Shown here one piece after another: positions 1 through 64,000 of a stretch of 64,000 nucleotides of DNA. How positions within the stretch are numbered: the stretch's first letter is position 1; each line of letters begins with the position of its first letter. A program made the translations under genes and the position numbers. Source of the DNA: Tsukamurella pulmonis (GTDB taxonomy: Bacteria > Actinomycetota > Actinomycetes > Mycobacteriales > Mycobacteriaceae); NCBI RefSeq assembly GCF_900103175.1, contig NZ_FNLF01000002.1, forward strand, positions 992,001 through 1,056,000. Reading direction: 5' to 3'. A model generated the notes under the pieces. That model was given only the letters and a program-made list of their open reading frames with translations. It did not search any database and was not told where the DNA came from.

Positions 1-745
1 CGATGCGCACGCCCCGCTCGGTCCGCGCCAGGCTGCGGACCCCGACGCCGGTGCGCACGTCCGCGAGCTCGGCGGCGATCTTCTCGACGTACCGGGCGGA
101 GCCGCCGACGACGGTGCGCCACTGCAGCGAGCTGCCCACCGATAGCATCCCGTGATTGGCGAGGAACCGGAACAGGTAGCGGGCCGGGTACGCGTCGACC
201 TGGTCCGGCGGGCACGACCAGACCGCGGCCACCAGGGGGCGCAGGAAGCCGTGGATCAGGCGCTCGCTGAAGCGCTCGCGGCGCACGAACTCGCCGAGCG
301 GCACGTCCGGGCCGGCGCCGTCGAGATGACGGCGGGCGCAGCGGTGGAACCTCGGCACCTCCGCGAGCAGGCGCAGGTGACCGGGATCGAGCAGGCGGCG
401 CGGCGTCGGAATCAGGCCGCGCACGCCCTTGCCGCCCGCGAACTCGACGCCCCGGGCGTCGTCGCGGATGGACATGCTCATCTCCGCGTCCCGGGTGGCG
501 ACGCCGAGCTCGTCGAAGAGGCGGCACAGCACCGGGTAGGTGCGATCGTTGTGGACGAGGAAGCCGGAGTCCACCGCGACCGGGGCGCCGAGGCCCAGGT
601 CGACCTCGTGGGTGTGGGCGTGCCCGCCGAGACGGCCGTCCCGCTCGTAGAGGGTGACCGGGCCCGAGCGGCTGAGCTCGTGCGCGGCCACCAGCCCACT
701 GACCCCACTGCCGATCACCGCGAAGCGTCTGCGTGCACTGTCCAT
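1..745 (-). CDS. FAD-dependent oxidoreductase, C-terminus cut by window edge
   Basis: The gene runs off the window start, so only the first 248 residues are visible. The N-terminus (MDSARRRFAVIGSGVSGLV) is a dinucleotide-binding beta-alpha-beta fold with GxGxxG. It is followed by YERDGRLGGHAHTH, the second FAD-contacting strand typical of amine-oxidase/phytoene-desaturase-like flavoproteins. Proteins with this GGHAHTH motif are often encoded beside cyclopropane-fatty-acid synthase genes, but that neighbourhood lies outside the window, so a role in lipid modification is inference. The ATG at 743-745 opens the conserved fold directly. The gene is divergent from the epimerase gene, with a gap of 95 bases. 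Confidence 0.85.
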   Translation of the reverse strand, partial: MDSARRRFAVIGSGVSGLVAAHELSRSGPVTLYERDGRLGGHAHTHEVDLGLGAPVAVDSGFLVHNDRTYPVLCRLFDELGVATRDAEMSMSIRDDARGVEFAGGKGVRGLIPTPRRLLDPGHLRLLAEVPRFHRCARRHLDGAGPDVPLGEFVRRERFSERLIHGFLRPLVAAVWSCPPDQVDAYPARYLFRFLANHGMLSVGSSLQWRTVVGGSARYVEKIAAELADVRTGVGVRSLARTERGVRI

Positions 746-840
746 GCCCCTCATTCGGAGCCGCGGGACGAACGGATGGGATCGGACCGCATGATTTTTC
801 CGACGCTGTGCGCGGCCGCTTCCGGGGCTAGCGTGGGGGC

Positions 841-2187
841 ATGGGTATTCGTGGATCGGCCGTCATCGACGCTCCAGTGGACGAGGTCTTCGCCTGGTTC
901 TCCCGTCCCGGTGCCTTCGCGCGCCTGCAGGCGCCGTGGCTGCCGATGAAGCTGAGATCGCAGGCGGATTCGCTCGAGGACGGCGTCACCGTGATCGACC
1001 TGCCCGGCGGGTTGCAGTGGCGGGCCGAGCACGACCCGTCGGGCTACATCGAAGGCCGGCGGTTCGTCGACGAGGTGCGTGCGGACGGCGTCCGCACGCT
1101 CCCCACGGGCCTGTTCCCGTGGCGGCACGTGCACGGTTTCGAGCCGGTGGACGCGGGCCGGACCCGGGTGAGCGACGAGGTGATCACCCCCGTGCCCGAG
1201 CGGGCGCTGTCCGAGGTCATCGAGTTCCGGTACCGCCGCCTGGCCGGCGACCTCGCCGCGCACCGGCGCGCCGCGGACGCGGGCCTGGCCCCGTCGACCA
1301 TCGCCGTCACGGGCGCGTCGGGCCTGGTCGGCGCCGACGTCGCCGCGTTCCTGAGCACCGGTGGGCACCGCGTGCTGCGGCTCGTCCGCGGGGAGCCGCG
1401 CGCGGCCGACGAGCGCCGCTGGGACCCGCAGGCACCCGACCCCGCCGTCCTGGAGGGCGTGGACGCCGTGATCCACCTCGCGGGCGCGAGCATCGCCGGC
1501 CGGTTCACCGAGGAGCACAAGAAGGCCGTCGCCTCGAGCCGGATCGAGCCGACGCGGCTGCTCGCCCGCGCTGCGGCCCGGGCCGGCGTGCCGGTCTTCG
1601 TCAGCGCCTCGGCCGTCGGGTTCTACGGGCGCGATCGGGGCGACGAGGTGCTCACCGAGGAATCGTCGGCGCCGGCCGAGGCCGACTTCCTCTCGGACGT
1701 GGTGCGCCGCTGGGAGGCCGCTGCGCACGACGGCGCGGGGGAGGACACCCGCGTGGTGACCGTCCGCACCGGGATCGTGCAGGCGCCGCAGGGCGGCACG
1801 CTGGGGATGCTCCTGCCCCTGTTCCGCGTCGGGCTCGGCGGCCGGCTCGGTGACGGGCGGCAGTGGCAGCCGTGGGTGAGCATCGACGATCTCGTCGACG
1901 TCTACCACCGCGCGCTCTGGGACACGGAGCTCTCCGGCCCGGTCAACGCCGTGGGGCCGCGCGTGGTCCGCAACGCGGTCTACACCCGCGCGCTCGGGCG
2001 GGCCGTGCACCGGCCCGCGCTGCTCCCCGTGCCCGCCTTCGGTCCCGCTCTCCTGCTGGGCCGCGAGGGCTCCGACGACCTCGCCTTCGCCTCGCAGCGC
2101 GTGCACCCGGCCGTGCTCGAGGGCCGAGGTCACGTCTTCCGCCACCCGAGCATCGAGCGCGCGCTCGGGCACCTGCTGGGCGCCTGA
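841..2187 (+). CDS. SRPBCC domain fused to TIGR01777-type NAD(P)-dependent epimerase
   Basis: The product has 448 residues in two domains. Residues 1 to about 145 look like an SRPBCC/cyclase-dehydrase lipid-binding fold, beginning MGIRGSAVIDAPVDEVFAWF. From about residue 153, IAVTGASGLVGADVAAFL is the Rossmann motif of an extended SDR. It is followed by VIHLAGASIAGRFTEEHKK and FVSASAVGFYG, hallmarks of the TIGR01777 (SDR39U) family. The substrate is unknown. This two-domain architecture is common in actinobacteria. The ATG at 841 is the start because the SRPBCC fold begins immediately after it. The gene converges on the TetR gene, with a GC-rich hairpin between them. Confidence 0.85.
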   Translation: MGIRGSAVIDAPVDEVFAWFSRPGAFARLQAPWLPMKLRSQADSLEDGVTVIDLPGGLQWRAEHDPSGYIEGRRFVDEVRADGVRTLPTGLFPWRHVHGFEPVDAGRTRVSDEVITPVPERALSEVIEFRYRRLAGDLAAHRRAADAGLAPSTIAVTGASGLVGADVAAFLSTGGHRVLRLVRGEPRAADERRWDPQAPDPAVLEGVDAVIHLAGASIAGRFTEEHKKAVASSRIEPTRLLARAAARAGVPVFVSASAVGFYGRDRGDEVLTEESSAPAEADFLSDVVRRWEAAAHDGAGEDTRVVTVRTGIVQAPQGGTLGMLLPLFRVGLGGRLGDGRQWQPWVSIDDLVDVYHRALWDTELSGPVNAVGPRVVRNAVYTRALGRAVHRPALLPVPAFGPALLLGREGSDDLAFASQRVHPAVLEGRGHVFRHPSIERALGHLLGA

Positions 2188-2203
2188 CGGCGCACCGCCG
2201 CAC

Positions 2204-2225
2204 CGCCGCACTCGGTGGTGCGGCG
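2204..2225. terminator. Stem-loop between convergent genes
   Basis: CGCCGCAC and GTGCGGCG form an 8-bp stem around a short loop, between the epimerase stop (2187) and the TetR stop (2230). There is no T-run, as is usual in high-GC actinobacteria. It could serve both strands. Confidence 0.45.
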
Positions 2226-2229
2226 GGCG

Positions 2230-2778
2230 CTATTCGTCGTCGAGCGGGCTCAGGATGCTCGCGATCAGGCGATCGAGGGACTCCGGGGTCAGCGGTGAGC
2301 TCAGGACGCTCTGGTACGCCCAGGAACCGTCGGCGGCCATGCGGGCGGTGAGGCAGCGCAGCGCGAGCTCGTCGAGCTCGCTCGGCGAGCGCTCTTCCTC
2401 GGGGAACCAGCGCCGGTACACCCGCTCCCACGGGGTGATCCAGTCGGGCTCGTTCCCCGCCTCGAGGATGAGCCGCATCTCCACCGTGCTCGCCGATCGC
2501 AGCATCGCGCGCACGTAGCCGCGCGTGCGCTCGACGAGGCTCGCATCCTCCGGTTCGCGTCCGGTCTCCGCGATCAGGACCGCTTCGGTCCGCGCCGCCA
2601 GCTCCTCGTGGATCCCGGTGACCAGCGCGTGCTTGGTGGGGAAGTGGTAGATGAGCCCCCGCTTGGTGACCCCGGCCTGCGCGGCCACCGCATCGAGCGT
2701 GAGTGCGGTGACGCCGTGTTCCTCCACCACCGTCAGGGCGGCCTCGATCATCTTCGGTCGTGCGCTCGGTCGTGCCAT
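2230..2778 (-). CDS. TetR-family transcriptional regulator
   Basis: This is a 182-residue protein. Residues 8-55 form the TetR helix-turn-helix: MIEAALTVVEEHGVTALTLD, then VAAQAGVTKRGLIYHFPTKH. The C-terminal ligand-binding region is alpha-helical and unspecific. The gene is divergent from the MFS-TGT fusion gene with an 84-bp gap containing inverted repeats. By the usual TetR-efflux arrangement, it probably represses both genes and responds to a transporter substrate (inference). The ATG at 2778 gives the expected short tail before the DNA-binding domain. Confidence 0.85.
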   Translation of the reverse strand: MARPSARPKMIEAALTVVEEHGVTALTLDAVAAQAGVTKRGLIYHFPTKHALVTGIHEELAARTEAVLIAETGREPEDASLVERTRGYVRAMLRSASTVEMRLILEAGNEPDWITPWERVYRRWFPEEERSPSELDELALRCLTARMAADGSWAYQSVLSSPLTPESLDRLIASILSPLDDE

Positions 2779-2814
2779 GTCTTCTCTCCTGCCGTCGGTT
2801 ATTAGTATACGTGA

Positions 2815-2847
2815 CGGTGTAGTACACTACTTGGTGAAGTTACACCG
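2815..2847. promoter_or_regulatory. Candidate TetR operator
   Basis: Nested inverted repeats lie between the divergent TetR and MFS-TGT genes. GTGTA-g-TACAC (2817-2827) sits inside a wider CGGTGTA ... TACACCG pair (2815-2821 and 2841-2847). The position between divergent starts suits a shared operator. The start of the fusion gene follows with a purine-rich ribosome-binding site (AGGAGAAGGA). Binding is inferred. Confidence 0.4.
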
Positions 2848-2862
2848 ACAGGAGAAGGAATC

Positions 2863-5811
2863 ATGAACGGAACTGCCCCGCGGGCCACAACCCGCACCTG
2901 GGTGGGATTGGCGGTGCTGGTCCTACCGATGCTGCTCATCGCGATCGACGGCGTGGTGTTGATCTTCGCGCTCGCCGATATCGCAGAGGATCTGGAACCG
3001 ACCGGCGCGCAACAGCTCTGGATCCTGGACATCTACTCGCTGATGCTCGCGGGCCTGTTGATCACCATGTCGTCCCTGGGTGACCGATTCGGCCGGCGGA
3101 AGGTCCTCCTCGCCGGAGCGGTGATCTTCGCGGTCGCGTCGGTCTTCGGAGCGCTCTCGAGCGAACCGTGGATGCTGATCGCCTCCCGCGCGCTGCTCGG
3201 CGTCGGCGGCGCGATGATCATGCCGGGAACGCTCTCGCTGATCCGCAACATGTTCCTCGACCGCGATCAGCGCCGTACCGCGATGGCGGTGTGGTCCGCG
3301 TCGGGCGCGCTCGGCGCGGCCGCGGGTCCGATCGTCGGCGGCTGGCTGATCGAGGCCTTCACCTGGCACGCGATCTTCCTGATGAACATCCCCGTCATGG
3401 TGCTGCTGCTCATCCTCGCCCCGATCCTGGTGCCGGAGAGCAGGAACCCGAACCCGGGCCGCATCGACCCGCTCAGCATCGTGCTCTCGCTGGTCGGCAT
3501 GATCTCGTTCGTCTACGGCGTCAAGACCTTCGCCGAGGGCGACGAGCCCCGGATCGCGCTCATCACCTTCGTCGCGGGCCTGGTCCTGCTGGTGCTGTTC
3601 GTGATCCGCCAGCTCAAGATGCCGGTCCCGATGCTCAACGTCCGCCTCTTCCGCAGCCGCTCCTTCGCGGGCGCGGTCGTCATCGACTTCCTCTCGGTCT
3701 TCGCGCTGGTCGGCGCCATGTTCGCCCTGACCCAGTTCCTGCAGCTCGTCGCGGGGCTGAGCATCATGAAGTCGGCGCTGTGGATGTTGCCGCAGGCCGG
3801 TATGTCCGCCTGCGCCGGGTTCATCGCCGCGGCCCTGGTCAAGCGCTTCCCCACGTCGATCATCGTCGCCATCGGCGGCGCCATCACCGCCGGCGGCTTC
3901 TCGATGCTGCTCACCCTCAGCCCCGACACCGAGCCGTGGTTCATCGCCATCGCCCTGGCGCTCGTCGGACTCGGTGCGGGCGTCGGCATGACGCTCACCA
4001 ACGACATCATCATGAGCTCGGTGCGTCCCGAGGAGTCGGGCCAGGCCGCCGGTATCAGCGAGACCGCCTACGAACTCGGTACCGCGTTCGGCACCGCCAT
4101 CCTCGGCTCGGTGCTGCTCGGCTTCTACCGCAACGGCCTCGACGACAAGGCCCCGTCGGGCCTGCCGGACGGCGTGCTGGACTCCGCCAAGGAGACCCTC
4201 GCCGCCGCGCTGCTGCACGCCCGCGAGCTGCCCTCGGACATCGGCGCGGCGCTCTACACCGCGGCCACGGAGTCGTTCACCAGTGCGCTGTCCTGGACCG
4301 GCGGCATCGGCGCCGCCATCCTGCTCGCGGTGGCGATCTTCGCCGCGGTGATGCTCCGCGGCGTCTCCGCGCAGCAGGACCTCACCAAGGACCCGCACGG
4401 CGACGACTCCGACGCCGGGCACGGACCGGACGAAGCGGACGAGAAGCTCGCCCCCACGACCCCGCCGGCCATCACGGACACCGTGGAGATCGCTCCCGTG
4501 CAGCGCGCGGACCTCGCCGGTGCCGCGACGGCGGAGCCGGGGACGATGCCGGCCCGCGCGTCCGGGGCCTCGCTCACCCGGCGCGAGATCGACGAGATCC
4601 GGGCGCAGAACGCCTCCCTGGCAGCGGAACTCGCCGACCTGCGCACCGACTACCGCGCGATCGCCGGGAATGCTCGGCTGCAGGCCTCGGGGATCACCGA
4701 TCCGGCCGAGTTCGTGATCGAGCGGACGGCGCCGACCGGGGCGCGTGCCGGTCGGATCGTGCTGCCACACGGTGAGATCGTGACCCCCGCCTACCTCCCC
4801 GTGGCCGGTCGCGGCGCCGTCGCCGGACTCACTCCGCACGAGCTGACCGACCTCGGCGCGCAGGCGCTGGCCGTCGACCTGCACGAGCTGTTCCTGCAGC
4901 CCGGACCGGACCTCATCGAGGGCGCCGGGGGGATCGGCCGGGTGATGGCGTGGTCGGCGCCCGTCGTCGGCGACCCCGGGTTGTCGACGGTCGGACCGCG
5001 GCACGCCACCCGGATCACCGACGAGGGCATCGCTTTCCGCAGCCGAGTCGACGGTTCCTCGCACCACTGGTCGCCCGAGGATCCGGTGCGCCTCGCCCAC
5101 CGGATGGGCTGCGACATCACCTTCGCCCTGGCGGACCCGACGGACCCGGTCCGCACCGAGCGCTGGGCGCGCCGGGCGCTCGCCGAGCGGGGCTGGCAGG
5201 CGGCCGACGGCAAGGACGCGCTCTCGCTCTGGGCGGTCGTGACGGGCGACGGCGACCCGGAGACCCGACGGTCCGCCGCACGCGGGCTCCGGCGGATCGC
5301 CGACGAGGACCGTCGCGCAGGGGGACTGGGCTTCGGCGGCTACCGGTTCGAGGGCGCGAGCGCCCTGTCGGGCGCCATCGCCGAGCTCGAGGCCGACCGT
5401 CCCCGCTACCTCGCGGCGGTCACCGGGCCGGCGGAGCTGCTCGCGGCGATCGAGGCCGGCGTCGACCTCATCGACGGGACCGCGCCGGCCCGCGCCGCGG
5501 AGCAGGGGCACGTCTTCACCACCGACGGAGTGCTCGACCTCACCGATCCGGCGCTGCGCGAGGACTTCCGGCCGCTCGATCCGAACGGTCGCCGCGTGCT
5601 CGGCGCCCACCGCACCGACGGATTCACCCGGGCGTACGTGCACCACCTGTTCGCCGCGAACGAGGGGTTGGCGGTGACGCTGTGCACCGCGCACAACGAG
5701 CACTTCTTCGTCGCCCTCGCCGCCGCCGCCCGGGAGGCCATCCGCAACGGCACGTACCCGCGGTTCGCCGAGAGCGTCCTCCGCGGCGCCGGTGGGGAAC
5801 TGGTCTCCTGA
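2863..5811 (+). CDS. DHA2-type MFS transporter fused to tRNA-guanine transglycosylase-like domain
   Basis: One uninterrupted frame gives 982 residues. Residues 1 to about 510 are a 14-helix drug:H+ antiporter: motif A is GDRFGRRK near 72-79 and motif C is SGALGAAAGPIVGG near 145-158. A charged acidic linker follows, then a short coiled coil (DEIRAQNASLAAELADLRTD). Residues about 617-980 resemble tRNA-guanine transglycosylase, with RIVLPHGEIVTPAYLPV, GLTPHELTDLGAQ, FRSRVDGSSH, FTTDG, FRPLDP and a C-terminal AHNEHFF. The nucleophile-equivalent aspartate is present (D871 in VDLIDGTAPAR). Three of the four zinc ligands are replaced (G909, R911 and G914 where cysteines are expected; H944 remains), and the base-recognition GGFQ and GIVQGG motifs are lost. 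Queuine-type base exchange is therefore doubtful. The fused domain would face the cytoplasm. An internal start near the linker cannot be excluded. Confidence 0.85.
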   Translation: MNGTAPRATTRTWVGLAVLVLPMLLIAIDGVVLIFALADIAEDLEPTGAQQLWILDIYSLMLAGLLITMSSLGDRFGRRKVLLAGAVIFAVASVFGALSSEPWMLIASRALLGVGGAMIMPGTLSLIRNMFLDRDQRRTAMAVWSASGALGAAAGPIVGGWLIEAFTWHAIFLMNIPVMVLLLILAPILVPESRNPNPGRIDPLSIVLSLVGMISFVYGVKTFAEGDEPRIALITFVAGLVLLVLFVIRQLKMPVPMLNVRLFRSRSFAGAVVIDFLSVFALVGAMFALTQFLQLVAGLSIMKSALWMLPQAGMSACAGFIAAALVKRFPTSIIVAIGGAITAGGFSMLLTLSPDTEPWFIAIALALVGLGAGVGMTLTNDIIMSSVRPEESGQAAGISETAYELGTAFGTAILGSVLLGFYRNGLDDKAPSGLPDGVLDSAKETLAAALLHARELPSDIGAALYTAATESFTSALSWTGGIGAAILLAVAIFAAVMLRGVSAQQDLTKDPHGDDSDAGHGPDEADEKLAPTTPPAITDTVEIAPVQRADLAGAATAEPGTMPARASGASLTRREIDEIRAQNASLAAELADLRTDYRAIAGNARLQASGITDPAEFVIERTAPTGARAGRIVLPHGEIVTPAYLPVAGRGAVAGLTPHELTDLGAQALAVDLHELFLQPGPDLIEGAGGIGRVMAWSAPVVGDPGLSTVGPRHATRITDEGIAFRSRVDGSSHHWSPEDPVRLAHRMGCDITFALADPTDPVRTERWARRALAERGWQAADGKDALSLWAVVTGDGDPETRRSAARGLRRIADEDRRAGGLGFGGYRFEGASALSGAIAELEADRPRYLAAVTGPAELLAAIEAGVDLIDGTAPARAAEQGHVFTTDGVLDLTDPALREDFRPLDPNGRRVLGAHRTDGFTRAYVHHLFAANEGLAVTLCTAHNEHFFVALAAAAREAIRNGTYPRFAESVLRGAGGELVS

Positions 5812-5828
5812 TCCGACCCGGGACGAGC

Positions 5829-5859
5829 AGGGGAGCACGGCGGAACGCCGTGCTCCCCT
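5829..5859. terminator. Strong bidirectional terminator hairpin
   Basis: AGGGGAGCACGGCG, loop GAA, CGCCGTGCTCCCCT forms a perfect 14-bp stem. It lies between the convergent stops at 5811 and 5897 and could end transcripts from both sides. Confidence 0.75.
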
Positions 5860-5896
5860 CGCCCGTTCCCGCCGCGGCCGTCACCCGGGCCCGCGA

Positions 5897-7405
5897 TCAC
5901 ACCTCCCAGGTGTGCACCGGGTTCCCCTCGTGCATCAGCTGCACGTAGTCGGCGAGCATGCCGCGCAGCGCCCGGTCGCGGGACTCGCCCGCGGCTTCCC
6001 TGGCCGCGACGGCCTGCCGCTGCCAGGACGAGCCCGTCTGCCGCTGGATGCAGCGGCCCTCGAGGATCTGCATGTACCGCTCGCGCGACTTCGAGCCCAC
6101 GCCATAGGCTTTCAGGCCGCTGTCCATGAGCGGCAACAGGCGGCGCAGCACCAGCTCGTCGGGCCGGATCCAGCCCACGTTCGGCCAGTACAGGCCGGCG
6201 TCGAAGGCGTCGCGGGCGCCGGAGTGCAGGTTCTCGGTGGCGGCGTCGAAGCTCATCTGCGTCCAGATCGGGCGGTCGGCCTCCACCAGCGCCCGGACCA
6301 CGCCGTAGTAGAAGGCGGCGTTCGCCATGGTGTCCACCACCGTCGGGCCGGCGGGCAGCACTCGGTTCTCCACGCGCAGGTGCGCGTGCCCGTCGACCAC
6401 GTCGTAGACCGGGCGGTTCCAGCGGTAGACGGTGCCGTTGTGCATCCGCAGCTCGGGCAGCTCGGGGGACTCGCCGCGCGAGACCACCTCGAGGGGGTCG
6501 ACGTCGCTGCACACCGGCAGCAGCGCGGGGAAGTAGCGGGTGTTCTCCTCGAAGAGGTCGAACGTGGAGGTGATCCACCGCTCCCCGAACCAGACCCGGG
6601 GCCGCACGCCCTGATTGCGCAGCTCGATGGGGCGGGTGTCGGTGGCCTGCTCGAACAGCGGGATGCGGGTCTCGTGCCACAGCGCCTTCCCGGCGAGGAA
6701 GGGCGAGTTCGCGGCGATCGCCACCTGCACGCCCGCGATGGCCTGCGCCGCGTTCCAGTGCGCCGCGAAGTCCTCCGGTGCCACCCGCAGGTGCAGCTGC
6801 AGCGACGTGCACGCCGCCTCGGGAAGGATCGTGTCGGAGGTGATGTCCAGGCGCTCGCCGACCACCGCGCCGGGGAGCGGGGCGCCCTCGATGTCGATTT
6901 CGATGTCCTCGCCGCGGGCCGCGAAGACCTGCTCGTTGAGCAGGTCGTAGCGGGGGTTGGCGGAGAACCACTGCTTGCCGAAGTGCTCCTCCTCGAGCGT
7001 GGGCAGCATGCCGATCATCACCAGGTTCGACCCCGCGGCGCGGGCGCGGTCGTCTGCGCGGTTGAGCGAGTCCCGCAGCGAGTCCTCGAGGTTCTCCGTG
7101 CTCTGATCGACGAACGGGCGCGGCGCCACGTTGATCTCGATGTTGAACTGGCCCAGCTCGGTCTGGAAGTCGGGGTCCGCGATGGCGTCGAGCGCCTCGG
7201 CGTTCGCCATGGCCGGAGCCATCTCGTCGTCGACGAGGTTGAGCTCGACCTCCATGCCCAGCAGCGGTTCCGGCGGCGCACCGTCGTCCGTGAACAGGCC
7301 CTCGGCCAGCATGCGGGCGATGGCGTCCGTACCGCGCTGGACCTGGCGGCGGAACCGCATGCGGTCCTCGCGCGTGAACACCCTGGCATCGACATCGGCA
7401 CCCAT
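5897..7405 (-). CDS. Glutamate-cysteine-ligase-like carboxylate-amine ligase
   Basis: The product has about 502 residues and belongs to the GCS2-type carboxylate-amine ligase superfamily. PLLGMEVELNLVD is the conserved ATP/metal-binding strand. Further conserved stretches are FNIEINVAPRPF, TSLQLHLRV and IAANSPFLAGKALWHETR. It is larger than the approximately 430-residue ergothioneine enzyme EgtA and does not look like it. Mycothiol organisms do not need glutathione, so the amine acceptor is unknown. I chose the ATG at 7405 (MGADVDARVFTREDRMRFRR); an in-frame start at 7471 would add 22 poorly conserved-looking residues. The gene is divergent from the secreted protein gene at 7546. Confidence 0.75.
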   Translation of the reverse strand: MGADVDARVFTREDRMRFRRQVQRGTDAIARMLAEGLFTDDGAPPEPLLGMEVELNLVDDEMAPAMANAEALDAIADPDFQTELGQFNIEINVAPRPFVDQSTENLEDSLRDSLNRADDRARAAGSNLVMIGMLPTLEEEHFGKQWFSANPRYDLLNEQVFAARGEDIEIDIEGAPLPGAVVGERLDITSDTILPEAACTSLQLHLRVAPEDFAAHWNAAQAIAGVQVAIAANSPFLAGKALWHETRIPLFEQATDTRPIELRNQGVRPRVWFGERWITSTFDLFEENTRYFPALLPVCSDVDPLEVVSRGESPELPELRMHNGTVYRWNRPVYDVVDGHAHLRVENRVLPAGPTVVDTMANAAFYYGVVRALVEADRPIWTQMSFDAATENLHSGARDAFDAGLYWPNVGWIRPDELVLRRLLPLMDSGLKAYGVGSKSRERYMQILEGRCIQRQTGSSWQRQAVAAREAAGESRDRALRGMLADYVQLMHEGNPVHTWEV

Positions 7406-7545
7406 GGCTCGCAGCTTGGCAGAACCGCCGCGCGGCGCGGGCCGGATTCCGGGCACCGGGATCGAATTCACGATTGCAACGTCGTTCGCTACAGTGGCAC
7501 CGCGAACAGTGCCTTCGGCGCTGCAGATCCCCGAGGAGAACCCAC

Positions 7546-8262
7546 GTGCGTACCGTCCGCAACACCCTGGCCATCGGCGCCGCCGTCGTCGCCCTCGTCG
7601 CCCCCGCGGCCATCGCCCAGGCTGACCCCGCCGGTGCGCCGACGACCCCCGTCGACGAGCTGCTGCTCGCCGACGGCGAGTTCCCCGCCGGCTACGAGGT
7701 GATGCCGCTCTCCGTGGCCGAGCGCCTCGAGATGATCGCGCCGCTGAACCAGTTCGCGAAGAACATGAAGGTCACGCCCGCCGAGTGCGCCCCGAAGGTC
7801 ACCCCTGCGCTGTCGCAGAAGGCGAGCGACCTGCCGATGGTCAGCGCGTTCAGCGATCGCACCGCCACCGGCCTGGTCGAGGTGATCTCGCCGCGTCCCG
7901 TCGGGACCAACGCCGACATGCTGCGCAACTGCAGCGACGTCACCGTCGAGCTGGCGCCCAACGAGCAGGTGCCGGCGACCGCGCACATCACCATCAAGGT
8001 CACGCGGACCTCGGTGCCCGGCGTCCCCGCCGGCGCGATGGTGATCGCCACGCAGGGCACGGGCACGGTCACCGTCTCCGGGAAGGACGGCAAGCCCGGC
8101 AAGGAGCGCAAGGTCAACGTCAACCAGATCGAGGGCGTCTCGCAGGTGCGGGGCCTGACCGTGGTGGTCACGGCCTCCGGCTCGCAGGGCGGGCGCCTCG
8201 ATCGGGCCGCGTTCGCGCAGACGCTGACCAAGGCCGTCGACAAGGTGCGCGCGGCCCAGTAG
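7546..8262 (+). CDS. Secreted protein, first of a tandem paralogous pair
   Basis: The product has 238 residues from a GTG start preceded by GAGGAGAA. Residues 1 to about 27 are a Sec signal peptide (MRTVRNTLAIGAAVVALVAP, then AIAQA). The mature part opens with PVDELLLADGEFPAGYEV and has two cysteines positioned like those of its neighbour (PAECAPKV and LRNCSD), suggesting a disulfide outside the cell. The next gene encodes a paralogue sharing the LLL-x2-G-x-FPAGY motif and overall length. I do not recognise a characterised family. It may be a mycolate-lineage cell-envelope protein. Confidence 0.75.
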   Translation: MRTVRNTLAIGAAVVALVAPAAIAQADPAGAPTTPVDELLLADGEFPAGYEVMPLSVAERLEMIAPLNQFAKNMKVTPAECAPKVTPALSQKASDLPMVSAFSDRTATGLVEVISPRPVGTNADMLRNCSDVTVELAPNEQVPATAHITIKVTRTSVPGVPAGAMVIATQGTGTVTVSGKDGKPGKERKVNVNQIEGVSQVRGLTVVVTASGSQGGRLDRAAFAQTLTKAVDKVRAAQ

Positions 8263-8364
8263 CGCGCTCCGTCCGTTCCCTAGCGGGCTGTCGGGTGTTC
8301 ACCTGTGGTCATGTGCGATGAACTATTCTTGACGCGATTCCGTTCACCGACGTCAGGATTTCTC

Positions 8365-9060
8365 ATGCGCGTGATCCGCCGCTCCGCTCTCGTCCTCGCC
8401 GCCGTCGCCGCGCTCGCCGTTCCCGCGGGCGTCGCGTCCGCCGCTCCGGCCAAGCCCGCCACCCCGGCCGCGCAACTGCTGCTCACGCAGGGCGACTTCC
8501 CCGCGGGGTACAAGGTCGAGAAGCTCTCGCAGTCGGAGCTCACCGAGCTGACGTCCGGCCTCGGCGACGTCTTCGCCAGCGCCAAGGCGACGCCCGCGCA
8601 CTGCCTCCCGGTCGTGACCCGCGGCGCCCTCGCCGAGGCGGCGGGACTGCCGATGGTGGTCGCGGTGAACGAGGCCAAGCGCACCGCGGTCTCCGAGGTG
8701 ATCACGTCGAAGAGCGCCGACGCGGCGGTCGGCGTGACCCCCGGGTGCGAGAAGGTGCGGATGGAGACCGCCGTCGGCGCCAACGGACGCATCGTGATGG
8801 ACGTCACGACCACCCCCGTTACGCTGCCCGGCGCCCCCGCGGGCGCGAAGACGGTGCTCGTCCGGTCGACCGGCACCGCGACCGTCGACGGCGAGACGCA
8901 GCCGATCCGCCAGGAGCAGATCATGGGCGCGCAGGACGTGCGCGGCTACGGCGTGCTCGTCGTGGGCAACGCCGTCGGCGAGAACGGCGCGACCGTCGAT
9001 CGGGCCGGCTACGCGCGCATCCTCACCGCGGCCACCGACAAGGTGCGCACCGCGAAGTAG
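8365..9060 (+). CDS. Secreted protein, second of a tandem paralogous pair
   Basis: The product has 231 residues. Residues 1 to about 27 form a signal peptide (MRVIRRSALVLAAVAALAVP, then AGVASA). QLLLTQGDFPAGYKVEKLSQ matches the upstream paralogue, as do the paired cysteines (PAHCLPVV and TPGCEKV) and the C-terminal DRAGYARILTAATDKVRTAK. The ATG at 8365 follows AGGA at suitable spacing. The 102-bp gap to the first paralogue holds two GTTCACC copies and a TATTCT, so separate transcription is possible. The function is unknown. Confidence 0.75.
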   Translation: MRVIRRSALVLAAVAALAVPAGVASAAPAKPATPAAQLLLTQGDFPAGYKVEKLSQSELTELTSGLGDVFASAKATPAHCLPVVTRGALAEAAGLPMVVAVNEAKRTAVSEVITSKSADAAVGVTPGCEKVRMETAVGANGRIVMDVTTTPVTLPGAPAGAKTVLVRSTGTATVDGETQPIRQEQIMGAQDVRGYGVLVVGNAVGENGATVDRAGYARILTAATDKVRTAK

Positions 9061-9063
9061 GCG

Positions 9064-9444
9064 TTAGACCCGCAGGACGGGGAGGTACCGGGCGATCTCG
9101 CCCGCACGGGAGCCGCTGGCCGCGAGGTCGGCGGCTTCCGTCGCTTCGTCGACGGTGAGCATCCCCGTCGCCAGGCGCAGCCACACCCGCGGCGCGCACT
9201 CGACGACGTTCGGCGGCGTCCCGCGGGTGTGCCGCGGACCGTCGATGCACTGGACGGCGACGAACGGCGGCACCCGCACCTCGACCGATCCGCCGGGCGC
9301 GTCCTGCGCCAGCGTGCGGGCCGTCGTGCGGACCGCCGCGGCGATCGCGGCGCGCGGCGGCGCGGGCGCGTCGTCGTCGACGAGCCAGTCCCGGACCGCG
9401 AGCACCGCGGCCCGCATCTCGGCCGGATCGATCGCCTTCGCCAC
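9064..9444 (-). CDS. Sterol-carrier-family (SCP-like) protein, Rv0807 position
   Basis: The product has 126 residues from a GTG at 9442-9444. That start has an excellent ribosome-binding site (GAGAGGGAGG on the coding strand), which decides it over upstream ATGs. The protein resembles the small SCP-related proteins encoded beside purF in mycobacteria, with VEVRVPPFVAVQCIDGPRHT and PNVVECAPRVWLRLATG. The ligand is unknown. It stops three bases after the end of the convergent secreted-protein gene and is divergent from purF, with about 107 bp for both promoters. Confidence 0.75.
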   Translation of the reverse strand: MAKAIDPAEMRAAVLAVRDWLVDDDAPAPPRAAIAAAVRTTARTLAQDAPGGSVEVRVPPFVAVQCIDGPRHTRGTPPNVVECAPRVWLRLATGMLTVDEATEAADLAASGSRAGEIARYLPVLRV

Positions 9445-9509
9445 TTCGAACCTCCCTCTCGACGGGAAGAAACCTACTCGGCGATTCGTTACCGCTGGCG
9501 GATCGGCAC

Positions 9510-9515
9510 TACAAT
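9510..9515 (+). promoter_or_regulatory. Candidate purF -10 element
   Basis: TACAAT lies 36 bases before the purF GTG start. A weak TTACCG sits upstream at 9489-9494 with short spacing. An AGGAG ribosome-binding site precedes the GTG. No purine riboswitch-like fold was recognised in the short leader. Confidence 0.4.
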
Positions 9516-9551
9516 CGAGGTAGGCCACGCCCCCAGCCCCAGGAGTCAGCC

Positions 9552-11120
9552 GTGCAGCAGCTTCCGCTCAGCGTCGTCAACAGCAACGCCCCGCAGGGCG
9601 ACGAGGAGGAGCGCGAGCCCCGGGAGGAGTGCGGCGTCTTCGGCGTCTGGGCCACCGGGGAGGACGTCGCGAAGCTCTCCTACTACGGGCTCTACGCCCT
9701 GCAGCACCGCGGCCAGGAGGCCGCCGGCATCGCCGTCGGCGACGGCCAGCAGGTGCTGGTGTTCAAGGATCTCGGCCTGGTCAGCCAGGTCTTCGACGAG
9801 CAGACGCTGAGCTCGATGCCGGGCCACGTCGCCATCGGGCACTGCCGCTACTCGACGACCGGCTCCACCACCTGGGAGAACAGCCAGCCGATCTTCCGCA
9901 CCACGAACGCGGGCAACGGCGTCGCGCTCGGGCACAACGGCAACCTGGTCAACACCGCCGAGCTCGCGGAGCGCGCCGCCGATCTCGGCGTCGCGGGCAC
10001 CCGCCGGGCGGGCGGCGCCACCTCGGATTCGGACATCCTCACGGCACTGCTCGCGCACGCCGCCGCCGACCGCACCCTGGAGCAGGCGGCGATGGAGCTG
10101 CTGCCCACCGTCAAGGGCGCCTTCTGCCTCACCTTCATGGACGAGCACACGCTGTACGCGGCGCGCGATCCGCACGGCGTGCGCCCGCTCTCGCTCGGCC
10201 GGCTGGACCGCGGCTGGGTCGTCGCGTCCGAGACCGCAGCGTTCGACATCGTCGGCGCCTCGTTCGTGCGCGACATCGAGCCGGGTGAACTGCTGGCCAT
10301 CGACGAAGACGGCGTGCGGTCCACCCGCTTCGCCGAGCCCACCCCGAAGACCTGCATCTTCGAGTACGTCTACCTGGCCCGCCCCGACTCGGTGATCCAC
10401 GGCCGGTCGGTGCACTCCACGCGCGTCGACATCGGCCGCCGCCTGGCCCGGGAGCACCCCGCCGTCGGCGACCTGGTGATCCCGGTGCCCGAGTCGGGCA
10501 CGCCCGCGGCCGTCGGCTACGCGCAGGAATCCGGCATCCCCTACGGCCAGGGCCTGATGAAGAACGCCTACGTGGGCCGCACCTTCATCCAGCCGAGCCA
10601 GACCATCCGCCAGCTGGGCATCCGGCTCAAGCTCAACCCGCTGCGCGAGGTGATCCGCGGCAAGCGGCTCGTGGTGGTCGACGATTCGATCGTGCGCGGC
10701 AACACGCAGCGCGCCCTGATCCGCATGCTGCGCGAGGCCGGGGCCGCCGAGATCCACGTGCGGATCGCCTCGTCGCCGGTGAAGTGGCCGTGCTTCTACG
10801 GCATCGACTTCGCCTCTCCGGCCGAGCTCATCGCGAACGGTGGCGGCGCCGACTCCGTGGAGGCCATGGTCGAGTCCGTCCGCGCCGCGATCGGCGCCGA
10901 CTCGCTGGGCTACATCTCGCTCGACGAGATGACGGCGGCCACCGAGCACGCGGGCGAATCGATGTGCCGGGCCTGCTTCGACGGGGTCTACCCGATCCCG
11001 CTGCCGGAGTCGACCTCGATGGGCAAGGCCGTCCTGGAGAACATGCTCCGGGCGGGCAACGGGCAGGGCGATCCGCTGCAGGCCGAGAACGACAACGCCT
11101 CCGCGCTGCGCCGTCCCTGA
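9552..11120 (+). CDS. purF: Amidophosphoribosyltransferase PurF
   Basis: This enzyme catalyses the first committed step of purine synthesis, PRPP + glutamine to 5-phosphoribosylamine. The product has 522 residues. A short propeptide precedes the N-terminal nucleophile C27 (REPREECGVFGV). The glutaminase domain has LQHRGQEAAGI and GHNGNL, and the PRTase domain carries the PRPP loop RLVVVDDSIVRGNTQ. Cysteines in KTCIFEY, WPCFYG and MCRACFDG match the 4Fe-4S cluster ligands of the Bacillus-type enzyme. The GTG start has AGGAG upstream. purM follows after 57 bp. Confidence 0.97.
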   Translation: MQQLPLSVVNSNAPQGDEEEREPREECGVFGVWATGEDVAKLSYYGLYALQHRGQEAAGIAVGDGQQVLVFKDLGLVSQVFDEQTLSSMPGHVAIGHCRYSTTGSTTWENSQPIFRTTNAGNGVALGHNGNLVNTAELAERAADLGVAGTRRAGGATSDSDILTALLAHAAADRTLEQAAMELLPTVKGAFCLTFMDEHTLYAARDPHGVRPLSLGRLDRGWVVASETAAFDIVGASFVRDIEPGELLAIDEDGVRSTRFAEPTPKTCIFEYVYLARPDSVIHGRSVHSTRVDIGRRLAREHPAVGDLVIPVPESGTPAAVGYAQESGIPYGQGLMKNAYVGRTFIQPSQTIRQLGIRLKLNPLREVIRGKRLVVVDDSIVRGNTQRALIRMLREAGAAEIHVRIASSPVKWPCFYGIDFASPAELIANGGGADSVEAMVESVRAAIGADSLGYISLDEMTAATEHAGESMCRACFDGVYPIPLPESTSMGKAVLENMLRAGNGQGDPLQAENDNASALRRP

Positions 11121-11177
11121 CCGCGGTCCCCGTCCGGCGGACGCCCCGCGGCGTCCGGTCCGGTAGCCTATGGTCCC

Positions 11178-12254
11178 GTGACGGATTCCAACACCCACCC
11201 GCCGCAGGGTGCCTCGTACGCCGCTGCAGGAGTCGACATCGAGGCCGGTGATCGGGCCGTCGAGCTGTTCAAGCCGCACGCGAAGCGCGCGACGCGCCCC
11301 GAGGTCCTCGGCGGCCTCGGCGGCTTCGCCGGGCTGTTCGCGCTCAAGAAGTACCGCGAGCCCGTGCTCGCCGCGTCGACCGACGGCGTGGGCACCAAGA
11401 TCGCGGTCGCGCAGGCCATGGGCAAGCACGACACCGTGGGCATCGATCTGGTGGCGATGGTCGTCGACGACCTCGTCGTGACCGGCGCCGAGCCGCTGTT
11501 CCTGCAGGACTACATCGCCGTCGGCAAGGTGGTCCCCGAGACGGTCGCCGAGCTCGTCGGCGGCATCGCCGAGGGCTGCGTCCGCGCAGGCTGCGCCCTG
11601 CTCGGCGGCGAGACCGCCGAGCACCCCGGGCTCATGGCCGAGGGCGAGTACGACCTGTCCGCGACCGGCGTCGGCGTCGTCGAGGCCGACGAGGTGCTCG
11701 GCCCCGACAACGTGCGCGCGGGCGACGTGGTGATCGCCATGAAGAGCTCCGGCCTGCACAGCAACGGCTACAGCCTGGCCCGCAAGGTGCTCCTGGACTG
11801 GGGCCACATGGACCTCGGCGGGTACGTCGAGGAGTTCGGCCGCACCCTGGGGGAGGAGCTGCTCGAGCCCACCGCCATCTACGCCCTGGACTGCCTGCGC
11901 CTCGCGCAGGAGACGCAGGTGCGCACCTTCTGCCACGTGACCGGTGGCGGGCTCGCCGCCAACCTGGGCCGCGTGATCCCGGAGGGGCTCGTCGCCGAAC
12001 TCGACCGCAACACCTGGAGCCCGTCGGCCGTCTTCGCGCTCATCGCCCAGCGCGGCCGCGTGGAGCAGGCCGAGATGGAGAAGACGTTCAACATGGGCGT
12101 CGGCATGGTCGCGATCGTCGCGCCCGAGGACGTGGATCGCGCCATGGCAGTGCTCACGGCACGCCACATCGACAGCTGGGTGCTGGGGACGATCAAGAAG
12201 TCCGACAGTGCCGGCGAGAGGGCCGTACTGAGCGGCTCACATCCGAAGTTCTAG
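11178..12254 (+). CDS. purM: Phosphoribosylformylglycinamidine cyclo-ligase PurM
   Basis: AIR synthetase converts FGAM to aminoimidazole ribonucleotide using ATP. The 358-residue product shows SYAAAGVDIEAGDRAVELFK, then VLAASTDGVGTKIAVAQ, ALLGGETAEHPG and SSGLHSNGYSLAR, all conserved in PurM. Length and start (GTG 11178) agree with the family. It lies directly downstream of purF as in mycobacteria. A strong hairpin follows the stop. Confidence 0.96.
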   Translation: MTDSNTHPPQGASYAAAGVDIEAGDRAVELFKPHAKRATRPEVLGGLGGFAGLFALKKYREPVLAASTDGVGTKIAVAQAMGKHDTVGIDLVAMVVDDLVVTGAEPLFLQDYIAVGKVVPETVAELVGGIAEGCVRAGCALLGGETAEHPGLMAEGEYDLSATGVGVVEADEVLGPDNVRAGDVVIAMKSSGLHSNGYSLARKVLLDWGHMDLGGYVEEFGRTLGEELLEPTAIYALDCLRLAQETQVRTFCHVTGGGLAANLGRVIPEGLVAELDRNTWSPSAVFALIAQRGRVEQAEMEKTFNMGVGMVAIVAPEDVDRAMAVLTARHIDSWVLGTIKKSDSAGERAVLSGSHPKF

Positions 12255-12264
12255 GAACGCCGTA

Positions 12265-12291
12265 GGCACCGTGGCCCTCGGCCACGGTGCC
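12265..12291. terminator. Terminator between purM and the DUF3073 gene
   Basis: GGCACCGTGGCC and GGCCACGGTGCC form a perfect 12-bp stem with loop CTC. It lies just after the purM stop and just before the convergent DUF3073 stop. Confidence 0.7.
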
Positions 12292-12327
12292 CAATGACGG
12301 GGTGCGAACGTCGAAGGGTGCGACGCG

Positions 12328-12528
12328 TCAGGCGCGGCGCCACTCGTCCTCGCGGTACGGGTCGCCCGCGATGTCGCTCCATTCGGGGTGTGTGGCGAGA
12401 ACGTCGGCCTCGTCGGTCACGCCACCCGCCAGCTCGTCCTGCAGCCTCTTCAGGTCGGTACTCGGGGTGCTGTACTTCAGCTCCCGTGCAACCTTGGTCT
12501 GCTTCGCCTTTGCCCGGCCGCGGCCCAT
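12328..12528 (-). CDS. DUF3073 small conserved protein
   Basis: The product is a 66-residue basic protein starting MGRGRAKAKQTKVARELKY and continuing STPSTDLKRLQDELAG, the signature of actinobacterial DUF3073. The role is unknown. Its lysine/arginine-rich N-terminus suggests nucleic acid or ribosome contact (inference). It occupies the same place after purM as its M. tuberculosis homologue Rv0810c. Confidence 0.9.
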   Translation of the reverse strand: MGRGRAKAKQTKVARELKYSTPSTDLKRLQDELAGGVTDEADVLATHPEWSDIAGDPYREDEWRRA

Positions 12529-12663
12529 GGGGGACCCCCTTGCGCAATGAAGGGGCGGCCAGCTACCGGATCAACCGGTGGGTGGCGGCCCCTTTCTCCG
12601 TGTAGTAATTCTTCCTGCCGTCCAGTTTAGCGTGCTCGCGTCGATGGTGCTGCCGCCTGGGTG

Positions 12664-13308
12664 TCAGACGGCGCGTTGGAGTGCCCTCGTGGCGTCGCGT
12701 TCGACCTTCGGGGGCAGGTCAGAGGCACTGAGGAGGGCGCGCAGCCGGTCCGGTCGCGTCGCGCGGAAGAGGTCCCGGACGGTCGCACCGTGCTCCGGGA
12801 CGTGCACGGGCGTGATCGCGTCGCCCGCGGCGACTGCGCCGGGGGAGAGCACCCGGAAGTAGGCGCCGCTGTCGCCGCGGTCGGCGAAGCGCTTGACCCA
12901 GTGGTCCTCACCTGACCACAGGGCGAAGGTGCGGCAGGGGGTGCGCGGGACGGTCACCTCGAGTTCGAGTGTCGCGCCCACGCGCAGCCGCGTGCCCACC
13001 ACGAGGTCGGTGGTGTCGCCGTCGATGCGCAGGTTCTCGCCGAACCATCCGGCCGGCAGGTCCCGGCCGAGGTCGGTGGCCCACCGTCGCGCCTCGTGCT
13101 CGGAGTAGGCGTACACCGCCTGCTCCGCGCCGCCGTGGTGCCGGGTGTCGCAGACGTGGTCGGTCAGGGGGCCGAGCGGACCCACGTCGACGGGGCCGTC
13201 GGCCGGCCGCTTGTCGATGGACGTGCGCTGCTCCGGTTTGCGCGGATCCAGCTGGAGCTCGGTCGCGACGACGCAGACCGCGAGCACCCGTCCCGCTGCG
13301 GAGCTCAC
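12664..13308 (-). CDS. MOSC-domain protein
   Basis: The product has 214 residues. The MOSC core includes HHGGAEQAVYAYSEHEARRW, GWFGENLRIDG and a conserved cysteine in VPRTPCRTFALW. MOSC proteins handle sulfur carried on cysteine or bind molybdenum cofactor; YiiM-like members detoxify N-hydroxylated bases. The exact substrate here is unknown. The GTG start (13306-13308) overlaps the ygfZ stop by four bases (GTGA), so the two genes are translationally coupled. Confidence 0.85.
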   Translation of the reverse strand: MSSAAGRVLAVCVVATELQLDPRKPEQRTSIDKRPADGPVDVGPLGPLTDHVCDTRHHGGAEQAVYAYSEHEARRWATDLGRDLPAGWFGENLRIDGDTTDLVVGTRLRVGATLELEVTVPRTPCRTFALWSGEDHWVKRFADRGDSGAYFRVLSPGAVAAGDAITPVHVPEHGATVRDLFRATRPDRLRALLSASDLPPKVERDATRALQRAV

Positions 13309-14354
13309 CGGCCGCGGAGCCGATCGACGGCCGAGCGTCCGGCCTGCTGGCCCGCATCCGCCGACGGGGTGACATCGGTGTCGATCGCCGCGGCCGCGCC
13401 GCCGGCATCGAGCTGCGCGTCGTCGGGGATCGAGCGCTTGATCAGGGCGAGGGCGATGGGCCCGTAGTCGGCGTGCTCGACGACGGTGCCGAGTCGCCCG
13501 ACGGTGCGCCCGTCCAGCGTGACCGGGTCGCCCGTCGCGGGCCGGGCGTCGGCGGAGCCGTCGAGGTGCAGGAGGACGAGGCGGCGGGGCGGCCGGCCCA
13601 GGTTGTGCACCCGCGCGACGGTCTCCTGCCCGCGGTAGCAGCCCTTGTCCAGGTGCACGGCCGTGGCGATCCAGTCCACCTCGTGCGGGATGGTCTTGAC
13701 GTCGGTGTCGACGCCCTGCCGGGCGCGGGCGGCGGCGACCCGTCGGGCCTCGTAGGCCCAGGTTCCCGCAGGACGCGCCCCGGCGGCCACGATCGCGTCG
13801 AAGGTCGAGCGCAGATCGTCCCGCGGCACGATCAGGTTGACCTCGCCGGGCTCGGTGCGGCGCACACCGTCGATCCCGGCGGTGACGGTCTCCGCGTCGG
13901 GCCCGATCACGGTGAGCACGGCCAGATCCGGTCGGGCCAGCACCTCGACGTCGCTGCGGAAGACCATCCGCTGCAGGTACGTCGCGAGGTCGGGGCTCAG
14001 CGGCGCCTCCGCCGGCGCGAGCGCGGCGGGCTCGGTGTCGAGGTAGGTGGTGCCGTCGACGTCGATGAGGTGGAAGTGATCGAGCACGCGGCCGCTGCCG
14101 TCGAGATTGAGGTTCTGCGTCGCGGTGCGGTCCGGCAGGTGCGTGAGGTGCTGGCTGGTGATCGAGTGCAGCCAACTCAGGCGCTCGGGACCGGTGAGGG
14201 TGATGACGCGGCGGTGCGAGCGGTCGATCACCGCCGCGCCGCGTTCGGCTGCGCGCTGCTCCGCGAACGGATCACCGAAATGCCAGGTCACGCCCTCATC
14301 GGGTGCGCCCTCGGGATTCATGATGCCGGACGTGGAATGTTCTTCGATCCGCAC
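13305..14354 (-). CDS. ygfZ: YgfZ/GcvT-like folate-binding protein
   Basis: The product has 349 residues with the YgfZ signature KGCYRGQETVAR, whose cysteine is functionally important in the family. YgfZ helps maintain iron-sulfur cluster enzymes using folate. RRVITLTGPERLSWLHSITSQ is the typical N-terminal segment. The annotated start is GTG 14354; ATG 14321 (MNPEGAPDEG) is an alternative. It is the Rv0811c counterpart, divergent from pabC with about 59 bp between starts and coupled to the downstream MOSC gene. Confidence 0.88.
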   Translation of the reverse strand: MRIEEHSTSGIMNPEGAPDEGVTWHFGDPFAEQRAAERGAAVIDRSHRRVITLTGPERLSWLHSITSQHLTHLPDRTATQNLNLDGSGRVLDHFHLIDVDGTTYLDTEPAALAPAEAPLSPDLATYLQRMVFRSDVEVLARPDLAVLTVIGPDAETVTAGIDGVRRTEPGEVNLIVPRDDLRSTFDAIVAAGARPAGTWAYEARRVAAARARQGVDTDVKTIPHEVDWIATAVHLDKGCYRGQETVARVHNLGRPPRRLVLLHLDGSADARPATGDPVTLDGRTVGRLGTVVEHADYGPIALALIKRSIPDDAQLDAGGAAAAIDTDVTPSADAGQQAGRSAVDRLRGR

Positions 14355-14413
14355 GTTTTCAGCTTACCCCGCCCCCCGCGCGCGGGCTCGGGGCGTCGAA
14401 TACTGTTGCCGCC

Positions 14414-15277
14414 ATGGCTTCCGTGGTGGTGACCCTGGACGGTTCCGTGCGCGCCTCCGATGCGCCCCTGCTCTACGCCGACGACCTCGGCGCCGTCCGC
14501 GGCGACGGCTGCTTCGAGACCGTCCTCGTGCGCGACGGTGCGCCGCTCAAGGGGCGCGCGCATCTCGATCGCCTCTCCCGCTCGGCCGCGGCGCTCGGCC
14601 TGCCCGCGCCCAACGACGGCGCCTGGTGGGCGGCGATGCAGCGCGCCGCGATGCTCTACGGCGAGGAGGCCGGCGGTGCGGAGGGTGCGCTGCGGCTGGT
14701 CTACACCCGCGGCCGCGAGTCCGACCCCGGCACGCCGACGGCGTACGTCACCGTCGGACCGGTGCCCGAGCGCGCCCGCACCGCGCGCGCCGATGGGGTC
14801 TCGGCGATCACCCTCGACCGCGGCTACTCCGCCCGGCTCGGGACCGAGGCGCCGTGGCTGCTGCTGGGCGCGAAGACCCTCTCCTACGCGGTGAACATGG
14901 CCGCCGCGCGGTACGCCGCCGAGCAGGGCGCGGACGATGTCATCTTCACCTCGAGCGAGGGCCGGATCCTCGAGGCGCCCCGGGCCACCGTCGTCATCGC
15001 GCGCGGCCGCACCCTCGTGACGCCGCCCGCCGAGCAGGGCATCCTGCCGGGGACCACGGTGCAGGCGCTCTTCGACGCCGCCGAGGACAAGGGCGTCAAG
15101 ACCGCGATCGAGCCCCTGTTCCCGGTGGACCTGGTCATGAACGACGGGGTGTGGCTCGTCTCCTCGATCACCCTCTGCGCGCGCGTGCACACGCTCGACG
15201 GTCGCGCCCTGCCCGACGCGCCCATGGACGAGACGGTCCGTTCCCTCGTCGAGGCGGGAATCGAGAACACCCCCTAG
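14414..15277 (+). CDS. pabC: Aminodeoxychorismate lyase-like class IV PLP enzyme
   Basis: The 287-residue fold-type IV aminotransferase-like protein has its PLP lysine in LLLGAKTLSYAVNMAAA (K154). A cofactor-binding segment follows in DDVIFTSSEGRILEAPRATV, then GILPGTT. The family splits aminodeoxychorismate to p-aminobenzoate and pyruvate for folate, though branched-chain aminotransferase relatives look similar. It is the Rv0812 counterpart. A TACTGT -10-like element ends seven bases before the ATG, so the mRNA is probably leaderless. Confidence 0.85.
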   Translation: MASVVVTLDGSVRASDAPLLYADDLGAVRGDGCFETVLVRDGAPLKGRAHLDRLSRSAAALGLPAPNDGAWWAAMQRAAMLYGEEAGGAEGALRLVYTRGRESDPGTPTAYVTVGPVPERARTARADGVSAITLDRGYSARLGTEAPWLLLGAKTLSYAVNMAAARYAAEQGADDVIFTSSEGRILEAPRATVVIARGRTLVTPPAEQGILPGTTVQALFDAAEDKGVKTAIEPLFPVDLVMNDGVWLVSSITLCARVHTLDGRALPDAPMDETVRSLVEAGIENTP

Positions 15278-15337
15278 CGGTTACGGACAATCCCGGCACC
15301 GGCTGCGGGCGGGCCGCGACGGGCATAACGTCGCGGA

Positions 15338-16720
15338 ATGAGTACGGACACCGGCGCGGCTCCCGGGCGCGATCAGCTCGGCACCAGCCTCAAACCCCGG
15401 CACATCACGATGATCTCGATCGCCGGTGTCATCGGCGCGGGCCTGTTCGTGGGCTCGGCGAACGCCATCAAACTCGCGGGCCCCGCGGTGCTGATCTCCT
15501 ACAGCCTCGCGGGTCTGCTGGTGATTCTCGTGATGCGCATGCTCGGCGAGATGGCCACGGCGAACCCCGACACCGGCTCGTTCTCGACGTACGCGGACCG
15601 GGCACTGGGCCGGTGGGCCGGGTGCAGCATCGGGTGGCTGTACTGGCTGTTCTGGGTGCTGGTGATCCCGGTCGAGGCGACCGCCGCCGCGGTGATCCTG
15701 TCGAAGACGGTCGGCGGCCCGCAGTGGTCCTGGGCATTGCTCGTCGTCATCCTGCTCACCGCGACGAACCTGTTCTCGGTGGGCAACTACGGCGAGTTCG
15801 AGTTCTGGTTCGCGCTGATCAAGGTCCTCGCCATCGCCGCCTTCCTCGTGCTGGGCGCGCTCGCGATCCTCGGGCTGCTGCCCGGATCGGGGGTCTCCGG
15901 CGTCCATCACCTGTGGGACACCGGCGGATTCGTGCCGAACGGCGCATCGGCGGTGATCGCCGCGATGCTCACCACCATGTTCACGTTCATGGGCTCCGAG
16001 ATCGTGACGATCGCGGCGGCCGAGTCGCCGGAGCCGGCGAAGGGCATCACCAAGGCCGTGAACTCGGTGGTCTGGCGGATCTGCCTGTTCTACATCGGAT
16101 CGATCTTCGTGGTGGTCGCCCTCGTCCCGTGGAACACCCTGGACTCGGCGACGGGCTCGTACCAGGCGGTGCTGCAGGCGATGAACATCCCGGCCGCCGC
16201 GGGGATCATGGACGTCGTGGTGCTGGTGGCCGTCGCCTCGTGCCTCAACAGCGCGCTCTACACCGCCTCCCGGATGCTGTACTCGCTCGCCCAGCGCGGC
16301 GACGCCCCGCGACGGGCGGGCCGCACGACGACGCGGGGTGTGCCCGCCGTCTCGGTGCTGGCGTCCATGCTGCTCGGCTTCCTCGCGGTGATCGGCAACT
16401 ACGTGCTGCCGGAGAAGCTCTTCGGCTACCTCCTGGCCACCACCGGCGCGGTCGCGCTGTTCGTCTACCTGGTGATCGCGATCAGCCAGATCGCGCTGCG
16501 GCGGCGGGCCACCACGCCGTCGCCCCTGCGGATGTGGTTCTTCCCGTGGGCGACCTACGCCGTGATCGCCTTCATCGTCTTCGTCATCGTCGCAATGATC
16601 ATCGATCCGGATCAGCGCAGCGCGGTGGGGCTCTCCACCGCGCTGGCGGTGATCGTGGTCGTCGCGAGCGTCGTGCACCAGCGTCGCGCGGACGGGCGGC
16701 GCAGCGCCGCTGCCGGCTGA
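15338..16720 (+). CDS. APC-family amino acid permease, GABA-permease type
   Basis: This is a 460-residue integral membrane protein with about 12 hydrophobic segments. The first helix carries the APC substrate-binding signature MISIAGVIGAGLFVGSANAI. Later MGSEIVTIAAAESPEPAKGI is typical of GabP/AnsP-type permeases. The substrate could be GABA, arginine or another amino acid; the sequence does not decide. It stands alone between pabC and cydA. The gene is absent from the M. tuberculosis purM-pabC neighbourhood, so it is a lineage-specific insertion into that order. Confidence 0.85.
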   Translation: MSTDTGAAPGRDQLGTSLKPRHITMISIAGVIGAGLFVGSANAIKLAGPAVLISYSLAGLLVILVMRMLGEMATANPDTGSFSTYADRALGRWAGCSIGWLYWLFWVLVIPVEATAAAVILSKTVGGPQWSWALLVVILLTATNLFSVGNYGEFEFWFALIKVLAIAAFLVLGALAILGLLPGSGVSGVHHLWDTGGFVPNGASAVIAAMLTTMFTFMGSEIVTIAAAESPEPAKGITKAVNSVVWRICLFYIGSIFVVVALVPWNTLDSATGSYQAVLQAMNIPAAAGIMDVVVLVAVASCLNSALYTASRMLYSLAQRGDAPRRAGRTTTRGVPAVSVLASMLLGFLAVIGNYVLPEKLFGYLLATTGAVALFVYLVIAISQIALRRRATTPSPLRMWFFPWATYAVIAFIVFVIVAMIIDPDQRSAVGLSTALAVIVVVASVVHQRRADGRRSAAAG

Positions 16721-16870
16721 GATCCAGGAGATTCCGCGTTCTGCGAGGCACCGAAGCCGGATTCCGGCTCGGAGTCGATCCCAGTGCCGATTCTCCGGAG
16801 CTTTCCGACGTACCGGTTGATCGCGGGGCGGGGTGATGCCAGTCTCAATAGTTGGGATCGCCGGCGTTCT

Positions 16871-16908
16871 CTACTACCATCGGTAGTAATTACTACGGGA
16901 TGTAGTAG
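16871..16908. promoter_or_regulatory. Double palindromic operator upstream of cydA
   Basis: Two copies of the 17-bp palindrome TACTAC-N5-GTAGTA lie at 16872-16888 and 16891-16907, separated by only AT. Their junction makes a perfect 14-bp palindrome GTAGTAATTACTAC (16883-16896). The pair ends about 50 bp before the cydA ATG. This is a clear binding site for a dimeric repressor or activator. I do not recognise it as a Rex or CRP box, and the cognate regulator is not evident in the window. Confidence 0.75.
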
Positions 16909-16956
16909 GAGGGTCGGCGACGATGCCTGCCCGACCCCTCGGCCCAGGGAGCACGC

Positions 16957-18453
16957 ATGACCGCATTGGACATAGCTCGGTGGCAGTTCGGCATGACCAC
17001 GGTGATGCACTTCATCCTGGTGCCGCTGACGATCGGCCTCGCGCCGATGGTCGCCACGATGCAGACCATCTGGCTGGTGACGGGGAAGGCGGCCTGGCTC
17101 AAGGCCACGAACTTCTTCGGCAAGCTCTTCCTGATCAACTTCGCGCTCGGCGTCGCCACCGGCATCGTGCAGGAGTTCCAGTTCGGCATGGCCTGGAGCG
17201 AGTACAGCAAGTTCGTCGGCGACGTCTTCGGCGCGCCGCTCGCGCTCGAGGGCCTGGTCGCCTTCTTCATGGAATCGACCTTCCTCGGCCTGTGGATATT
17301 CGGCTGGACCAGGCTGCCGAAACTCGTGCACCTGGGCTGCATCTGGCTGGTCGCGCTCGGCGTGAACGCGTCCGCGTTCTTCATCATCGCCGCCAACTCG
17401 TGGATGCAGCACCCGGTGGGCGCCACCTTCAACCCGGAGAAGAACCGCGCCGAGCTCACGAGCATCTGGGAGGTGCTCACCAACTCGACCACGCTGGCCG
17501 CGTTCCCGCACACCGTCTTCGGCGCCTGGCTCACCGCCGGCACCTTCGTGGCCGCGATCGGCGGCTGGTGGATGGTGCGCGGCATGCGCAAGGGCGACCC
17601 CGACGCGATCGAGCTGGCGCAGTCGATGCGGCCCGTCACCCGGTTCGGCCTCGGCGTCATGATCGCCTCGGCCGTCGGCCTGGGCATCACCGGCGACGCG
17701 CAGGCCAAGCTCATGTTCGAGCAGCAACCGATGAAGATGGCCTCGGCGGAATCGCTCTGCCACACCGAGACCGGCGCCAGCTTCTCGCTGCTGACCATCG
17801 GCACGCACAACAACTGCGAGTCGGTGACGCACGTGCTGCAGGTGCCGTACGTGACCTCCTTCCTCGCCAACGGCGATCCCAACTCGACGCTCAAGGGCGT
17901 CACCGAACTGCAGGCCGAGGCCGTGGAGAAGTTCGGCCCCGGCGACTACCGGCCCAACCTGTTCGTCTCGTACTGGGCCTTCCGCGCGATGATGGGCTGG
18001 TCCGTCGGCTCGGGCGTGCTCGCCCTGGCCGGGCTGTGGGTGACCCGCCGCGGCCGTGTCCCGAACCAGAAGTGGTTCAGCAGGATCTGCCTGATCGCCC
18101 TGCCGACCCCGTTCCTCGCCAACAGCTCGGGCTGGATCTTCACGGAGATGGGCCGCCAGCCCTGGGTGGTCGTGCCCAATCCGACCGGCGACTCCGCGAT
18201 CCGGCTCACCGTGGGGCAGGCCGTCTCCGGTCACTCGGCCACGATGATGGCCTTCTCGATCGTGACCTTCGCCGCTGTGTACGGCGTGCTGTATCTGCTG
18301 TGGTTCCTGCTGTTGCGGAGGTACGTGATCAAGGGCCCGAACCTGCACAGCCCGCTCGATCCGCCTCACGACGACGAACCGCCCGCCGACACCGACGTCC
18401 CCGACGGCGCGGAACGCAAGGCCTCGTCGGACCACCTCTCGTTCGCGTACTAG
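16957..18453 (+). CDS. cydA: Cytochrome bd ubiquinol/menaquinol oxidase subunit I
   Basis: The product has 498 residues and is the haem-bearing subunit of the high-affinity bd oxidase in the cytoplasmic membrane. H18 (TVMHFILVPLT) and H185 (FPHTVFGAW) match the haem ligands H19 and H186 of the E. coli enzyme. E98 and E106 (LALEGLVAFFMES) match the conserved glutamates, and M398 (EMGRQPW) the third axial ligand. The quinol loop appears to be the short type. The ATG at 16957 follows GGGAGC. It is the first gene of cydABDC behind a double palindrome. Confidence 0.97.
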   Translation: MTALDIARWQFGMTTVMHFILVPLTIGLAPMVATMQTIWLVTGKAAWLKATNFFGKLFLINFALGVATGIVQEFQFGMAWSEYSKFVGDVFGAPLALEGLVAFFMESTFLGLWIFGWTRLPKLVHLGCIWLVALGVNASAFFIIAANSWMQHPVGATFNPEKNRAELTSIWEVLTNSTTLAAFPHTVFGAWLTAGTFVAAIGGWWMVRGMRKGDPDAIELAQSMRPVTRFGLGVMIASAVGLGITGDAQAKLMFEQQPMKMASAESLCHTETGASFSLLTIGTHNNCESVTHVLQVPYVTSFLANGDPNSTLKGVTELQAEAVEKFGPGDYRPNLFVSYWAFRAMMGWSVGSGVLALAGLWVTRRGRVPNQKWFSRICLIALPTPFLANSSGWIFTEMGRQPWVVVPNPTGDSAIRLTVGQAVSGHSATMMAFSIVTFAAVYGVLYLLWFLLLRRYVIKGPNLHSPLDPPHDDEPPADTDVPDGAERKASSDHLSFAY

Positions 18454-18462
18454 GAGGCCGCC

Positions 18463-19497
18463 ATGACACTGCCCGACTACTGGTTCCTCGCCATCGGCTT
18501 CCTCTTCACCGGCTACTTCGTGCTGGAGGGCTTCGACTTCGGCGTCGGCATGCTGATGCCGATCCTGGGCCGCAAGCGCTCCCACGCCGACGCCGAGAAG
18601 CGCCGCCGCGTCCTGCTCAACACCATCGGCCCCGTCTGGGACGGCAACGAGGTGTGGCTGATCACCGCGGGCGCAGCGATGTTCGCCGCCTTCCCCGTCT
18701 GGTACGCCGAGGTCTTCTCCGGCTTCTACCTCGTGCTACTGGCGATCCTGGTGGGGCTGATCACCCGCGTCTGCGCCATCGAGTGGCGCGGCAAGATCGA
18801 CGAGCCGCGCTGGCGCGGCTGGGCGGACGTCGGCATCGGCCTCGGCTCCTGGATCCCCGCCTTCGCGTGGGGCCTGGTCTTCGCGAACATCGTGCACGGC
18901 GTCGACCTCGACGAGCGCGGAGACATGACCAGCGAGGTCTGGGACCTGCTCAACCCCTACGGGCTGCTCGGCGGAATCGCGACGCTGGTGCTGTTCCTGC
19001 TGCACGGCGCGATCTTCGTCGCCCTCAAGTCCGACGGTGACGTCCGGACCGACGCCCGGCGCCTCGCCGAGCGGATGTGGTTGCCCGTCACCGCGATCGG
19101 CGCCGCCTTCGCCGTGTGGACGCAGCTCGAGCACGGCAAGCCGTGGACCTGGGCGATGGTGGCGCTGGCCGCCGCCGGGCTGCTCGCCGCCGGCCCGCTG
19201 ATCCGCGCCGGACGCGAGTTGGCGGCCTTCTTCGCGACATCGCTGACCGTGATCGGCGTGAGCGTGCTGCTCTTCGGCGCCCTGTTCCCCAACGTGCTCA
19301 ACGCGTCCGATCCGGCCCGCTCGATCACGATCGAGGCGGCCGCGTCCTCGCACTACACGCTGGTCGTGATGTCCTGGTGCACCATCGTGCTGCTGCCGCT
19401 GGTGATGATCTATCAGGCGTGGACCTACTGGGTGTTCCGCAAGCGGATCTCCGTCGCGCAGATCCCACCGTCGATCGGCCTGAGCCCCCGTGCCTGA
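18463..19497 (+). CDS. cydB: Cytochrome bd oxidase subunit II
   Basis: The 344-residue membrane protein starts MTLPDYWFLAIGFLFTGYFV, followed by LEGFDFGVGML and GPVWDGNEVWLITAGAAMFAAFP, the conserved CydB core. It pairs with CydA and contains no haem of its own. TAGGAGG precedes the ATG. Its end overlaps the cydD GTG by eight bases, so oxidase and assembly factor are co-translated. Confidence 0.96.
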   Translation: MTLPDYWFLAIGFLFTGYFVLEGFDFGVGMLMPILGRKRSHADAEKRRRVLLNTIGPVWDGNEVWLITAGAAMFAAFPVWYAEVFSGFYLVLLAILVGLITRVCAIEWRGKIDEPRWRGWADVGIGLGSWIPAFAWGLVFANIVHGVDLDERGDMTSEVWDLLNPYGLLGGIATLVLFLLHGAIFVALKSDGDVRTDARRLAERMWLPVTAIGAAFAVWTQLEHGKPWTWAMVALAAAGLLAAGPLIRAGRELAAFFATSLTVIGVSVLLFGALFPNVLNASDPARSITIEAAASSHYTLVVMSWCTIVLLPLVMIYQAWTYWVFRKRISVAQIPPSIGLSPRA

Positions 19498-21094
19498 CAC
19501 CCGGGCCCCCGTCGACCCGCGGCTGCTGCGGTACGCGCGCAGCTCCCGCGCCCTCATGGCCACGGTGATCGCCTGCGGCGTCGCCGAGACCGCCGCGGTG
19601 ATCGTGCTGGCCTACGCCCTCGCCACCGCGCTCGCCCGGCTGGTGACGGGCAACGCGGACGTGACCGGCCCGCTGGCGCTCGCCGCCGGCGCACTGATCG
19701 CGCGGGTCGCGGTGAACCACCTGCGCTCGCGCATCGAGCGCCGCGCGGCGGATCGCGTGGTCTCCGAACTGCGCTCGGCCGCACTGGGAGCCGTCGGCCC
19801 GGGGCGCACGCCCGTCGACCGGGAGGAACTGCGCACCGCGCTGACCCGCGGTCTCGACGACCTGCCGCCGTACCTCACCGGCTACGTGCCGGCGCTGGCG
19901 CTGAGCGCCATCGCGACGCCGGTGCTGATCGTCGCGATGTTCCTGGCGGACTGGGTCTCCGGCGCCATCGCGCTGGGCACCCTGCCGCTGCTGCCGATCT
20001 TCATGATCCTCATCGGGCTGCTCACCCGTGACCGCACGCGCCGCCGGCTCGAGGCGATGTCGCGGCTCTCCGGACGCCTGCTCGACCTCGTCGCCGGCCT
20101 GCCCACGCTGCGCGCCCTCGGTCGCGAGCGCGGCCCCGAGCGCACCGTCCGCGACCTCGGCGCCCGCAACGAGACCGAGACCATGGGCGCCCTGCGGATC
20201 GCCTTCCTCTCCTCCTTCGCCCTGGAACTGCTCGCCACCCTGTGCGTCGCGCTCGTCGCCGTGAGCATCGGCCTGCGGCTCGTCTACGGCGAGATGACAC
20301 TGTTCGCCGGCGTTTTCGCCCTGATCCTCGCGCCCGAGGTGTACCGGCCGCTGCGCGCCGTCGGCGCCGGCTTCCACGCCGCCGAGCAGGGGCTCGAGGC
20401 CACCGGCCGGGTCTTCGCGCTGCTGGACGCGCCCGCATCCGCCCCGTCGTCCGGCCCCGCGCAGCCGGGAGTGCTCGTCGCGCGGGGCATCACCGTCGAC
20501 GGGCGCGACGGGGCGGCACCGTCGGGCTTCCACGGGAGCTTCCCGCCCGGGCGGGTCACGGTGGTCACCGGGCCCAACGGCGCCGGAAAGTCCACCCTGC
20601 TCACGGTGCTGGCGGGGCTGACCGCGCCGGACGCGGGGGAGGTCACCGTCGACGGTGCGCCGCTCGGCGGTGGCCCCGACTGGTGGGCGCACGTGGCCTG
20701 GTGCCCGCAGCACCCCTACCTGGAACCGGGCACCCTGGCGCACAACTTCACGCTGCTGGGCGCTCCCGCACCGGATTCCGTACCGGACGTGCTCGCCGCG
20801 ACCGGCCTCGACGAGGTGGTCGCCGAGCAGGGCTGGGAGCGGCCCGTCGGTGTCGGCGGGGCGGGCCTGTCGGCCGGTCAGCGGCAGCGGCTCGCGCTCG
20901 CCCGCACCCTCGCGCTGGGACGCGCGGTGCTGCTCGTCGACGAGCCCACCGCCCACCTGGACGACGAACTCGCCGCCCGCGTGCTCGACGCGTTGCGCGC
21001 CCGCGCGGACGAGGGCGCGGTCGTGGTGATCGCCGCCCACGACCCGCAGGTACTGGCCGCCGCCGACGAGGTACTGGAGGTGGCGCGTGCGTGA
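19490..21094 (+). CDS. cydD: CydD: ABC exporter subunit for bd oxidase assembly
   Basis: The product has 534 residues, with six predicted transmembrane helices in the N-terminal half and an ATPase domain after about residue 325. Walker A is GPNGAGKSTLL, the signature is LSAGQRQRLALARTLALG and Walker B is VLLVDEPTAHLDD. CydDC of E. coli exports reduced thiols and haem is needed for bd maturation; the thiol exported here is unknown in a mycothiol organism. The GTG start at 19490 overlaps cydB. It is somewhat shorter than E. coli CydD. Confidence 0.92.
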   Translation: MPDTRAPVDPRLLRYARSSRALMATVIACGVAETAAVIVLAYALATALARLVTGNADVTGPLALAAGALIARVAVNHLRSRIERRAADRVVSELRSAALGAVGPGRTPVDREELRTALTRGLDDLPPYLTGYVPALALSAIATPVLIVAMFLADWVSGAIALGTLPLLPIFMILIGLLTRDRTRRRLEAMSRLSGRLLDLVAGLPTLRALGRERGPERTVRDLGARNETETMGALRIAFLSSFALELLATLCVALVAVSIGLRLVYGEMTLFAGVFALILAPEVYRPLRAVGAGFHAAEQGLEATGRVFALLDAPASAPSSGPAQPGVLVARGITVDGRDGAAPSGFHGSFPPGRVTVVTGPNGAGKSTLLTVLAGLTAPDAGEVTVDGAPLGGGPDWWAHVAWCPQHPYLEPGTLAHNFTLLGAPAPDSVPDVLAATGLDEVVAEQGWERPVGVGGAGLSAGQRQRLALARTLALGRAVLLVDEPTAHLDDELAARVLDALRARADEGAVVVIAAHDPQVLAAADEVLEVARA

Positions 21095-22664
21095 TCTGCT
21101 GATCTGCTTGCGCGCCATGCGCTCCCGGCCGCTGGCCGTGCTCGGCGCCGCCGGTGCGGGCGTCCTCACCGCGGGCAGCGCGCTGGCGCTGGCCGGGCTC
21201 TCGGCGTGGCTGATCACGAAGGCGTGGACGATGCCGCCCGTGCTGGCCCTTTCGCTGGCGGTGACCTCCGTGCGCGGGCTCGGCATCACGCGCGGCCTGA
21301 TGCGCTACGTCGAGCGGCTCGCCACCCACCGGGTCGCGCTGCGCGGCCTGACCGAGTTACGGGCCGCGTTGTACCTGCGGCTGGCCGGTGCCGCGCCCGC
21401 GGAATCGGTGCGCCTGTCCGACGGCGAGCTCCTCGCGCGGACCGGCGCCGACGTCGACGCCGTCGGCGATGCGCTGGTGCGCACCGTGATCCCCGCCGCG
21501 GTGGCGGCGACGGTCTCCGTCGCGGCGACCGGGTGGATGTGGTTCCTCGATCCGCGCGCGGGCCTCGCGCTCGCCGTGTGCCTGCTGTTCGCGGGGCTCG
21601 CCGCGCCGTGGCTCACGGCCCGGGCCACCCGCGATCGTGCCGCCGCCGAGGCCGCGGGGAGCGAGGCCTTCGGCGCGGCGGCCTCCGCCGTGATCGATCA
21701 CGCGGGGGAGCTCGCGGTCGCGGGCCGCCTCGCCGACGTCCGGGCCCGCGCCGCCCGCGCCGAGGACGCCCGACGGTCCGCCGTCGACCGCGCCGCCCGC
21801 ACCGGCGCGCTCGCCGACGCCGCCGTGCCGCTGGCCGTCGGCGTGGCGGTGATCGCCGCACTGCTCGTCGCCGTCGCCCGCGTCGACACGGCGTCGGCGA
21901 CCACCCTCGGCATCCTCGTCCTGTTGCCGCTCAGCGCCTTCGAGGCCGTGTCCGTGCTGCCCGACGCCGCCCGCCAGTACGTGCGCTCCGCCGACGCCGC
22001 GGGCCGGATCGCGCCGCTGCTGAACCTGCCCGCGGTGCCCGTCGGCACCGCGCCGGTGGCCCCGCAGCCGCGGCTGCAACTCGGCGGCCTCGTCCTCGAT
22101 CCCGGCGACCGGCTCGCCGTCCGCGGCGCGTCCGGTGCGGGCAAGACGACGCTGCTGCTCGCGCTCGCGGGCCTCGACGATCGCGGCGGGCGCGTGCTCG
22201 TCGACGGGACACCCGCTCCCGAGTACGCCGACCTGCCCACCGCGGTGGCCTTCTTCGGCGAGGCGGCGCACGTCTTCGCGACGACGGTGGCCGAGAACTG
22301 CCGCGTCGCGCGGGGCGATGCGAGTGACGCCGAGGTCGAGGCGGCGCTGCGCCGCGTGGGGCTGGGCGCATGGACCGCCGCGCTGCCCGAGGGCGTGCGG
22401 ACACCGCTGCCGGACGGCGCCGGATCGCTCTCGGGCGGCCAGCGGCGGCGGCTGCTGCTGGCGCGTGCGCTGCTCAGCCCCGCCACCGTCGTGCTGCTCG
22501 ACGAGCCGACCGAGCACCTCGACGAGGCCGACGCCGAACGGCTGCTGGCGGAGATCCTCGACCCCGCCGGGCTGTTCCCCGGGCGCACCGTCGTGGTGGC
22601 CGGGCACGCGCGGCCACCGGAGGGGGTGCGTCAGCTCGAGATCGACCGGCTCAGCTCCGCGTAG
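21087..22664 (+). CDS. cydC: CydC: partner ABC subunit for bd oxidase assembly
   Basis: The product has 525 residues. The N-terminal membrane domain includes LAGLSAWLITKAWTMPPVLALS and RGLGITRGLMRYVERLATH, typical of CydC. The ATPase part has GASGAGKTTLLLALAGLDD, LSGGQRRRLLLARALL and TVVLLDEPTEHLDE. The GTG start overlaps cydD by eight bases. The 3' end overlaps the convergent SDR gene by 34 bp, so little room exists for a terminator between them. Confidence 0.92.
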   Translation: MRDLLICLRAMRSRPLAVLGAAGAGVLTAGSALALAGLSAWLITKAWTMPPVLALSLAVTSVRGLGITRGLMRYVERLATHRVALRGLTELRAALYLRLAGAAPAESVRLSDGELLARTGADVDAVGDALVRTVIPAAVAATVSVAATGWMWFLDPRAGLALAVCLLFAGLAAPWLTARATRDRAAAEAAGSEAFGAAASAVIDHAGELAVAGRLADVRARAARAEDARRSAVDRAARTGALADAAVPLAVGVAVIAALLVAVARVDTASATTLGILVLLPLSAFEAVSVLPDAARQYVRSADAAGRIAPLLNLPAVPVGTAPVAPQPRLQLGGLVLDPGDRLAVRGASGAGKTTLLLALAGLDDRGGRVLVDGTPAPEYADLPTAVAFFGEAAHVFATTVAENCRVARGDASDAEVEAALRRVGLGAWTAALPEGVRTPLPDGAGSLSGGQRRRLLLARALLSPATVVLLDEPTEHLDEADAERLLAEILDPAGLFPGRTVVVAGHARPPEGVRQLEIDRLSSA

Positions 22665-23458
22665 CGCTCGGCGTCGGCGTGCACCTGCTCGCTCGCGCCG
22701 AGGATCGCACGCAGCGCGTCGTCCCCGAGGTAGAGGCGCGTGGGCGGGTCGGGCATCGTCGCCACGCGCACCAGCGCCTGCGCCAGCCGCGCGGGGTCGC
22801 CGCCCTGGTTGTGGTTGAGCCGGTCCAGCGCGGCCAGCGTGCGCGAGACCGCGGCGTAGTCGTGGATCGCGGTGTCGGGGCGGCGGCTGGAGGAGGAATC
22901 GAGGAAGTCGGTGCGCACGCCGCCCGGGCAGATCGCCACCGCGTGCAGGCCGAGCGGGGCGACCTCCGCGGCGAGCGCCTCCGTGAGCATCAGCACCGCG
23001 GCCTTGGAGGCGCTGTAGATCCCCTGGGCGGGGCCGGTGACGCTCGCGGAGATCGACGCGAGGTTGAGGATGCGGCCGGAGCGGCGGTCGCGCATCCCCG
23101 GCAGGACGGCCTGCGTCACCGTCAGCAGGCCGAAGAAGTTGACGTCGAAGTTGGCGCGCACGTCCTCGAGCGAGACCTCCTCGACGGCGCCCAGCAGGGA
23201 GTAGCCGGCGTTGTTGACCAGCACGTCGATGTGCCCGAACTCGGTCTCCACCTGCGCCACCGCCCGCCGCACGTCGCGCTCATCGGTCAGGTCGACGGCG
23301 AGGGCGAGCAGGTTCGGGTCCCGGAGCTCGGCGGAGAGCTTCTCGGGGCTGCGGGTGGTGGCCGCGACGCGGGCGCCGCTCGCGAGGGCGGCCTTGACCA
23401 CCTCGAGGCCGATGCCCTTGGAGGCGCCGGTCACCAGCCACACGGGATGCTCGCTCAT
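22631..23458 (-). CDS. Short-chain dehydrogenase/reductase
   Basis: This is a 275-residue classical SDR. WLVTGASKGIGLEVVKAA is the NAD(P)-binding glycine motif, and VLVNNAGYSLLGAVEE carries NNAG. The catalytic S-Y-K set is seen in LNLASISASVTGPAQGIYSASKAAV. The substrate is unknown. Upstream on the same strand lies a TetR gene, with only 23 bp between its stop and this ATG, so the pair is probably an operon. The 3' end overlaps cydC by 34 bp in antisense. Confidence 0.88.
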   Translation of the reverse strand: MSEHPVWLVTGASKGIGLEVVKAALASGARVAATTRSPEKLSAELRDPNLLALAVDLTDERDVRRAVAQVETEFGHIDVLVNNAGYSLLGAVEEVSLEDVRANFDVNFFGLLTVTQAVLPGMRDRRSGRILNLASISASVTGPAQGIYSASKAAVLMLTEALAAEVAPLGLHAVAICPGGVRTDFLDSSSSRRPDTAIHDYAAVSRTLAALDRLNHNQGGDPARLAQALVRVATMPDPPTRLYLGDDALRAILGASEQVHADAERYAELSRSISS

Positions 23459-23481
23459 GCCCCCATGGTGCGCCCCGGGGC

Positions 23482-24057
23482 TCAGTCGCGCAGGATTCCC
23501 GCGATCGCGGCGTCCACGGCGGCCTCGGCGAGCGGCCACTGCTGCTCGCCGGGCAGATGGTGCAGCGGGCCGCGCAGCGACATCTCGGCGAAGCCGTGCA
23601 CCATCGACCAGCAGGACCAGGTGGCCGACCGCCGGGCGTCGGCGCGCAGGAGACCGGCGTGCACCAGCAGGTCCAGCGATTCCGACAGCGCGACGTACGG
23701 CGGGATGGCGGAGAGGGATTCGGGGTCGGGCACCTCGTCGCCGAAGAAGCAGACGGAGAACCAGCCCGGCTCGGCCAGGGCGAAGGCGATGTAGCCGAGG
23801 CCCACGGCGCGCAGTCGCTCGACGGGGCCCTGCTCGGGGGACACGGGCATCGCGTCGGCCATGCGCTGCTCGATCGCGGCGCTGACCGCGCGCAGCAGCG
23901 CGAGTCGGTCGGGGAAGTGGCGGTAGGCGGCGTTCGGGCTGACCCCGACCCGGCGGGTGACCTCGCGGATGGTCAGCGCCGACGGTCCGCCGCTGCGAGT
24001 GACCTCCAGGCCCGCGTCGACGAGCGCCTGCGCGAGATCGCCGTGGTGGTAGGCCAT
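23482..24057 (-). CDS. TetR-family regulator (TetR_C_33-like)
   Basis: The product has 191 residues. The N-terminus MAYHHGDLAQALVDAGLEVT and REVTRRVGVSPNAAYRHFPD form the TetR DNA-binding helices. The tail is helical, with WFSVCFFGDEVPD. The ATG at 24055-24057 is the usual start for YHHGDL-type members. It is divergent from the DUF899 gene across a 79-bp gap with two 17-bp near-identical repeats, and is co-directional with the SDR gene it probably controls. Confidence 0.85.
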   Translation of the reverse strand: MAYHHGDLAQALVDAGLEVTRSGGPSALTIREVTRRVGVSPNAAYRHFPDRLALLRAVSAAIEQRMADAMPVSPEQGPVERLRAVGLGYIAFALAEPGWFSVCFFGDEVPDPESLSAIPPYVALSESLDLLVHAGLLRADARRSATWSCWSMVHGFAEMSLRGPLHHLPGEQQWPLAEAAVDAAIAGILRD

Positions 24058-24081
24058 GCCCTTGTGCCTCCCGTTCGCTAA

Positions 24082-24122
24082 GTGTACGGTGTGAACATAG
24101 CAGATGTGGACGCTGTGAACAT
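24082..24122. promoter_or_regulatory. Tandem direct repeats, candidate TetR operators
   Basis: GTGTACGGTGTGAACAT (24082-24098) and GTGGACGCTGTGAACAT (24106-24122) match at 15 of 17 positions and begin 24 bp apart. The first contains an imperfect dyad TGTAC-N5-GAACA. They fill the gap between the divergent TetR and DUF899 genes. Confidence 0.5.
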
Positions 24123-24136
24123 TACGAGGAGTCGCC

Positions 24137-24823
24137 ATGACCGCCATCCCGCCCGTCGTTGATCGTGAGACCTGGCAGAAGGAGGTCGACGCGCTGCTCG
24201 TCCGCGAGAAGGCCGCCACCCGCGAGCTGGACGCCATCGCCGCGCAGCGCCGCCGGCTGCCCGCCGTCGAACTGCCCGAGTACACCCTCATCGCGGAGGA
24301 CGGCCGCACCGTCACCCTCGCCGAGGTCTTCGACGGGCGGAGCCAGCTCATCACCTACCACCACATGTGGACCGACGGGAACGAGTGGCAGTGCCCCGGC
24401 TGCACCGGCGTGACCGCGCACTACGCCCGCACCGACTTCCTCGCGAACTGGGACGCGCGGATGGTGGTGGTCACCAACGGGCCGATGGACGAGGTCCTGG
24501 CGTACAAGAAACGCGTCGGGAACACGATGACCTGGTACTCCAGCGCCGAGTCGGACTTCGGCGCGGACATGGGCGCCGGCCCGGGGGAGGGCTTCGCGTA
24601 CAACACCTTCGTCCGCGACGGCGACACCGTGTACCGGCAGTGGACCACCACCTCCCGTGGTGCCGAGCAGGTCTCGTACACCTTCGGCCTGCTCGACGTG
24701 CTGCCCTACGGGCGGCAGGAGCAGTGGCAGGACGTTCCCGAGGGCTGGCCCCAGGGCCCGACCTACGCCCGCTGGGCGTCGTCGAAGCAGTTCGCCGACT
24801 GGTACGGCGAGAACGCCTCCTGA
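24137..24823 (+). CDS. DUF899 thioredoxin-fold protein
   Basis: The product has 228 residues. The DUF899 signature is present: HHMWTDGNEWQCPGCTGVTA with C86 and C89 as a CxxC pair, then NTFVRDGDTVYRQWTTTSRG and LLDVLPYGRQEQW. The family has a thioredoxin-like fold; the reaction is not established. It starts at the ATG following ACGAGGAG. Divergence from TetR suggests it is the regulated gene, possibly a detoxification or redox function. Confidence 0.85.
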   Translation: MTAIPPVVDRETWQKEVDALLVREKAATRELDAIAAQRRRLPAVELPEYTLIAEDGRTVTLAEVFDGRSQLITYHHMWTDGNEWQCPGCTGVTAHYARTDFLANWDARMVVVTNGPMDEVLAYKKRVGNTMTWYSSAESDFGADMGAGPGEGFAYNTFVRDGDTVYRQWTTTSRGAEQVSYTFGLLDVLPYGRQEQWQDVPEGWPQGPTYARWASSKQFADWYGENAS

Positions 24824-24852
24824 CCTGTGTGTTCGCGCTACGGATAATTCCG

Positions 24853-24881
24853 TTGCCGCCGCGGCGGCGCGGGCGTAGCGT
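24853..24881 (+). promoter_or_regulatory. Promoter of candidate small RNA/leader gene
   Basis: TTGCCG (24853-24858) and TAGCGT (24876-24881) are separated by 17 bases and precede the structured element at 24895-25019. Transcription would begin near 24888. Confidence 0.5.
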
Positions 24882-24914
24882 CGAAGACGTCAACGAAAGG
24901 AGGTGGTCCGAGAA

Positions 24915-24953
24915 ATGGTGAATTTCAGGACTGAGGAGGTGGCCGCCGCCTGA
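24915..24953 (+). CDS. 12-residue mini-ORF with very strong ribosome-binding site
   Basis: ATG to TGA encodes MVNFRTEEVAAA. The Shine-Dalgarno core AAAGGAGG ends about 11 bases upstream. The start codon lies in the first hairpin, and the Glu-Glu-Val codons repeat a GAGGAGGTGG motif. No long gene follows on this strand, so it is either an independent micropeptide or a decoy for ribosomes. Confidence 0.35.
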   Translation: MVNFRTEEVAAA

Positions 24954-24978
24954 CGGCGGTCGCCCACCTGGAATACGG

Positions 24979-25019
24979 CAGGCCCCGGGAGCGCGTGATG
25001 TTCACGCACCCGGGGCCTG
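24979..25019. terminator. Long perfect stem-loop
   Basis: CAGGCCCCGGG pairs with CCCGGGGCCTG, and inside it GCGTGA pairs with TCACGC around TGT. It ends the candidate small RNA and could also terminate the minus-strand lipoprotein operon, whose stop is at 25070. Confidence 0.7.
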
Positions 25020-25069
25020 TTGCGTTTCGGGGCCGGCCATCGCGATGACCGGCCCCGCGCGATCGGCGG

Positions 25070-25699
25070 TCACGCCGCGCTGATCTTCAGCCCGTCGTCG
25101 AGGATCTGCACGTCGCCCCGCAGGTCGTTCGCCTGCTTCGCCGTGGTGGTCACCATCAGCTGAACCGCGAGCCGCTGGCCGGCGCCGGACCAGAGGACGT
25201 ACTTCGAGGACACGTTCAGGCGCAGGCCCTTGTCGTCGTAGGTGCCGGTGATCGTGGACGACGGCGCGCCGTCGTACTCGCCGACCTGCACGGACTCCTG
25301 TCGGAATCCGGGCAGGCGCATGGTGTCGACGGGGCCGCGCCGAACGGCTTCCGCGGCGTCGAACTCGCCCACCAGCCGATGCACGATCACGGTGGCGTTC
25401 GGTGCGAAGCCCTCGTCGACGGCCCGCGTGTTCGCGATCACGGCGAACGTGTTCGGGAGCTGGAAGGCGCTGTCGACGAACCAGTTCGGCGGCTGTTGGA
25501 CCGCGATCCGAACCCCTTTCAGATCGGCCGAGGTCTGCGCCGTCACGCCGACCCCGTGCGATTTGAGGTACTGATCGAGCGTCATGTCGGCGATCACCGA
25601 CGACGACGGCGCTGCCGGGGGTTCGGTCCCGCCGTCGGAGCATCCGGCGGATCCGAGCAGGGCGCCGAGCACGAGGATCGCGGCGATCGCGACGCGCAT
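25070..25699 (-). CDS. LpqN/LpqT-family lipoprotein
   Basis: The product has 209 residues. The signal sequence ends in lipobox LGSAGC, making C20 the lipidated cysteine. The mature part has TLDQYLKSHGVGVTAQTSAD, QPPNWFVDS and PNTFAVIAN, which resemble the LpqN family of mycolate-lineage lipoproteins. The role is unknown. The ATG (25697-25699) overlaps the stop of the upstream glycine-zipper gene by one base (TGATG), so both are translated from one mRNA and probably act together at the envelope. Confidence 0.8.
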   Translation of the reverse strand: MRVAIAAILVLGALLGSAGCSDGGTEPPAAPSSSVIADMTLDQYLKSHGVGVTAQTSADLKGVRIAVQQPPNWFVDSAFQLPNTFAVIANTRAVDEGFAPNATVIVHRLVGEFDAAEAVRRGPVDTMRLPGFRQESVQVGEYDGAPSSTITGTYDDKGLRLNVSSKYVLWSGAGQRLAVQLMVTTTAKQANDLRGDVQILDDGLKISAA

Positions 25700-27339
25700 C
25701 AGGCCGCCTTCGCCAGGGTGACGCCGATCAGCCCGCCGATCGAGCCGATCGCGAGGTTCGCGGCACCGCCGATGCCGCCGCCGATGGTGCGTCCGAGGAG
25801 CTCCGCCGTCGGTCCGACGATCCTGGGCAGCCCCGGAACGTCGAACGGCGAAGCCCCGACCGTGGCGATCAGCTCGCCGATCGCGGCCCCCAGCGACGGG
25901 AACTGCGAGGCTGCACCGACGACCGCACCGGCGGGCCCGGCCTGATCCGCGCCGGCGACGCCCGCCTCGATGCTCGACCGTAGGGCCGCGAGCAGCGGAG
26001 TTCCTGCGACGGCGGAATCGATTCCGCCACCGATGATCCCGCCGATGCCGTTGCCGGCCGCCGCCGCCCGGAAGCCGCCGGTCACGCCGTCGCCGATCAC
26101 GTCGCCGACGACGCCGCCGATCGACCCGCCGATCCGAGCGCCCGCGTAGGGGAGGCCCGCGGCGAGGAAGGGCACTGCGACGATGCCCACGCCGGTGGCG
26201 GTGGCGGCCGCCGAGGCGATCGCCGCCAGGGAGGTCCCGATCGCCGCGCCCACCGCAGTGCCCGTGGTACCTGCAACGGTCTTGGTCAGGGGGCCGAGCA
26301 CCTGCTCGGCCGAGGTCAGGACCGCGGTGCCGAGGCCGGGGAGGCTGCGCGCCAGCTCGCTGGTCGCGCCGTGCACCGCTGCTCCGGCGACGGCGACCCC
26401 TCCGCCGATGAGGTCGAACCCATGGCTCCAGCCGAGTAGTTCACCTGCGGTTCCCTCCGCTGCTCCGGCTGCCACAGCGGCGATGGTGGAACCGATCGAT
26501 GCTCCGAGCGTCCTCGCGGGAGTCGCGAAGTCCGCTCCTCCGACCACGCCGACGAGTCCGCCGGCGCCGGTCCCGACCAGGCCACCGAGGGAGCCTCCGA
26601 TGGCCTGGGCGAACTGGACGAAGGGGCTGGCGGCGGGGGCGGCGACCGCCGCGGCCCCGGCCGTCCTCGGTGCGAGGTCGGTGACCGTGGGCTCCGGCGT
26701 CCCGGCCGGCGTCGACGGTGCTGCGGCGTCCGTTCCCGGAGCGGTCGGTGACGCGGTGGTCGGGGCGGGAGCGGTCGCGGGCGTGGTGGGGGCGGAGCCC
26801 GTCGTGGGCGCTTCGCTCGTGGTCGCCGGCGCACCCGGCGCGGTCGTCGGCGCGACAACGGTCGCTCCGGCCGCGGCCGAACCCTCCTCGGCCGCGCGGG
26901 TGGGTTCCGGTGCGCTCGTGGCCGATCCGGTCGGCTGCGCCGGTGTTTCGGCGGTCGGCGTGCCTTCGTGCGTGCCGGTCCCACTCGGCGCGGTGACGTC
27001 CGGTGCGCCCGTGGCCGATCCGGTCGGGTCCGTCGGTGTTTCGGGGGTCGGGGTGTCCTCATGCGTGCCGGTGCCACTCGACGTGGTGGGATCCGCTGCG
27101 CTCGTGGCCGATCCGGCTCGGTCGGTGGAGGAGTCGCCGGTCGCGGTGTCCCCCTGTCCGCCGTCCGAGGCGGCACCGTCGGTCGGGTCACCCGCGGTGA
27201 GCACGTATTCGATGCTCGGTGCGGTCCGCTCGGCGGTGGGCGGTACGGCCAGGTGGGCGCCGACCACCCCCACCACGGTCGCGGCGGCGAGAAGCGACGT
27301 CAGCGCGCCACTGCGGATCGAGTTCCATGTCAGTGTCAT
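25699..27339 (-). CDS. Secreted protein with Thr/Pro-rich linker and glycine-zipper hydrophobic domain
   Basis: The product has 546 residues from ATG 27339. A signal-like helix opens it (ALTSLLAAATVVGVVGAHLA). About 170 residues of Thr/Pro/Ala/Ser-rich sequence follow, with imperfect repeats of the type SGTGTHEDTPTPETPTDPTG. The C-terminal about 330 residues are Gly/Ala-rich and hydrophobic, with many GxxxG-like spacings (GGSLGGLVGTGAGGLVGVVG and GGSIGGVVGDVIGDG). That is the pattern of membrane-inserting or oligomerising glycine zippers. I do not recognise a characterised family. An upstream in-frame start at 27390 would put 17 residues before the signal helix, so it is less likely. Confidence 0.7.
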   Translation of the reverse strand: MTLTWNSIRSGALTSLLAAATVVGVVGAHLAVPPTAERTAPSIEYVLTAGDPTDGAASDGGQGDTATGDSSTDRAGSATSAADPTTSSGTGTHEDTPTPETPTDPTGSATGAPDVTAPSGTGTHEGTPTAETPAQPTGSATSAPEPTRAAEEGSAAAGATVVAPTTAPGAPATTSEAPTTGSAPTTPATAPAPTTASPTAPGTDAAAPSTPAGTPEPTVTDLAPRTAGAAAVAAPAASPFVQFAQAIGGSLGGLVGTGAGGLVGVVGGADFATPARTLGASIGSTIAAVAAGAAEGTAGELLGWSHGFDLIGGGVAVAGAAVHGATSELARSLPGLGTAVLTSAEQVLGPLTKTVAGTTGTAVGAAIGTSLAAIASAAATATGVGIVAVPFLAAGLPYAGARIGGSIGGVVGDVIGDGVTGGFRAAAAGNGIGGIIGGGIDSAVAGTPLLAALRSSIEAGVAGADQAGPAGAVVGAASQFPSLGAAIGELIATVGASPFDVPGLPRIVGPTAELLGRTIGGGIGGAANLAIGSIGGLIGVTLAKAA

Positions 27340-27412
27340 GAGCGGCCCCAGGTCTTCGAGGTCTGGCGGAGGAGTTGCCAAGGCCGGCACGACATTTCAC
27401 TGTGCAATATCA

Positions 27413-27442
27413 ACAACCAGAGTTGTCGTTCAACCAAGGTTG
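27413..27442. promoter_or_regulatory. Two phased inverted repeats upstream of the glycine-zipper operon
   Basis: ACAAC-CAGA-GTTGT (27413-27426) and CAACC-AA-GGTTG (27431-27442) lie 75-105 bp upstream of the minus-strand start at 27339. The local AT-richness suggests a promoter with operator sites. Confidence 0.4.
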
Positions 27443-27500
27443 GCAAATCGTAAGCCGGGAGGCGCGCGCTCCGCCATCCGAGAAGGATGTGAGGGTGGTC

Positions 27501-27520
27501 TCATCCGTCGCGACGGATGA
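27501..27520. promoter_or_regulatory. Perfect 20-bp palindrome
   Basis: TCATCCGTCGCGACGGATGA is perfectly self-complementary. It lies between the nitrobindin stop (27598) and the glycine-zipper operon start, both on the minus strand. It could be an operator, or a short terminator stem with loop CGCG for the nitrobindin transcript. Confidence 0.45.
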
Positions 27521-27597
27521 ATCGAGTCGGCGACCCGGCGTGTGCAGCCGGTGTGATCGTCGCGCTCCGTCCCGACGGACCGCGGCTCCGCGTGCGG

Positions 27598-28251
27598 TTA
27601 TCCCGCGTAGCGGCCCAGCTTGGCGCTCAGGCGGGGGATGAGCTCGCCGTCCGCGTCGACGCGCTCCTCGACGTAGGCCAGGGCGCCGCCCTGCTCGACG
27701 AGGCCGTACAGGCGCTTCGAGGCGCCGGCGAGCGGCGAGGTCTTGGAGCGGATCACCACGTCCGCCTCGAGCTCCCACGCCGTCTGGGAGACGGGCTTGC
27801 CGTAGTACAGCTCGACGATGCCGCTGGCGTGCGTGACGACGAACTCGATCTCGTCGTCCTCGCCGATGCGCCAGAAGCCGGCCTCGCGCAGGTCGGGCTC
27901 GGAGAACTCGCCCTGCTCGTCGAGCTTCCACGAGCGGGACTCCCAGGACAGGAAGTTCTGGCCGTCGTGGCTGACGATGATCTGCTGGCCGAAGTGGTAG
28001 TCGCCGGAGGCGTCGTGGCCCTCGCCCTCGCCGCGCCAGATGCCGACGAGGGGGAGCAGGCCCAGGAGGCCCGCGTGCAGGTCCGGGCCCTGCCGCAGAT
28101 TCGCCGTGTCGTCGGCGAGCGGCAGCCCGGGGAGGTTCGAGATGTTGCGCGCCGAGGTGCTCTCGGCGCGCTCGATGGCGGCGTCGAGCGCCTCCTGACC
28201 GGAACCGGCAGGAGCGGCGGCCTCGGCCGCGGGCGTCGCCTCGTCGCTCAC
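27598..28251 (-). CDS. Nitrobindin-like haem-binding beta-barrel protein
   Basis: The product has 217 residues. A low-complexity Ala-rich N-terminus precedes a FABP-like barrel: [17 protein letters not shown] carries the GxWxGxG motif, followed by [22 protein letters not shown]. It matches the M. tuberculosis Rv0813c protein by sequence features and gene position. Nitrobindins bind ferric haem and react with nitric oxide or peroxynitrite. A 32-residue membrane-protein gene ends five bases upstream on the same strand. Confidence 0.88.
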
Positions 28252-28255
28252 GGGC

Positions 28256-28354
28256 CTACTGACCGTCGGTGAGGACGCGGTACATCACGAAGACCGCGAA
28301 CGCGAAGATCGCGACCGACGCCACCGCCATGAGGATCTCGAAGAAGATGACCAT
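28256..28354 (-). CDS. 32-residue single-span membrane protein
   Basis: ATG 28354 to TAG 28256 encodes a hydrophobic peptide starting [20 protein letters not shown] and ending YRVLTDGQ. One transmembrane helix fills most of it. It lies four bases before the nitrobindin ATG on the same strand, so the two are probably cotranscribed. The function is unknown. The LacI gene upstream stops at 28365, only 10 bases from this start. Confidence 0.6.
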
Positions 28355-28364
28355 GGCCTCGATA

Positions 28365-29384
28365 CTAACCCCCGGCTCGTGCGCGCTCGCAACCGCACGA
28401 GTCGCGGTGGTGGAAGGCGGTGGGCAATCTCTCGACCCGCCGCGGACCGTCGAATCCCCCGATCCGGTCGACGAGCAGGTCCACGCACCGGCGGCCGATG
28501 GCCTCGACGTCCTGCGCCGCGGCCGTCAGGCCCGGTGAGAACAGGTCCGACCACTCGAAATCGTCGTACGCGACGAGGGCCACGTCATCGGGCACCCGCA
28601 GGTCGAGGTCCCGGAGGGCGCGCAGCGCTCCTACCGTCATCTCGTTGTTGAGCACCACGAGTGCGGTGGGTTGCGGCGCCCGGCTGCCGAAGATGGCGAG
28701 GGTCTGCGTGTGGGCCTCGTCGGCGCGGGAGTCGCCGCACCGCACGTGCCGTGGCGCCGCGCGCAGCCCGGCCGCGGCCATCGCGTCCCGGAAGCCCTCG
28801 ATCCGCTCCTCGGTGGACTGGATGCCCGGCCGGCCGGTGAGGACACCGATGTGCCGGTGCCCGCGCTCGACGAGGTGGGTGGTGAGCCGGGCCACGGGCT
28901 CGGCGCCCTCCGAGGCCACCTGGTCGACGTCGGCGGGGGAGAGCCGGTCGATGAGCACGACCGGGGTCCCGGTGGCCGCGATCGCCGGGATGGCCCGCCG
29001 CTCGGAATCCGGGGCGGGGGCGATGATCAGGCCGTCCACCCGTCGGTCGAGGAGGGAGCCGACCAGCTGGTACTCGATCTCGGTGTCGTCATGGGAGTCG
29101 CCCATCATCAGCGTGTAGCCGAGCTCGCTCGCGCGCGATTCGATCGCTCGCATCAGCGGGCCGAAGTACGGATTGCGCCCGGCGGCGATGCTCAGCGCGA
29201 GGACGCCGGACCGCGAGGTGGCGAGGGCCGCCGCGAGCGCGTTGCGCCGGTATCCGGTGGCCGCGATCGCCGCGAGGACCGCGTCCCGGGTGCGGGGGTC
29301 CACCCGCCGGGTCTCGTTGATCACGTGGGAGACGGTGCTGATCGACACGCCGGCGGCGGCGGCGACGTCGGCCATGGTTCCCAT
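28365..29384 (-). CDS. LacI-family transcriptional repressor
   Basis: The product has 339 residues from ATG 29384 (MGTMADVAAAAGVSISTVSH). The helix-turn-helix and hinge RVDPRTRDAVLAAIAATGYR precede a periplasmic-binding-like sugar domain (NPYFGPLMRAIESRASELGY). It is divergent from the sugar ABC importer, and a perfect GTTTGCGCAAAC sits between them. It most likely represses the importer and kinase genes until the sugar binds. The start may be three codons further in. Confidence 0.88.
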   Translation of the reverse strand: MGTMADVAAAAGVSISTVSHVINETRRVDPRTRDAVLAAIAATGYRRNALAAALATSRSGVLALSIAAGRNPYFGPLMRAIESRASELGYTLMMGDSHDDTEIEYQLVGSLLDRRVDGLIIAPAPDSERRAIPAIAATGTPVVLIDRLSPADVDQVASEGAEPVARLTTHLVERGHRHIGVLTGRPGIQSTEERIEGFRDAMAAAGLRAAPRHVRCGDSRADEAHTQTLAIFGSRAPQPTALVVLNNEMTVGALRALRDLDLRVPDDVALVAYDDFEWSDLFSPGLTAAAQDVEAIGRRCVDLLVDRIGGFDGPRRVERLPTAFHHRDSCGCERARAGG

Positions 29385-29421
29385 CCGCCCAGTCTGCCGC
29401 CGCGAAACGGGGCACGCAAGC

Positions 29422-29463
29422 GTTTGCGCAAACCCTTGCGCACCGTTCAGCAGCGGGTATAGC
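29422..29463 (+). promoter_or_regulatory. LacI-type operator over the sugar-importer promoter
   Basis: The perfect palindrome GTTTGCGCAAAC (29422-29433) abuts a -35-like TTGCGC (29436-29441). A -10-like TATAGC follows at 29458-29463, with a 16-base spacer. The centred CG and AT-flanked form is typical of LacI/GalR operators. Confidence 0.65.
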
Positions 29464-29515
29464 GTCCCCCTCACGCGGAGTCGTGTGACCTGCAACACAG
29501 TCGATCGGAGTTCTC

Positions 29516-30514
29516 ATGTCGAACCGGAAGAGCCTGCGCATCGCGGCGGTGTGCTGCGCCCTGACCGTCAGCGTCACCTCGGTGGCCGCCTGCAACCGCG
29601 ACGGCGGTTCGTCGGGCGGGGTGAAGGTGGGTCTGGTGACCAAGACCGACACGAACCCGTTCTTCGTCAAGATCCGTGAGGCCGCCGAGAAGCAGGCGCA
29701 GGCCAAGGGTGCGAGCCTCGTGGCGCTGGCGGGCAAGTTCGACGGCGACAACGAGGGGCAGGTCGCCGCGATCGAGAACCTGGTGAGCCAGGGCGCCAAG
29801 GGCATTCTCATCACCCCGAACTCGTCGACCGGCATCCTCGCCGCGATCAAGAAGGCCCGCGACGCGGGCGTCGTGGTGATCGCTCTCGACACCGCGACGG
29901 ACCCCGCCGATGCCGTCGACGCGACCTTCGCCACCGACAACAAGGAGGCGGGCCGGTTGCAGGGCGCGTGGGTCAAGGCGACCCTCGCCGACCGCCCGGC
30001 CAAGCTGCTGATGCTCGACGGGACGCCGGGCAGCACCGTCTCGGACTACCGCCACCAGGGCTTCCTCGCCGGGATGGGCCTGACCGAGACCAGCCCCGAG
30101 GTCGCCGGCAAGGAGAACACCAACGGCGATCAGACCAAGGCGCAGACCGCGATGGAGAACCTGCTGCAGCGCGTCCCGGATGCGAACGCGCTGTACACGA
30201 TCAACGAGCCCTCCGCCGCCGGCGGCTACGAGGCGGCCAAGAAGGCCGGCAAGGCCGCTCAGCTCGTGATCGGATCGGTCGACGGCAGCTGCACCGGCGT
30301 CGCCAACGTCAAGTCCGGCATCATCGGCGCCACCGTGCTCCAGTTCCCGGGGAAGATGGCCGAGCAGGGCGTCGACGCGGTGGTCGCCTTCGCCCAGGAC
30401 GGCACCAAGCCCACCGGATTCCACGACACGGGCTCGCAGCTCGTGACCGACAAGCCCGTCCCCGGTGTCGAATCGAAGGACACCGCCTGGGGCGCGCAGA
30501 ACTGCTGGGGCTGA
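29516..30514 (+). CDS. Sugar ABC transporter substrate-binding lipoprotein
   Basis: The product has 332 residues. Lipobox SVAAC places the lipid on C26. KVGLVTKTDTNPFFVKIREA is the opening of ribose/fructose-type periplasmic-binding proteins, continued by ENLVSQGAKGILITPNSS and VVVIALDTATDPADAVDATF. It delivers the sugar to the permease encoded three bases downstream. The order binding protein, permease, ATPase, kinase resembles rhizobial fructose (frcBCAK) clusters, but the sugar is not proven. Confidence 0.9.
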   Translation: MSNRKSLRIAAVCCALTVSVTSVAACNRDGGSSGGVKVGLVTKTDTNPFFVKIREAAEKQAQAKGASLVALAGKFDGDNEGQVAAIENLVSQGAKGILITPNSSTGILAAIKKARDAGVVVIALDTATDPADAVDATFATDNKEAGRLQGAWVKATLADRPAKLLMLDGTPGSTVSDYRHQGFLAGMGLTETSPEVAGKENTNGDQTKAQTAMENLLQRVPDANALYTINEPSAAGGYEAAKKAGKAAQLVIGSVDGSCTGVANVKSGIIGATVLQFPGKMAEQGVDAVVAFAQDGTKPTGFHDTGSQLVTDKPVPGVESKDTAWGAQNCWG

Positions 30515-30517
30515 CGC

Positions 30518-31471
30518 GTGTCGGCACTGACCTTCCAGCGGCTCCTCCGGGAGCCGCTGGCCGGCCCGCTCGCCGCGCTCGTCGTGGCCTGCGTGGTCTT
30601 CTTCATCCTCACGCCCCAGTTCGCGACGGGGTACAACATCTCGCTGATCCTGCAGCAGTCCATGGTGATCGGGATCCTCGCCGTCGCCCAGTCGCTCATC
30701 ATCCTCACCGCGGGGATCGACCTGTCCATCGGCGCGACGTGCGTGCTCGGCACCGTCGTCCTGGCCAAGGTCGCGGGCACCGATCCCGTGCTGGCGATGG
30801 TGGCCGCGCTCGGCGTGTGCCTGCTCATCGGCGCGATCAACGGTGCGCTCGTCACGGTGATCAAGCTGCCGCCGTTCATCGTCACGCTCGGCATGTTCAC
30901 CATCGTCGCGGCCGCGACCCAGCTCTACGCGGGATCGCAGACCTACCGCGTGGCCGACGGCCCGCTCACGTTCCTGGGCAAGGGCTTCGACGTCGCGGGC
31001 TTCCCTCTCACGCTGGGCCTGCTCGCGCTGCTGGTGGTCTACGCGGTGGCCTGGTACGTGCTCAACCGCACCGCCACCGGCCGGCACGTCTACGCCGTGG
31101 GCGGCAACCCCGTCTCCGCCTCGCTCGCCGGCATCAAGACATCCAAGACGGTCTTCGGCATCTACCTGGCGTCCGGGCTGATCGCCGCGATCGCCGCGTG
31201 GGCCGCCCTCGGGCGCATCCCCACCGCGGACCCGAACGCCTTCCAGACCGCCAATCTCGACACCATCACCGCGGTCGTCATCGGTGGCACCAGCCTGTTC
31301 GGCGGTCGGGGCTCGGTACTGGGCACGCTGGTTGGCGCGCTCATCGTCGGCGTGCTGCGCAACGGCCTCACACTGGTGGGGATCGACAACCTGTACCAGA
31401 ACATCGCGACGGGCGTCCTCGTGATCGCCGCCGTCGCGCTGGATCAGCTCTCCCGCAGGAGGTTGCAATGA
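30518..31471 (+). CDS. Sugar ABC transporter permease, RbsC/FrcC type
   Basis: The product has 317 residues and about 9-10 hydrophobic segments. SLIILTAGIDLSIGATCVLG and VIGGTSLFGGRGSVLGTLVGAL are conserved in CUT2 sugar permeases. The GTG start follows the binding-protein stop by three bases. The stop overlaps the ATPase start (ATGA). It is encoded between its binding protein and ATPase and forms the membrane channel of the importer. Confidence 0.9.
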   Translation: MSALTFQRLLREPLAGPLAALVVACVVFFILTPQFATGYNISLILQQSMVIGILAVAQSLIILTAGIDLSIGATCVLGTVVLAKVAGTDPVLAMVAALGVCLLIGAINGALVTVIKLPPFIVTLGMFTIVAAATQLYAGSQTYRVADGPLTFLGKGFDVAGFPLTLGLLALLVVYAVAWYVLNRTATGRHVYAVGGNPVSASLAGIKTSKTVFGIYLASGLIAAIAAWAALGRIPTADPNAFQTANLDTITAVVIGGTSLFGGRGSVLGTLVGALIVGVLRNGLTLVGIDNLYQNIATGVLVIAAVALDQLSRRRLQ

Positions 31472-32256
31472 GCGAGCGGGTCCCGGTGCTCCAGGCCCGC
31501 GGCCTGGTCAAGCACTACGGGCAGGTGCAGGCCATCGCGGGCGCCGACTTCGAGCTCCGCGCGGGCGAGGTGCTCGCCGTCATCGGCGACAACGGCGCCG
31601 GGAAGTCCAGTCTCATCAAAGCCCTGTCGGGAGCGCTGATCCCGAACGAGGGCGAGATCCTGCTCGACGGTGCGCCCGTGCATTTCCGCAGCACCCTCGA
31701 CGCCCGCAACGCCGGCATCGAGACCGTGTACCAGGACCTCGCCGTGATCCCCGCGCTGGACATCGCGGCCAACGTCTTCCTGGGCCGCGAACTGCGCAAG
31801 CCCGGGGTCCTCGGCTCGGTGTTCCGCCAGCTCGACCGCCGCGCCATGCGCGAGGCCGCGGCGGGCCACCTCGCCGACCTCAAGATCGGCATCACCTCCC
31901 CGACGCAGGCCGTCGAGACCCTGTCCGGCGGGCAGCGGCAGGGCGTCGCGGTGGTGCGTGCGGCCGCCTTCGGCAAGAAGGTGATCATCATGGACGAGCC
32001 CACCGCGGCCCTCGGCGTGCGCGAGTCCGGCCAGGTCATCGACCTCATCCGGCAGATCCGTGACCGGGGCACGCCGGTGATCCTCATCAGCCACGACATG
32101 CCGCACGTGTTCGAGGTGGCAGATCGCATCCACGTGCACCGGCTCGGTCGGCGCGCCGCGGTCGTGGATCCGAAGCAGCGCAGCATGTCCGAGGTGGTGG
32201 CGCTGATGACGGGCGCGCTGGCCCCCACCGACGAGGAGGCGGCCGGTGGGCCGTAG
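31468..32256 (+). CDS. Sugar ABC transporter ATPase, single-domain type
   Basis: The product has 262 residues. Walker A is GDNGAGKSSL, the signature is LSGGQRQGVAVVRAAAFGKK and Walker B is VIIMDEPTAALG. Unlike RbsA it has one ATPase domain, as in FrcA, so it probably acts as a homodimer. It overlaps the permease stop by four bases and the PfkB kinase start by 11 bases. Confidence 0.9.
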   Translation: MSERVPVLQARGLVKHYGQVQAIAGADFELRAGEVLAVIGDNGAGKSSLIKALSGALIPNEGEILLDGAPVHFRSTLDARNAGIETVYQDLAVIPALDIAANVFLGRELRKPGVLGSVFRQLDRRAMREAAAGHLADLKIGITSPTQAVETLSGGQRQGVAVVRAAAFGKKVIIMDEPTAALGVRESGQVIDLIRQIRDRGTPVILISHDMPHVFEVADRIHVHRLGRRAAVVDPKQRSMSEVVALMTGALAPTDEEAAGGP

Positions 32257-33073
32257 CGGGCCCCGGGGCCTGTTCGTGGGGCTCGCCACCGTCGACGTCC
32301 TCTCCCGCGTCGCCGAGACGCCGCCCCGCAACGGCAAGGTCACCGCCGTGCGGCAGGACGTCGCCGGGGGCGGCCCCGCGCTCAACGCCGCGGCCGTCTT
32401 CGCCGCGCTGGGCGGCCGTGCCGTGCTCGCCGCGCCGGTCGGCGAGAGTGCGCTCGGCCGCGTGGTGCACGAGGATCTCGCCGTCTGCGGGGTCGAGCTC
32501 ATCGACCTCGCGCCACCGGGATTCGCGCCGCCCGTCTCGTCGGTGACGGTGCACGCCCCGTCGGGCGACCGCCAGGTCGTCTCGTTCGACGGGTCCGGGT
32601 ACCCCGACGCCGTGCCGCCGATCCGTGCCGACGACGTCGACGTGGTCCTGCTCGACGGGCACGGGCCCGCCGCGGCGCGCGCGGCGATCCGCAGCGCCGT
32701 CACGGCAGGCGTACCGACGGTGCTCGACGCCGGTCGCTGGCGGCCCGTCTTCGCCGAGCTCCTCCCGCTCGCCACGCACGCCGTGTGCTCCGCGGACTTC
32801 GCGCTGCCGGACTCGGTGCAGCGCCCCGCGGTGTTCGCGGTGACCGACGGGGCGGGGCCGATCCGGTACCACGATCACGGGGCCGTGGGCACCGTCGAGG
32901 TTCCGCCGGTGCCGGTGGTCGATACGCTCGGAGCGGGCGACGTGCTGCACGGCGCGTACGCCTTGGCGATCGCGCGAGGCGAGTCGGTCCGCGACGCACT
33001 GCGGTTCGCGGCGGGGCACGCCTCCGCGAAGTGCCGGTATCCGGGGGTGAGGGCGTGGCTGGAGACGCTGTGA
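32246..33073 (+). CDS. PfkB-family carbohydrate kinase
   Basis: The product has 275 residues. The N-terminal glycine signature is AVRQDVAGGGPALNAAAVFA, and the C-terminal catalytic motif is VDTLGAGDVLHGAYALAIA, whose aspartate in GAGD is the base. It is slightly short for a ribokinase. It sits inside the sugar importer operon, with overlaps on both sides, so it probably phosphorylates the imported sugar. Confidence 0.88.
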   Translation: MGRSGPRGLFVGLATVDVLSRVAETPPRNGKVTAVRQDVAGGGPALNAAAVFAALGGRAVLAAPVGESALGRVVHEDLAVCGVELIDLAPPGFAPPVSSVTVHAPSGDRQVVSFDGSGYPDAVPPIRADDVDVVLLDGHGPAAARAAIRSAVTAGVPTVLDAGRWRPVFAELLPLATHAVCSADFALPDSVQRPAVFAVTDGAGPIRYHDHGAVGTVEVPPVPVVDTLGAGDVLHGAYALAIARGESVRDALRFAAGHASAKCRYPGVRAWLETL

Positions 33074-33678
33074 GCGACGAGCTACTCGCTCGCGCACGGG
33101 AACTGATCGCGCGACCCGGCCGCGCGCTGCTCGGCATCGCCGGGGCGCCCGCGTCCGGCAAGTCGACGCTGGCGGAGCGGCTCGTCGCGGCGCTCGGCGA
33201 TGCCGCGGTGCTGGTGCCCATGGACGGCTTCCACCTCGACGACGCCGTGCTGCGCCGGCACGGCAGCTGGGAACGCAAGGGCGCCATCGACACCTTCGAC
33301 GACGCGGGCTTCGCGGAGCTGCTGCACCGCGTGCGCGCGGCCGAGGGCACCGTCTACGCGCCGCGCTTCGACCGTGGCCTCGAGGCGTCGATCGGCGGCG
33401 CCATCGAGGTGGGGCCCGATGTCCCACTCGTGGTCACCGAGGGCAACTACCTGCTCGCCGGGACCGGCGCCTGGCCGCGCGCCCGGGCGGCGCTCGACGA
33501 GGTGTGGTTCCTCCGCATCGACCCCGCGCTGCGCCGCGAGCGACTCATCGCGCGGCACATGCGGTTCGGCCGCGGCCCCGAGGAGGCCCGCGCGCGGGCC
33601 GACGGCACCGACGAGACCAACGCCCGGCTCATCGAGGCCACGGCGGAGCGCGCCGACCGCATCGTCGACGGGACGTAG
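33070..33678 (+). CDS. P-loop kinase of the uridine/pantothenate-kinase-like family
   Basis: The product has 202 residues. GIAGAPASGKSTLAERLVAA is the P-loop, and VPMDGFHLDDAVLRRHG and EGNYLLAGTGAW are typical of FrcK/YggC-type kinases found with fructose importers. The GTG start overlaps the PfkB stop (GTGA). A second kinase in one sugar operon suggests either a sugar with two phosphorylation steps or a choice of substrates (inference). Confidence 0.82.
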   Translation: MSDELLARARELIARPGRALLGIAGAPASGKSTLAERLVAALGDAAVLVPMDGFHLDDAVLRRHGSWERKGAIDTFDDAGFAELLHRVRAAEGTVYAPRFDRGLEASIGGAIEVGPDVPLVVTEGNYLLAGTGAWPRARAALDEVWFLRIDPALRRERLIARHMRFGRGPEEARARADGTDETNARLIEATAERADRIVDGT

Positions 33679-33706
33679 CCCCGGCGACGACGCGGCCGCA
33701 CCCGGT

Positions 33707-35293
33707 TCACGCCGGCGCGCACTCCTCGGGCGCGGAGGCCGTCGAAGCGTCGACCGCAACGGCGTCGACCGAGGCGGGCGGCCGTCGCGGCGCGAAGAGG
33801 AAGGACGTGAGCGCCGCAACGGCGACGATGACGGCGACCACGGTCATGGAGGCGGACAGGCCGTCCATGAAGGCCGTCCGGACGGCGTCGGCGAGCTGGG
33901 CGCCGGCGGTCCCGAGCCGTTCGGCGACGGCCAGGCCGCCCGCGGCCGACTCGTGCGCGGTCTCCGCCGCCTCGGGCGGAAGCCCGGTGAGGTCGGGCAG
34001 GTTCGCCGTGTAGGTCGAGCTGTACACCGCACCCATGAGGGCGATACCGATGGCCGATCCGACCTCGCGCGTGGTGTCGTTCATGGCGGAGGCCACGCCC
34101 TGCTTCGCGATCGGCAGGGAGCCGACGATCGCGGTGGTCCCGGTCGAACTGGCAAGTCCGATGCCGACGCCCGCGATCATCAGGCCGCACAGGAACGGGA
34201 GGTAGCCCGAGCCGGCGTCCATCCGGGAGACGGTGACGAATCCCGCGGCCAGGAGCACCAGGGCCAGGCCCATCGTCACGTTCATCCCGAGACGGTCGAC
34301 GACCCTGGGGGTGGCGAGCGAGACGGGAACGACGACGGCCGCGACGGGGATCAGCGCCACGGCGCTGTGGAGCGGGCTGTATCCGAGGATGAGCTGGAGG
34401 TACTGCAGGCCGACGAAGAGGAAGCCGAACAGCGCCATGAACTGCACCACGACCACCACGCCGCCGGCCCGGAAGCCGGAGATCCGGAACAGGCGCGGGT
34501 CGAGCAGGGGGTGTTCGGTGCGCGTCCCCGCGATCGCGTAGCCCGCGAAGGCGACGACACAGACGGCGAGCGAGGCGAGGACGATCGGTTCGGTCCAGCT
34601 CGTCTCGTTGCCCTCGATGATCGCGAAGACGAGCGTTCCGATGCCCACCGTGGTGAAGAGGGCGCCCAGCAGATCGGGACGGTGCGTCTCCTCCTCGCGG
34701 GTGTTCCGGGCCAGCAGGAGCGCGGCGATCCCCGCGGCCACGGCCATCGCCGCGCTGACGTAGAAGATCGAGCGCCACGACCACACCTCGAGCATCGCGC
34801 CGGCGCCGACGAGGCCGAGGATCGCTCCTGCCGAGGCGAAGCCGGACCACACCGCGACGCCGCGGGGCCGCTGCTCCTCGGGGAAGGTCGCGGTGATGGT
34901 CGACAGGGTGCCGGGCATGATCATCGCCGCGCCCAACCCCATCACGATCCGCCACGCGATCAGCTGGTCGGCGGAGTCCGACAGCCCGGCGAACAGAGCG
35001 CCGACCGCGAAGACGGCGGTGCCGACGACGAGGACGTTGCGCCGGCCGAGCCGGTCGCCGAGCGCGCCGAGCGGCAGCACGAGAGCGGCGAGCGCCACGG
35101 TGTACGCGTCGGCGATCCAGGTCAGTTGCGCGTTGTCGGCACCCAGCGTGACCGCGAGCTCGGGCATCGCCAGATTGATCGCGGACACGGACGCCACGAC
35201 GAGGACCAGCGCCAGGCACATGGAGAACAGGACGCCGGCGGTCCCGGTGCGATCGCCGGGCTGTGCGCCGGCGATGGGGGGATGAGTGGTCAC
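33707..35293 (-). CDS. MFS drug:H+ antiporter, DHA2 family
   Basis: The product has 528 residues and 14 predicted helices. Motif A is LGDRLGRRNVLVVG, and motif C is SGFASAGAILGLVGAG. The GTG at 35293 has GGAGG upstream and gives a short hydrophilic start; the in-frame TTG at 35314 has none. Unlike the transporter at 2.9 kb it ends after the last helix with a short Ala-rich tail. It is divergent from a TetR gene that probably represses it. Confidence 0.88.
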   Translation of the reverse strand: MTTHPPIAGAQPGDRTGTAGVLFSMCLALVLVVASVSAINLAMPELAVTLGADNAQLTWIADAYTVALAALVLPLGALGDRLGRRNVLVVGTAVFAVGALFAGLSDSADQLIAWRIVMGLGAAMIMPGTLSTITATFPEEQRPRGVAVWSGFASAGAILGLVGAGAMLEVWSWRSIFYVSAAMAVAAGIAALLLARNTREEETHRPDLLGALFTTVGIGTLVFAIIEGNETSWTEPIVLASLAVCVVAFAGYAIAGTRTEHPLLDPRLFRISGFRAGGVVVVVQFMALFGFLFVGLQYLQLILGYSPLHSAVALIPVAAVVVPVSLATPRVVDRLGMNVTMGLALVLLAAGFVTVSRMDAGSGYLPFLCGLMIAGVGIGLASSTGTTAIVGSLPIAKQGVASAMNDTTREVGSAIGIALMGAVYSSTYTANLPDLTGLPPEAAETAHESAAGGLAVAERLGTAGAQLADAVRTAFMDGLSASMTVVAVIVAVAALTSFLFAPRRPPASVDAVAVDASTASAPEECAPA

Positions 35294-35320
35294 GGGTGTG
35301 CCTCCGACATTCAATGATGA

Positions 35321-35335
35321 TCAGTTCATAACTGA
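35321..35335. promoter_or_regulatory. Inverted repeat between divergent MFS and TetR genes
   Basis: TCAGTT-CAT-AACTGA is a perfect dyad 27 bp upstream of the MFS start at 35293, on the side expected for repressor control of the MFS promoter. Confidence 0.45.
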
Positions 35336-35392
35336 CGAAATCTTCACACAAGGACCGACGGGTGTGCAAGACTTGTGACGGACAACGTCAGA

Positions 35393-35410
35393 AGTGATGT
35401 CTTCATCACT
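35393..35410. promoter_or_regulatory. Second inverted repeat, next to the TetR start
   Basis: AGTGATG-TCTT-CATCACT is a perfect 7-bp dyad 22 bp before the TetR ATG at 35433. It could be an autoregulatory operator or an mRNA hairpin. Its sequence differs from the dyad at 35321-35335, so both may not bind the same protein. Confidence 0.4.
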
Positions 35411-35432
35411 GCGCTCGGATGAAGGAGGATCG

Positions 35433-36083
35433 ATGGCCGGCACGGGCTCGGCGGCGCCGACCAGTCGCCTCGAACAGCGGAAGGTGCGCACGCGCGCGGC
35501 GCTGATCGGGGCGGGGCAGCGACTCCTCGCCGAGGGGCGGACCGACGTCGCGGTGTCGGCCATCACCGACCTCGCGGACGTGGGTCTGGGGTCGTTCTAC
35601 AACCACTTCGCCACCAAGGACGAGCTCTTCGCCGCGGCGAGCGAGACCGCGGCGCGGGAGATCGTGGCGGGACTCGGCGAGCTCACCGGGGAGGTCACCG
35701 ATCCGGTCGAACGCTACGCGGCGTGTCTGCGTCTGGTCGGCCGGATGCACCGCCGGCTGCCGCAACTGAGCGGCATCCTGCTCCGCTCGGGCGCCCCGAT
35801 GCTCAGCGTCCGGGGAGAACTCATGCAGTTCCCCCGCCGCGACCTGCTCGATGCGATCGAGCGGGGCCGCTTCACGGTGGCCGACCCCGACCTGGCGCTC
35901 GCCGCGACGGCGGGGGCGATGCTCATGCTCGGGCAGCTCCTCGTCGACGATCCCGACCGCGACGATGCGGCCGCCGCCGACGCGATGACCCGCACCCTGT
36001 TGGTCGGCTTCGGCGTCGACGCCGCCGAGGCGGAGCGGATCTGCGCGCTGCCCCTGCCGGATGGGCCCGACGCGGCGTCGTGA
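35433..36083 (+). CDS. TetR-family regulator
   Basis: The product has 216 residues from ATG 35433, which follows GAAGGAGG; an upstream in-frame ATG at 35394 lacks a comparable site. LEQRKVRTRAALIGAGQRLL, then ITDLADVGLGSFYNHFATKD, make the DNA-binding domain. It is divergent from the MFS antiporter. The ligand is unknown. Confidence 0.87.
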   Translation: MAGTGSAAPTSRLEQRKVRTRAALIGAGQRLLAEGRTDVAVSAITDLADVGLGSFYNHFATKDELFAAASETAAREIVAGLGELTGEVTDPVERYAACLRLVGRMHRRLPQLSGILLRSGAPMLSVRGELMQFPRRDLLDAIERGRFTVADPDLALAATAGAMLMLGQLLVDDPDRDDAAAADAMTRTLLVGFGVDAAEAERICALPLPDGPDAAS

Positions 36084-36107
36084 CGCCGCCGGAGCCGGTG
36101 AGCGCCG

Positions 36108-36776
36108 TCAGCCGGCCATGCCGGTCTCCCGCAGGGTCAGGTTGATCCGGCCCGCGTCGAGGCCGCAGCCCGGCGGCGCCGTGCCGGGATGGATCGCGGT
36201 GACGCCGTGGAAGGCGAGCCGGGACGGGCCGCCGAAGACCACGAGGTCGCCGGACTCCAGCGTGACATCGGTGTACGGGCGGTTGCGGTCGTCCGTGTTG
36301 CCCAGCCGGAAGGTGCAGCTGTCGCCGATCGACAGCGAGACGACGGGAGCGCGGGAGACCTCGTCCTTGTCCTGGTGCATGCCCATGCGCGCGTGCTCGT
36401 CGTAGAAGTTCACGAGCGCCGTGTCGGGCGTGTACCGCTCCACCTCGCCGGCGTCGTGCCCGGTATCGGCCAGCGCCCGCCGGCCGGCCCGCACCAGCCA
36501 GTCCGGGAACGGCAGCACCCGTGCGCCGTTCACGTCGGTGGCGTCCCGGGTGTACCGGTACGGCTGCCAGTGCCAGCCCAGGCACACGGTGCGCACCGAC
36601 ATCGGGTGGCCGCGCACCGTGGCGGCGCGGATCGGCACGGGGCCCGCCGCCCACTCCCGGAACCGGTCGGCGATCCACGCCTGGCGATCGAGGTCGAGCC
36701 AGCCGCGGATCAGCGAGGCCCCGGGCGCGAGCGCCACCGGCGTCCGATCGGGTGGGAACAGCATCGGGGAATCCAT
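36108..36776 (-). CDS. alkB: AlkB-type alpha-ketoglutarate-dependent DNA dioxygenase
   Basis: The product has 222 residues. Iron is held by H134 and D136 (MGMHQDKDE) and H190 (LAFHGV). 2-Oxoglutarate is bound by R210-R216 in RINLTLR, the AlkB RxNxTxR motif. The enzyme oxidatively removes methyl groups from 1-methyladenine and 3-methylcytosine. The ATG begins one base after the stop of the preceding 2OG-oxygenase gene, in the same operon as the methyltransferase and sigma factor. Confidence 0.93.
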   Translation of the reverse strand: MDSPMLFPPDRTPVALAPGASLIRGWLDLDRQAWIADRFREWAAGPVPIRAATVRGHPMSVRTVCLGWHWQPYRYTRDATDVNGARVLPFPDWLVRAGRRALADTGHDAGEVERYTPDTALVNFYDEHARMGMHQDKDEVSRAPVVSLSIGDSCTFRLGNTDDRNRPYTDVTLESGDLVVFGGPSRLAFHGVTAIHPGTAPPGCGLDAGRINLTLRETGMAG

Positions 36777-36777
36777 G

Positions 36778-37473
36778 TCACGCCGCGTCGTGGAAGACGA
36801 GGGCGAGCGTGTGCCGTTCGCCGGAGCGGACCGTCGAGACGCCGTGCCGCACCGGCGCCGCCGACCAGCCGCGCGCGGAGCGGACCGGGCGGTCGCGGGT
36901 GGTGAAGACGAAGCCGTGCCCGCGCGGCAGGGTGAACGACGTGCCGCGGGACTGCGCGCGGGGCCGTTGCTCGAGCAGGAGGAACTCGCCGCCCTCGTGA
37001 TCCACGCCGGGATCGTTGAGCGCGATCACCACCTGCAGGGGGAAGACCCACTCGCCGTAGAGGTCCCGGTGCAGCGCGTTCCAGTCGCCGGCGCGGTACT
37101 TGAGCAGGATCGCCGTCGACCTCCGCTGGCCCGCGTCGTGGCACATCGCGAGCCACTCGTCGAGGTCGTCGGGCCACGGCGCCTCCCGGCCCAGCCGACC
37201 CCACCAGTCGCGCGCGATGGGCAGTAGGTGCGGGTACAGCGCGTGCTTGAGCTCGTCGATCGGCTCCGGGTAGGGGCGCTCGAAGTACCGGTACTCGCCC
37301 GCGCCGAACCGGTACCGCTCCATGTCGATGGTGCTGCGGAACAGCTCGTCCCGCGGGTACAGCCCGCGCAGCTCCGTCGTGCGCTCGTCGGACAGCAGGC
37401 GCGGCAGCAGCGCCCCGCCGACCGAGTCCAGCTCGGCGGCGATCGCATTCCAGTCGGCGGCGATCGCGGTCAT
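36778..37473 (-). CDS. 2OG-Fe(II) oxygenase
   Basis: The product has 231 residues. The double-stranded beta-helix iron site is seen as LHRDLYGEWVFPLQVVIALN (HxD) and a distal histidine in PVRHGVSTVRSGERHTLALVF. It is not AlkB and lacks RxNxTxR. Its substrate is unknown. The ATG overlaps the ogt stop by four bases. Location between ogt and alkB suggests a role in alkylation repair or in modifying a damage-response target (inference). Confidence 0.85.
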   Translation of the reverse strand: MTAIAADWNAIAAELDSVGGALLPRLLSDERTTELRGLYPRDELFRSTIDMERYRFGAGEYRYFERPYPEPIDELKHALYPHLLPIARDWWGRLGREAPWPDDLDEWLAMCHDAGQRRSTAILLKYRAGDWNALHRDLYGEWVFPLQVVIALNDPGVDHEGGEFLLLEQRPRAQSRGTSFTLPRGHGFVFTTRDRPVRSARGWSAAPVRHGVSTVRSGERHTLALVFHDAA

Positions 37474-38075
37474 GCCGCCGACTCCAGCTCCAGCAGAGCT
37501 GCTTTCGCCTCGACGCCGCCGACGTACTGCCCGATCCCGCCGTCGGACTTCACCACGCGGTGGCAGGGAACCACGACGGGCAGCGGGTTCGTCGCGCAGG
37601 CGGTGCCGACGGCGCGGACCGCCGCCGGGCTGCCGACCAGCTCCGCCACCTGCTTGTAGCTCAGCGTGGTGCCGTAGCCGATGTCGGGCAGCCGGCTCTG
37701 CACCAGTTGCCGGAAGCCGTGTGAGAGAGCGTGATCGAGCGGCAGGTCGAACGCGGTGCGCGTCCCGGCGAAGTACTCGTCCAGCTCGCGCGACGCACGG
37801 TCGAGCCGCTGTGGGGCGCGGAGGATCCGCGGGCTCACCTTGTGCGCCAACGCCTCCAGTACGGCGTCGTGATCCTCGCGGGCGTACGCCACACGGAGTA
37901 GGCCGCGCTCGGTCGCGGCCAACAGCAGCGGACCGACGGGGGAGTCGACCGTGGTGAACGCGACGTCGAGCAGGTCCTGCGCCGCCGCCCGCGTCGCCAG
38001 CCCGGCTCGCAGGCGGGCGAGGGCGTCGCCGTCGGTGTCGGCCGTGGCGGCCAGGAGATCGGTGATGTCGTTCAT
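37470..38075 (-). CDS. ogt: Methylated-DNA-protein-cysteine methyltransferase
   Basis: The 201-residue suicide repair protein for O6-methylguanine has C171 in VVVPCHRVV as methyl acceptor. LSYKQVAELVGSPAAVRAVG is the DNA-binding helix-turn-helix with the arginine finger. The N-terminus has about 38 extra residues before the usual start of the family. The gene overlaps the sigma factor stop by four bases (ATGA) and the oxygenase start by four bases, so stoichiometry with the sigma factor is probably fixed. Confidence 0.93.
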   Translation of the reverse strand: MNDITDLLAATADTDGDALARLRAGLATRAAAQDLLDVAFTTVDSPVGPLLLAATERGLLRVAYAREDHDAVLEALAHKVSPRILRAPQRLDRASRELDEYFAGTRTAFDLPLDHALSHGFRQLVQSRLPDIGYGTTLSYKQVAELVGSPAAVRAVGTACATNPLPVVVPCHRVVKSDGGIGQYVGGVEAKAALLELESAA

Positions 38076-38542
38076 GCGAGGTCCTCCCTCGTGGTTCTCG
38101 TGCGCAGTGTCTTGAGGCCGTCGGCGGCGGCGCGGCGCGCGGCTTCGACGGTGCCGCCGAGGATCTCGGCGATCTCGGCGTAGGGCAGGTCCGCCGCGTA
38201 GCGGTACGCGAGCGCCTGCCGCTGCTTGTCCGGCAGGGCGGCGACGGCGAGCCAGAGGTCACCGTCGGGCAGGGCGGAGGCGACGGGACGCTCCGGCACC
38301 GCGTCGACGGGCACGGCCCGGCGCTGCGCCGCCCGCACCTGGTCGATGGCCCTCCGGTGCGCGATCGTCACCAGCCAGGCCTCCACGTTCGCCGACTCCG
38401 GCAGCTCCGGGTAGGCGCGCAGCGCGGAGAGGAAGGTCTCCGACCACGCGTCCTCGGCGTCGTGCGGGCCCAGAATCGCGCGGCACACGCGCAGCACCGT
38501 CGCGCCGTGCTCGTCGACGATGCGCGCGAACGGCGCCTTCAC
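38072..38542 (-). CDS. ECF-type RNA polymerase sigma factor, small
   Basis: The product has 156 residues with sigma region 2 (ARIVDEHGATVLRVCRAILG, DAWSETFLSALRAYPELP, VEAWLVTIAHRRAIDQVRA) and region 4 (LPDKQRQALAYRYAADLPYA, EIAEILGGTVEAARRAAADG). It is shorter than most ECF factors and no anti-sigma gene is adjacent. It heads an operon with ogt, a 2OG oxygenase and alkB, all overlapping, so it may activate alkylation defence. The GTG start overlaps a 15-codon upstream ORF. Confidence 0.88.
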   Translation of the reverse strand: MKAPFARIVDEHGATVLRVCRAILGPHDAEDAWSETFLSALRAYPELPESANVEAWLVTIAHRRAIDQVRAAQRRAVPVDAVPERPVASALPDGDLWLAVAALPDKQRQALAYRYAADLPYAEIAEILGGTVEAARRAAADGLKTLRTRTTREDLA

Positions 38543-38586
38543 GCCGTCCCCGGACGCGCCCGCGCCGTACTCGATCCGATCATCAT
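38539..38586 (-). CDS. 15-residue leader ORF coupled to the sigma factor gene
   Basis: ATG 38586 to TGA 38539 encodes MMIGSSTARARPGTA. A good ribosome-binding site (ACGAGGAGAG) precedes it, whereas the sigma GTG has only a weak site. Its TGA overlaps the sigma GTG (GTGA), so sigma translation probably depends on re-initiation after this ORF. No direct evidence of translation is visible. Confidence 0.45.
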   Translation of the reverse strand: MMIGSSTARARPGTA

Positions 38587-38668
38587 GGTCTCTCCTCGTT
38601 CTCGATCCTGCCCTGTAGACGCTGCGGGCGGGCGGAACGTGAGATTCGATCTTCAGGAGAGGTGCGGG

Positions 38669-39712
38669 CTACCCGGTGTAGCCGGGGCGGGCGAGGAGTT
38701 CCCGCAGGCCGGCGTCGATGAAGGCCGTGTCGACGGGGTTGGCACCGCCGCCTGCGAAGTGGCCCCACACGCCCGGGATCACCCGCACGTCGCCGTGCTC
38801 GATGAACTGCGAGGCCCAGACCTCGTCCTCCGGCGGGAAGTAGAGGTCCTTCTCCGCCGGCATCGCCAGCAAGGGGCATTTGATGGACCGGAGCGCGGCC
38901 TCGTGGTCACCGTCGAACCCGGGGGTGTTCCCGACGTTCCCGGCGTGCCAGGTGCGGATCATCGCGATGAGGTTGTTCGGATCGCGGCCGTCGCGGAAGA
39001 ACTTCTCCCAGAAGCCGTAGAGGAAGTCGTCGAGCGAGGTGAAGCCCAGCTCGCGCCACGTCTCGTGCCAGTAGAAGGCCTGGGAGAAACCCCACCCGGC
39101 GTAGATCCGGGCGAACGCGCGCAGCCCCTTGATCGGCGGCCGGATGGGGTAGTAGTCGCCGTCGGCCCACGCGGCGTCCGCCTCCAGTGCCGTGCGCAGC
39201 GACTCCAGGAACACCTGGTTGTGCGGGGCGGTGCGGCTGGAGCCGCAGAACGGCGCCGCGCGCTGCACCATCTCCGGGTGGCTCACGGCCCACTGGTAGG
39301 TCTGCCCCGCGCCCATCGACCAGCCGGTGACCAGCGCGATCGTCGAGACGCCCCACTTCTCGGTGAGCAGCCGGTGCTGCGCCTGCACCTGGTCGTAGAA
39401 GGTGACCAGCGGGAACCGGGCGTGGTCGTACGGCGCCCCCGCGTTCGAGGGGGACGTCGACAGACCGTTGCCCAGCATGTTGGGAATGACGATGAAGTAC
39501 TCGTCCGGGTCCAGCGCCTTGTCGGTGCCGACGAGCCACTCGTTGTCGGTGTGCCAGCCCGAGTACCAGGTGGGGTACACGATCACGTTCGACTTCTCGG
39601 CGTTGAGCGTGCCGAAGGTCTTGTACGCGAGCCGGGCGCCGCGCAGGGTGTGGCCGGACTGCAGGGTGAGGTCGCCGAGGTCGAAGTACTCGGCGTCGGT
39701 GGGAGCGGGCAC
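38669..39712 (-). CDS. Alpha/beta hydrolase of the homoserine O-acetyltransferase (MetX)-like family
   Basis: The product has 347 residues. The nucleophile elbow is GWSMGAGQTYQW. The N-terminal LQSGHTLRGARLAYKTFGTL and the late AEKDLYFPPEDEV with a final GVWGHFAGGG supply the Asp and His of a Ser-His-Asp triad. Members of this subfamily are usually not true MetX, so the reaction is uncertain. The GTG start at 39712 is closely followed by the family fold. A terminator-like hairpin isolates it from the sseC-cysA2 operon upstream. Confidence 0.8.
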   Translation of the reverse strand: MPAPTDAEYFDLGDLTLQSGHTLRGARLAYKTFGTLNAEKSNVIVYPTWYSGWHTDNEWLVGTDKALDPDEYFIVIPNMLGNGLSTSPSNAGAPYDHARFPLVTFYDQVQAQHRLLTEKWGVSTIALVTGWSMGAGQTYQWAVSHPEMVQRAAPFCGSSRTAPHNQVFLESLRTALEADAAWADGDYYPIRPPIKGLRAFARIYAGWGFSQAFYWHETWRELGFTSLDDFLYGFWEKFFRDGRDPNNLIAMIRTWHAGNVGNTPGFDGDHEAALRSIKCPLLAMPAEKDLYFPPEDEVWASQFIEHGDVRVIPGVWGHFAGGGANPVDTAFIDAGLRELLARPGYTG

Positions 39713-39809
39713 TCGGACTCCTCGGGTAGCGGTTGCGCGACGTAATACCGTTCCGGTACTGATTGTCGACGCTACCCGTCCGATTTCCGCCGGGCAGCGG
39801 AAACGGAAA

Positions 39810-39840
39810 GGGCGCGCACCCGGTAGCCGGATGCGCGCCC
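39810..39840 (-). terminator. Terminator after sseC
   Basis: GGGCGCGCA pairs with TGCGCGCCC, and inside it CCGG pairs with CCGG around TAG. On the minus strand it is followed by CTTTCCGTTTCC. It closes the cysA2-sseC transcript. Confidence 0.7.
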
Positions 39841-39854
39841 CTCACCTGCGATGC

Positions 39855-40160
39855 CTACTTGGAGACGGTGATGTCCTGGTTGTAGACGCCGTTCGACTCG
39901 GGCGAGACCTGGATGTCGCCGTTGCCCACCGAGGACAGGGCGCGCAGCGTCCAGGTGCCCGGCGCCGCGAAGAAGCGGTAGTCGCCGGTGCCCGAGGCGA
40001 CGACCTCGGCGGTGAACTCGCCGGTGCCGTCGAGCAGGCGCACGAACGCGCCCGCGACGGGGTTACCGGCAGCGTCGAGGACGGAACCGGTCAGGACCGT
40101 CTCCTTCTCGACGTCGACACCTGCGGGCAGGACCTGGCCCTGCTTGGGAGCTCCACACAT
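39855..40160 (-). CDS. sseC: SseC-type DUF1416 protein
   Basis: The 101-residue protein starts MCGAPKQGQVLPAGVDVEKE, with a carboxypeptidase-regulatory-like fold (VLDAAGNPVAGAFVRLLDGT, GDYRFFAAPGTWTLRAL). DUF1416 is always paired with the CysA2/SseA-type sulfurtransferase in mycolate actinobacteria and may be its partner in sulfur transfer. The ATG lies 11 bases after the sulfurtransferase stop. Confidence 0.9.
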   Translation of the reverse strand: MCGAPKQGQVLPAGVDVEKETVLTGSVLDAAGNPVAGAFVRLLDGTGEFTAEVVASGTGDYRFFAAPGTWTLRALSSVGNGDIQVSPESNGVYNQDITVSK

Positions 40161-40171
40161 GATTGAAATCC

Positions 40172-40999
<828 letters not shown>

Positions 41000-41142
41000 G
41001 AGGATCCCTTTCGTTGATTCCATGACGTGCGGACGCGAAGGCGCGGACGCTACTTCGAGGGGTGCGCGGATCGCGCTGGGTGGGCGGAGATGGGTGCGTC
41101 GGCGAAGAAGCGGGAATGCACCCGGCCCGGGGGAGAACGGGA

Positions 41143-41226
41143 CTAGCCCAGACAGCGACAACCGGCCATACGGCACAGATCGACCGCCAGACGGCGGGTG
41201 AGCAGCAGCTCACAGCGGTTGCGCAT
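41143..41226 (-). CDS. Cysteine-rich leaderless uORF, likely attenuator of cysA2-sseC
   Basis: A 27-residue ORF starts MRNRCELLLT and ends CRMAGCRCLG, with cysteines at 5, 18, 23 and 25. A -10 TATTCT ends seven bases before the ATG, so the transcript should begin at or next to the start codon. Polycysteine leaderless ORFs upstream of cysA2 are described in mycobacteria as cysteine-responsive attenuators; this one has the same place and form. The 143-base gap to cysA2 would hold the attenuating structure. Confidence 0.75.
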   Translation of the reverse strand: MRNRCELLLTRRLAVDLCRMAGCRCLG

Positions 41227-41233
41227 GGCGCCC

Positions 41234-41262
41234 AGAATACCCAACCCGGGCGGGTGCGTCAC
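41234..41262 (-). promoter_or_regulatory. Promoter of the uORF-cysA2-sseC transcript
   Basis: Read on the minus strand, GTGACG (41262-41257) and TATTCT (41239-41234) are spaced by 17 bases. The start codon at 41226 lies at the expected +1. Confidence 0.65.
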
Positions 41263-41286
41263 GGGAGGGTCGTCAGCGGGGGATCG

Positions 41287-42114
41287 TCACGCGGCGGCGG
41301 GACCGGCGGGCCGGTAGAAGGCACCGGGGGTGACCGTGACGTCGTCGGCCTCGCCGAGCAGCACCACGTCGGCGTTCTCGGCCCGCGCCGCGGTGGGGGC
41401 GATCCCGAAGGGCAGATCCATCGCGGGCAGCGTGCGGCTGAACGCGGCGAGCACCGCCGCGTCCTCGCCCGGCGCCAGTTCCGCCTTCCGGTGCTCCTCG
41501 GGCCCGGTGTAGATCCCGGTGGCGCGCACCGCGATCGCGTCGCCCTCGGCGGCGAAGTCCGCCGCCACGGAGATCAGCACGGTGCGCTGCGGCTGCGTGG
41601 GTGTCGGCAGCGGCACGGTGCCCGTGAGCACGATGCCCTTCGCCGCCTTGACGTACCCGTCGGCCGGGCTGCCCGCGCCGGGGCGCTTCGGGGCCGGCGT
41701 GTGCACCTGCAGGTCGACGATGCCCATGTAGCGGCCCACCGTCTTCTGGTCCAGGCGCACGCGCGACTCGACGTGCCCCGCGGCGATCGGGGTGTCCGGC
41801 GTGAAACCCGGCAGGGGCCCGCCGGGGATGCGCACGTCCGCGAACTCGGCCTCGAGGCGCGCGCTCTTGCCGTGCACCTGCGCGGGCACCGCGATGGTCA
41901 GCTTGGAGTGGTGTCCGCCCGAGGTCAGGTAGGGGAACCCGCCGATGGTGACCTCGGGGTCGTCGGCCAGGCCCGCGGCGGCGCGCAGTTCCCGGGACAG
42001 GCGGTACTCGGCGGTCGCGGCGGACCCGAGTTCGGCCGCCAGCGCGACTGTGAGGAGTGTCGCAACGGCGATCAGAACCCGCCTGATCCACGCCCGTCCC
42101 TGCCCCTGCACCAC
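41287..42114 (-). CDS. lmeA: LmeA-type lipoglycan mannan elongation factor (DUF2993)
   Basis: The 275-residue protein has an N-terminal membrane anchor/signal (RRVLIAVATLLTVALAAELG). The DUF2993 body contains DDPEVTIGGFPYLTSGGHHS and EAEFADVRIPGG. It corresponds to Rv0817c (LmeA), a cell-envelope protein needed for lipomannan mannan-chain elongation in mycobacteria. Gene position next to the GlnR-like regulator supports this. Two adjacent GTG codons are possible starts. It is divergent from the regulator. Confidence 0.85.
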   Translation of the reverse strand: MVQGQGRAWIRRVLIAVATLLTVALAAELGSAATAEYRLSRELRAAAGLADDPEVTIGGFPYLTSGGHHSKLTIAVPAQVHGKSARLEAEFADVRIPGGPLPGFTPDTPIAAGHVESRVRLDQKTVGRYMGIVDLQVHTPAPKRPGAGSPADGYVKAAKGIVLTGTVPLPTPTQPQRTVLISVAADFAAEGDAIAVRATGIYTGPEEHRKAELAPGEDAAVLAAFSRTLPAMDLPFGIAPTAARAENADVVLLGEADDVTVTPGAFYRPAGPAAA

Positions 42115-42222
42115 GCTGTGTTCCTCCCGTTCACCTGGGCGCCATCACGCATGACGCCCTGACCACCGCTATTGTGACATTCGTTGTTTTCCATCCGGAC
42201 CGCCGCGCAGTGGGGAGGGCAT

Positions 42223-42957
42223 GTGGATCTGATCCTGCTCACATCCGACCGGGAGCCCGACACGGTGCTGCCGTCGCTGTCGCTGCTGCCGCACACGGTG
42301 CGGGCGCTGCCCGCGGACGTCTCCTCGCTGCTCGAGGTCGGTCCGGCCGAGGTCGCGCTGGTGGATGCCCGCTCCGATCTGGTGACCGCGCGCGGCCTGT
42401 GCCGCCTGCTGGGCAGCACGGGCGGCGGGCGGATGGCCGTGGTCGCGGTGCTCACCGAAGGCGGACTGGTCGCGGCGAACGCCGACTGGGGCATCGACGA
42501 CTTCCTGCTGCCGGCGATCGGCCCGGCGGAGATCGACGCGCGGCTGCGGCTCGTCGCGGCCCGTCGCGACGGCGGCGGCGAGGAGGAGGTGGTCGACAAG
42601 GTCACGCTCGGCGAGCTCGTGATCGACGAGGGCACCTACACCGCCCGCCTGCGCGGCAAGCCGCTCGACCTGACCTACAAGGAGTTCGAGCTGCTCAAGT
42701 TCCTCGCGCAGAACGTGGGCCGGGTCTTCACCCGCGCCCAGCTGCTGCAGGAGGTGTGGGGCTACGACTTCTTCGGTGGCACGCGCACCGTCGACGTGCA
42801 CGTGCGGCGCCTGCGCGCCAAGCTCGGCGCCGAGCACGAGGGCATGATCGGCACGGTCCGTAACGTGGGCTACAAGGCGGTGCGGCCCGTGCGCGGCAAG
42901 GGCGAGCGGCCCGTCGAGGACATGGAACCGACGGACGAGGATCTCGAGGAGCTGTAG
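42223..42957 (+). CDS. GlnR-like OmpR-family response regulator (Rv0818 type)
   Basis: The product has 244 residues from GTG 42223, which follows GGGGAGGG. The receiver-like N-terminus ([20 protein letters not shown]) lacks the standard acidic phosphorylation pocket, as in GlnR. The winged helix is [20 protein letters not shown], then [20 protein letters not shown]. In M. tuberculosis GlnR (Rv0818) controls nitrogen assimilation and nitrite reduction. The stop touches the mshD ATG, so the two genes are coupled. Confidence 0.85.
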
Positions 42958-43833
42958 ATGGTCGACGTGGTGCGCGGACCGATCGACGAGCCGGAGGCGG
43001 TGCTCGCGATCGCCGCGGCCGCGGAGTCCGCCGACGGCATCGGGGCGCTCTCGGAGCAGTTCCGTCTCGGCATCACCGGCGACGGCCCGCACCTGCTCGC
43101 ACGGGGCGCCGGCGGCGCCGTGGCGGGCTACGCGGGCGTCGTCGTCCCGCCCGCGGGAGGCCCCGGTGCGGCGGAGGTCGTCGTGGCACCGTCGGAGCGC
43201 CGACGGGGCGCGGGCCGCGCCCTGGTGACCGGCGCCCTCGAACTCGTCGGGGCGGACGGCACCGTCTGGGCGCACGGGGACCTGCCCGCGGCCCGCGCGC
43301 TCGCTGCGGAACTGGGCCTGGACGCGGTGCGTACCCTGCTCAACCTCCGGCGCCCGCTGGCCGGACTCGACCCGGCACCGTCGCCCGCGGAGGGGGTGCG
43401 GGTGCGGACCTACGCCGGCCCCGAGGACGACGCCGCGATCCTCGCGGTGAACAACGCGGCCTTCTCCTGGCACCCCGAGCAGGGCGGCTGGACGGGTGCG
43501 CAGATCGACGAGCGGACCGGCGCCGACTGGTTCGATCCGGCCGGGCTGTTCCTCGCCGTGGACGAGGCCGGCCGCCTGTTGGGCTTCCACTGGACCAAGG
43601 TCGCCGACCCCGCCGCCGGCCTCGGCGAGGTGTACATCGTGGCGGTCGATCCCGCAGGTCAGGGTCGTGGGCTGGGGCGTCTGCTCACCGCCGTCGGCCT
43701 GGAGTACCTGGCCGGGCGCGGGCTCGCCACGGTGGAGCTGTACGTCGAGGGCGACAACGCCGCGGCGCTGCGGACCTACGCCGGACTAGGTTTTAAGGAA
43801 AACGAAAGACACGTGGCGTACGCGCGACGGTAA
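42958..43833 (+). CDS. mshD: Mycothiol synthase
   Basis: The product has 291 residues with two GNAT domains. It acetylates the cysteine amine of Cys-GlcN-inositol, the last step of mycothiol synthesis. The C-terminal active domain has VYIVAVDPAGQGRGLGRLLT (acetyl-CoA loop) and TVELYVEGDNAAALRTYAGL. The N-terminal domain keeps only a weak version (EVVVAPSERRRGAGRALV). The ATG follows the regulator stop directly. It marks the host as a mycothiol-producing actinobacterium. Confidence 0.94.
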   Translation: MVDVVRGPIDEPEAVLAIAAAAESADGIGALSEQFRLGITGDGPHLLARGAGGAVAGYAGVVVPPAGGPGAAEVVVAPSERRRGAGRALVTGALELVGADGTVWAHGDLPAARALAAELGLDAVRTLLNLRRPLAGLDPAPSPAEGVRVRTYAGPEDDAAILAVNNAAFSWHPEQGGWTGAQIDERTGADWFDPAGLFLAVDEAGRLLGFHWTKVADPAAGLGEVYIVAVDPAGQGRGLGRLLTAVGLEYLAGRGLATVELYVEGDNAAALRTYAGLGFKENERHVAYARR

Positions 43834-43964
43834 TCCGTTCGACCTGCCGAGTTTCCCGGCCGTTCACTCGGGACACCCGATTCGGACACCCGGCCTCCCT
43901 ATGTTGCTGGATGACACCCGCAAAGCCGGGGTGCTCAATCCTGACCCGACCCGGAGGAATCTCG

Positions 43965-45086
43965 GTGAACTTCAAGCGTGGATCCGTATCGGCCCTTGCC
44001 ATGGTGGCCGCCCTGTCCCTGACCCTGTCGGCGTGCGGCGGCGAGGAGTCGAGCGAGGCCGCGGGCGGCTCCGCGGGCGGCGGCTCGGGTGTGCAGTGCG
44101 ACGGCAAGCTGCAGCTCAAGGGCAGCGGCTCGACGGCGCAGGCGAACGCCATGACCGTCTTCAAGAACACCTTCGCCCAGGACTGCGACGGCGCGAACGT
44201 CGACTACAGCGGCAACGGCTCGGGCCAGGGCATCACCGAGTTCACCTCGGGCCTGACCAATTTCGGCGGCTCCGACTCGCCGCTCAACGCCGACCAGGCG
44301 AAGAAGGCCGAGGAGAAGTGCGGCGCCCCCGCGCTGAACCTGCCGCTCGTCTTCGGCCCGATCGCCGTCGCCTACAAGCTCCCCGGCGACGTGTCCGTGA
44401 ACCTCTCGGCCCCGACCCTGGCGAAGATCTTCAGCGGCGCGATCACCAAGTGGAACGCGCCCGAGATCGCCGCCGAGAACAACGGCACCGCGCTCCCGGA
44501 CCTGCCGATCACCGTCGTCTTCCGCTCCGACGAGTCGGGCACCACCGAGAACTTCCAGAAGTACCTCGCCTCGGCCGCGCCGGCCGAGTGGTCCGCCGAT
44601 AAGAAGGGCAAGGCCTTCAAGGGCGGCACCGGTCAGGGCGCGAGCGGCAACGCCGCCGTCGCCGCGACCGTGAACAAGGCCGAGGGCACCATCACCTACG
44701 CCGAGTGGAGCTTCGCCAAGGCGCAGAAGCTGCAGGTCGCCAACATCATCACCTCGGCCGGCCCCGAGGCGGTCAAGCTCTCGAACGAGTCGGTGGGCAA
44801 GACCATCGAGTCCGCCAAGTTCAAGACCCCGGGCAGCAAGGACCTCGTCATCGACACCGAGGGCTTCTACAAGCCGTCGGCCGCGGGCGCCTACCCGATC
44901 GTCCTCGCGACCTACGAGATCGTGTGCTCGAAGTACTCGGACGCCGAGGTCGGCAAGGGCCTGAAGACCTTCCTCAAGGTCGCGGCCAGCAAGCAGGCGC
45001 AGGACCAGCTCGAGGGCCAGGGCTACGCCCCGATCCCCGAGTCCTTCCGCACCACGCTGAACGAGTCGATCGACTCCATCCAGTAA
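43965..45086 (+). CDS. pstS: Phosphate-binding lipoprotein PstS
   Basis: The product has 373 residues from GTG 43965, which follows GGAGGA. The lipobox TLSAC gives the lipid on C24. A Ser/Gly-rich spacer leads to LQLKGSGSTAQANAMTVFKN, NGSGQGITEFTSG and VVFRSDESGTTENF, the phosphate-binding loops. It captures phosphate outside the membrane for PstCAB. A 14-bp hairpin follows the gene, probably raising binding-protein mRNA relative to the permease. Confidence 0.95.
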   Translation: MNFKRGSVSALAMVAALSLTLSACGGEESSEAAGGSAGGGSGVQCDGKLQLKGSGSTAQANAMTVFKNTFAQDCDGANVDYSGNGSGQGITEFTSGLTNFGGSDSPLNADQAKKAEEKCGAPALNLPLVFGPIAVAYKLPGDVSVNLSAPTLAKIFSGAITKWNAPEIAAENNGTALPDLPITVVFRSDESGTTENFQKYLASAAPAEWSADKKGKAFKGGTGQGASGNAAVAATVNKAEGTITYAEWSFAKAQKLQVANIITSAGPEAVKLSNESVGKTIESAKFKTPGSKDLVIDTEGFYKPSAAGAYPIVLATYEIVCSKYSDAEVGKGLKTFLKVAASKQAQDQLEGQGYAPIPESFRTTLNESIDSIQ

Positions 45087-45100
45087 CGAACGACGCAGGA

Positions 45101-45146
45101 CGGGACGCCGTGCGGGCGGGCACAATGGTGCTCGCACGGCGTCCCG
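45101..45146 (+). terminator. Stem-loop between pstS and pstC
   Basis: CGGGACGCCGTGCG pairs with CGCACGGCGTCCCG over 14 bp, with an 18-base loop. There is no T-run. It is likely a partial terminator or mRNA-stabilising hairpin that favours PstS over PstC. Confidence 0.65.
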
Positions 45147-45170
45147 CCAGCCGGAAGGGACAGCTTTCGC

Positions 45171-46214
45171 GTGGCCGATCAACGGGGAGACATGGCGACT
45201 GAGGATTCAACCGACAGGGACGCCGGTTCCGACGGTGCGGCGACCGCCGCAGCGGCCGTCGACGGGGCCCCCTCCCGGACGAAGTTCGCCCACGGCACCG
45301 ACCGCATGGAGAAGATCTTCAAGTGGGCCAGCTACGCCTCCGGGATCCTCCTGGTCGCGGTCATCGCGCTCATCTTCCTGCAGCTCGTGGTGCAGGCGAT
45401 CCCGGCGCTGACGAAGAACAACGTCAACTTCCTCACCAGCTCCGAGTGGCAGACCAACCCCTCGAACATGCGGTTCGGCATCCTCGAACTGCTCAAGATC
45501 ACGGTGCTGTCCTCGGTGATGGCGCTCGTGATCGCCGTGCCGGTGGCCGTCGGTATCGCCACCTTCCTGGTGCAGTACGTGCCGCAGCGCCTCTCGCGCC
45601 CGCTCAGCGCGGTGATCGATCTGCTGGCCGCGGTCCCGTCGATCATCTACGGCCTGTGGGGCATCTTCGTCCTCGCGCCGTTCCTGGTGCCGCTGCAGCG
45701 CTGGCTCAACGAGAACCTCGGCTGGTTCTTCCTGTTCAAGACCGGCAACGTGGAGCTCTCGCTCGGCTCGACGGTGTTCACCGCCGGCATCGTGCTGGCG
45801 ATCATGATCCTGCCGATCATCACCTCGATCACCCGAGAGGCGCTGCGCCAGACCCCCGTGGCGCACCAGGAGGCCGCACTGGCCCTGGGCGCCACGAAGT
45901 GGGAGGTCATCCGCCTGACGGTCTTCCCCTACGGTCGCTCCGGCATCGTCGCCGGCTCCATGCTGGCGCTCGGCCGCGCGCTCGGCGAGACGATCGCGGT
46001 GCTGATCATCCTGTTCGCCGCCACCAAGACCTCCATCTGGTCGCTGTTCGACAGCGGCTACACCTTCGCTTCGAAGATCGCTTCCGCCGCGGCTGAGTTC
46101 GACAACGTCGACCAGCGCGGCGCCTACATCGCCGCCGGCCTCGTGCTATTCCTGCTCACCTTCGTGGTGAACGCGATCGCCCGCTGGATCGGCGGGGGAC
46201 GGGTGAACGGATGA
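45171..46214 (+). CDS. pstC: Phosphate ABC transporter permease PstC
   Basis: The product has 347 residues and six predicted helices after a hydrophilic Ala/Asp-rich tail. [20 protein letters not shown] is the cytoplasmic EAA loop that contacts PstB. GTG 45171 is used here (GAAGGGA upstream); ATG 45192 is an alternative. The stop overlaps the pstA ATG (ATGA). Confidence 0.94.
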
Positions 46215-47125
46215 CCGCCACCGAACTCGACGACGTCGCCAAGAGCGGCACCGTCTTCCACCGCACCTCCACCGCGCGGCGGATCAAGAACAACGCCGCC
46301 GCGATCATCTTCGGCGCCTGCTTCCTGCTGGCGCTCGCGCCGCTGGTCTCGCTGCTCTACATGGTGATCGCCAACGGCATGCCGGCGATCGTCAGCCCCG
46401 AGTGGTGGACCAAGTCGATGGTCCGCGTGGCCCCCGACTCCTACGCGGGCGGCATCCGTCACGCCCTGTACGGCACGCTCGTGCAGGCCGGCATCGCGAC
46501 ACTGTTCTCCGTGCCGATCGGCGTCATGGTGGGCATCTACCTCGTCGAGTACGCCGAGGGCACGCGCCTCGGGCGGATCACCACCTTCATGGTCGACGTG
46601 CTCGCCGGCATCCCGTCGATCGTCGCCACACTCTTCATCTTCGGCATCTGGATCACCACCTTCGGCATGCCCCAGTCGGCGTTCGCGGTGAGCCTCGCGC
46701 TGATCCTGCTCATGGTCCCCGTCGTGGTGCGCGCCACCGAGGAGATGCTCAAACTCGTGCCGAACGAGTTGCGCGAGGCCTCGTACGCGCTCGGCGTGCC
46801 CAAGTGGAAGACCATTGTGCGCATCGTGCTGCCGACCGCCGCGTCCGGCATGGTCTCCGGCGTCTTCCTCGCCATCGCCCGCGTCGTCGGCGAGACCGCG
46901 CCCGTGCTGCTGCTCGTCGGCATCAGCGACCGGATGAACTACGACCTGTTCAACGGCAACATGTCCTCGCTGCCGCTGTTCATCTACGACCAGTACCGCA
47001 ACAACCCCGGCGCCGTCGGCGAGTACCGGGCCTGGGGCGCCGCCCTCACGCTGGTGATCCTCGTGGGCATCGCGAGCGGCCTCGCCGCCCTCATGTCCCG
47101 GCTGCTCGCCCCCAAGACGAAGTAA
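46211..47125 (+). CDS. pstA: Phosphate ABC transporter permease PstA
   Basis: The product has 304 residues and about six helices. [35 protein letters not shown] and [20 protein letters not shown] (EAA loop) are typical of PstA. Its start overlaps pstC by four bases; pstB starts 15 bases after its stop. It forms the membrane channel with PstC. Confidence 0.94.
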
Positions 47126-47139
47126 CAAGGAGAACCATC

Positions 47140-47916
47140 ATGGCGAAGCGCCTGGACATCAAGGACCTGAACATCTACTACGGCGCGTTCCACGCGGTGC
47201 AGGACGTCTCGCTGACGGTGCCGCCGAACTCCGTGACGGCGTTCATCGGACCGTCCGGTTGCGGCAAGTCGACGGTCCTCCGGTCGATCAACCGCATGCA
47301 CGAGGTGACCCCGGGCGCCCGCGTCGACGGGCACATCACGCTCGACGGTGCCGACATCTACGGCGCCGGCGTCGATCCGGTGGGCGTGCGCAAGACCATC
47401 GGCATGGTCTTCCAGCGGCCCAACCCGTTCCCCACCATGTCGATCCGCGACAACGTCGTGGCCGGGCTCAAGCTGCAGGGCATCCGCAGCAAGTCCAAGC
47501 TCGACGAGGTGGCCGAGCAGTCGCTGCGCGGCGCCAACCTCTGGGGCGAGGTCAAGGACCGGCTGAACAAGCCCGGCGGCGGCCTCTCCGGCGGCCAGCA
47601 GCAGCGCCTGTGCATCGCCCGCGCCATCGCCGTCAGCCCCGACGTGCTCCTCATGGACGAGCCCTGCTCGGCGCTCGACCCGATCTCGACGCTCGCGATC
47701 GAGGACCTGATCGGCGAGCTCAAGCAGAAGTACACGATCGTCATCGTGACCCACAACATGCAGCAGGCCGCCCGCGTCTCGGACCAGACGGCCTTCTTCA
47801 ACCTCGAGGCCACCGGTAAGCCGGGCAAGCTCATCGAGATCAACCCGACCGAGAAGATGTTCGCCAATCCGGACGAGCAGGCCACCGAGGACTACATCTC
47901 GGGCCGCTTCGGCTGA
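47140..47916 (+). CDS. pstB: Phosphate ABC transporter ATPase PstB
   Basis: The product has 258 residues. Walker A is [20 protein letters not shown], the signature is [19 protein letters not shown] and Walker B is [30 protein letters not shown] is a PstB hallmark. ATG 47140 follows AAGGAG. M. tuberculosis has phoT at this place; here a full pstSCAB set is present. Confidence 0.96.
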
Positions 47917-47965
47917 CCGGTCACACCCGGGCGGTGATGTCGGATATCGGTCGTATCCTAGGACG

Positions 47966-49105
47966 ATGACATCGCAGCCCCCGGCCGACGGCCGGTACAG
48001 CACCGTGCTGCCGGGCAACCGCGTCGTCGCCCGCGCACGGAACGCGGTGCTCCTCGTCGACGCGCCGGCGCTCGGCGGCCCGGCCGCGGCCGCGGGGTTG
48101 ATCGCCGCCCTCGAGGCCGACGGCGATCGGACCGCCACCGTCCGCGACCACGCCGGGGTCGCCTTCGCACTGGTGGAGGTCGGGGACGATTCCGTGCGGG
48201 CGTTGCTGCGGGGCGCCGCCGGCGTCGACGCCGAGCGGGCCGTCACCGTCGCGATCTTCGCCGCCGCGGACGCCGCGGCACCCGAGCACGTCCTGCACGC
48301 CGACGCGGACCTCGTCGAGCGGGTTGCGCCCCTGGCACCCGGCGCGGTGGTCACGATCACCGTCGGTCCTCCGCCCCCGCCCGCCCCCGTGTGCGGTCCG
48401 ACCGCGCTGCGGCTCGGCGGCGGCGCCGTTCCCGGCGCCGGGATCGTGCTGTGGTCGGAGGCCTCGGTGCGGCCCGCGGGGGAGGGGGAGATCGCGACCG
48501 ACGTCTTCCCCGCCGACGCGCCCACCAACGAGGAGCCCACCGGGGTGAGCCCGCTGTTCGCCGCCACCGAGTACGACGTGGAGGTCGGCGCGGTGAATGC
48601 CGCCGCGCCCGCCGGGCCGGTGGTCGAGGGCCGGCGCTGCGCCTTCGGGCACCTCAACGCGCCCATCGCGGCCTACTGCACGCGGTGCGGGGCCCTCGTC
48701 GACCGCCGGGCCTCCCTCGAGCGAGGCCCCCGCCCGCCGCTGGGCGTGCTCGTCGCCGACGACGGCACCGCGTTCGTGGTCGAGGGCGACCTGGTGCTCG
48801 GCCGGGACCCGGCCGCGTTCGTCGCGCAGCGTGCGGGCCGCTCGGTCGACGGTGCCGGCCGGCTCGCGCCCGTCGTGCTGCCGGACCGCACCGGTGCGCT
48901 CTCGCGCGCGCACCTGGAGATCCGGATCGACGGGTGGCAGGTGCTGGCCATCGACGTGGGCTCCGCCAACGGCACCTGGGTGCGCCCGCCCGGGGCCGCG
49001 CAGCCGCTGCGGCTGCCGCCGGGGCAGCCCGTGCCGCTGGCGGTGGGCTCGGACATCCACCTGGGCGGGCGGATCCTGCAGCTGCAGGGCGGCGTGAGTT
49101 CCTGA
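47966..49105 (+). CDS. Zinc-ribbon and FHA-domain protein
   Basis: The product has 379 residues. A poorly conserved Ala-rich N-terminal half of about 210 residues is followed by a zinc-ribbon-like segment RRCAFGHLNAPIAAYCTRCG (about 224-243). An FHA domain follows at about 265-370, with VLGRDP, LSRAHLEIRIDGWQVLAIDV and GSANGTWVR carrying the phosphothreonine-binding Arg, Ser and Asn. It probably reads Ser/Thr kinase signalling. Similar proteins occur near type VII secretion genes, but none is seen here. A TATCCT -10-like sequence lies just before the ATG. Confidence 0.82.
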   Translation: MTSQPPADGRYSTVLPGNRVVARARNAVLLVDAPALGGPAAAAGLIAALEADGDRTATVRDHAGVAFALVEVGDDSVRALLRGAAGVDAERAVTVAIFAAADAAAPEHVLHADADLVERVAPLAPGAVVTITVGPPPPPAPVCGPTALRLGGGAVPGAGIVLWSEASVRPAGEGEIATDVFPADAPTNEEPTGVSPLFAATEYDVEVGAVNAAAPAGPVVEGRRCAFGHLNAPIAAYCTRCGALVDRRASLERGPRPPLGVLVADDGTAFVVEGDLVLGRDPAAFVAQRAGRSVDGAGRLAPVVLPDRTGALSRAHLEIRIDGWQVLAIDVGSANGTWVRPPGAAQPLRLPPGQPVPLAVGSDIHLGGRILQLQGGVSS

Positions 49106-49138
49106 TTCCCGGCCGGCTCGGGCCGGCCCCGGACAGCG

Positions 49139-49166
49139 GAACGGCCGCCCCGAAGGGCGGCCGTTC
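49139..49166. terminator. Bidirectional terminator between FHA gene and phoU
   Basis: GAACGGCCGCCC pairs with GGGCGGCCGTTC over 12 bp with a CGAA tetraloop. It lies between convergent stops at 49105 and 49179. Confidence 0.8.
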
Positions 49167-49178
49167 GTGCGGGTGGTC

Positions 49179-49841
49179 CTACTTGGAGACGTCCGCGGTG
49201 GGCTCGGGGCTGCCCGTGGCCTGGAAGATCACGCGGCGCCCGATCTCGACGGCGTGGTCGGCGAAGCGCTCGTAGTAGCGGCCCAGCAGCGTCACGTCGA
49301 CGGCGGCGGCGACGCCGTGCTTCCACTCGCGATCCATCAGCACGGTGAACAGGTGGCGGTGCAGATCGTCCATCGCATCGTCCTGCTCCTCGATCTCCGC
49401 GGCCTGCTTCGGGTCCTGGGTGACCAGGACCTCTCGGGCGGAGTTCGCCAGCTCGACGGCGAGGCGGCCCATCTCGGCGAAGTAGCCGTTGACCTCCTCG
49501 GGGAGGGTCTTGTTCGGGAACCGGCGGCGGGTCACCTTGGCGACGTGCAGTGCGAGCGCGCCCATGCGGTCGACGTCGGCCACGATCTGGAAGCCGGAGA
49601 CCACCACGCGCAGGTCGCTGGCGACGGGCGCCTGCAGTGCGAGCAGGGAGAAGGCCTCCTCCTCGGCGCGACGGCTGAGCCGGACGATCTCGTCGTGCTC
49701 GGTGATCACCTCTTCGGCGAGCGCGAGATCGGCCTGGAGCAGCGAGTTGGTCGCCTTCTCCATCGCGATACCCGACTTGTCGCAGATATCACCGAGGATG
49801 TCGTTGAAAGCAGCCATCTGCTGGATGTACGCATTACGCAT
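49179..49841 (-). CDS. phoU: PhoU-type phosphate signalling regulator
   Basis: The product has 220 residues in two repeats of a three-helix bundle. The metal-binding E/DxxxD motifs are seen in [14 protein letters not shown]-type and [18 protein letters not shown] regions, and the second repeat has [15 protein letters not shown] and [16 protein letters not shown]. PhoU restrains the phosphate sensor kinase through the Pst transporter and influences persistence in mycobacteria (PhoY2 is the equivalent). The ATG at 49841 gives [14 protein letters not shown]. Confidence 0.94.
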
Positions 49842-49906
49842 GTGCGCAGTATATCGGGCTTTTCGTACGCAATCGCAGCGTTGGATGAACGCCGGGTGAA
49901 CGACGC

Positions 49907-51103
49907 TTAACCGCCGCTGGTCTCCTCCTCGGCACCCGGCATCGCGGCGGCGTCGGACTCCCACGGATCGTCGAGCCAGCCCTCGGGGAGCACCACCTTG
50001 CCGGGCGTCCCCTGCCGCCCGCGCGGGCCCTCGGCGTCCTTGGGGAAGGGCACATCGGGGTCGAGGGTGTCGAGCAGCGCCCGCAGATCGCCGAGCGTCT
50101 TGACGGTGGCGAGCCGCGTGCGCAGTTCGCCGCCGGCCGGGAAGCCGCGCAGGTACCAGGCGACGTGCTTGCGGATCTCCCGCATGCCCTTGTCCTCGCC
50201 GTGGTGCGCGGCCAGGAGCTCGCCGTGCCGGTACATGATGTCGGTGACCTCGCCGAGATTCGGCGGGACGGGCATCGGGGTGCCGTTGATCGCGGAGGAG
50301 AGCTCGGAGAACAGCCACGGCCGGCCGAGGCAGCCGCGGCCCACGACGACCCCGTCGCAACCGGTGCGCTCCATCATGGTCACCGCGTCCTCGGCGGCGA
50401 AGATGTCGCCGTTGCCGAGCACCGGGACGGTGTCGCCGAAGTGGTGGTGCACGTGCTCCTTGAGCCGGGTGATCTCGTCCCAGTCGGCCTGGCCGGAGTA
50501 GCGCTGCGCCGCGGTGCGCGCATGCAGGGCCACCGCGACGGCGCCCTGTTCGGCGGCGATGCGGCCGGCGTCGAGGTGGGTGTGGTGCTCGTCGTCGATG
50601 CCCACGCGGAACTTCACGGTGACGGGGATGTGCCCGCCCTGGCCGCCGTCGGCGATGCCGCGGACCGCGGCGTCGACGATGCTCGCGAACAGGTTCCGCT
50701 TGTAGGGCAGTGCGGAGCCGCCGCCGCGGCGGGTGACCTTGGGGACGGGGCAGCCGAAGTTCATGTCGAGGTGGTCGGCGAGGCCCTCCTCGGCGATCAT
50801 CCGCGCCGCCTCGTAGGTCCACTTCGCGTCGACGGTGTAGAGCTGCAGGCTGCGCGGGTCCTCGTCGGGCGCGAAGGTGGTCATGTGCATCGTGACGGGG
50901 TGCCGCTCGACCAGGGCCCGCGCGGTGACCATCTCGCACACGTACAGCCCCGCGACGGTGCCCGTCCGCGCGCGCTCGAGCTCGCGGCACAGGCTGCGGA
51001 AGGCCACGTTCGTCACGCCCGCCATCGGCGCCAGCACGACGGGGGAGTCGAGCTCGAACCGACCGATGCGCAGCTTGGGCTGCGCGGTGGTGGCAGTGGT
51101 CAT
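49907..51103 (-). CDS. dusB: tRNA-dihydrouridine synthase
   Basis: The product has 398 residues and is an FMN enzyme reducing uridine in tRNA D-loops. [20 protein letters not shown] opens the barrel. The catalytic cysteine is in [20 protein letters not shown], and [20 protein letters not shown] and [11 protein letters not shown] bind FMN. ATG 51103 follows GGAAGGAAGG on the minus strand. It occupies the Rv0823c position. Confidence 0.94.
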
Positions 51104-51203
51104 CGTGGAGCCTTCCTTCCGGGGCGTTCACCCCATGATCGCCGCGCCGTCGTGCCGTGGCAAACCTGCCCGCGCGGGAGGTGGCGGAGTGCCCGGAAAC
51201 GAC

Positions 51204-51237
51204 GGGACCCGCCGCACCTGGTGGCGCGACGGGTCCC
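51204..51237 (-). terminator. Terminator after the desaturase gene
   Basis: GGGACCCG and CGGGTCCC form an 8-bp stem directly after the desaturase stop at 51251 in its direction of transcription. dusB follows downstream. Confidence 0.55.
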
Positions 51238-51250
51238 GGTGAGTCGGTGG

Positions 51251-52237
51251 CTAGACGGCCAGGCCGGCCTTCTCGCGCTTGGCGGCCTCGCGGGCCAGCG
51301 AACGGTCGCGCATCTCCTCGAACTTCACGGCCGCGGCCTCGAGCTCGTCGAGGAAGGCCGCGAGCTCCTCGCGGGTGCGCTCGCCCTCGGGCCCGAAGTC
51401 CTCGCGCTCGAAGATCTTCCACTTGCGCAGGACGGGCATGACGACCTCGTCCTTGTGCTGGCGCAGGTCGTAGATGCCGTGCTTGGCCATGAGCACGCCG
51501 TTGCGACGGAAGTCGGGCATGCCGGCGCCGGGCATCTCGAAGTGCTTGATGGTGTCGGTGATCGAGCGGATCGCCTGGTCCGGGACCAGGTCGAGGCCGG
51601 CCGCCGAGATGTTGCGGTAGAAGATCATGTGCAGGTTCTCGTCCGCCGCGATGCGCTGCAGCATCTTGTCGGCGATCGGGTCCTTGCAGACCTTGCCGGT
51701 GTTGCGGTGGCTCACGCGGGTGGCGAGCTCCTGGAAGGTCACGTACGCCACCGAGTGCAGCATCGTCATCTTCTGCTCGGTGTGCTGCGCGACCTTGCCC
51801 TGCGGATCCCAGCCGTTGGTCATGTGGATCATGCGGGCCTGCTCGAGCTTGACCGGGTCCACGCCGCGGGTGACCACGAGGTAGTCGCGCATCGCGATGC
51901 CGTGGCGGTTCTCCTCGGAGGTCCAGCGGCCGACCCAGTGGCCCCAGGCGTCGTCCATGGAGAAGTTCGCGGCGATCTCCCGGTGGTACGTCGGGAGGTT
52001 GTCCTCCGTGAGGAGGTTGGTGATCATCGCGGCCTTGGCGACCTCGTCGAGCTGGCTCTCCTCGGGGTCGTAGTCGGTCCCGCCGAGCGCCGCGTAGTTC
52101 TTGCCGTCCGACCACGGGATGTAGTCGTGGGGGCTCCAGTCCTTCGTCATCGAGAGATGGCGATTGACGTTGTCCTCGGCGACACCGGAGAGCTCCTTCA
52201 GGAGCTCCAGCTGCGTCAGTTGGCGGGTCGACATCAT
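51251..52237 (-). CDS. Acyl-ACP desaturase, DesA1-like
   Basis: This is a 328-residue soluble di-iron desaturase. Iron ligands lie in [16 protein letters not shown] (EENRH) and [15 protein letters not shown] (DENLH). [13 protein letters not shown] supplies another. In M. tuberculosis DesA1 (Rv0824c) acts on meromycolate precursors; the product here is probably used for mycolate or membrane lipids. Two adjacent ATGs are available; an AAAGAGGA sequence touches the first. Confidence 0.92.
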
Positions 52238-52393
52238 TCCTCTTTCGACGTTTGGATCAGTTCCAGATTATCCCGAAAGTCTACGCACTTCGGTCGTTGT
52301 ACTCAACGTCCCCAGCGGAAAGTGACCACTTCGTGTAGGGGGCGCACGGAGTGCATCGTCCGCGGACGCCAGTACGTTACACCGAGACATGGG

Positions 52394-53032
52394 TCACAGG
52401 ATCCACCCCAGTTCCCGCGCGCGGACCGCGGCCTCGTACCGGTTCGACGTCCCCAGCTTGGCCATCGCCGACGAGAGGTAGTTGCGCGTGGTGCCCGCGC
52501 TCAGGTGGGCGCGCTTGGCGATCTCCTCGACCGAGGCGCCGTCGGCGGCGAACTCCAGCACGTCGGCCTCGCGTGCGGTCAGGGGCGAGTCGCCGGCGCT
52601 GATCGCCTCCGCCGCGAGCTCGGGGTCGACGTACCGCCCACCGTCGTGCACGGTGCGGATGACCTGCGCCAACGTCGCGGCGGGGGCGGTCTTGGGCAGG
52701 AACCCGCGGACCCCCGTCGCCAGGGCGCGCTTGAGGTAGCCGGGGCGCCCGTGGCTGGTGACGATGAGGGTCGCGGCGTCGGGGGTGCGCCGGAGCAGCT
52801 CGGCCGCGGTGTCGATGCCGTCGGGCCCCGGCATCTGCAGGTCGATCACCGCGACGGGCGACGCCGGGCCGTCGGCGGCGCGACGTTCCCACAGGGCGAT
52901 CAGCTCGGTGCCGGACGCGGCCTGCGCGATCACCGTGATGTCGGATTCGAGATCGAGCAGCGCGGCCACCGCCGCGCGGATGAGGTGCTCGTCGTCCGCG
53001 ATCATCACCTCGATCGCCGGTGTGTCGCTCAT
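52394..53032 (-). CDS. NarL/LuxR-type response regulator
   Basis: The product has 212 residues. The receiver domain has the acidic pair in MIADDEH and the phosphoacceptor D64 in VAVIDLQMPGPDG. The LuxR helix-turn-helix is LTAREADVLEFAADGASVEE, then KRAHLSAGTTRNYLSSAMAK. The ATG overlaps the kinase stop by four bases. It is the last gene of the five-gene exporter/two-component operon. Confidence 0.92.
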   Translation of the reverse strand: MSDTPAIEVMIADDEHLIRAAVAALLDLESDITVIAQAASGTELIALWERRAADGPASPVAVIDLQMPGPDGIDTAAELLRRTPDAATLIVTSHGRPGYLKRALATGVRGFLPKTAPAATLAQVIRTVHDGGRYVDPELAAEAISAGDSPLTAREADVLEFAADGASVEEIAKRAHLSAGTTRNYLSSAMAKLGTSNRYEAAVRARELGWIL

Positions 53033-54186
53033 GCCGCCTCCCAGGTCGCGGACAGGGTGAACTCGTCGCCGTCGCGTGCGCCGGTCAGGTCCGCCCCCAC
53101 CGCTCGGAGCCTGCCGCGCAGCCCGTCGATGCCCGACGGTGCGCCGTCGTCCCCGGAGCGCACGCGCGCACCGTCGTTGCGCAGGACCAGGCCCGACGGG
53201 GTGAGGGTGAGCACGGCCTGCGTCGCCGTGGAGTGCTTGACGATGTTGGTGGTGCCCTCGCGCACCACCCAGGCGGCGGCCTCGTGGAAGGTCCTCGGCA
53301 CGGCGCCGGGCTCGCCGATGACCCGCAGGTCGCAGCCCGCGGCCGAGAGCAGCGAGCGGGCGCCGGCGACCTCGGTGCCCAGGTCGATGCCGCGGTAGCC
53401 GCGGACCAACGAGCGCGCGTCCTCCATGGAGGCGACGGCGAGCGCCTTGACCTCGTCCATCTCGTCGGCCGCGCGGTCCGTGGCGCCGGCGCGGGTGAGG
53501 GTGGCGGCGAGTTCGCTCTTGACCGCGATGGCGGAGAAGGCGCGGCCCACCACGTCGTGCAGGTCGCGGGAGAAGCGCAACCGCTCCTGCGCGACCTCGA
53601 GCTCGGCGGCGAGGCGCTTGCCGTTCTCCAGTTCGGTGAGTACCTGCAGCGCCCAGACGGTGCTGCGCGAGGTCCACATCAGGGCGGTGCCCACGAAGAT
53701 CAGCAGCAGCGCGAGCCGCACCGGATCGGGCACGCCGGTCAGCAACGGGGTCAGGACCGCGCCCACCGCCAGGATGGCCCAGCGGTGGCGGACGAAGGGG
53801 ATGACGCCCGCGGACGCCATGAGCAGGGTCATGGACGCGGTGATCGCGGCCTCGCGATCACCGCCCGCTCCCGCGAGCCGGGCGGAGGCCACGGCGATCA
53901 GCCAGGCCCCCACGACGCCCACGACGGCGAACCGCCAGGCCAGGCGCCGCTGGCGCGCCGTCGCGCGGAGAGCGAGGTCGGGCTGCGCCTCGATGCCGGC
54001 GATCGCGGCGAGACCCGCGACGACGACGCCCACCGTCGGCCAGGTGCGGGCGCCGCTGACCAGGATCATCACGACCACGCCGATCATGACGGTCTGCAGC
54101 ACGAGCCGGGTGTAGAGGCGGTACTTCTCGACGCTGGGCATGTCCTGCCACCACGCGACGGCGCGGCGCAGCGGGCCCGGCATCAT
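53029..54186 (-). CDS. Sensor histidine kinase, DesK/LiaS-like
   Basis: The product has 385 residues with about 5-6 hydrophobic segments. The phosphorylated histidine is in RFSRDLHDVVGRAFSAIAVK (HisKA_3), and the ATPase part has EAAAWVVREGTTNIVKHS and GIDGLRGRLRAVGADL. There is no large outer sensor domain, so it senses within the membrane. ATG 54186 overlaps the permease stop (ATGA), linking sensor and transporter. Confidence 0.92.
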   Translation of the reverse strand: MMPGPLRRAVAWWQDMPSVEKYRLYTRLVLQTVMIGVVVMILVSGARTWPTVGVVVAGLAAIAGIEAQPDLALRATARQRRLAWRFAVVGVVGAWLIAVASARLAGAGGDREAAITASMTLLMASAGVIPFVRHRWAILAVGAVLTPLLTGVPDPVRLALLLIFVGTALMWTSRSTVWALQVLTELENGKRLAAELEVAQERLRFSRDLHDVVGRAFSAIAVKSELAATLTRAGATDRAADEMDEVKALAVASMEDARSLVRGYRGIDLGTEVAGARSLLSAAGCDLRVIGEPGAVPRTFHEAAAWVVREGTTNIVKHSTATQAVLTLTPSGLVLRNDGARVRSGDDGAPSGIDGLRGRLRAVGADLTGARDGDEFTLSATWEAA

Positions 54187-55001
54187 CCCCGATCGTCCCA
54201 GCGGAACCACCGTTTGGCGAGGATCACTGCGATCAGGGTCCATAGGACCAGTGTCGCAAGCGGGCGGCCCGTCTCGCCGAAGGTGGCGGCGAAGCCGAGC
54301 GCCGCGGCGTCGTCGGGTGCGCCGGGCGCGAGACCCGCCTGGCCCAGGCGGATGAGGTCGGAGATCGCGGCGAACGGCGTCCAGTCCGCGATCAGGGCCA
54401 GCCGCTCGGGGAGGATCTGCCGGATGCTCGCCAGTCCGGCCATCGAGACGATCATGACCGGCATGGAGGTGATCTGCGCGGCCTCGGCGTTCTTGGTCAT
54501 CGCGCTGGTGGCGAGCGCGAGGAGGGTGAAGATCACCAGGCCGGCGGCGAGCGCGAGCAGCATGAGCAGCGCGTTCACCGGCAGCGGTCCGCCGGCCCCG
54601 TACACCGCGCCGCACACGATCACCGCGCCGAGCACGGTGAGGGCGACGCCGGGCACACCGGGGGCGGCCAGGATCTGCAGGTCCGAGGACTCGCCGGTGC
54701 GCAGCCGTTTGAGCACCCCTTCGGACCTGCGGGTGGTGACCATCGACAGCACCGAGTAGTACTGCACGAACAGCAGCGCGAAGACCGTGAACATCTCCAG
54801 CGTGACCGCCACGCCGAGGGGTTTCGGCGCCTGGTCGCCGCGGGCGAGGAAGAACAGCAGCAGCGGCGTGCCGACGGGGAAGACGGTGCCCATGAACAGC
54901 AGGGTCTTGTTGCGCCGGAACTGCAGGAACTCGGCGTGCGCGAGGGCGCGCAGCGGGTGGCGGCCGTAGCCGACGGTGGCCGGCCGGGTGGCGGTGGTCA
55001 T
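54183..55001 (-). CDS. ABC-2 type permease
   Basis: The product has 272 residues and six predicted helices. HAEFLQFRRNKTLLFMGTVF and KRLRTGESSDLQILAAPGVP fit an ABC-2 exporter permease, as used by drug or lipid exporters. Its start overlaps the ATPase stop by four bases. It forms a transporter with the adjacent ATPase. Confidence 0.88.
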   Translation of the reverse strand: MTTATRPATVGYGRHPLRALAHAEFLQFRRNKTLLFMGTVFPVGTPLLLFFLARGDQAPKPLGVAVTLEMFTVFALLFVQYYSVLSMVTTRRSEGVLKRLRTGESSDLQILAAPGVPGVALTVLGAVIVCGAVYGAGGPLPVNALLMLLALAAGLVIFTLLALATSAMTKNAEAAQITSMPVMIVSMAGLASIRQILPERLALIADWTPFAAISDLIRLGQAGLAPGAPDDAAALGFAATFGETGRPLATLVLWTLIAVILAKRWFRWDDRG

Positions 55002-55969
55002 GCGGGGGCTCCGATCGGGGAGGGGGTGGTCGCATCGTCGCCGGCGCCGGTCGCCAGCGCGAGGAAGACCGATTCGAGGGAGGGATGACGGGCCGAGAGG
55101 CCGGTGAGGGTCAGGTTCCGGTCGGCCGCCCAGGTGAGCAGCGCGTGCAGGTCCTCCTGCAGGCGGTGGGTGCGCAGGGTGACCCGGCCGGCACCGTCGG
55201 GCGCGGCGGTCCAGGAGCCGCTCAGCGCGGGCAGCGGCACCGCCGGATCGTCGAGGGCGATCTCGGCCGGGTGGCCGTCGACGATCTCGCGGAGCGTGCC
55301 CAGCCGGGCGATCGCACCGCGGTGCATGATCGCGATCCGGTCGGCGAGCGCCTCGGCCTCGTCGAGGTAGTGCGTGGTGAGCACCATCGTGACGCCGTCG
55401 CTCTTGAGTTCGGCGAGCAGCTTCCAGGTGGCGTGCCGGCTCTCCGGGTCGAGACCGGTGGTCGGCTCATCGAGGAAGAGCAGGCGGGGCTGGCCGATGA
55501 GGGCGCACGCCAGGTCGAGGCGGCGCTGCTCGCCGCCGGAGAGCGCGCGCACCCGCACGTCGCCGCGCTCGGTGAGGCGGACCCGCTCGAGCACCGCGTC
55601 GGCGGTGGTGGGGTTGCTGCAGGTGCCGCGCCACATCTCGAGCGTCTCGCGCACGGTGAGCTCGGCGGGGAGGCCGCCGGACTGCAGCATGATGCCGCAG
55701 AGCGGGCGCACCCGGCGGCGGTCGCGCCGCGGGTCGAGGCCGAAGACGGCGAGCTCGCCGCCGCTCGGCGCGGCCAGGCCCTCGAGCAGGTCGAGGGTCG
55801 AGGTCTTTCCGGCGCCGTTGGTGCCGAGCAGTGCGAACACCTCGCCCTGCCGGACGGTGAGGTCGATGCCGCGCACGGCCTCGAAGGCGTTCGCGCCCGT
55901 GCCGTACGTCCGGCGCAGGCCGCTCGCCTCGATGACGGGGTCGGCGGCGAGGTCGATCCCGGCGCTCAT
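54998..55969 (-). CDS. ABC exporter ATPase
   Basis: The product has 323 residues. Walker A is LGTNGAGKTSTLDLLEGL, the signature is ALSGGEQRRLDLACALIG and Walker B is LLFLDEPTTGLDPESRH. A C-terminal about 80-residue extension (TLTGLSARHPSLESVFLALA) is typical of CcmA/DrrA-type exporters. The ATG (55969) shares a base with the stop of the small membrane protein gene (TGATG). Confidence 0.9.
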   Translation of the reverse strand: MSAGIDLAADPVIEASGLRRTYGTGANAFEAVRGIDLTVRQGEVFALLGTNGAGKTSTLDLLEGLAAPSGGELAVFGLDPRRDRRRVRPLCGIMLQSGGLPAELTVRETLEMWRGTCSNPTTADAVLERVRLTERGDVRVRALSGGEQRRLDLACALIGQPRLLFLDEPTTGLDPESRHATWKLLAELKSDGVTMVLTTHYLDEAEALADRIAIMHRGAIARLGTLREIVDGHPAEIALDDPAVPLPALSGSWTAAPDGAGRVTLRTHRLQEDLHALLTWAADRNLTLTGLSARHPSLESVFLALATGAGDDATTPSPIGAPA

Positions 55970-56247
55970 CAGCGGTCCCACTTCCGCATGCCGAGCACCC
56001 ACCGCACCGCGAGGTGCAGCGCGGCGACGGCGCTGACGATCGCGGCCGCGACGACGGGCGGCTGCAACAGGACCACGACGAGCGCGATCAGGAGGACGGT
56101 CGTCACGACCACGGCGCCCTCGCGGGCCCGGGTCGGAGCGGGGCCGAAGCGGCACGCGTCGACGAAGAGGTTGTGCAGTGCCCCGGACGACGGTGCCGGG
56201 GCCGGCTGGTGCGGACGGTGGGCGGTGTGCAGATCGCTGGCGTTCAT
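55969..56247 (-). CDS. Small membrane protein of the exporter operon
   Basis: The product has 92 residues. After a hydrophilic N-terminal 45 residues there are two closely spaced hydrophobic segments (AVVVTTVLLIALVVVLLQ and VVAAAIVSAVAALHLAVRWV). I do not recognise a family. It is the first gene of a tightly overlapped operon with the ABC exporter and two-component system, so it may be an accessory sensor or transporter subunit. Confidence 0.6.
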   Translation of the reverse strand: MNASDLHTAHRPHQPAPAPSSGALHNLFVDACRFGPAPTRAREGAVVVTTVLLIALVVVLLQPPVVAAAIVSAVAALHLAVRWVLGMRKWDR

Positions 56248-56326
56248 GACATCAAGCCTCGCCGCGATCCCGGTGCGTCAGTAGTGCCCGTTGTCAGGGG
56301 TTTCCCGCCGGTTGTCACCGATCGGC

Positions 56327-56342
56327 CATGACATCTGTCATG
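56327..56342. promoter_or_regulatory. Palindrome between exporter/two-component operon and ugp operon
   Basis: CATGACA-TC-TGTCATG is a perfect 7-bp dyad, 80 bp upstream of the small membrane protein start and 99 bp before the ugpA start. It could be the binding site of the LuxR-type regulator or of a regulator of ugp. Confidence 0.5.
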
Positions 56343-56440
56343 TCCGCCGGTGTGCAGGGGCACCGCGCGATCATGCATTCGTTACCGAATCTTTTCCCGG
56401 TTTTCGTCCGCCGGACGGGAAAGTACAGCACGCTACGGCA

Positions 56441-57373
56441 GTGACCGCCACGACCGAACGGGTGGAGCCATCACCCAAAACGGGGCTGGCCGCCAACCTG
56501 GTGCCCAAGGACAACCTGCTGTTCCTGTTGTTCGTGGTGCCGAACCTGGTGCTGCTGGCCGTCTTCACCTACCGACCGCTGATCGACAACGTGCGGCTGA
56601 GCTTCCAGGACTGGTCGCTCGCCAGCTCGGAGCCGGCGAAATGGATCGGGCTCGACAACTACCGCGAGTTCTTCACCAAGGCGGAGAGCTGGCAGGTCGT
56701 CACCGTCACGCTGATCTTCACCGTGAGCGCGGTGCTCTTCTCCATGGTGCTGGGCCTGGCGCTGGCGATGCTGCTCGATCAGAACCTCAAGGGGCGCAAC
56801 CTGGTCCGCTCGGCGGTGTTCGCGCCCTTCGTGATCTCCGGCGCGGCGATCGGTGCGGCGTTCTACTTCGTCTTCAACCCGCAGTTCGGTGCCGCCGCAT
56901 CGATCCTCGCCTGGTTCGGCATCGAGAGCCCCGACTTCTACCAGAATCCGGGCTGGGCGCTGTTCCTGGTGACCTTCACCTACATCTGGAAGAACCTGGG
57001 CTACACCTTCGTCATCTACCTCGCGGCGCTGCAGGGCCTGAACAAGGACCTCGACGAGGCCGCCGCGATCGACGGGACGCCGGTGTGGCGCAAGTTCTGG
57101 CGGGTCACGCTGCCGCAGCTGCGCCCGGCCACCTACTTCCTGTCGATCACGGTGCTGCTCAACAGCCTCCAGGTCTTCGACATCCTCAACATCATGTTCC
57201 CGGACGGCGGGCCGCAGAGCGGGACCACGACGATGGTCTTCGACATCTACTGGCAGACCTTCCGCAATCAGCGCGCCGGCTACGGCGCGACGATCGCCAC
57301 CATCATGTTCCTGGTGCTGCTGATCGTGACCGTGGTGCAGGTGCGGATGATGGACCGGGGGGACGACAAGTGA
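56441..57373 (+). CDS. ugpA: Glycerophosphodiester ABC importer permease UgpA-like
   Basis: The product has 310 residues from GTG 56441; a longer frame to 56291 reads non-membrane sequence and is not preferred. Six hydrophobic segments are seen (LLFLLFVVPNLVLLAVFTYR). The EAA loop is NKDLDEAAAIDGTPVWRKFW. The order permease, permease, binding protein, ATPase equals ugpAEBC of M. tuberculosis. Its stop overlaps ugpE (GTGA). Confidence 0.8.
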   Translation: MTATTERVEPSPKTGLAANLVPKDNLLFLLFVVPNLVLLAVFTYRPLIDNVRLSFQDWSLASSEPAKWIGLDNYREFFTKAESWQVVTVTLIFTVSAVLFSMVLGLALAMLLDQNLKGRNLVRSAVFAPFVISGAAIGAAFYFVFNPQFGAAASILAWFGIESPDFYQNPGWALFLVTFTYIWKNLGYTFVIYLAALQGLNKDLDEAAAIDGTPVWRKFWRVTLPQLRPATYFLSITVLLNSLQVFDILNIMFPDGGPQSGTTTMVFDIYWQTFRNQRAGYGATIATIMFLVLLIVTVVQVRMMDRGDDK

Positions 57374-58203
57374 GCGGATCGCCTACGGGCAGCACCGGAA
57401 TGAAGGTGCTCGGCTACCTCGGCATGCTGGCCACGCTGCTGCTGGTCGCGGTGCCGGTGTACTTCATCGTGATCACCTCGTTCAAGGACCGGCCGGACAT
57501 CTTCGTCTCGCCCGCCACCTGGTGGCCGCCCACCTGGTACCCGGAGAACTACAGCTACGTCACGCAGGAGATCCCGTACTGGCAGTACCTGCGCAACTCG
57601 GCGATCATCACGCTGGTCACGGGCTCCATCAAGTTCGTGCTGGGCGTGAGCACGGCGTACGCGCTGGTCTTCCTGCGCTTCCCGTTCAAGAAGCTGCTCT
57701 TCCTCGTGGTGATCGCGGCGCTCATGGTGCCCAACCAGATCACGGTGATCTCGAACTACGCGTTGATGGCGGACTACCGCAACACCTTCGTCGGCATCAT
57801 CCTGCCGCTGGCGGGCGTCGCGTTCGGCACCTTCCTCATGCGCAACCACTTCCTCTCGCTGCCCAAGGAGATCGTGGAGGCCGCGCGGATGGACGGAGCG
57901 GGCCACCTTCGGCTGCTGTTCCGGGTGATCCTGCCCATCTCGATCCCCACGATGGTGGCCTTCGCGGTCATCACGCTGGTGAACGAGTGGAACGAGTACC
58001 TGTGGCCGTTCCTGATGTCGGACAACGCCGCCGTGGCCCCGCTGCCCGTCGGCCTGACCCTGCTGCAGAACACCGAGCAGGGCGTGAACTGGGGCCCCGT
58101 CATGGCGGCCACCCTGCTCACCGCCCTGCCGATGCTCGTCGTCTTCCTGATCCTGCAACGGCAGATGATCAAGGGCCTGACCTCCGGCGCCGTCAAGGGC
58201 TGA
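57370..58203 (+). CDS. ugpE: ABC importer permease UgpE-like
   Basis: The product has 277 residues and six helices. SLPKEIVEAARMDGAGHLRL is the EAA loop. NEWNEYLWPFLMSDNAAVAP is typical of MalG/UgpE-type inner membrane permeases. It overlaps ugpA by four bases. It pairs with UgpA as the channel. Confidence 0.82.
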   Translation: MSGSPTGSTGMKVLGYLGMLATLLLVAVPVYFIVITSFKDRPDIFVSPATWWPPTWYPENYSYVTQEIPYWQYLRNSAIITLVTGSIKFVLGVSTAYALVFLRFPFKKLLFLVVIAALMVPNQITVISNYALMADYRNTFVGIILPLAGVAFGTFLMRNHFLSLPKEIVEAARMDGAGHLRLLFRVILPISIPTMVAFAVITLVNEWNEYLWPFLMSDNAAVAPLPVGLTLLQNTEQGVNWGPVMAATLLTALPMLVVFLILQRQMIKGLTSGAVKG

Positions 58204-58242
58204 CCGGGACCACCAGAAGAAGAAACACCAAGGGAGAAACTC

Positions 58243-59559
58243 ATGGGCGACTTCACACGGCGCGGATTCCTCGTCACCGGCCTCGCGGCGACCGCGGCGG
58301 TGGCGGCCGCGTGCGCCGGTTCGGGCTCGGGCGGCGGCTCGTCGAATTCGGGCAGCGCAGGGGGAGGCGGCGACATCACGCTGCGCTTCCTCAGCAACCA
58401 CCCCGGCAGCTCCAAGGCCACCGAGCAGGAGCTGATCGACGCGTTCGAGAAGGCCAATGCCGGCATCAAGGTCGAGCTGCTCGACGGCGGCAAGGACTAC
58501 GAGGAGGTGGCGCAGAAGTTCCAGACCTCGCTCTCCGGTGGTGAGAAGGCCGACGTCATCGTGGTCTCCGACGTCACCTGGTTCAACTTCGCGCTCAACA
58601 AGCAGATCGCCCCGCTCGACGACCTCTTCGGCGGCGCCGGCCTCAAGCCGGAGGAGTACGTCGATTCGCTCCTCGCCGACACCAAGTTCGACGGCAAGCA
58701 CTACGCCGTCCCGTACGCCCGCTCGACGCCGCTGTTCTACTACAACAAGGACGTCTGGAAGAAGGCCGGCCTCGAGGACCGCGGCCCCAAGGACTGGGAC
58801 GAGTTCCAGCAGTGGGCGCCCCGCATCCAGGAGGCCATCGGCGGCGACAAGAAGGCGCTCGTGCTCGCCGACTCGGCGAACTACATCGACTGGGTCTTCG
58901 AGGGCTGGAACTGGTCCAAGGGCGGCGCCTACTCCGACGGCTGGGACCTCAAGTTCACCACCCCGGAGTCGATCGGTGCGGCGAACCAGCTCAAGGACGT
59001 CATCGGCAAGTGGGGGCGCCTGACCAGCAAGCCGGAGAACGACTTCGGTGCCGGGCTGGCCGCGGCCACGCTGCAGTCCACCGGCTCGCTGAAGACGATC
59101 TCCACCACCGCGAAGTTCGAGCTGGGCACCGCCTTCCTCCCCGGGCCCGCCGGTAAGTCCTGCCCGACGGGTGGCGCGGGTGTCGCAGTGGCCGAGGGGA
59201 TCTCGGCTGATCGCAAGGCCGCGGCCGTGAAGTTCATCGAGTTCCTCACCAACACGGCCAACACCGCGAAGTTCTCGCAGGCCACCGGCTACATGCCGGT
59301 GCGCAAGGCCGCCGTCGACGAGCCGTCGATGAAGGAGTTCGTCGAGAAGAACCCGAACTTCGGCACCGCCGTCAAGCAGCTGCCGCTGACCCGCGTGCAG
59401 GACAACGCCCGCGTCTTCGTTCCCGGCGGCGGTCGCGATATCGGCCAGGCGCTGCAGCAGATCGCGACCGGCGGCGACGCCGCGGCCGTGCTCGGTGCGC
59501 TGCAGAAGACCATCCAGGGCAAGATCGACTCGCAGATCACGCCCAAGCTGCCGAAGTAG
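58243..59559 (+). CDS. ugpB: Substrate-binding lipoprotein UgpB-like
   Basis: The product has 438 residues. A twin-arginine motif (FTRRGFLVTG) precedes lipobox AAAC (C24), so export is probably by Tat. LRFLSNHPGSSKATEQELID, DYEEVAQKFQTSLSG and VVSDVTWFNFALN resemble mycobacterial UgpB, which binds glycerophosphocholine. A ribosome-binding site GGGAGAA precedes the ATG. The sugar/phosphodiester specificity is inferred from this resemblance and gene order. Confidence 0.82.
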   Translation: MGDFTRRGFLVTGLAATAAVAAACAGSGSGGGSSNSGSAGGGGDITLRFLSNHPGSSKATEQELIDAFEKANAGIKVELLDGGKDYEEVAQKFQTSLSGGEKADVIVVSDVTWFNFALNKQIAPLDDLFGGAGLKPEEYVDSLLADTKFDGKHYAVPYARSTPLFYYNKDVWKKAGLEDRGPKDWDEFQQWAPRIQEAIGGDKKALVLADSANYIDWVFEGWNWSKGGAYSDGWDLKFTTPESIGAANQLKDVIGKWGRLTSKPENDFGAGLAAATLQSTGSLKTISTTAKFELGTAFLPGPAGKSCPTGGAGVAVAEGISADRKAAAVKFIEFLTNTANTAKFSQATGYMPVRKAAVDEPSMKEFVEKNPNFGTAVKQLPLTRVQDNARVFVPGGGRDIGQALQQIATGGDAAAVLGALQKTIQGKIDSQITPKLPK

Positions 59560-59605
59560 GTCCGGCCGCACACGGTTTCGTAAGAACTAGGAGTACAGGA
59601 AGACC

Positions 59606-60676
59606 ATGGCAACGGTGCGTTTCGACGGTGCGACCGTCCAGTACCCGGGCGCCGAGCGGCCCTCGGTCAGCTCGCTCGACCTGGACATCGCCGACGGCGA
59701 ATTCGTCGTGCTGGTCGGCCCGTCGGGCTGCGGCAAGTCCACCAGCCTCCGCGCGCTGGCGGGCCTCGAGGCCGTCACCGACGGGCGGATCCTCATCGAC
59801 GATGTGGATGTCACGGCGGTCTCGCCGAAGAAGCGCGACGTGGCCATGGTCTTCCAGAACTACGCGCTCTACCCGAACATGACGGTGGCGCAGAACATGG
59901 GCTTCGCGCTGCGCAACGCCGGTGTCTCCAAGGAGGACACGGCCAAGCAGGTCGCGGAGGCCGCCGCGATGCTCGAGTTGGAGCCACTGCTCGACCGCAA
60001 GCCCGCGCGCCTGTCCGGTGGTCAGCGCCAGCGCGTCGCGATGGGCCGCGCCATCGTGCGCCATCCCAAGGTGTTCGCGATGGACGAGCCGCTGTCGAAC
60101 CTCGATGCGCGGCTGCGGGTCTCGACCCGCTCGCAGATCTCCGCGCTGCAGCGCCGGCTCGGCGTCACCACGCTGTACGTCACGCACGATCAGGTCGAGG
60201 CCATGACGATGGGTGACCGGGTCGCGGTGCTCAAGGACGGTCTGCTGCAGCAGGTGGCGCCGCCGCGCGAGCTGTACGACGATCCGGTCAACACCTTCGT
60301 CGCGGGCTTCCTCGGCTCGCCCGGGATGAACCTGCTCACGGTGCCCCGCGGCGACGCGGGCGCGGACCTCGCGGGCGCGACCGTGCCGGTGCCGCGCACC
60401 GTCGAATCCGGTGCGACGGTGACCGTCGGCCTGCGTCCCGAGGGGCTCGACGTGGTCGCGCCCGGCACCCCCGGGGCGGCGCGCGGCACCGTCGCGCTGG
60501 TGGAGGAGCTCGGCGCCGAGGCGCTGGTCTACGTGAGCATCGAGGGGCAGGACAAGCCCGTGGTGGCGCGGGTCGATCGCGCGACCACGCTACGAGCCGG
60601 CGAGGAGACCGGCCTGGTCCCGGCGGCGGAGCAGGCGCTGTTCTTCCACGCGGAGACGGGCGACCGGCTGCGCTGA
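59606..60676 (+). CDS. ugpC: ABC importer ATPase UgpC-like
   Basis: The product has 356 residues. Walker A is [18 protein letters not shown], the signature is LSGGQRQRVAMGRAIVRHPK and Walker B is VFAMDEPLSNLD. The last about 115 residues form the TOBE/MalK-type regulatory domain. The 3' end overlaps the convergent glycosyltransferase gene by 87 bp. Confidence 0.88.
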   Translation: MATVRFDGATVQYPGAERPSVSSLDLDIADGEFVVLVGPSGCGKSTSLRALAGLEAVTDGRILIDDVDVTAVSPKKRDVAMVFQNYALYPNMTVAQNMGFALRNAGVSKEDTAKQVAEAAAMLELEPLLDRKPARLSGGQRQRVAMGRAIVRHPKVFAMDEPLSNLDARLRVSTRSQISALQRRLGVTTLYVTHDQVEAMTMGDRVAVLKDGLLQQVAPPRELYDDPVNTFVAGFLGSPGMNLLTVPRGDAGADLAGATVPVPRTVESGATVTVGLRPEGLDVVAPGTPGAARGTVALVEELGAEALVYVSIEGQDKPVVARVDRATTLRAGEETGLVPAAEQALFFHAETGDRLR

Positions 60677-61813
60677 TCGCCCGGCGCGCAGGAACATCCG
60701 GCGCTGGGCCGTCGCCCGGTGCAGGCCCAGCATCGCGTCCACGGCACGGTCCCACGTGTACTGCTCTGCACACGCCCGCGCCGCGGCGCGGTGGTCCCCG
60801 TCGAGCACGGACCGCACGGCCGCGGTGAACGCGGCGCCGGTGTCCGCGGCCGGCTGGCCGCACCCGTCGAGGGTCACCGCGGCGAGGGCGCTGTTGCGGG
60901 AGACCACGATCGGAGTGCCGGAGGCGAGGGCTTCCATCGCGCTGAGCCCGAAGGTCTCGTGCGGCCCGGGGCAGATCGCGACGTCGGCGCACGCCAGGAG
61001 GTCGGCGAGCGCGTCCCGGTCCGCGAGGTGCCAGGTGAAGGTGACCGGCAGGCCGCGTGCCTGCCGCCGCAGTTCGTCGGCCATGGCCCCGTCGCCCGCG
61101 ATCACGAGGCGGGCGCGGACACCGTCGGCCACGAGGGCCCGGACGATCTCGATCCCGCGCGCGGGGTGCTTCTCCATCGACAGCCGGCAGGACTGCGCGA
61201 GGAGGACGTCGGCACCGTCGGCCCAACGCTCCCGGGCCGACGCGGTGGCGCGGTCCGGCCGGAAGGTCGCGAGGTCGACGCCGAGGGGGACGGTCTCGAC
61301 GTTGGGCGCCTGCACGCGGGCGAACTCCTCGCCCGCGAAGGCGGTGGTGCAGACGACGGTGTCGTAGCTGCGGGCGGTGCCGAGGTTGGCCACGTCGGCG
61401 GCCCAGGTCGCGACGCGCGACGGAGCGCCGAGCTCGATCATCCGGTCCAGGCGCTCGTGGCTGATCATGATCGAGCCGATGCCGTGCGCCTTCGCCCAGG
61501 GGCCCATGCCGCGCAGCGTGAGGCGATCGGAGACCTCGAGGCTGTCGGCGCCGAGGCGGGGGAGGAGGCGGCGAATGAGGACGGGGCTCGCGGCACGGTA
61601 GCCCTCGACCTTGAAGAACTTGCGGCCCGGGACGGTGATGCGGCGGACCCCGGAGTCGAGCACCTCGTCGTCGTGCGCGCGGCCCGCCACCACCAGGGTG
61701 ACGGCGTGGCCGCGGTCCACGTAGCCCGCGCCCAACTGGTCGACGGCGGTGCGCAGGCCGCCGGAACGGGGCCCGTAGAAGTTCGCCAGCTGGACGATGT
61801 GCATCGGCTGCAT
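60590..61813 (-). CDS. Family 4 glycosyltransferase
   Basis: The product has about 407 residues from ATG 61813, or 404 from 61804 (MHIVQLANFYGPRSGGLRTA). The GT-B fold is shown by this N-terminal loop and the donor-site motif PGPHETFGLSAMEALASGTP (E-x7-E). It resembles GDP-mannose-dependent transferases of the PimB/MgtA type, so a role in glycolipid or lipoglycan synthesis is possible. The last 29 codons overlap ugpC in antisense. Confidence 0.85.
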   Translation of the reverse strand: MQPMHIVQLANFYGPRSGGLRTAVDQLGAGYVDRGHAVTLVVAGRAHDDEVLDSGVRRITVPGRKFFKVEGYRAASPVLIRRLLPRLGADSLEVSDRLTLRGMGPWAKAHGIGSIMISHERLDRMIELGAPSRVATWAADVANLGTARSYDTVVCTTAFAGEEFARVQAPNVETVPLGVDLATFRPDRATASARERWADGADVLLAQSCRLSMEKHPARGIEIVRALVADGVRARLVIAGDGAMADELRRQARGLPVTFTWHLADRDALADLLACADVAICPGPHETFGLSAMEALASGTPIVVSRNSALAAVTLDGCGQPAADTGAAFTAAVRSVLDGDHRAAARACAEQYTWDRAVDAMLGLHRATAQRRMFLRAGRSAQPVARLRVEEQRLLRRRDQAGLLAGS

Positions 61814-61912
61814 GTCGTCAGGCTGCCCGGGAGGGCGGTCGCGGGGGTGAACGGGCGGAATCGGCCGGACGAACTGTGTGAACTTGTCGGTCATCGGGAG
61901 CAGAATCAGCAC

Positions 61913-62329
61913 ATGACCGTACGCCTGAACCCCTACATCAGCTTCTCCGACAACGCCCGCGAGGCGCTCGAGTTCTACCGGGACGTCTTCGGTGGCGAGC
62001 TCGAGATCTCCACCTTCGAGGGCATGCCGCCCGAGATGGGTATCGACCCCGCCGAGGCCACCAAGGTGATGCACGGCCAGCTCACCACCGCCGACGGCTT
62101 CACCCTCATGTGTGCTGATACGCCCGCCGGGATGCCGCGGAACGTTGGAGACGACGTCTCCGTCTCCCTCTCCGGTGACGATCTCGCGAAGCTGACCGGC
62201 TGGTGGGAGAAGCTCTCCGCCAGCGGCTCCGTCACCGTCCCGTTCGTCCAGGCACCCTGGGGTGACACCTTCGGCATGTGCGTCGACGGCTTCGGCGTGC
62301 ACTGGATGGTCAACGCCGCGGCTTCCTGA
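61913..62329 (+). CDS. VOC-family (PhnB/glyoxalase-like) protein
   Basis: The 138-residue product starts MTVRLNPYISFSDNAREALE, with FYRDVFGGELEISTFEGMPP and APWGDTFGMCVDGFGVHWMV. It has the betaalphabetabetabeta fold of PhnB-like VOC proteins, probably a dimer. The substrate is unknown; such proteins may modify small molecules or resist drugs. The gene is divergent from the glycosyltransferase with about 100 bp between starts. Confidence 0.85.
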   Translation: MTVRLNPYISFSDNAREALEFYRDVFGGELEISTFEGMPPEMGIDPAEATKVMHGQLTTADGFTLMCADTPAGMPRNVGDDVSVSLSGDDLAKLTGWWEKLSASGSVTVPFVQAPWGDTFGMCVDGFGVHWMVNAAAS

Positions 62330-62381
62330 TCCGGCCCGGTGCATATCCTGTCGCCGGTCAGTCGCTAGACTGACCGGGCTA

Positions 62382-62457
62382 GGGCCTCTAGCTCAATTGG
62401 CAGAGCTCCGGACTTTTAATCCGTTGGTTGTGGGTTCGAGTCCCACGGGGCCCACCA
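62382..62457 (+). tRNA. tRNA-Lys(UUU)
   Basis: The acceptor arms GGGCCTC and GGGGCCC pair with a wobble. The D-arm TAGCTCAATTGGCAGAGC and T-arm GTGGGTTCGAGTCCCAC are canonical. The seven-base anticodon loop CTTTTAA gives anticodon TTT. CCA is encoded (62455-62457). tRNA genes such as this are common integration sites, and an unusual two-gene cassette lies just after it. Confidence 0.95.
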
Positions 62458-62477
62458 CGCGGTGTGAACGCAGTTAG

Positions 62478-63935
62478 TCAATCCAGAAAGTACGAAGCGG
62501 CGGCCTCTGGCGTGTCGAGGATGTCATCCTGCGGAACTCCCAACAGAGTAGCGAGTTCGACAGACCCCAGAAGTGCGGTCTGGACATCAGGCGAGAACGC
62601 TCGGTCGAGAAGATCCAGAAAAACGATGGCGGCCGTCGCCAGAGCGGCGACGTAGGCGCGGTGGTCCGCGTCCAACCGGTCGTCGAGTTCCTTCTGCTCG
62701 ATCTCGTATTGCGCGATGAGCGCGCGCTCACGGGCGGCGAGTGCCGACGAAGCGGTCCGGTAGAGGACGGCGCCGACGGTGTTACCGATGACCGCGCCGA
62801 GCACGGGCACTGGAATCAACGCCTGTCCGGCGAGAGCGGACACGGCGCCCACAGCGGTCTCCAGGCAGACCAGTTCGGCGTTCTCGAGGAACCTCGCCTC
62901 ATTGATCTCGCCCCGGCGAAGCCTGTTCGCCTGGTCTGCGACGCCGAATGCCGCGGTCACCATCGAACCGGCCGCTGCGGCCGGAGTCGTCGTGAAGTTG
63001 CTCAGCCCGTACACGGCTGCTCCGCGAACGGCGCCCTTGGTGACTCCGAGGCCCGACTCGCCCGCCACGGACACCCAGTCTTCCGTTGTGAAGTCCCGCA
63101 ACCTGGTCCGTTCGCGACGTTTCGCTGCAACGGCGAGAACGAACGTCATGCCGCCTTCTGCCGCGGCGCCGGCGGCGGCTGCTGCTGCGCCTCCCCGCAG
63201 GGATGGCCGACTCTGACGGTATGCGTCGTCGCGGATCGCTCGATCGGTCGTACGGAGGAAATCGGCTTCAGCCTGCAGTGTCGTCTCTATAGTGCCGCGT
63301 TGCGCTTGCGCGTAGTCGAGATGCGAAGGCTCGATGGAGTCGATGGTGACGGTTCCTCGCTCGAAGAACGACTGAACGCGTTCCCATTGCTTGAACGACG
63401 GATCGCTCCCGCCACCCGTGAGCAGGCTCGCCTCCTCGCGGGACATTGAGTGCAGTCGGATCACTGCGTCGTAGTGGTCGCGCGGAATCTGGTATTTGAA
63501 TCCATTGTCCAAGTAGTCCGGATACTTGGCCAGGTGCTCCTCAATGGCGCCCAGGCCGAATCGACCGCCTGCCGCGACGAACTTCTGCTGGATTCCCACG
63601 CCGCTGCGCACCAAGTCCGTTGGTCCGTTGTCATTCACCCACTTGTAGACAGCGCCGCCGCCTATGATCCGGCTCCGAGCGTTACCGATGCCGACCTCAG
63701 CCGCCTCTGCGATGAACCCGTGCATGCCCTTGAGTCCGCCTCGGTTCGAGTCGATGATCGTGCTGTTGATGGCGCGCATCGCGTCGGTGATGCTTGCGAG
63801 CGATGCTCGAAGGTTGTCGTCCTGTGCACCCCAACTGCTGAGCAATGCGTCGATACGCAGTCGGTTCAGGTGGTCTACCCACGCTGCGACGGCTTGTTCC
63901 TGGCCGCTCTTCGCGACCCCGTCGATATCAGGCAT
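62478..63935 (-). CDS. Conserved protein of unknown function, genomic-island style
   Basis: The product has 485 residues. The N-terminal about 270 residues are helical and polar (HGFIAEAAEVGIGNARSRII, VSGVGIQQKFVAAGG-type and YPDYLDNGFKYQIPRDHYDA segments). The C-terminal region is Gly/Ala-rich and probably membrane-inserting or oligomerising (GQALIPVPVLGAVIGNTVGA). I cannot name the family. Codon use is less GC-biased than that of the neighbours. The start overlaps an upstream gene's stop by eight bases, and its end lies 20 bases from tRNA-Lys, suggesting a transferred two-gene unit, possibly defensive (inference). Confidence 0.65.
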   Translation of the reverse strand: MPDIDGVAKSGQEQAVAAWVDHLNRLRIDALLSSWGAQDDNLRASLASITDAMRAINSTIIDSNRGGLKGMHGFIAEAAEVGIGNARSRIIGGGAVYKWVNDNGPTDLVRSGVGIQQKFVAAGGRFGLGAIEEHLAKYPDYLDNGFKYQIPRDHYDAVIRLHSMSREEASLLTGGGSDPSFKQWERVQSFFERGTVTIDSIEPSHLDYAQAQRGTIETTLQAEADFLRTTDRAIRDDAYRQSRPSLRGGAAAAAAGAAAEGGMTFVLAVAAKRRERTRLRDFTTEDWVSVAGESGLGVTKGAVRGAAVYGLSNFTTTPAAAAGSMVTAAFGVADQANRLRRGEINEARFLENAELVCLETAVGAVSALAGQALIPVPVLGAVIGNTVGAVLYRTASSALAARERALIAQYEIEQKELDDRLDADHRAYVAALATAAIVFLDLLDRAFSPDVQTALLGSVELATLLGVPQDDILDTPEAAASYFLD

Positions 63936-64000
63936 CGATGTCGTCCTCGCTCGCGTCTAGGACGACGTGCTGAGCCAGCAATGCCGCGCTCGCCTTGGTG
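63928..64000 (-). CDS. C-terminus of an upstream partner gene, cut by window edge
   Basis: The last 24 codons are visible, reading TKASAALLAQHVVLDASEDD and then IDA before the stop. The stop overlaps the start of the 485-residue protein gene by eight bases (ATGCCTGA), so the two are an operon. No function can be assigned from this fragment. Confidence 0.6.
   Translation of the reverse strand, partial: TKASAALLAQHVVLDASEDDIDA

Follow-up and report, generated by a model that had tools for sequence, protein, structure and literature searches.

Fusions of a transporter to a bacterial tRNA-guanine transglycosylase (bTGT) have been described as unique to Tsukamurella, with Tpau_0550 (MFS) and Tpau_4044 (MMPL) as the published examples, and were collected as candidate transporters of queuosine precursors (Quaiyum 2024, PMC11130926, accessible portion). 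That portion of the paper does not treat active-site loss, a coiled coil or the spread of a module. Transporter–bTGT fusions in the genus are known already; in our literature search, in which PMC11130926 was the only paper on such fusions, we found no published account of the degeneracy pattern, the coil or the module spread, nor of the MmpL2, single MFS and LfrA-type forms, the mmpL–tgt ancestry or the cassette described below. In the bacterial TGT dimer one monomer catalyses and the other helps to place the tRNA (PMC5395182, partial text), a helper role that is not general, since the dimer of E. coli is reported to be capable of acting on two tRNAs (PMC13416341, partial text). In eukaryotic QTRT2, both catalytic Asp residues are replaced, by Cys and Glu (PMC6165067, partial text).

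The window analysed here is a 64,000-nucleotide stretch of the Tsukamurella pulmonis genome in which positions 2863–5811 of the forward strand form a single 982-codon frame without a stop. From the reading frame and the Pfam and NCBIfam matches, the frame encodes an MFS exporter, a linker, a coiled coil and a pseudo-TGT domain, which bears out the architecture given in a preliminary description of this DNA. AGGAGAAGG at 2850–2858 precedes the ATG, and the third-position GC content is evenly high (0.86–1.00) along the transporter, linker and TGT parts. Residues 1–500 (2863–4362) are of the DHA2/LfrA–QacA type according to profile and relative matches. Pfam MFS_1 covers residues 24–411 (174 bits), the nearest NCBIfam families are LfrA, QepA, SmvA and QacA/B, and the best match of this part is NF033896 (LfrA efflux MFS), below its equivalog cut-off (442.6 versus 825 bits). 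The hydropathy profile does not resolve 14 helices; that number rests on kinship to QacA and LfrA. The best relatives among solved structures are, in turn, a QacA-type antiseptic resistance protein for residues 9–497 and TGTs for residues 612–971. Like the LfrA, QepA and QacA exporters, the window protein has a full-length MFS match and a divergent TetR gene, but it lies far below the LfrA cut-off (443 versus 825 bits) and has an added coil–TGT tail.

The transporter is followed by a linker recognized by its acidic, Ala/Pro-rich composition (residues 501–574; 4363–4584), by the coiled coil (residues 575–600; 4585–4662), identified from its heptad reading and conservation, and by the pseudo-TGT domain (residues 626–974; 4738–5784). 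The latter matches Pfam TGT (PF01702) over profile positions 2–353 of 357 with 232 bits (cut-off 26.3) and exceeds the cut-off of the TGT superfamily model TIGR00449 (204 versus 47.6 bits), but it falls short of the equivalog cut-off of TIGR00430 (tRNA guanosine(34) transglycosylase Tgt; 202.9 versus 306.75 bits). The profile matches confirm the TGT identity of the fused domain and, being nearly full length, agree at the level of sequence with the TGT fold proposed for it.

Four TGT genes (five matches, two of them in one gene) occur in the whole T. pulmonis genome, each in frame with a transporter: MmpL1–TGT (L001/L035), MFS-A–TGT (L003/L036), MmpL2–TGT (L004/L037) and the window gene. Pfam was run on L035, L037 and, from another genome, L059 as further transporter–TGT frames. 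A standalone TGT was not found in the T. pulmonis genome. A coil–TGT query matches 16/16 Tsukamurella genomes (in G007 only with a fragment of 62 residues where a contig ends); MmpL1–TGT and MFS-A–TGT are each present in 15 of the 16, and MmpL2–TGT in eight. The frames are open in every genome except G014, where they are split and where the assembly splits an unrelated gene too. An assembly artefact joining two genes, the possibility against which the preliminary description had advised a check, is untenable because three other in-frame fusions are present in the same genome and the coil–TGT query finds matches throughout the genus. The window fusion is real, and the survey across genomes places it as one of several forms. 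Going by genome position and the chromosome size of T. paurometabola, and not by sequence, Tpau_0550 and Tpau_4044 most probably correspond to the MFS-A and MmpL1 forms. The window protein shares genus and architecture with these published fusions (PMC11130926, accessible portion) but has a different, LfrA-type MFS.

Clustering of the transporter halves at 50% identity gave MmpL1 (14), MFS-A (14) and MmpL2 (3) groups and two singletons, the window protein and L059 of G008; it took only frames in which the coil was found by pattern, which left out four MmpL2 frames. The window-type fusion is known from one genome only, and selection on it is therefore not directly measurable. LfrA-type homologues of its MFS part (49–50% identity) stand at places without a TGT match in 14/16 genomes of the genus, including its own, and MFS-A homologues without TGT (54–68% identity) are found in 8/12 other genomes of the family. 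No fusion was seen outside the genus: in a set of 45 genomes, 24 of which have TGT, every frame is 392–717 aa long, and in a set of 401, 375 of which match, no non-Tsukamurella frame among the matches listed exceeds 717 aa. Among the best 80 of 347 loci, the 22 Tsukamurella matches start at query residues 2–5 and no other starts before residue 22.

In T. tyrosinosolvens, two frames are continuous across transporter and TGT (L194, 2570–3817 of NZ_LR134453.1; L195, 5001–6386 of NZ_LR134445.1), and the gene table, which is incomplete in PLSDB, lets a separate tgt begin within the frame and lists no upstream transporter gene. Public annotation may hide fusions of this type. Such a gene model would also suit a TGT part that is released on its own, through an internal start or cleavage, as would the ATG that lies at the coil end in 13/14 MmpL1 frames. 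No Shine–Dalgarno sequence is evident before that ATG, however, and a start there would cut off the coil, the most constrained part of the protein. An internal start in the window linker is rejected, the in-frame starts there reaching at most 4/6 Shine–Dalgarno matches. We regard release of the TGT part as highly improbable.

The residues of the active site were compared in Zymomonas Tgt numbering. In the window protein, D704 (4972–4974) is the equivalent of D102 and is kept, A757 (5131–5133) replaces the base-binding D156, and D871 (5473–5475), the equivalent of the nucleophile D280, is kept. The alignment thus upholds the retention of D871 and the altered base pocket that had been noticed earlier, the changes being D156A, Q203T, S103P, loss of F106 and R289E. 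Of D102, S103, Y/F106, D156, Q203, G230 and D280, only D102, G230 and D280 are retained, so the protein lacks the Tgt residue set. Compared with Zymomonas and other bacterial Tgt proteins, it shares a near-full-length domain, the D102 and D280 equivalents and the C-terminal dimer region, but is fused to a transporter and is without D156, Q203, S103, Y/F106, R289, the zinc cysteines and, behind D102, a stretch of about 27 residues.

The same pattern holds for the MFS-A copies. Statistics were computed on 14 MFS-A rows plus the window; L058, the least degenerate MFS-A form, in which D156 is kept but residue 102 is Glu, was left out. In this set, position 156 is Ala in 15/15, S103, F106 and Q203 are gone in 15/15 and R289 in 14/15, and the roughly 27 residues that would follow D102 are missing; D102 and D280 are kept in 15/15 and G230 in 14. 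MmpL2–TGT (for example L037:6622–7809) has Glu at 280 in 7/8 copies and keeps D102. MmpL1–TGT keeps D102, S103, F106, D156, Q203, G230, D280, R286 and R289 in 15/15 copies and, as aligned, is the only intact-looking TGT of the genome.

All three zinc cysteines are absent from the window protein, as the preliminary description had indicated, but we reject their loss as a mark of degeneration because 8/21 standalone TGT relatives, the nearest ones among them, and all 15 MmpL–TGT copies lack them too. The eight standalone proteins (L018, L020, L021, L022, L023, L025, L029 and L034) keep every tabulated catalytic residue. By alignment these proteins are a zinc-less TGT lineage and the cysteine loss is older than the fusions; the real degeneration, read from the same residues, is the loss of D156, S103, F106, Q203, R289 and the segment of about 27 residues.

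To describe what has been retained, a background of 157 positions that are at least 97% invariant in 36 canonical rows was used. In all 15 rows (14 MFS-A plus the window) 62/157 of these positions are kept, and 58/157 are lost in all but at most one row. The retained positions are concentrated at Zymomonas 320–378, where 15/16 are kept in all rows compared with 47/141 elsewhere (Fisher p 3e-6). The TGT dimer hot spot includes W326, Y330 and H333, with F92 as the fourth residue (PMC5395182, partial text). The window equivalents of the first three are F921, Y925 and H928, the latter two within RAYVHHL (residues 923–929; 5629–5649), a kept part of the dimer region; an aromatic residue at 326, Y330 and H333 are present in 15/15 rows. 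F92 is Val or Ala, and substitutions at T47 and K52 affect the window and most or all MFS-A rows, so an ordinary symmetric TGT dimer is not obvious. MmpL2 keeps F92 in 7/8 copies but varies at 326. The conservation of the C-terminal region may reflect folding and not pairing.

The coil is the second well kept element. It has hydrophobic residues at a and d, an Asn at one a position and, at g and e, Glu and Arg that are for the most part conserved, and with its Asn it is common to 37/37 frames read; it is absent from the N-termini of standalone TGTs and from the MmpL proteins of relatives examined. A core Asn in a coiled coil favours parallel dimers, and the segment is probably a short parallel dimeric coiled coil. 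Selection was compared through dN/dS (median NG86, pairwise medians) for 13 MFS-A, 13 MmpL1 and six MmpL2 rows, without the divergent or split frames L057, L058, L071 and L072 and the short frames L046 and L052. The coil is the most constrained part (0.06–0.14 in all three families). Values for the TGT parts are 0.09 in MmpL1, 0.20 in MFS-A and 0.36 in MmpL2, which is weakly constrained; the transporters lie at 0.13–0.25 and the linkers of the orthologous families at 0.42–0.53.

These values bear on the view that the module is a passenger tail, carried by duplication or recombination and decaying without a function of its own. The weak constraint on the MmpL2 TGT, the 58 canonical positions lost almost throughout the 15 rows and the long branch of the window copy (0.38) are consistent with it. 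The MFS-A TGT part, however, is constrained nearly as strongly as its transporter part (0.17), the window TGT compared with its five nearest relatives gives 0.23–0.33, and the coil and the open frames described above argue in the same direction. We consider a passenger tail quite unlikely.

The preliminary description had proposed that the barrel senses a base-like ligand or carries out different chemistry. A barrel that binds such a ligand, or uses D102 and D280 on another substrate, and thereby controls the exporter would fit the retention of both Asp residues in all 15 rows, and regulation by TetR hints at an inducing compound. However, the residues that contact the base and form the lid are gone, and just two of seven catalytic and base positions persist in every row (G230 in 14), a rate that does not exceed the background of 62/157. 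The retained Asp residues stand, but the proposal drawn from them appears decidedly improbable: the catalytic set is kept at background level while the coil and the C-terminal region are the best kept parts, which points to docking or pairing.

The probable source of the module can be seen in related genera. Seven relatives were examined, and four of them have an mmpL frame (45–48% identity) upstream of a standalone tgt and in the same orientation; the two adjoin or overlap in two relatives and are separated by 0.1 kb in one and by about 1.9 kb in one. In a fifth (L080, 49%) the mmpL is further from tgt, and two of the seven have none. Williamsia and Jongsikchunia have mmpL upstream of standalone tgt. 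The MmpL proteins of the relatives end about where the Tsukamurella linker starts. Because mmpL adjoins tgt in relatives, MmpL ends at the linker start and both lack the coil, the neighbour pair most likely fused in the ancestor of Tsukamurella, gaining linker and coil, and the coil–TGT module was copied later; the origin from an mmpL–tgt pair is well supported. In the trees, L058 of Tsukamurella sp. 8F, an MFS-A form that is nearly canonical, groups with the degenerate forms. The window copy is nested in the MFS-A clade (11-row set, 99/89) and separate from the MFS-A copy of its own genome (8-row set, 97/92), and the placement of MmpL2 and L059 is unsure owing to long branches.

Profile searches found QueA in 0/16 and YhhQ in 16/16 Tsukamurella genomes; QueC gave only partial matches (profile positions 5–60) in 15/16, at 20.7–22.4 bits around the cut-off of 22. 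De novo queuosine synthesis in the genus is rejected on QueA and QueC, the search having covered neither QueD, QueE, QueF, QueG nor QueH. Since QueA is absent, QueC weak and partial and YhhQ universal, queuine salvage through MmpL1–TGT is likely and, as judged from gene content, well supported; most Actinomycetota of a gut set are predicted to salvage q (PMC11130926, accessible portion). The fusions could on this basis be queuosine-precursor transporters wired to TGT, with the transporter importing queuine or preQ1 for use by the attached or paired TGT. The salvage gene set agrees with this, as do the adjacency of mmpL and tgt in relatives and a Bartonella MFS beside tgt that transports preQ1/preQ0 (PMC11130926, accessible portion). 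On the other hand, YhhQ is already present, the window exporter is nearest to the drug exporters LfrA, QepA and QacA, and its TGT pocket lacks D156 and Q203. The sole MMPL tested, from Corynebacterium propinquum, showed no preQ1 transport, although expression problems are possible according to the authors (PMC11130926, accessible portion). For the window protein we regard such a transporter role as unlikely.

The fusion gene is accompanied by a divergent TetR-family regulator (2230–2778, reverse strand; PF00440 and PF17937), as previously described. The intergenic region (2779–2862) contains, besides AGGAGAAGG, a 10-nt inverted repeat (2812–2821/2841–2850), a possible operator candidate that may be due to chance. 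Together the two genes are an inserted cassette (2194–5892) between genes that closely neighbour each other in relatives. At 15 loci with the GCS2 neighbour in 14 other genomes, the DUF1731 gene is beside GCS2 in ten and the fusion is within the 1.5 kb flank in none; the GCS2–DUF1731 gap at nine measured loci is 12–19 bp (three) or 0.6–1.2 kb (six). The site between 2187 and 5897 is a variable spot between convergent genes (relatives L179–L188), empty in three relatives, occupied in L180 and L184 by a frame some 190 aa long and in the window by the TetR–fusion cassette. A plasmid copy of the cassette was sought and rejected, the best match being 72%. Inside the GCS2 gene, ARAGORN calls a tRNA-Gln (6556–6628, reverse strand) that is probably false, since scans of this gene in eight relatives found it in none. 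Further along, 7474–8262 and 8305–9060 (forward strand) encode neighbouring secreted-looking proteins, alike by eye and without a Pfam match.

Our preferred reading, held tentatively, sees in the window protein a drug-type exporter of the DHA2 group that carries a cytoplasmic docking module, formed by the short coiled coil and the pseudo-TGT barrel, which probably pairs with the active MmpL–TGT. An mmpL–tgt neighbour pair would have fused to give MmpL–TGT, and the module would have been copied to MFS-A, to a second MmpL and singly to an LfrA-type exporter. In these copies the base pocket would have degenerated, with the coil and the C-terminal surface for pairing preserved. The pseudo-TGT would pair through coil and barrel with the active MmpL–TGT, or with itself, in the manner of QTRT2 with QTRT1; this could keep the TGT that inserts queuine joined to the exporters at the membrane and could tune TGT activity or transport. 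We infer the pairing, the choice of partner and any effect on transport or tRNA from the conservation pattern and these parallels. The retention of D102 and D280 in all 15 rows, unneeded for pure docking, counts against the docking reading.

As with QTRT1 and QTRT2, an active TGT and a TGT-like partner candidate with a degenerate pocket occur within one organism, and at the nucleophile position MmpL2 shows the same Glu as QTRT2 (PMC6165067, partial text). QTRT2, however, is soluble and has lost both Asp residues, whereas the window copy keeps both and is fused to a transporter, and its pairing is conjectural. A further possibility, which we hold to be doubtful, is that a TGT of several subunits, held at the membrane, arose independently in Tsukamurella. 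A single active TGT, borne by MmpL, would be paired by way of the common coil and the barrel interface with pseudo-TGT subunits on MFS and MmpL exporters, and the pseudo-TGT would be a portable docking tag that brings further transporters, here an LfrA-type drug exporter controlled by TetR, to a centre of tRNA modification.

Two cautions follow for annotation: such fusions should not be taken simply for transporters of queuosine precursors, and the loss of zinc cysteines in actinobacterial TGTs is no sign of a dead enzyme. If the docking reading is true, membrane export would be physically linked to queuosine tRNA modification, bacteria would have a parallel to the eukaryotic pair of active and inactive TGTs, and an enzyme domain would have been turned into a transferable docking module.
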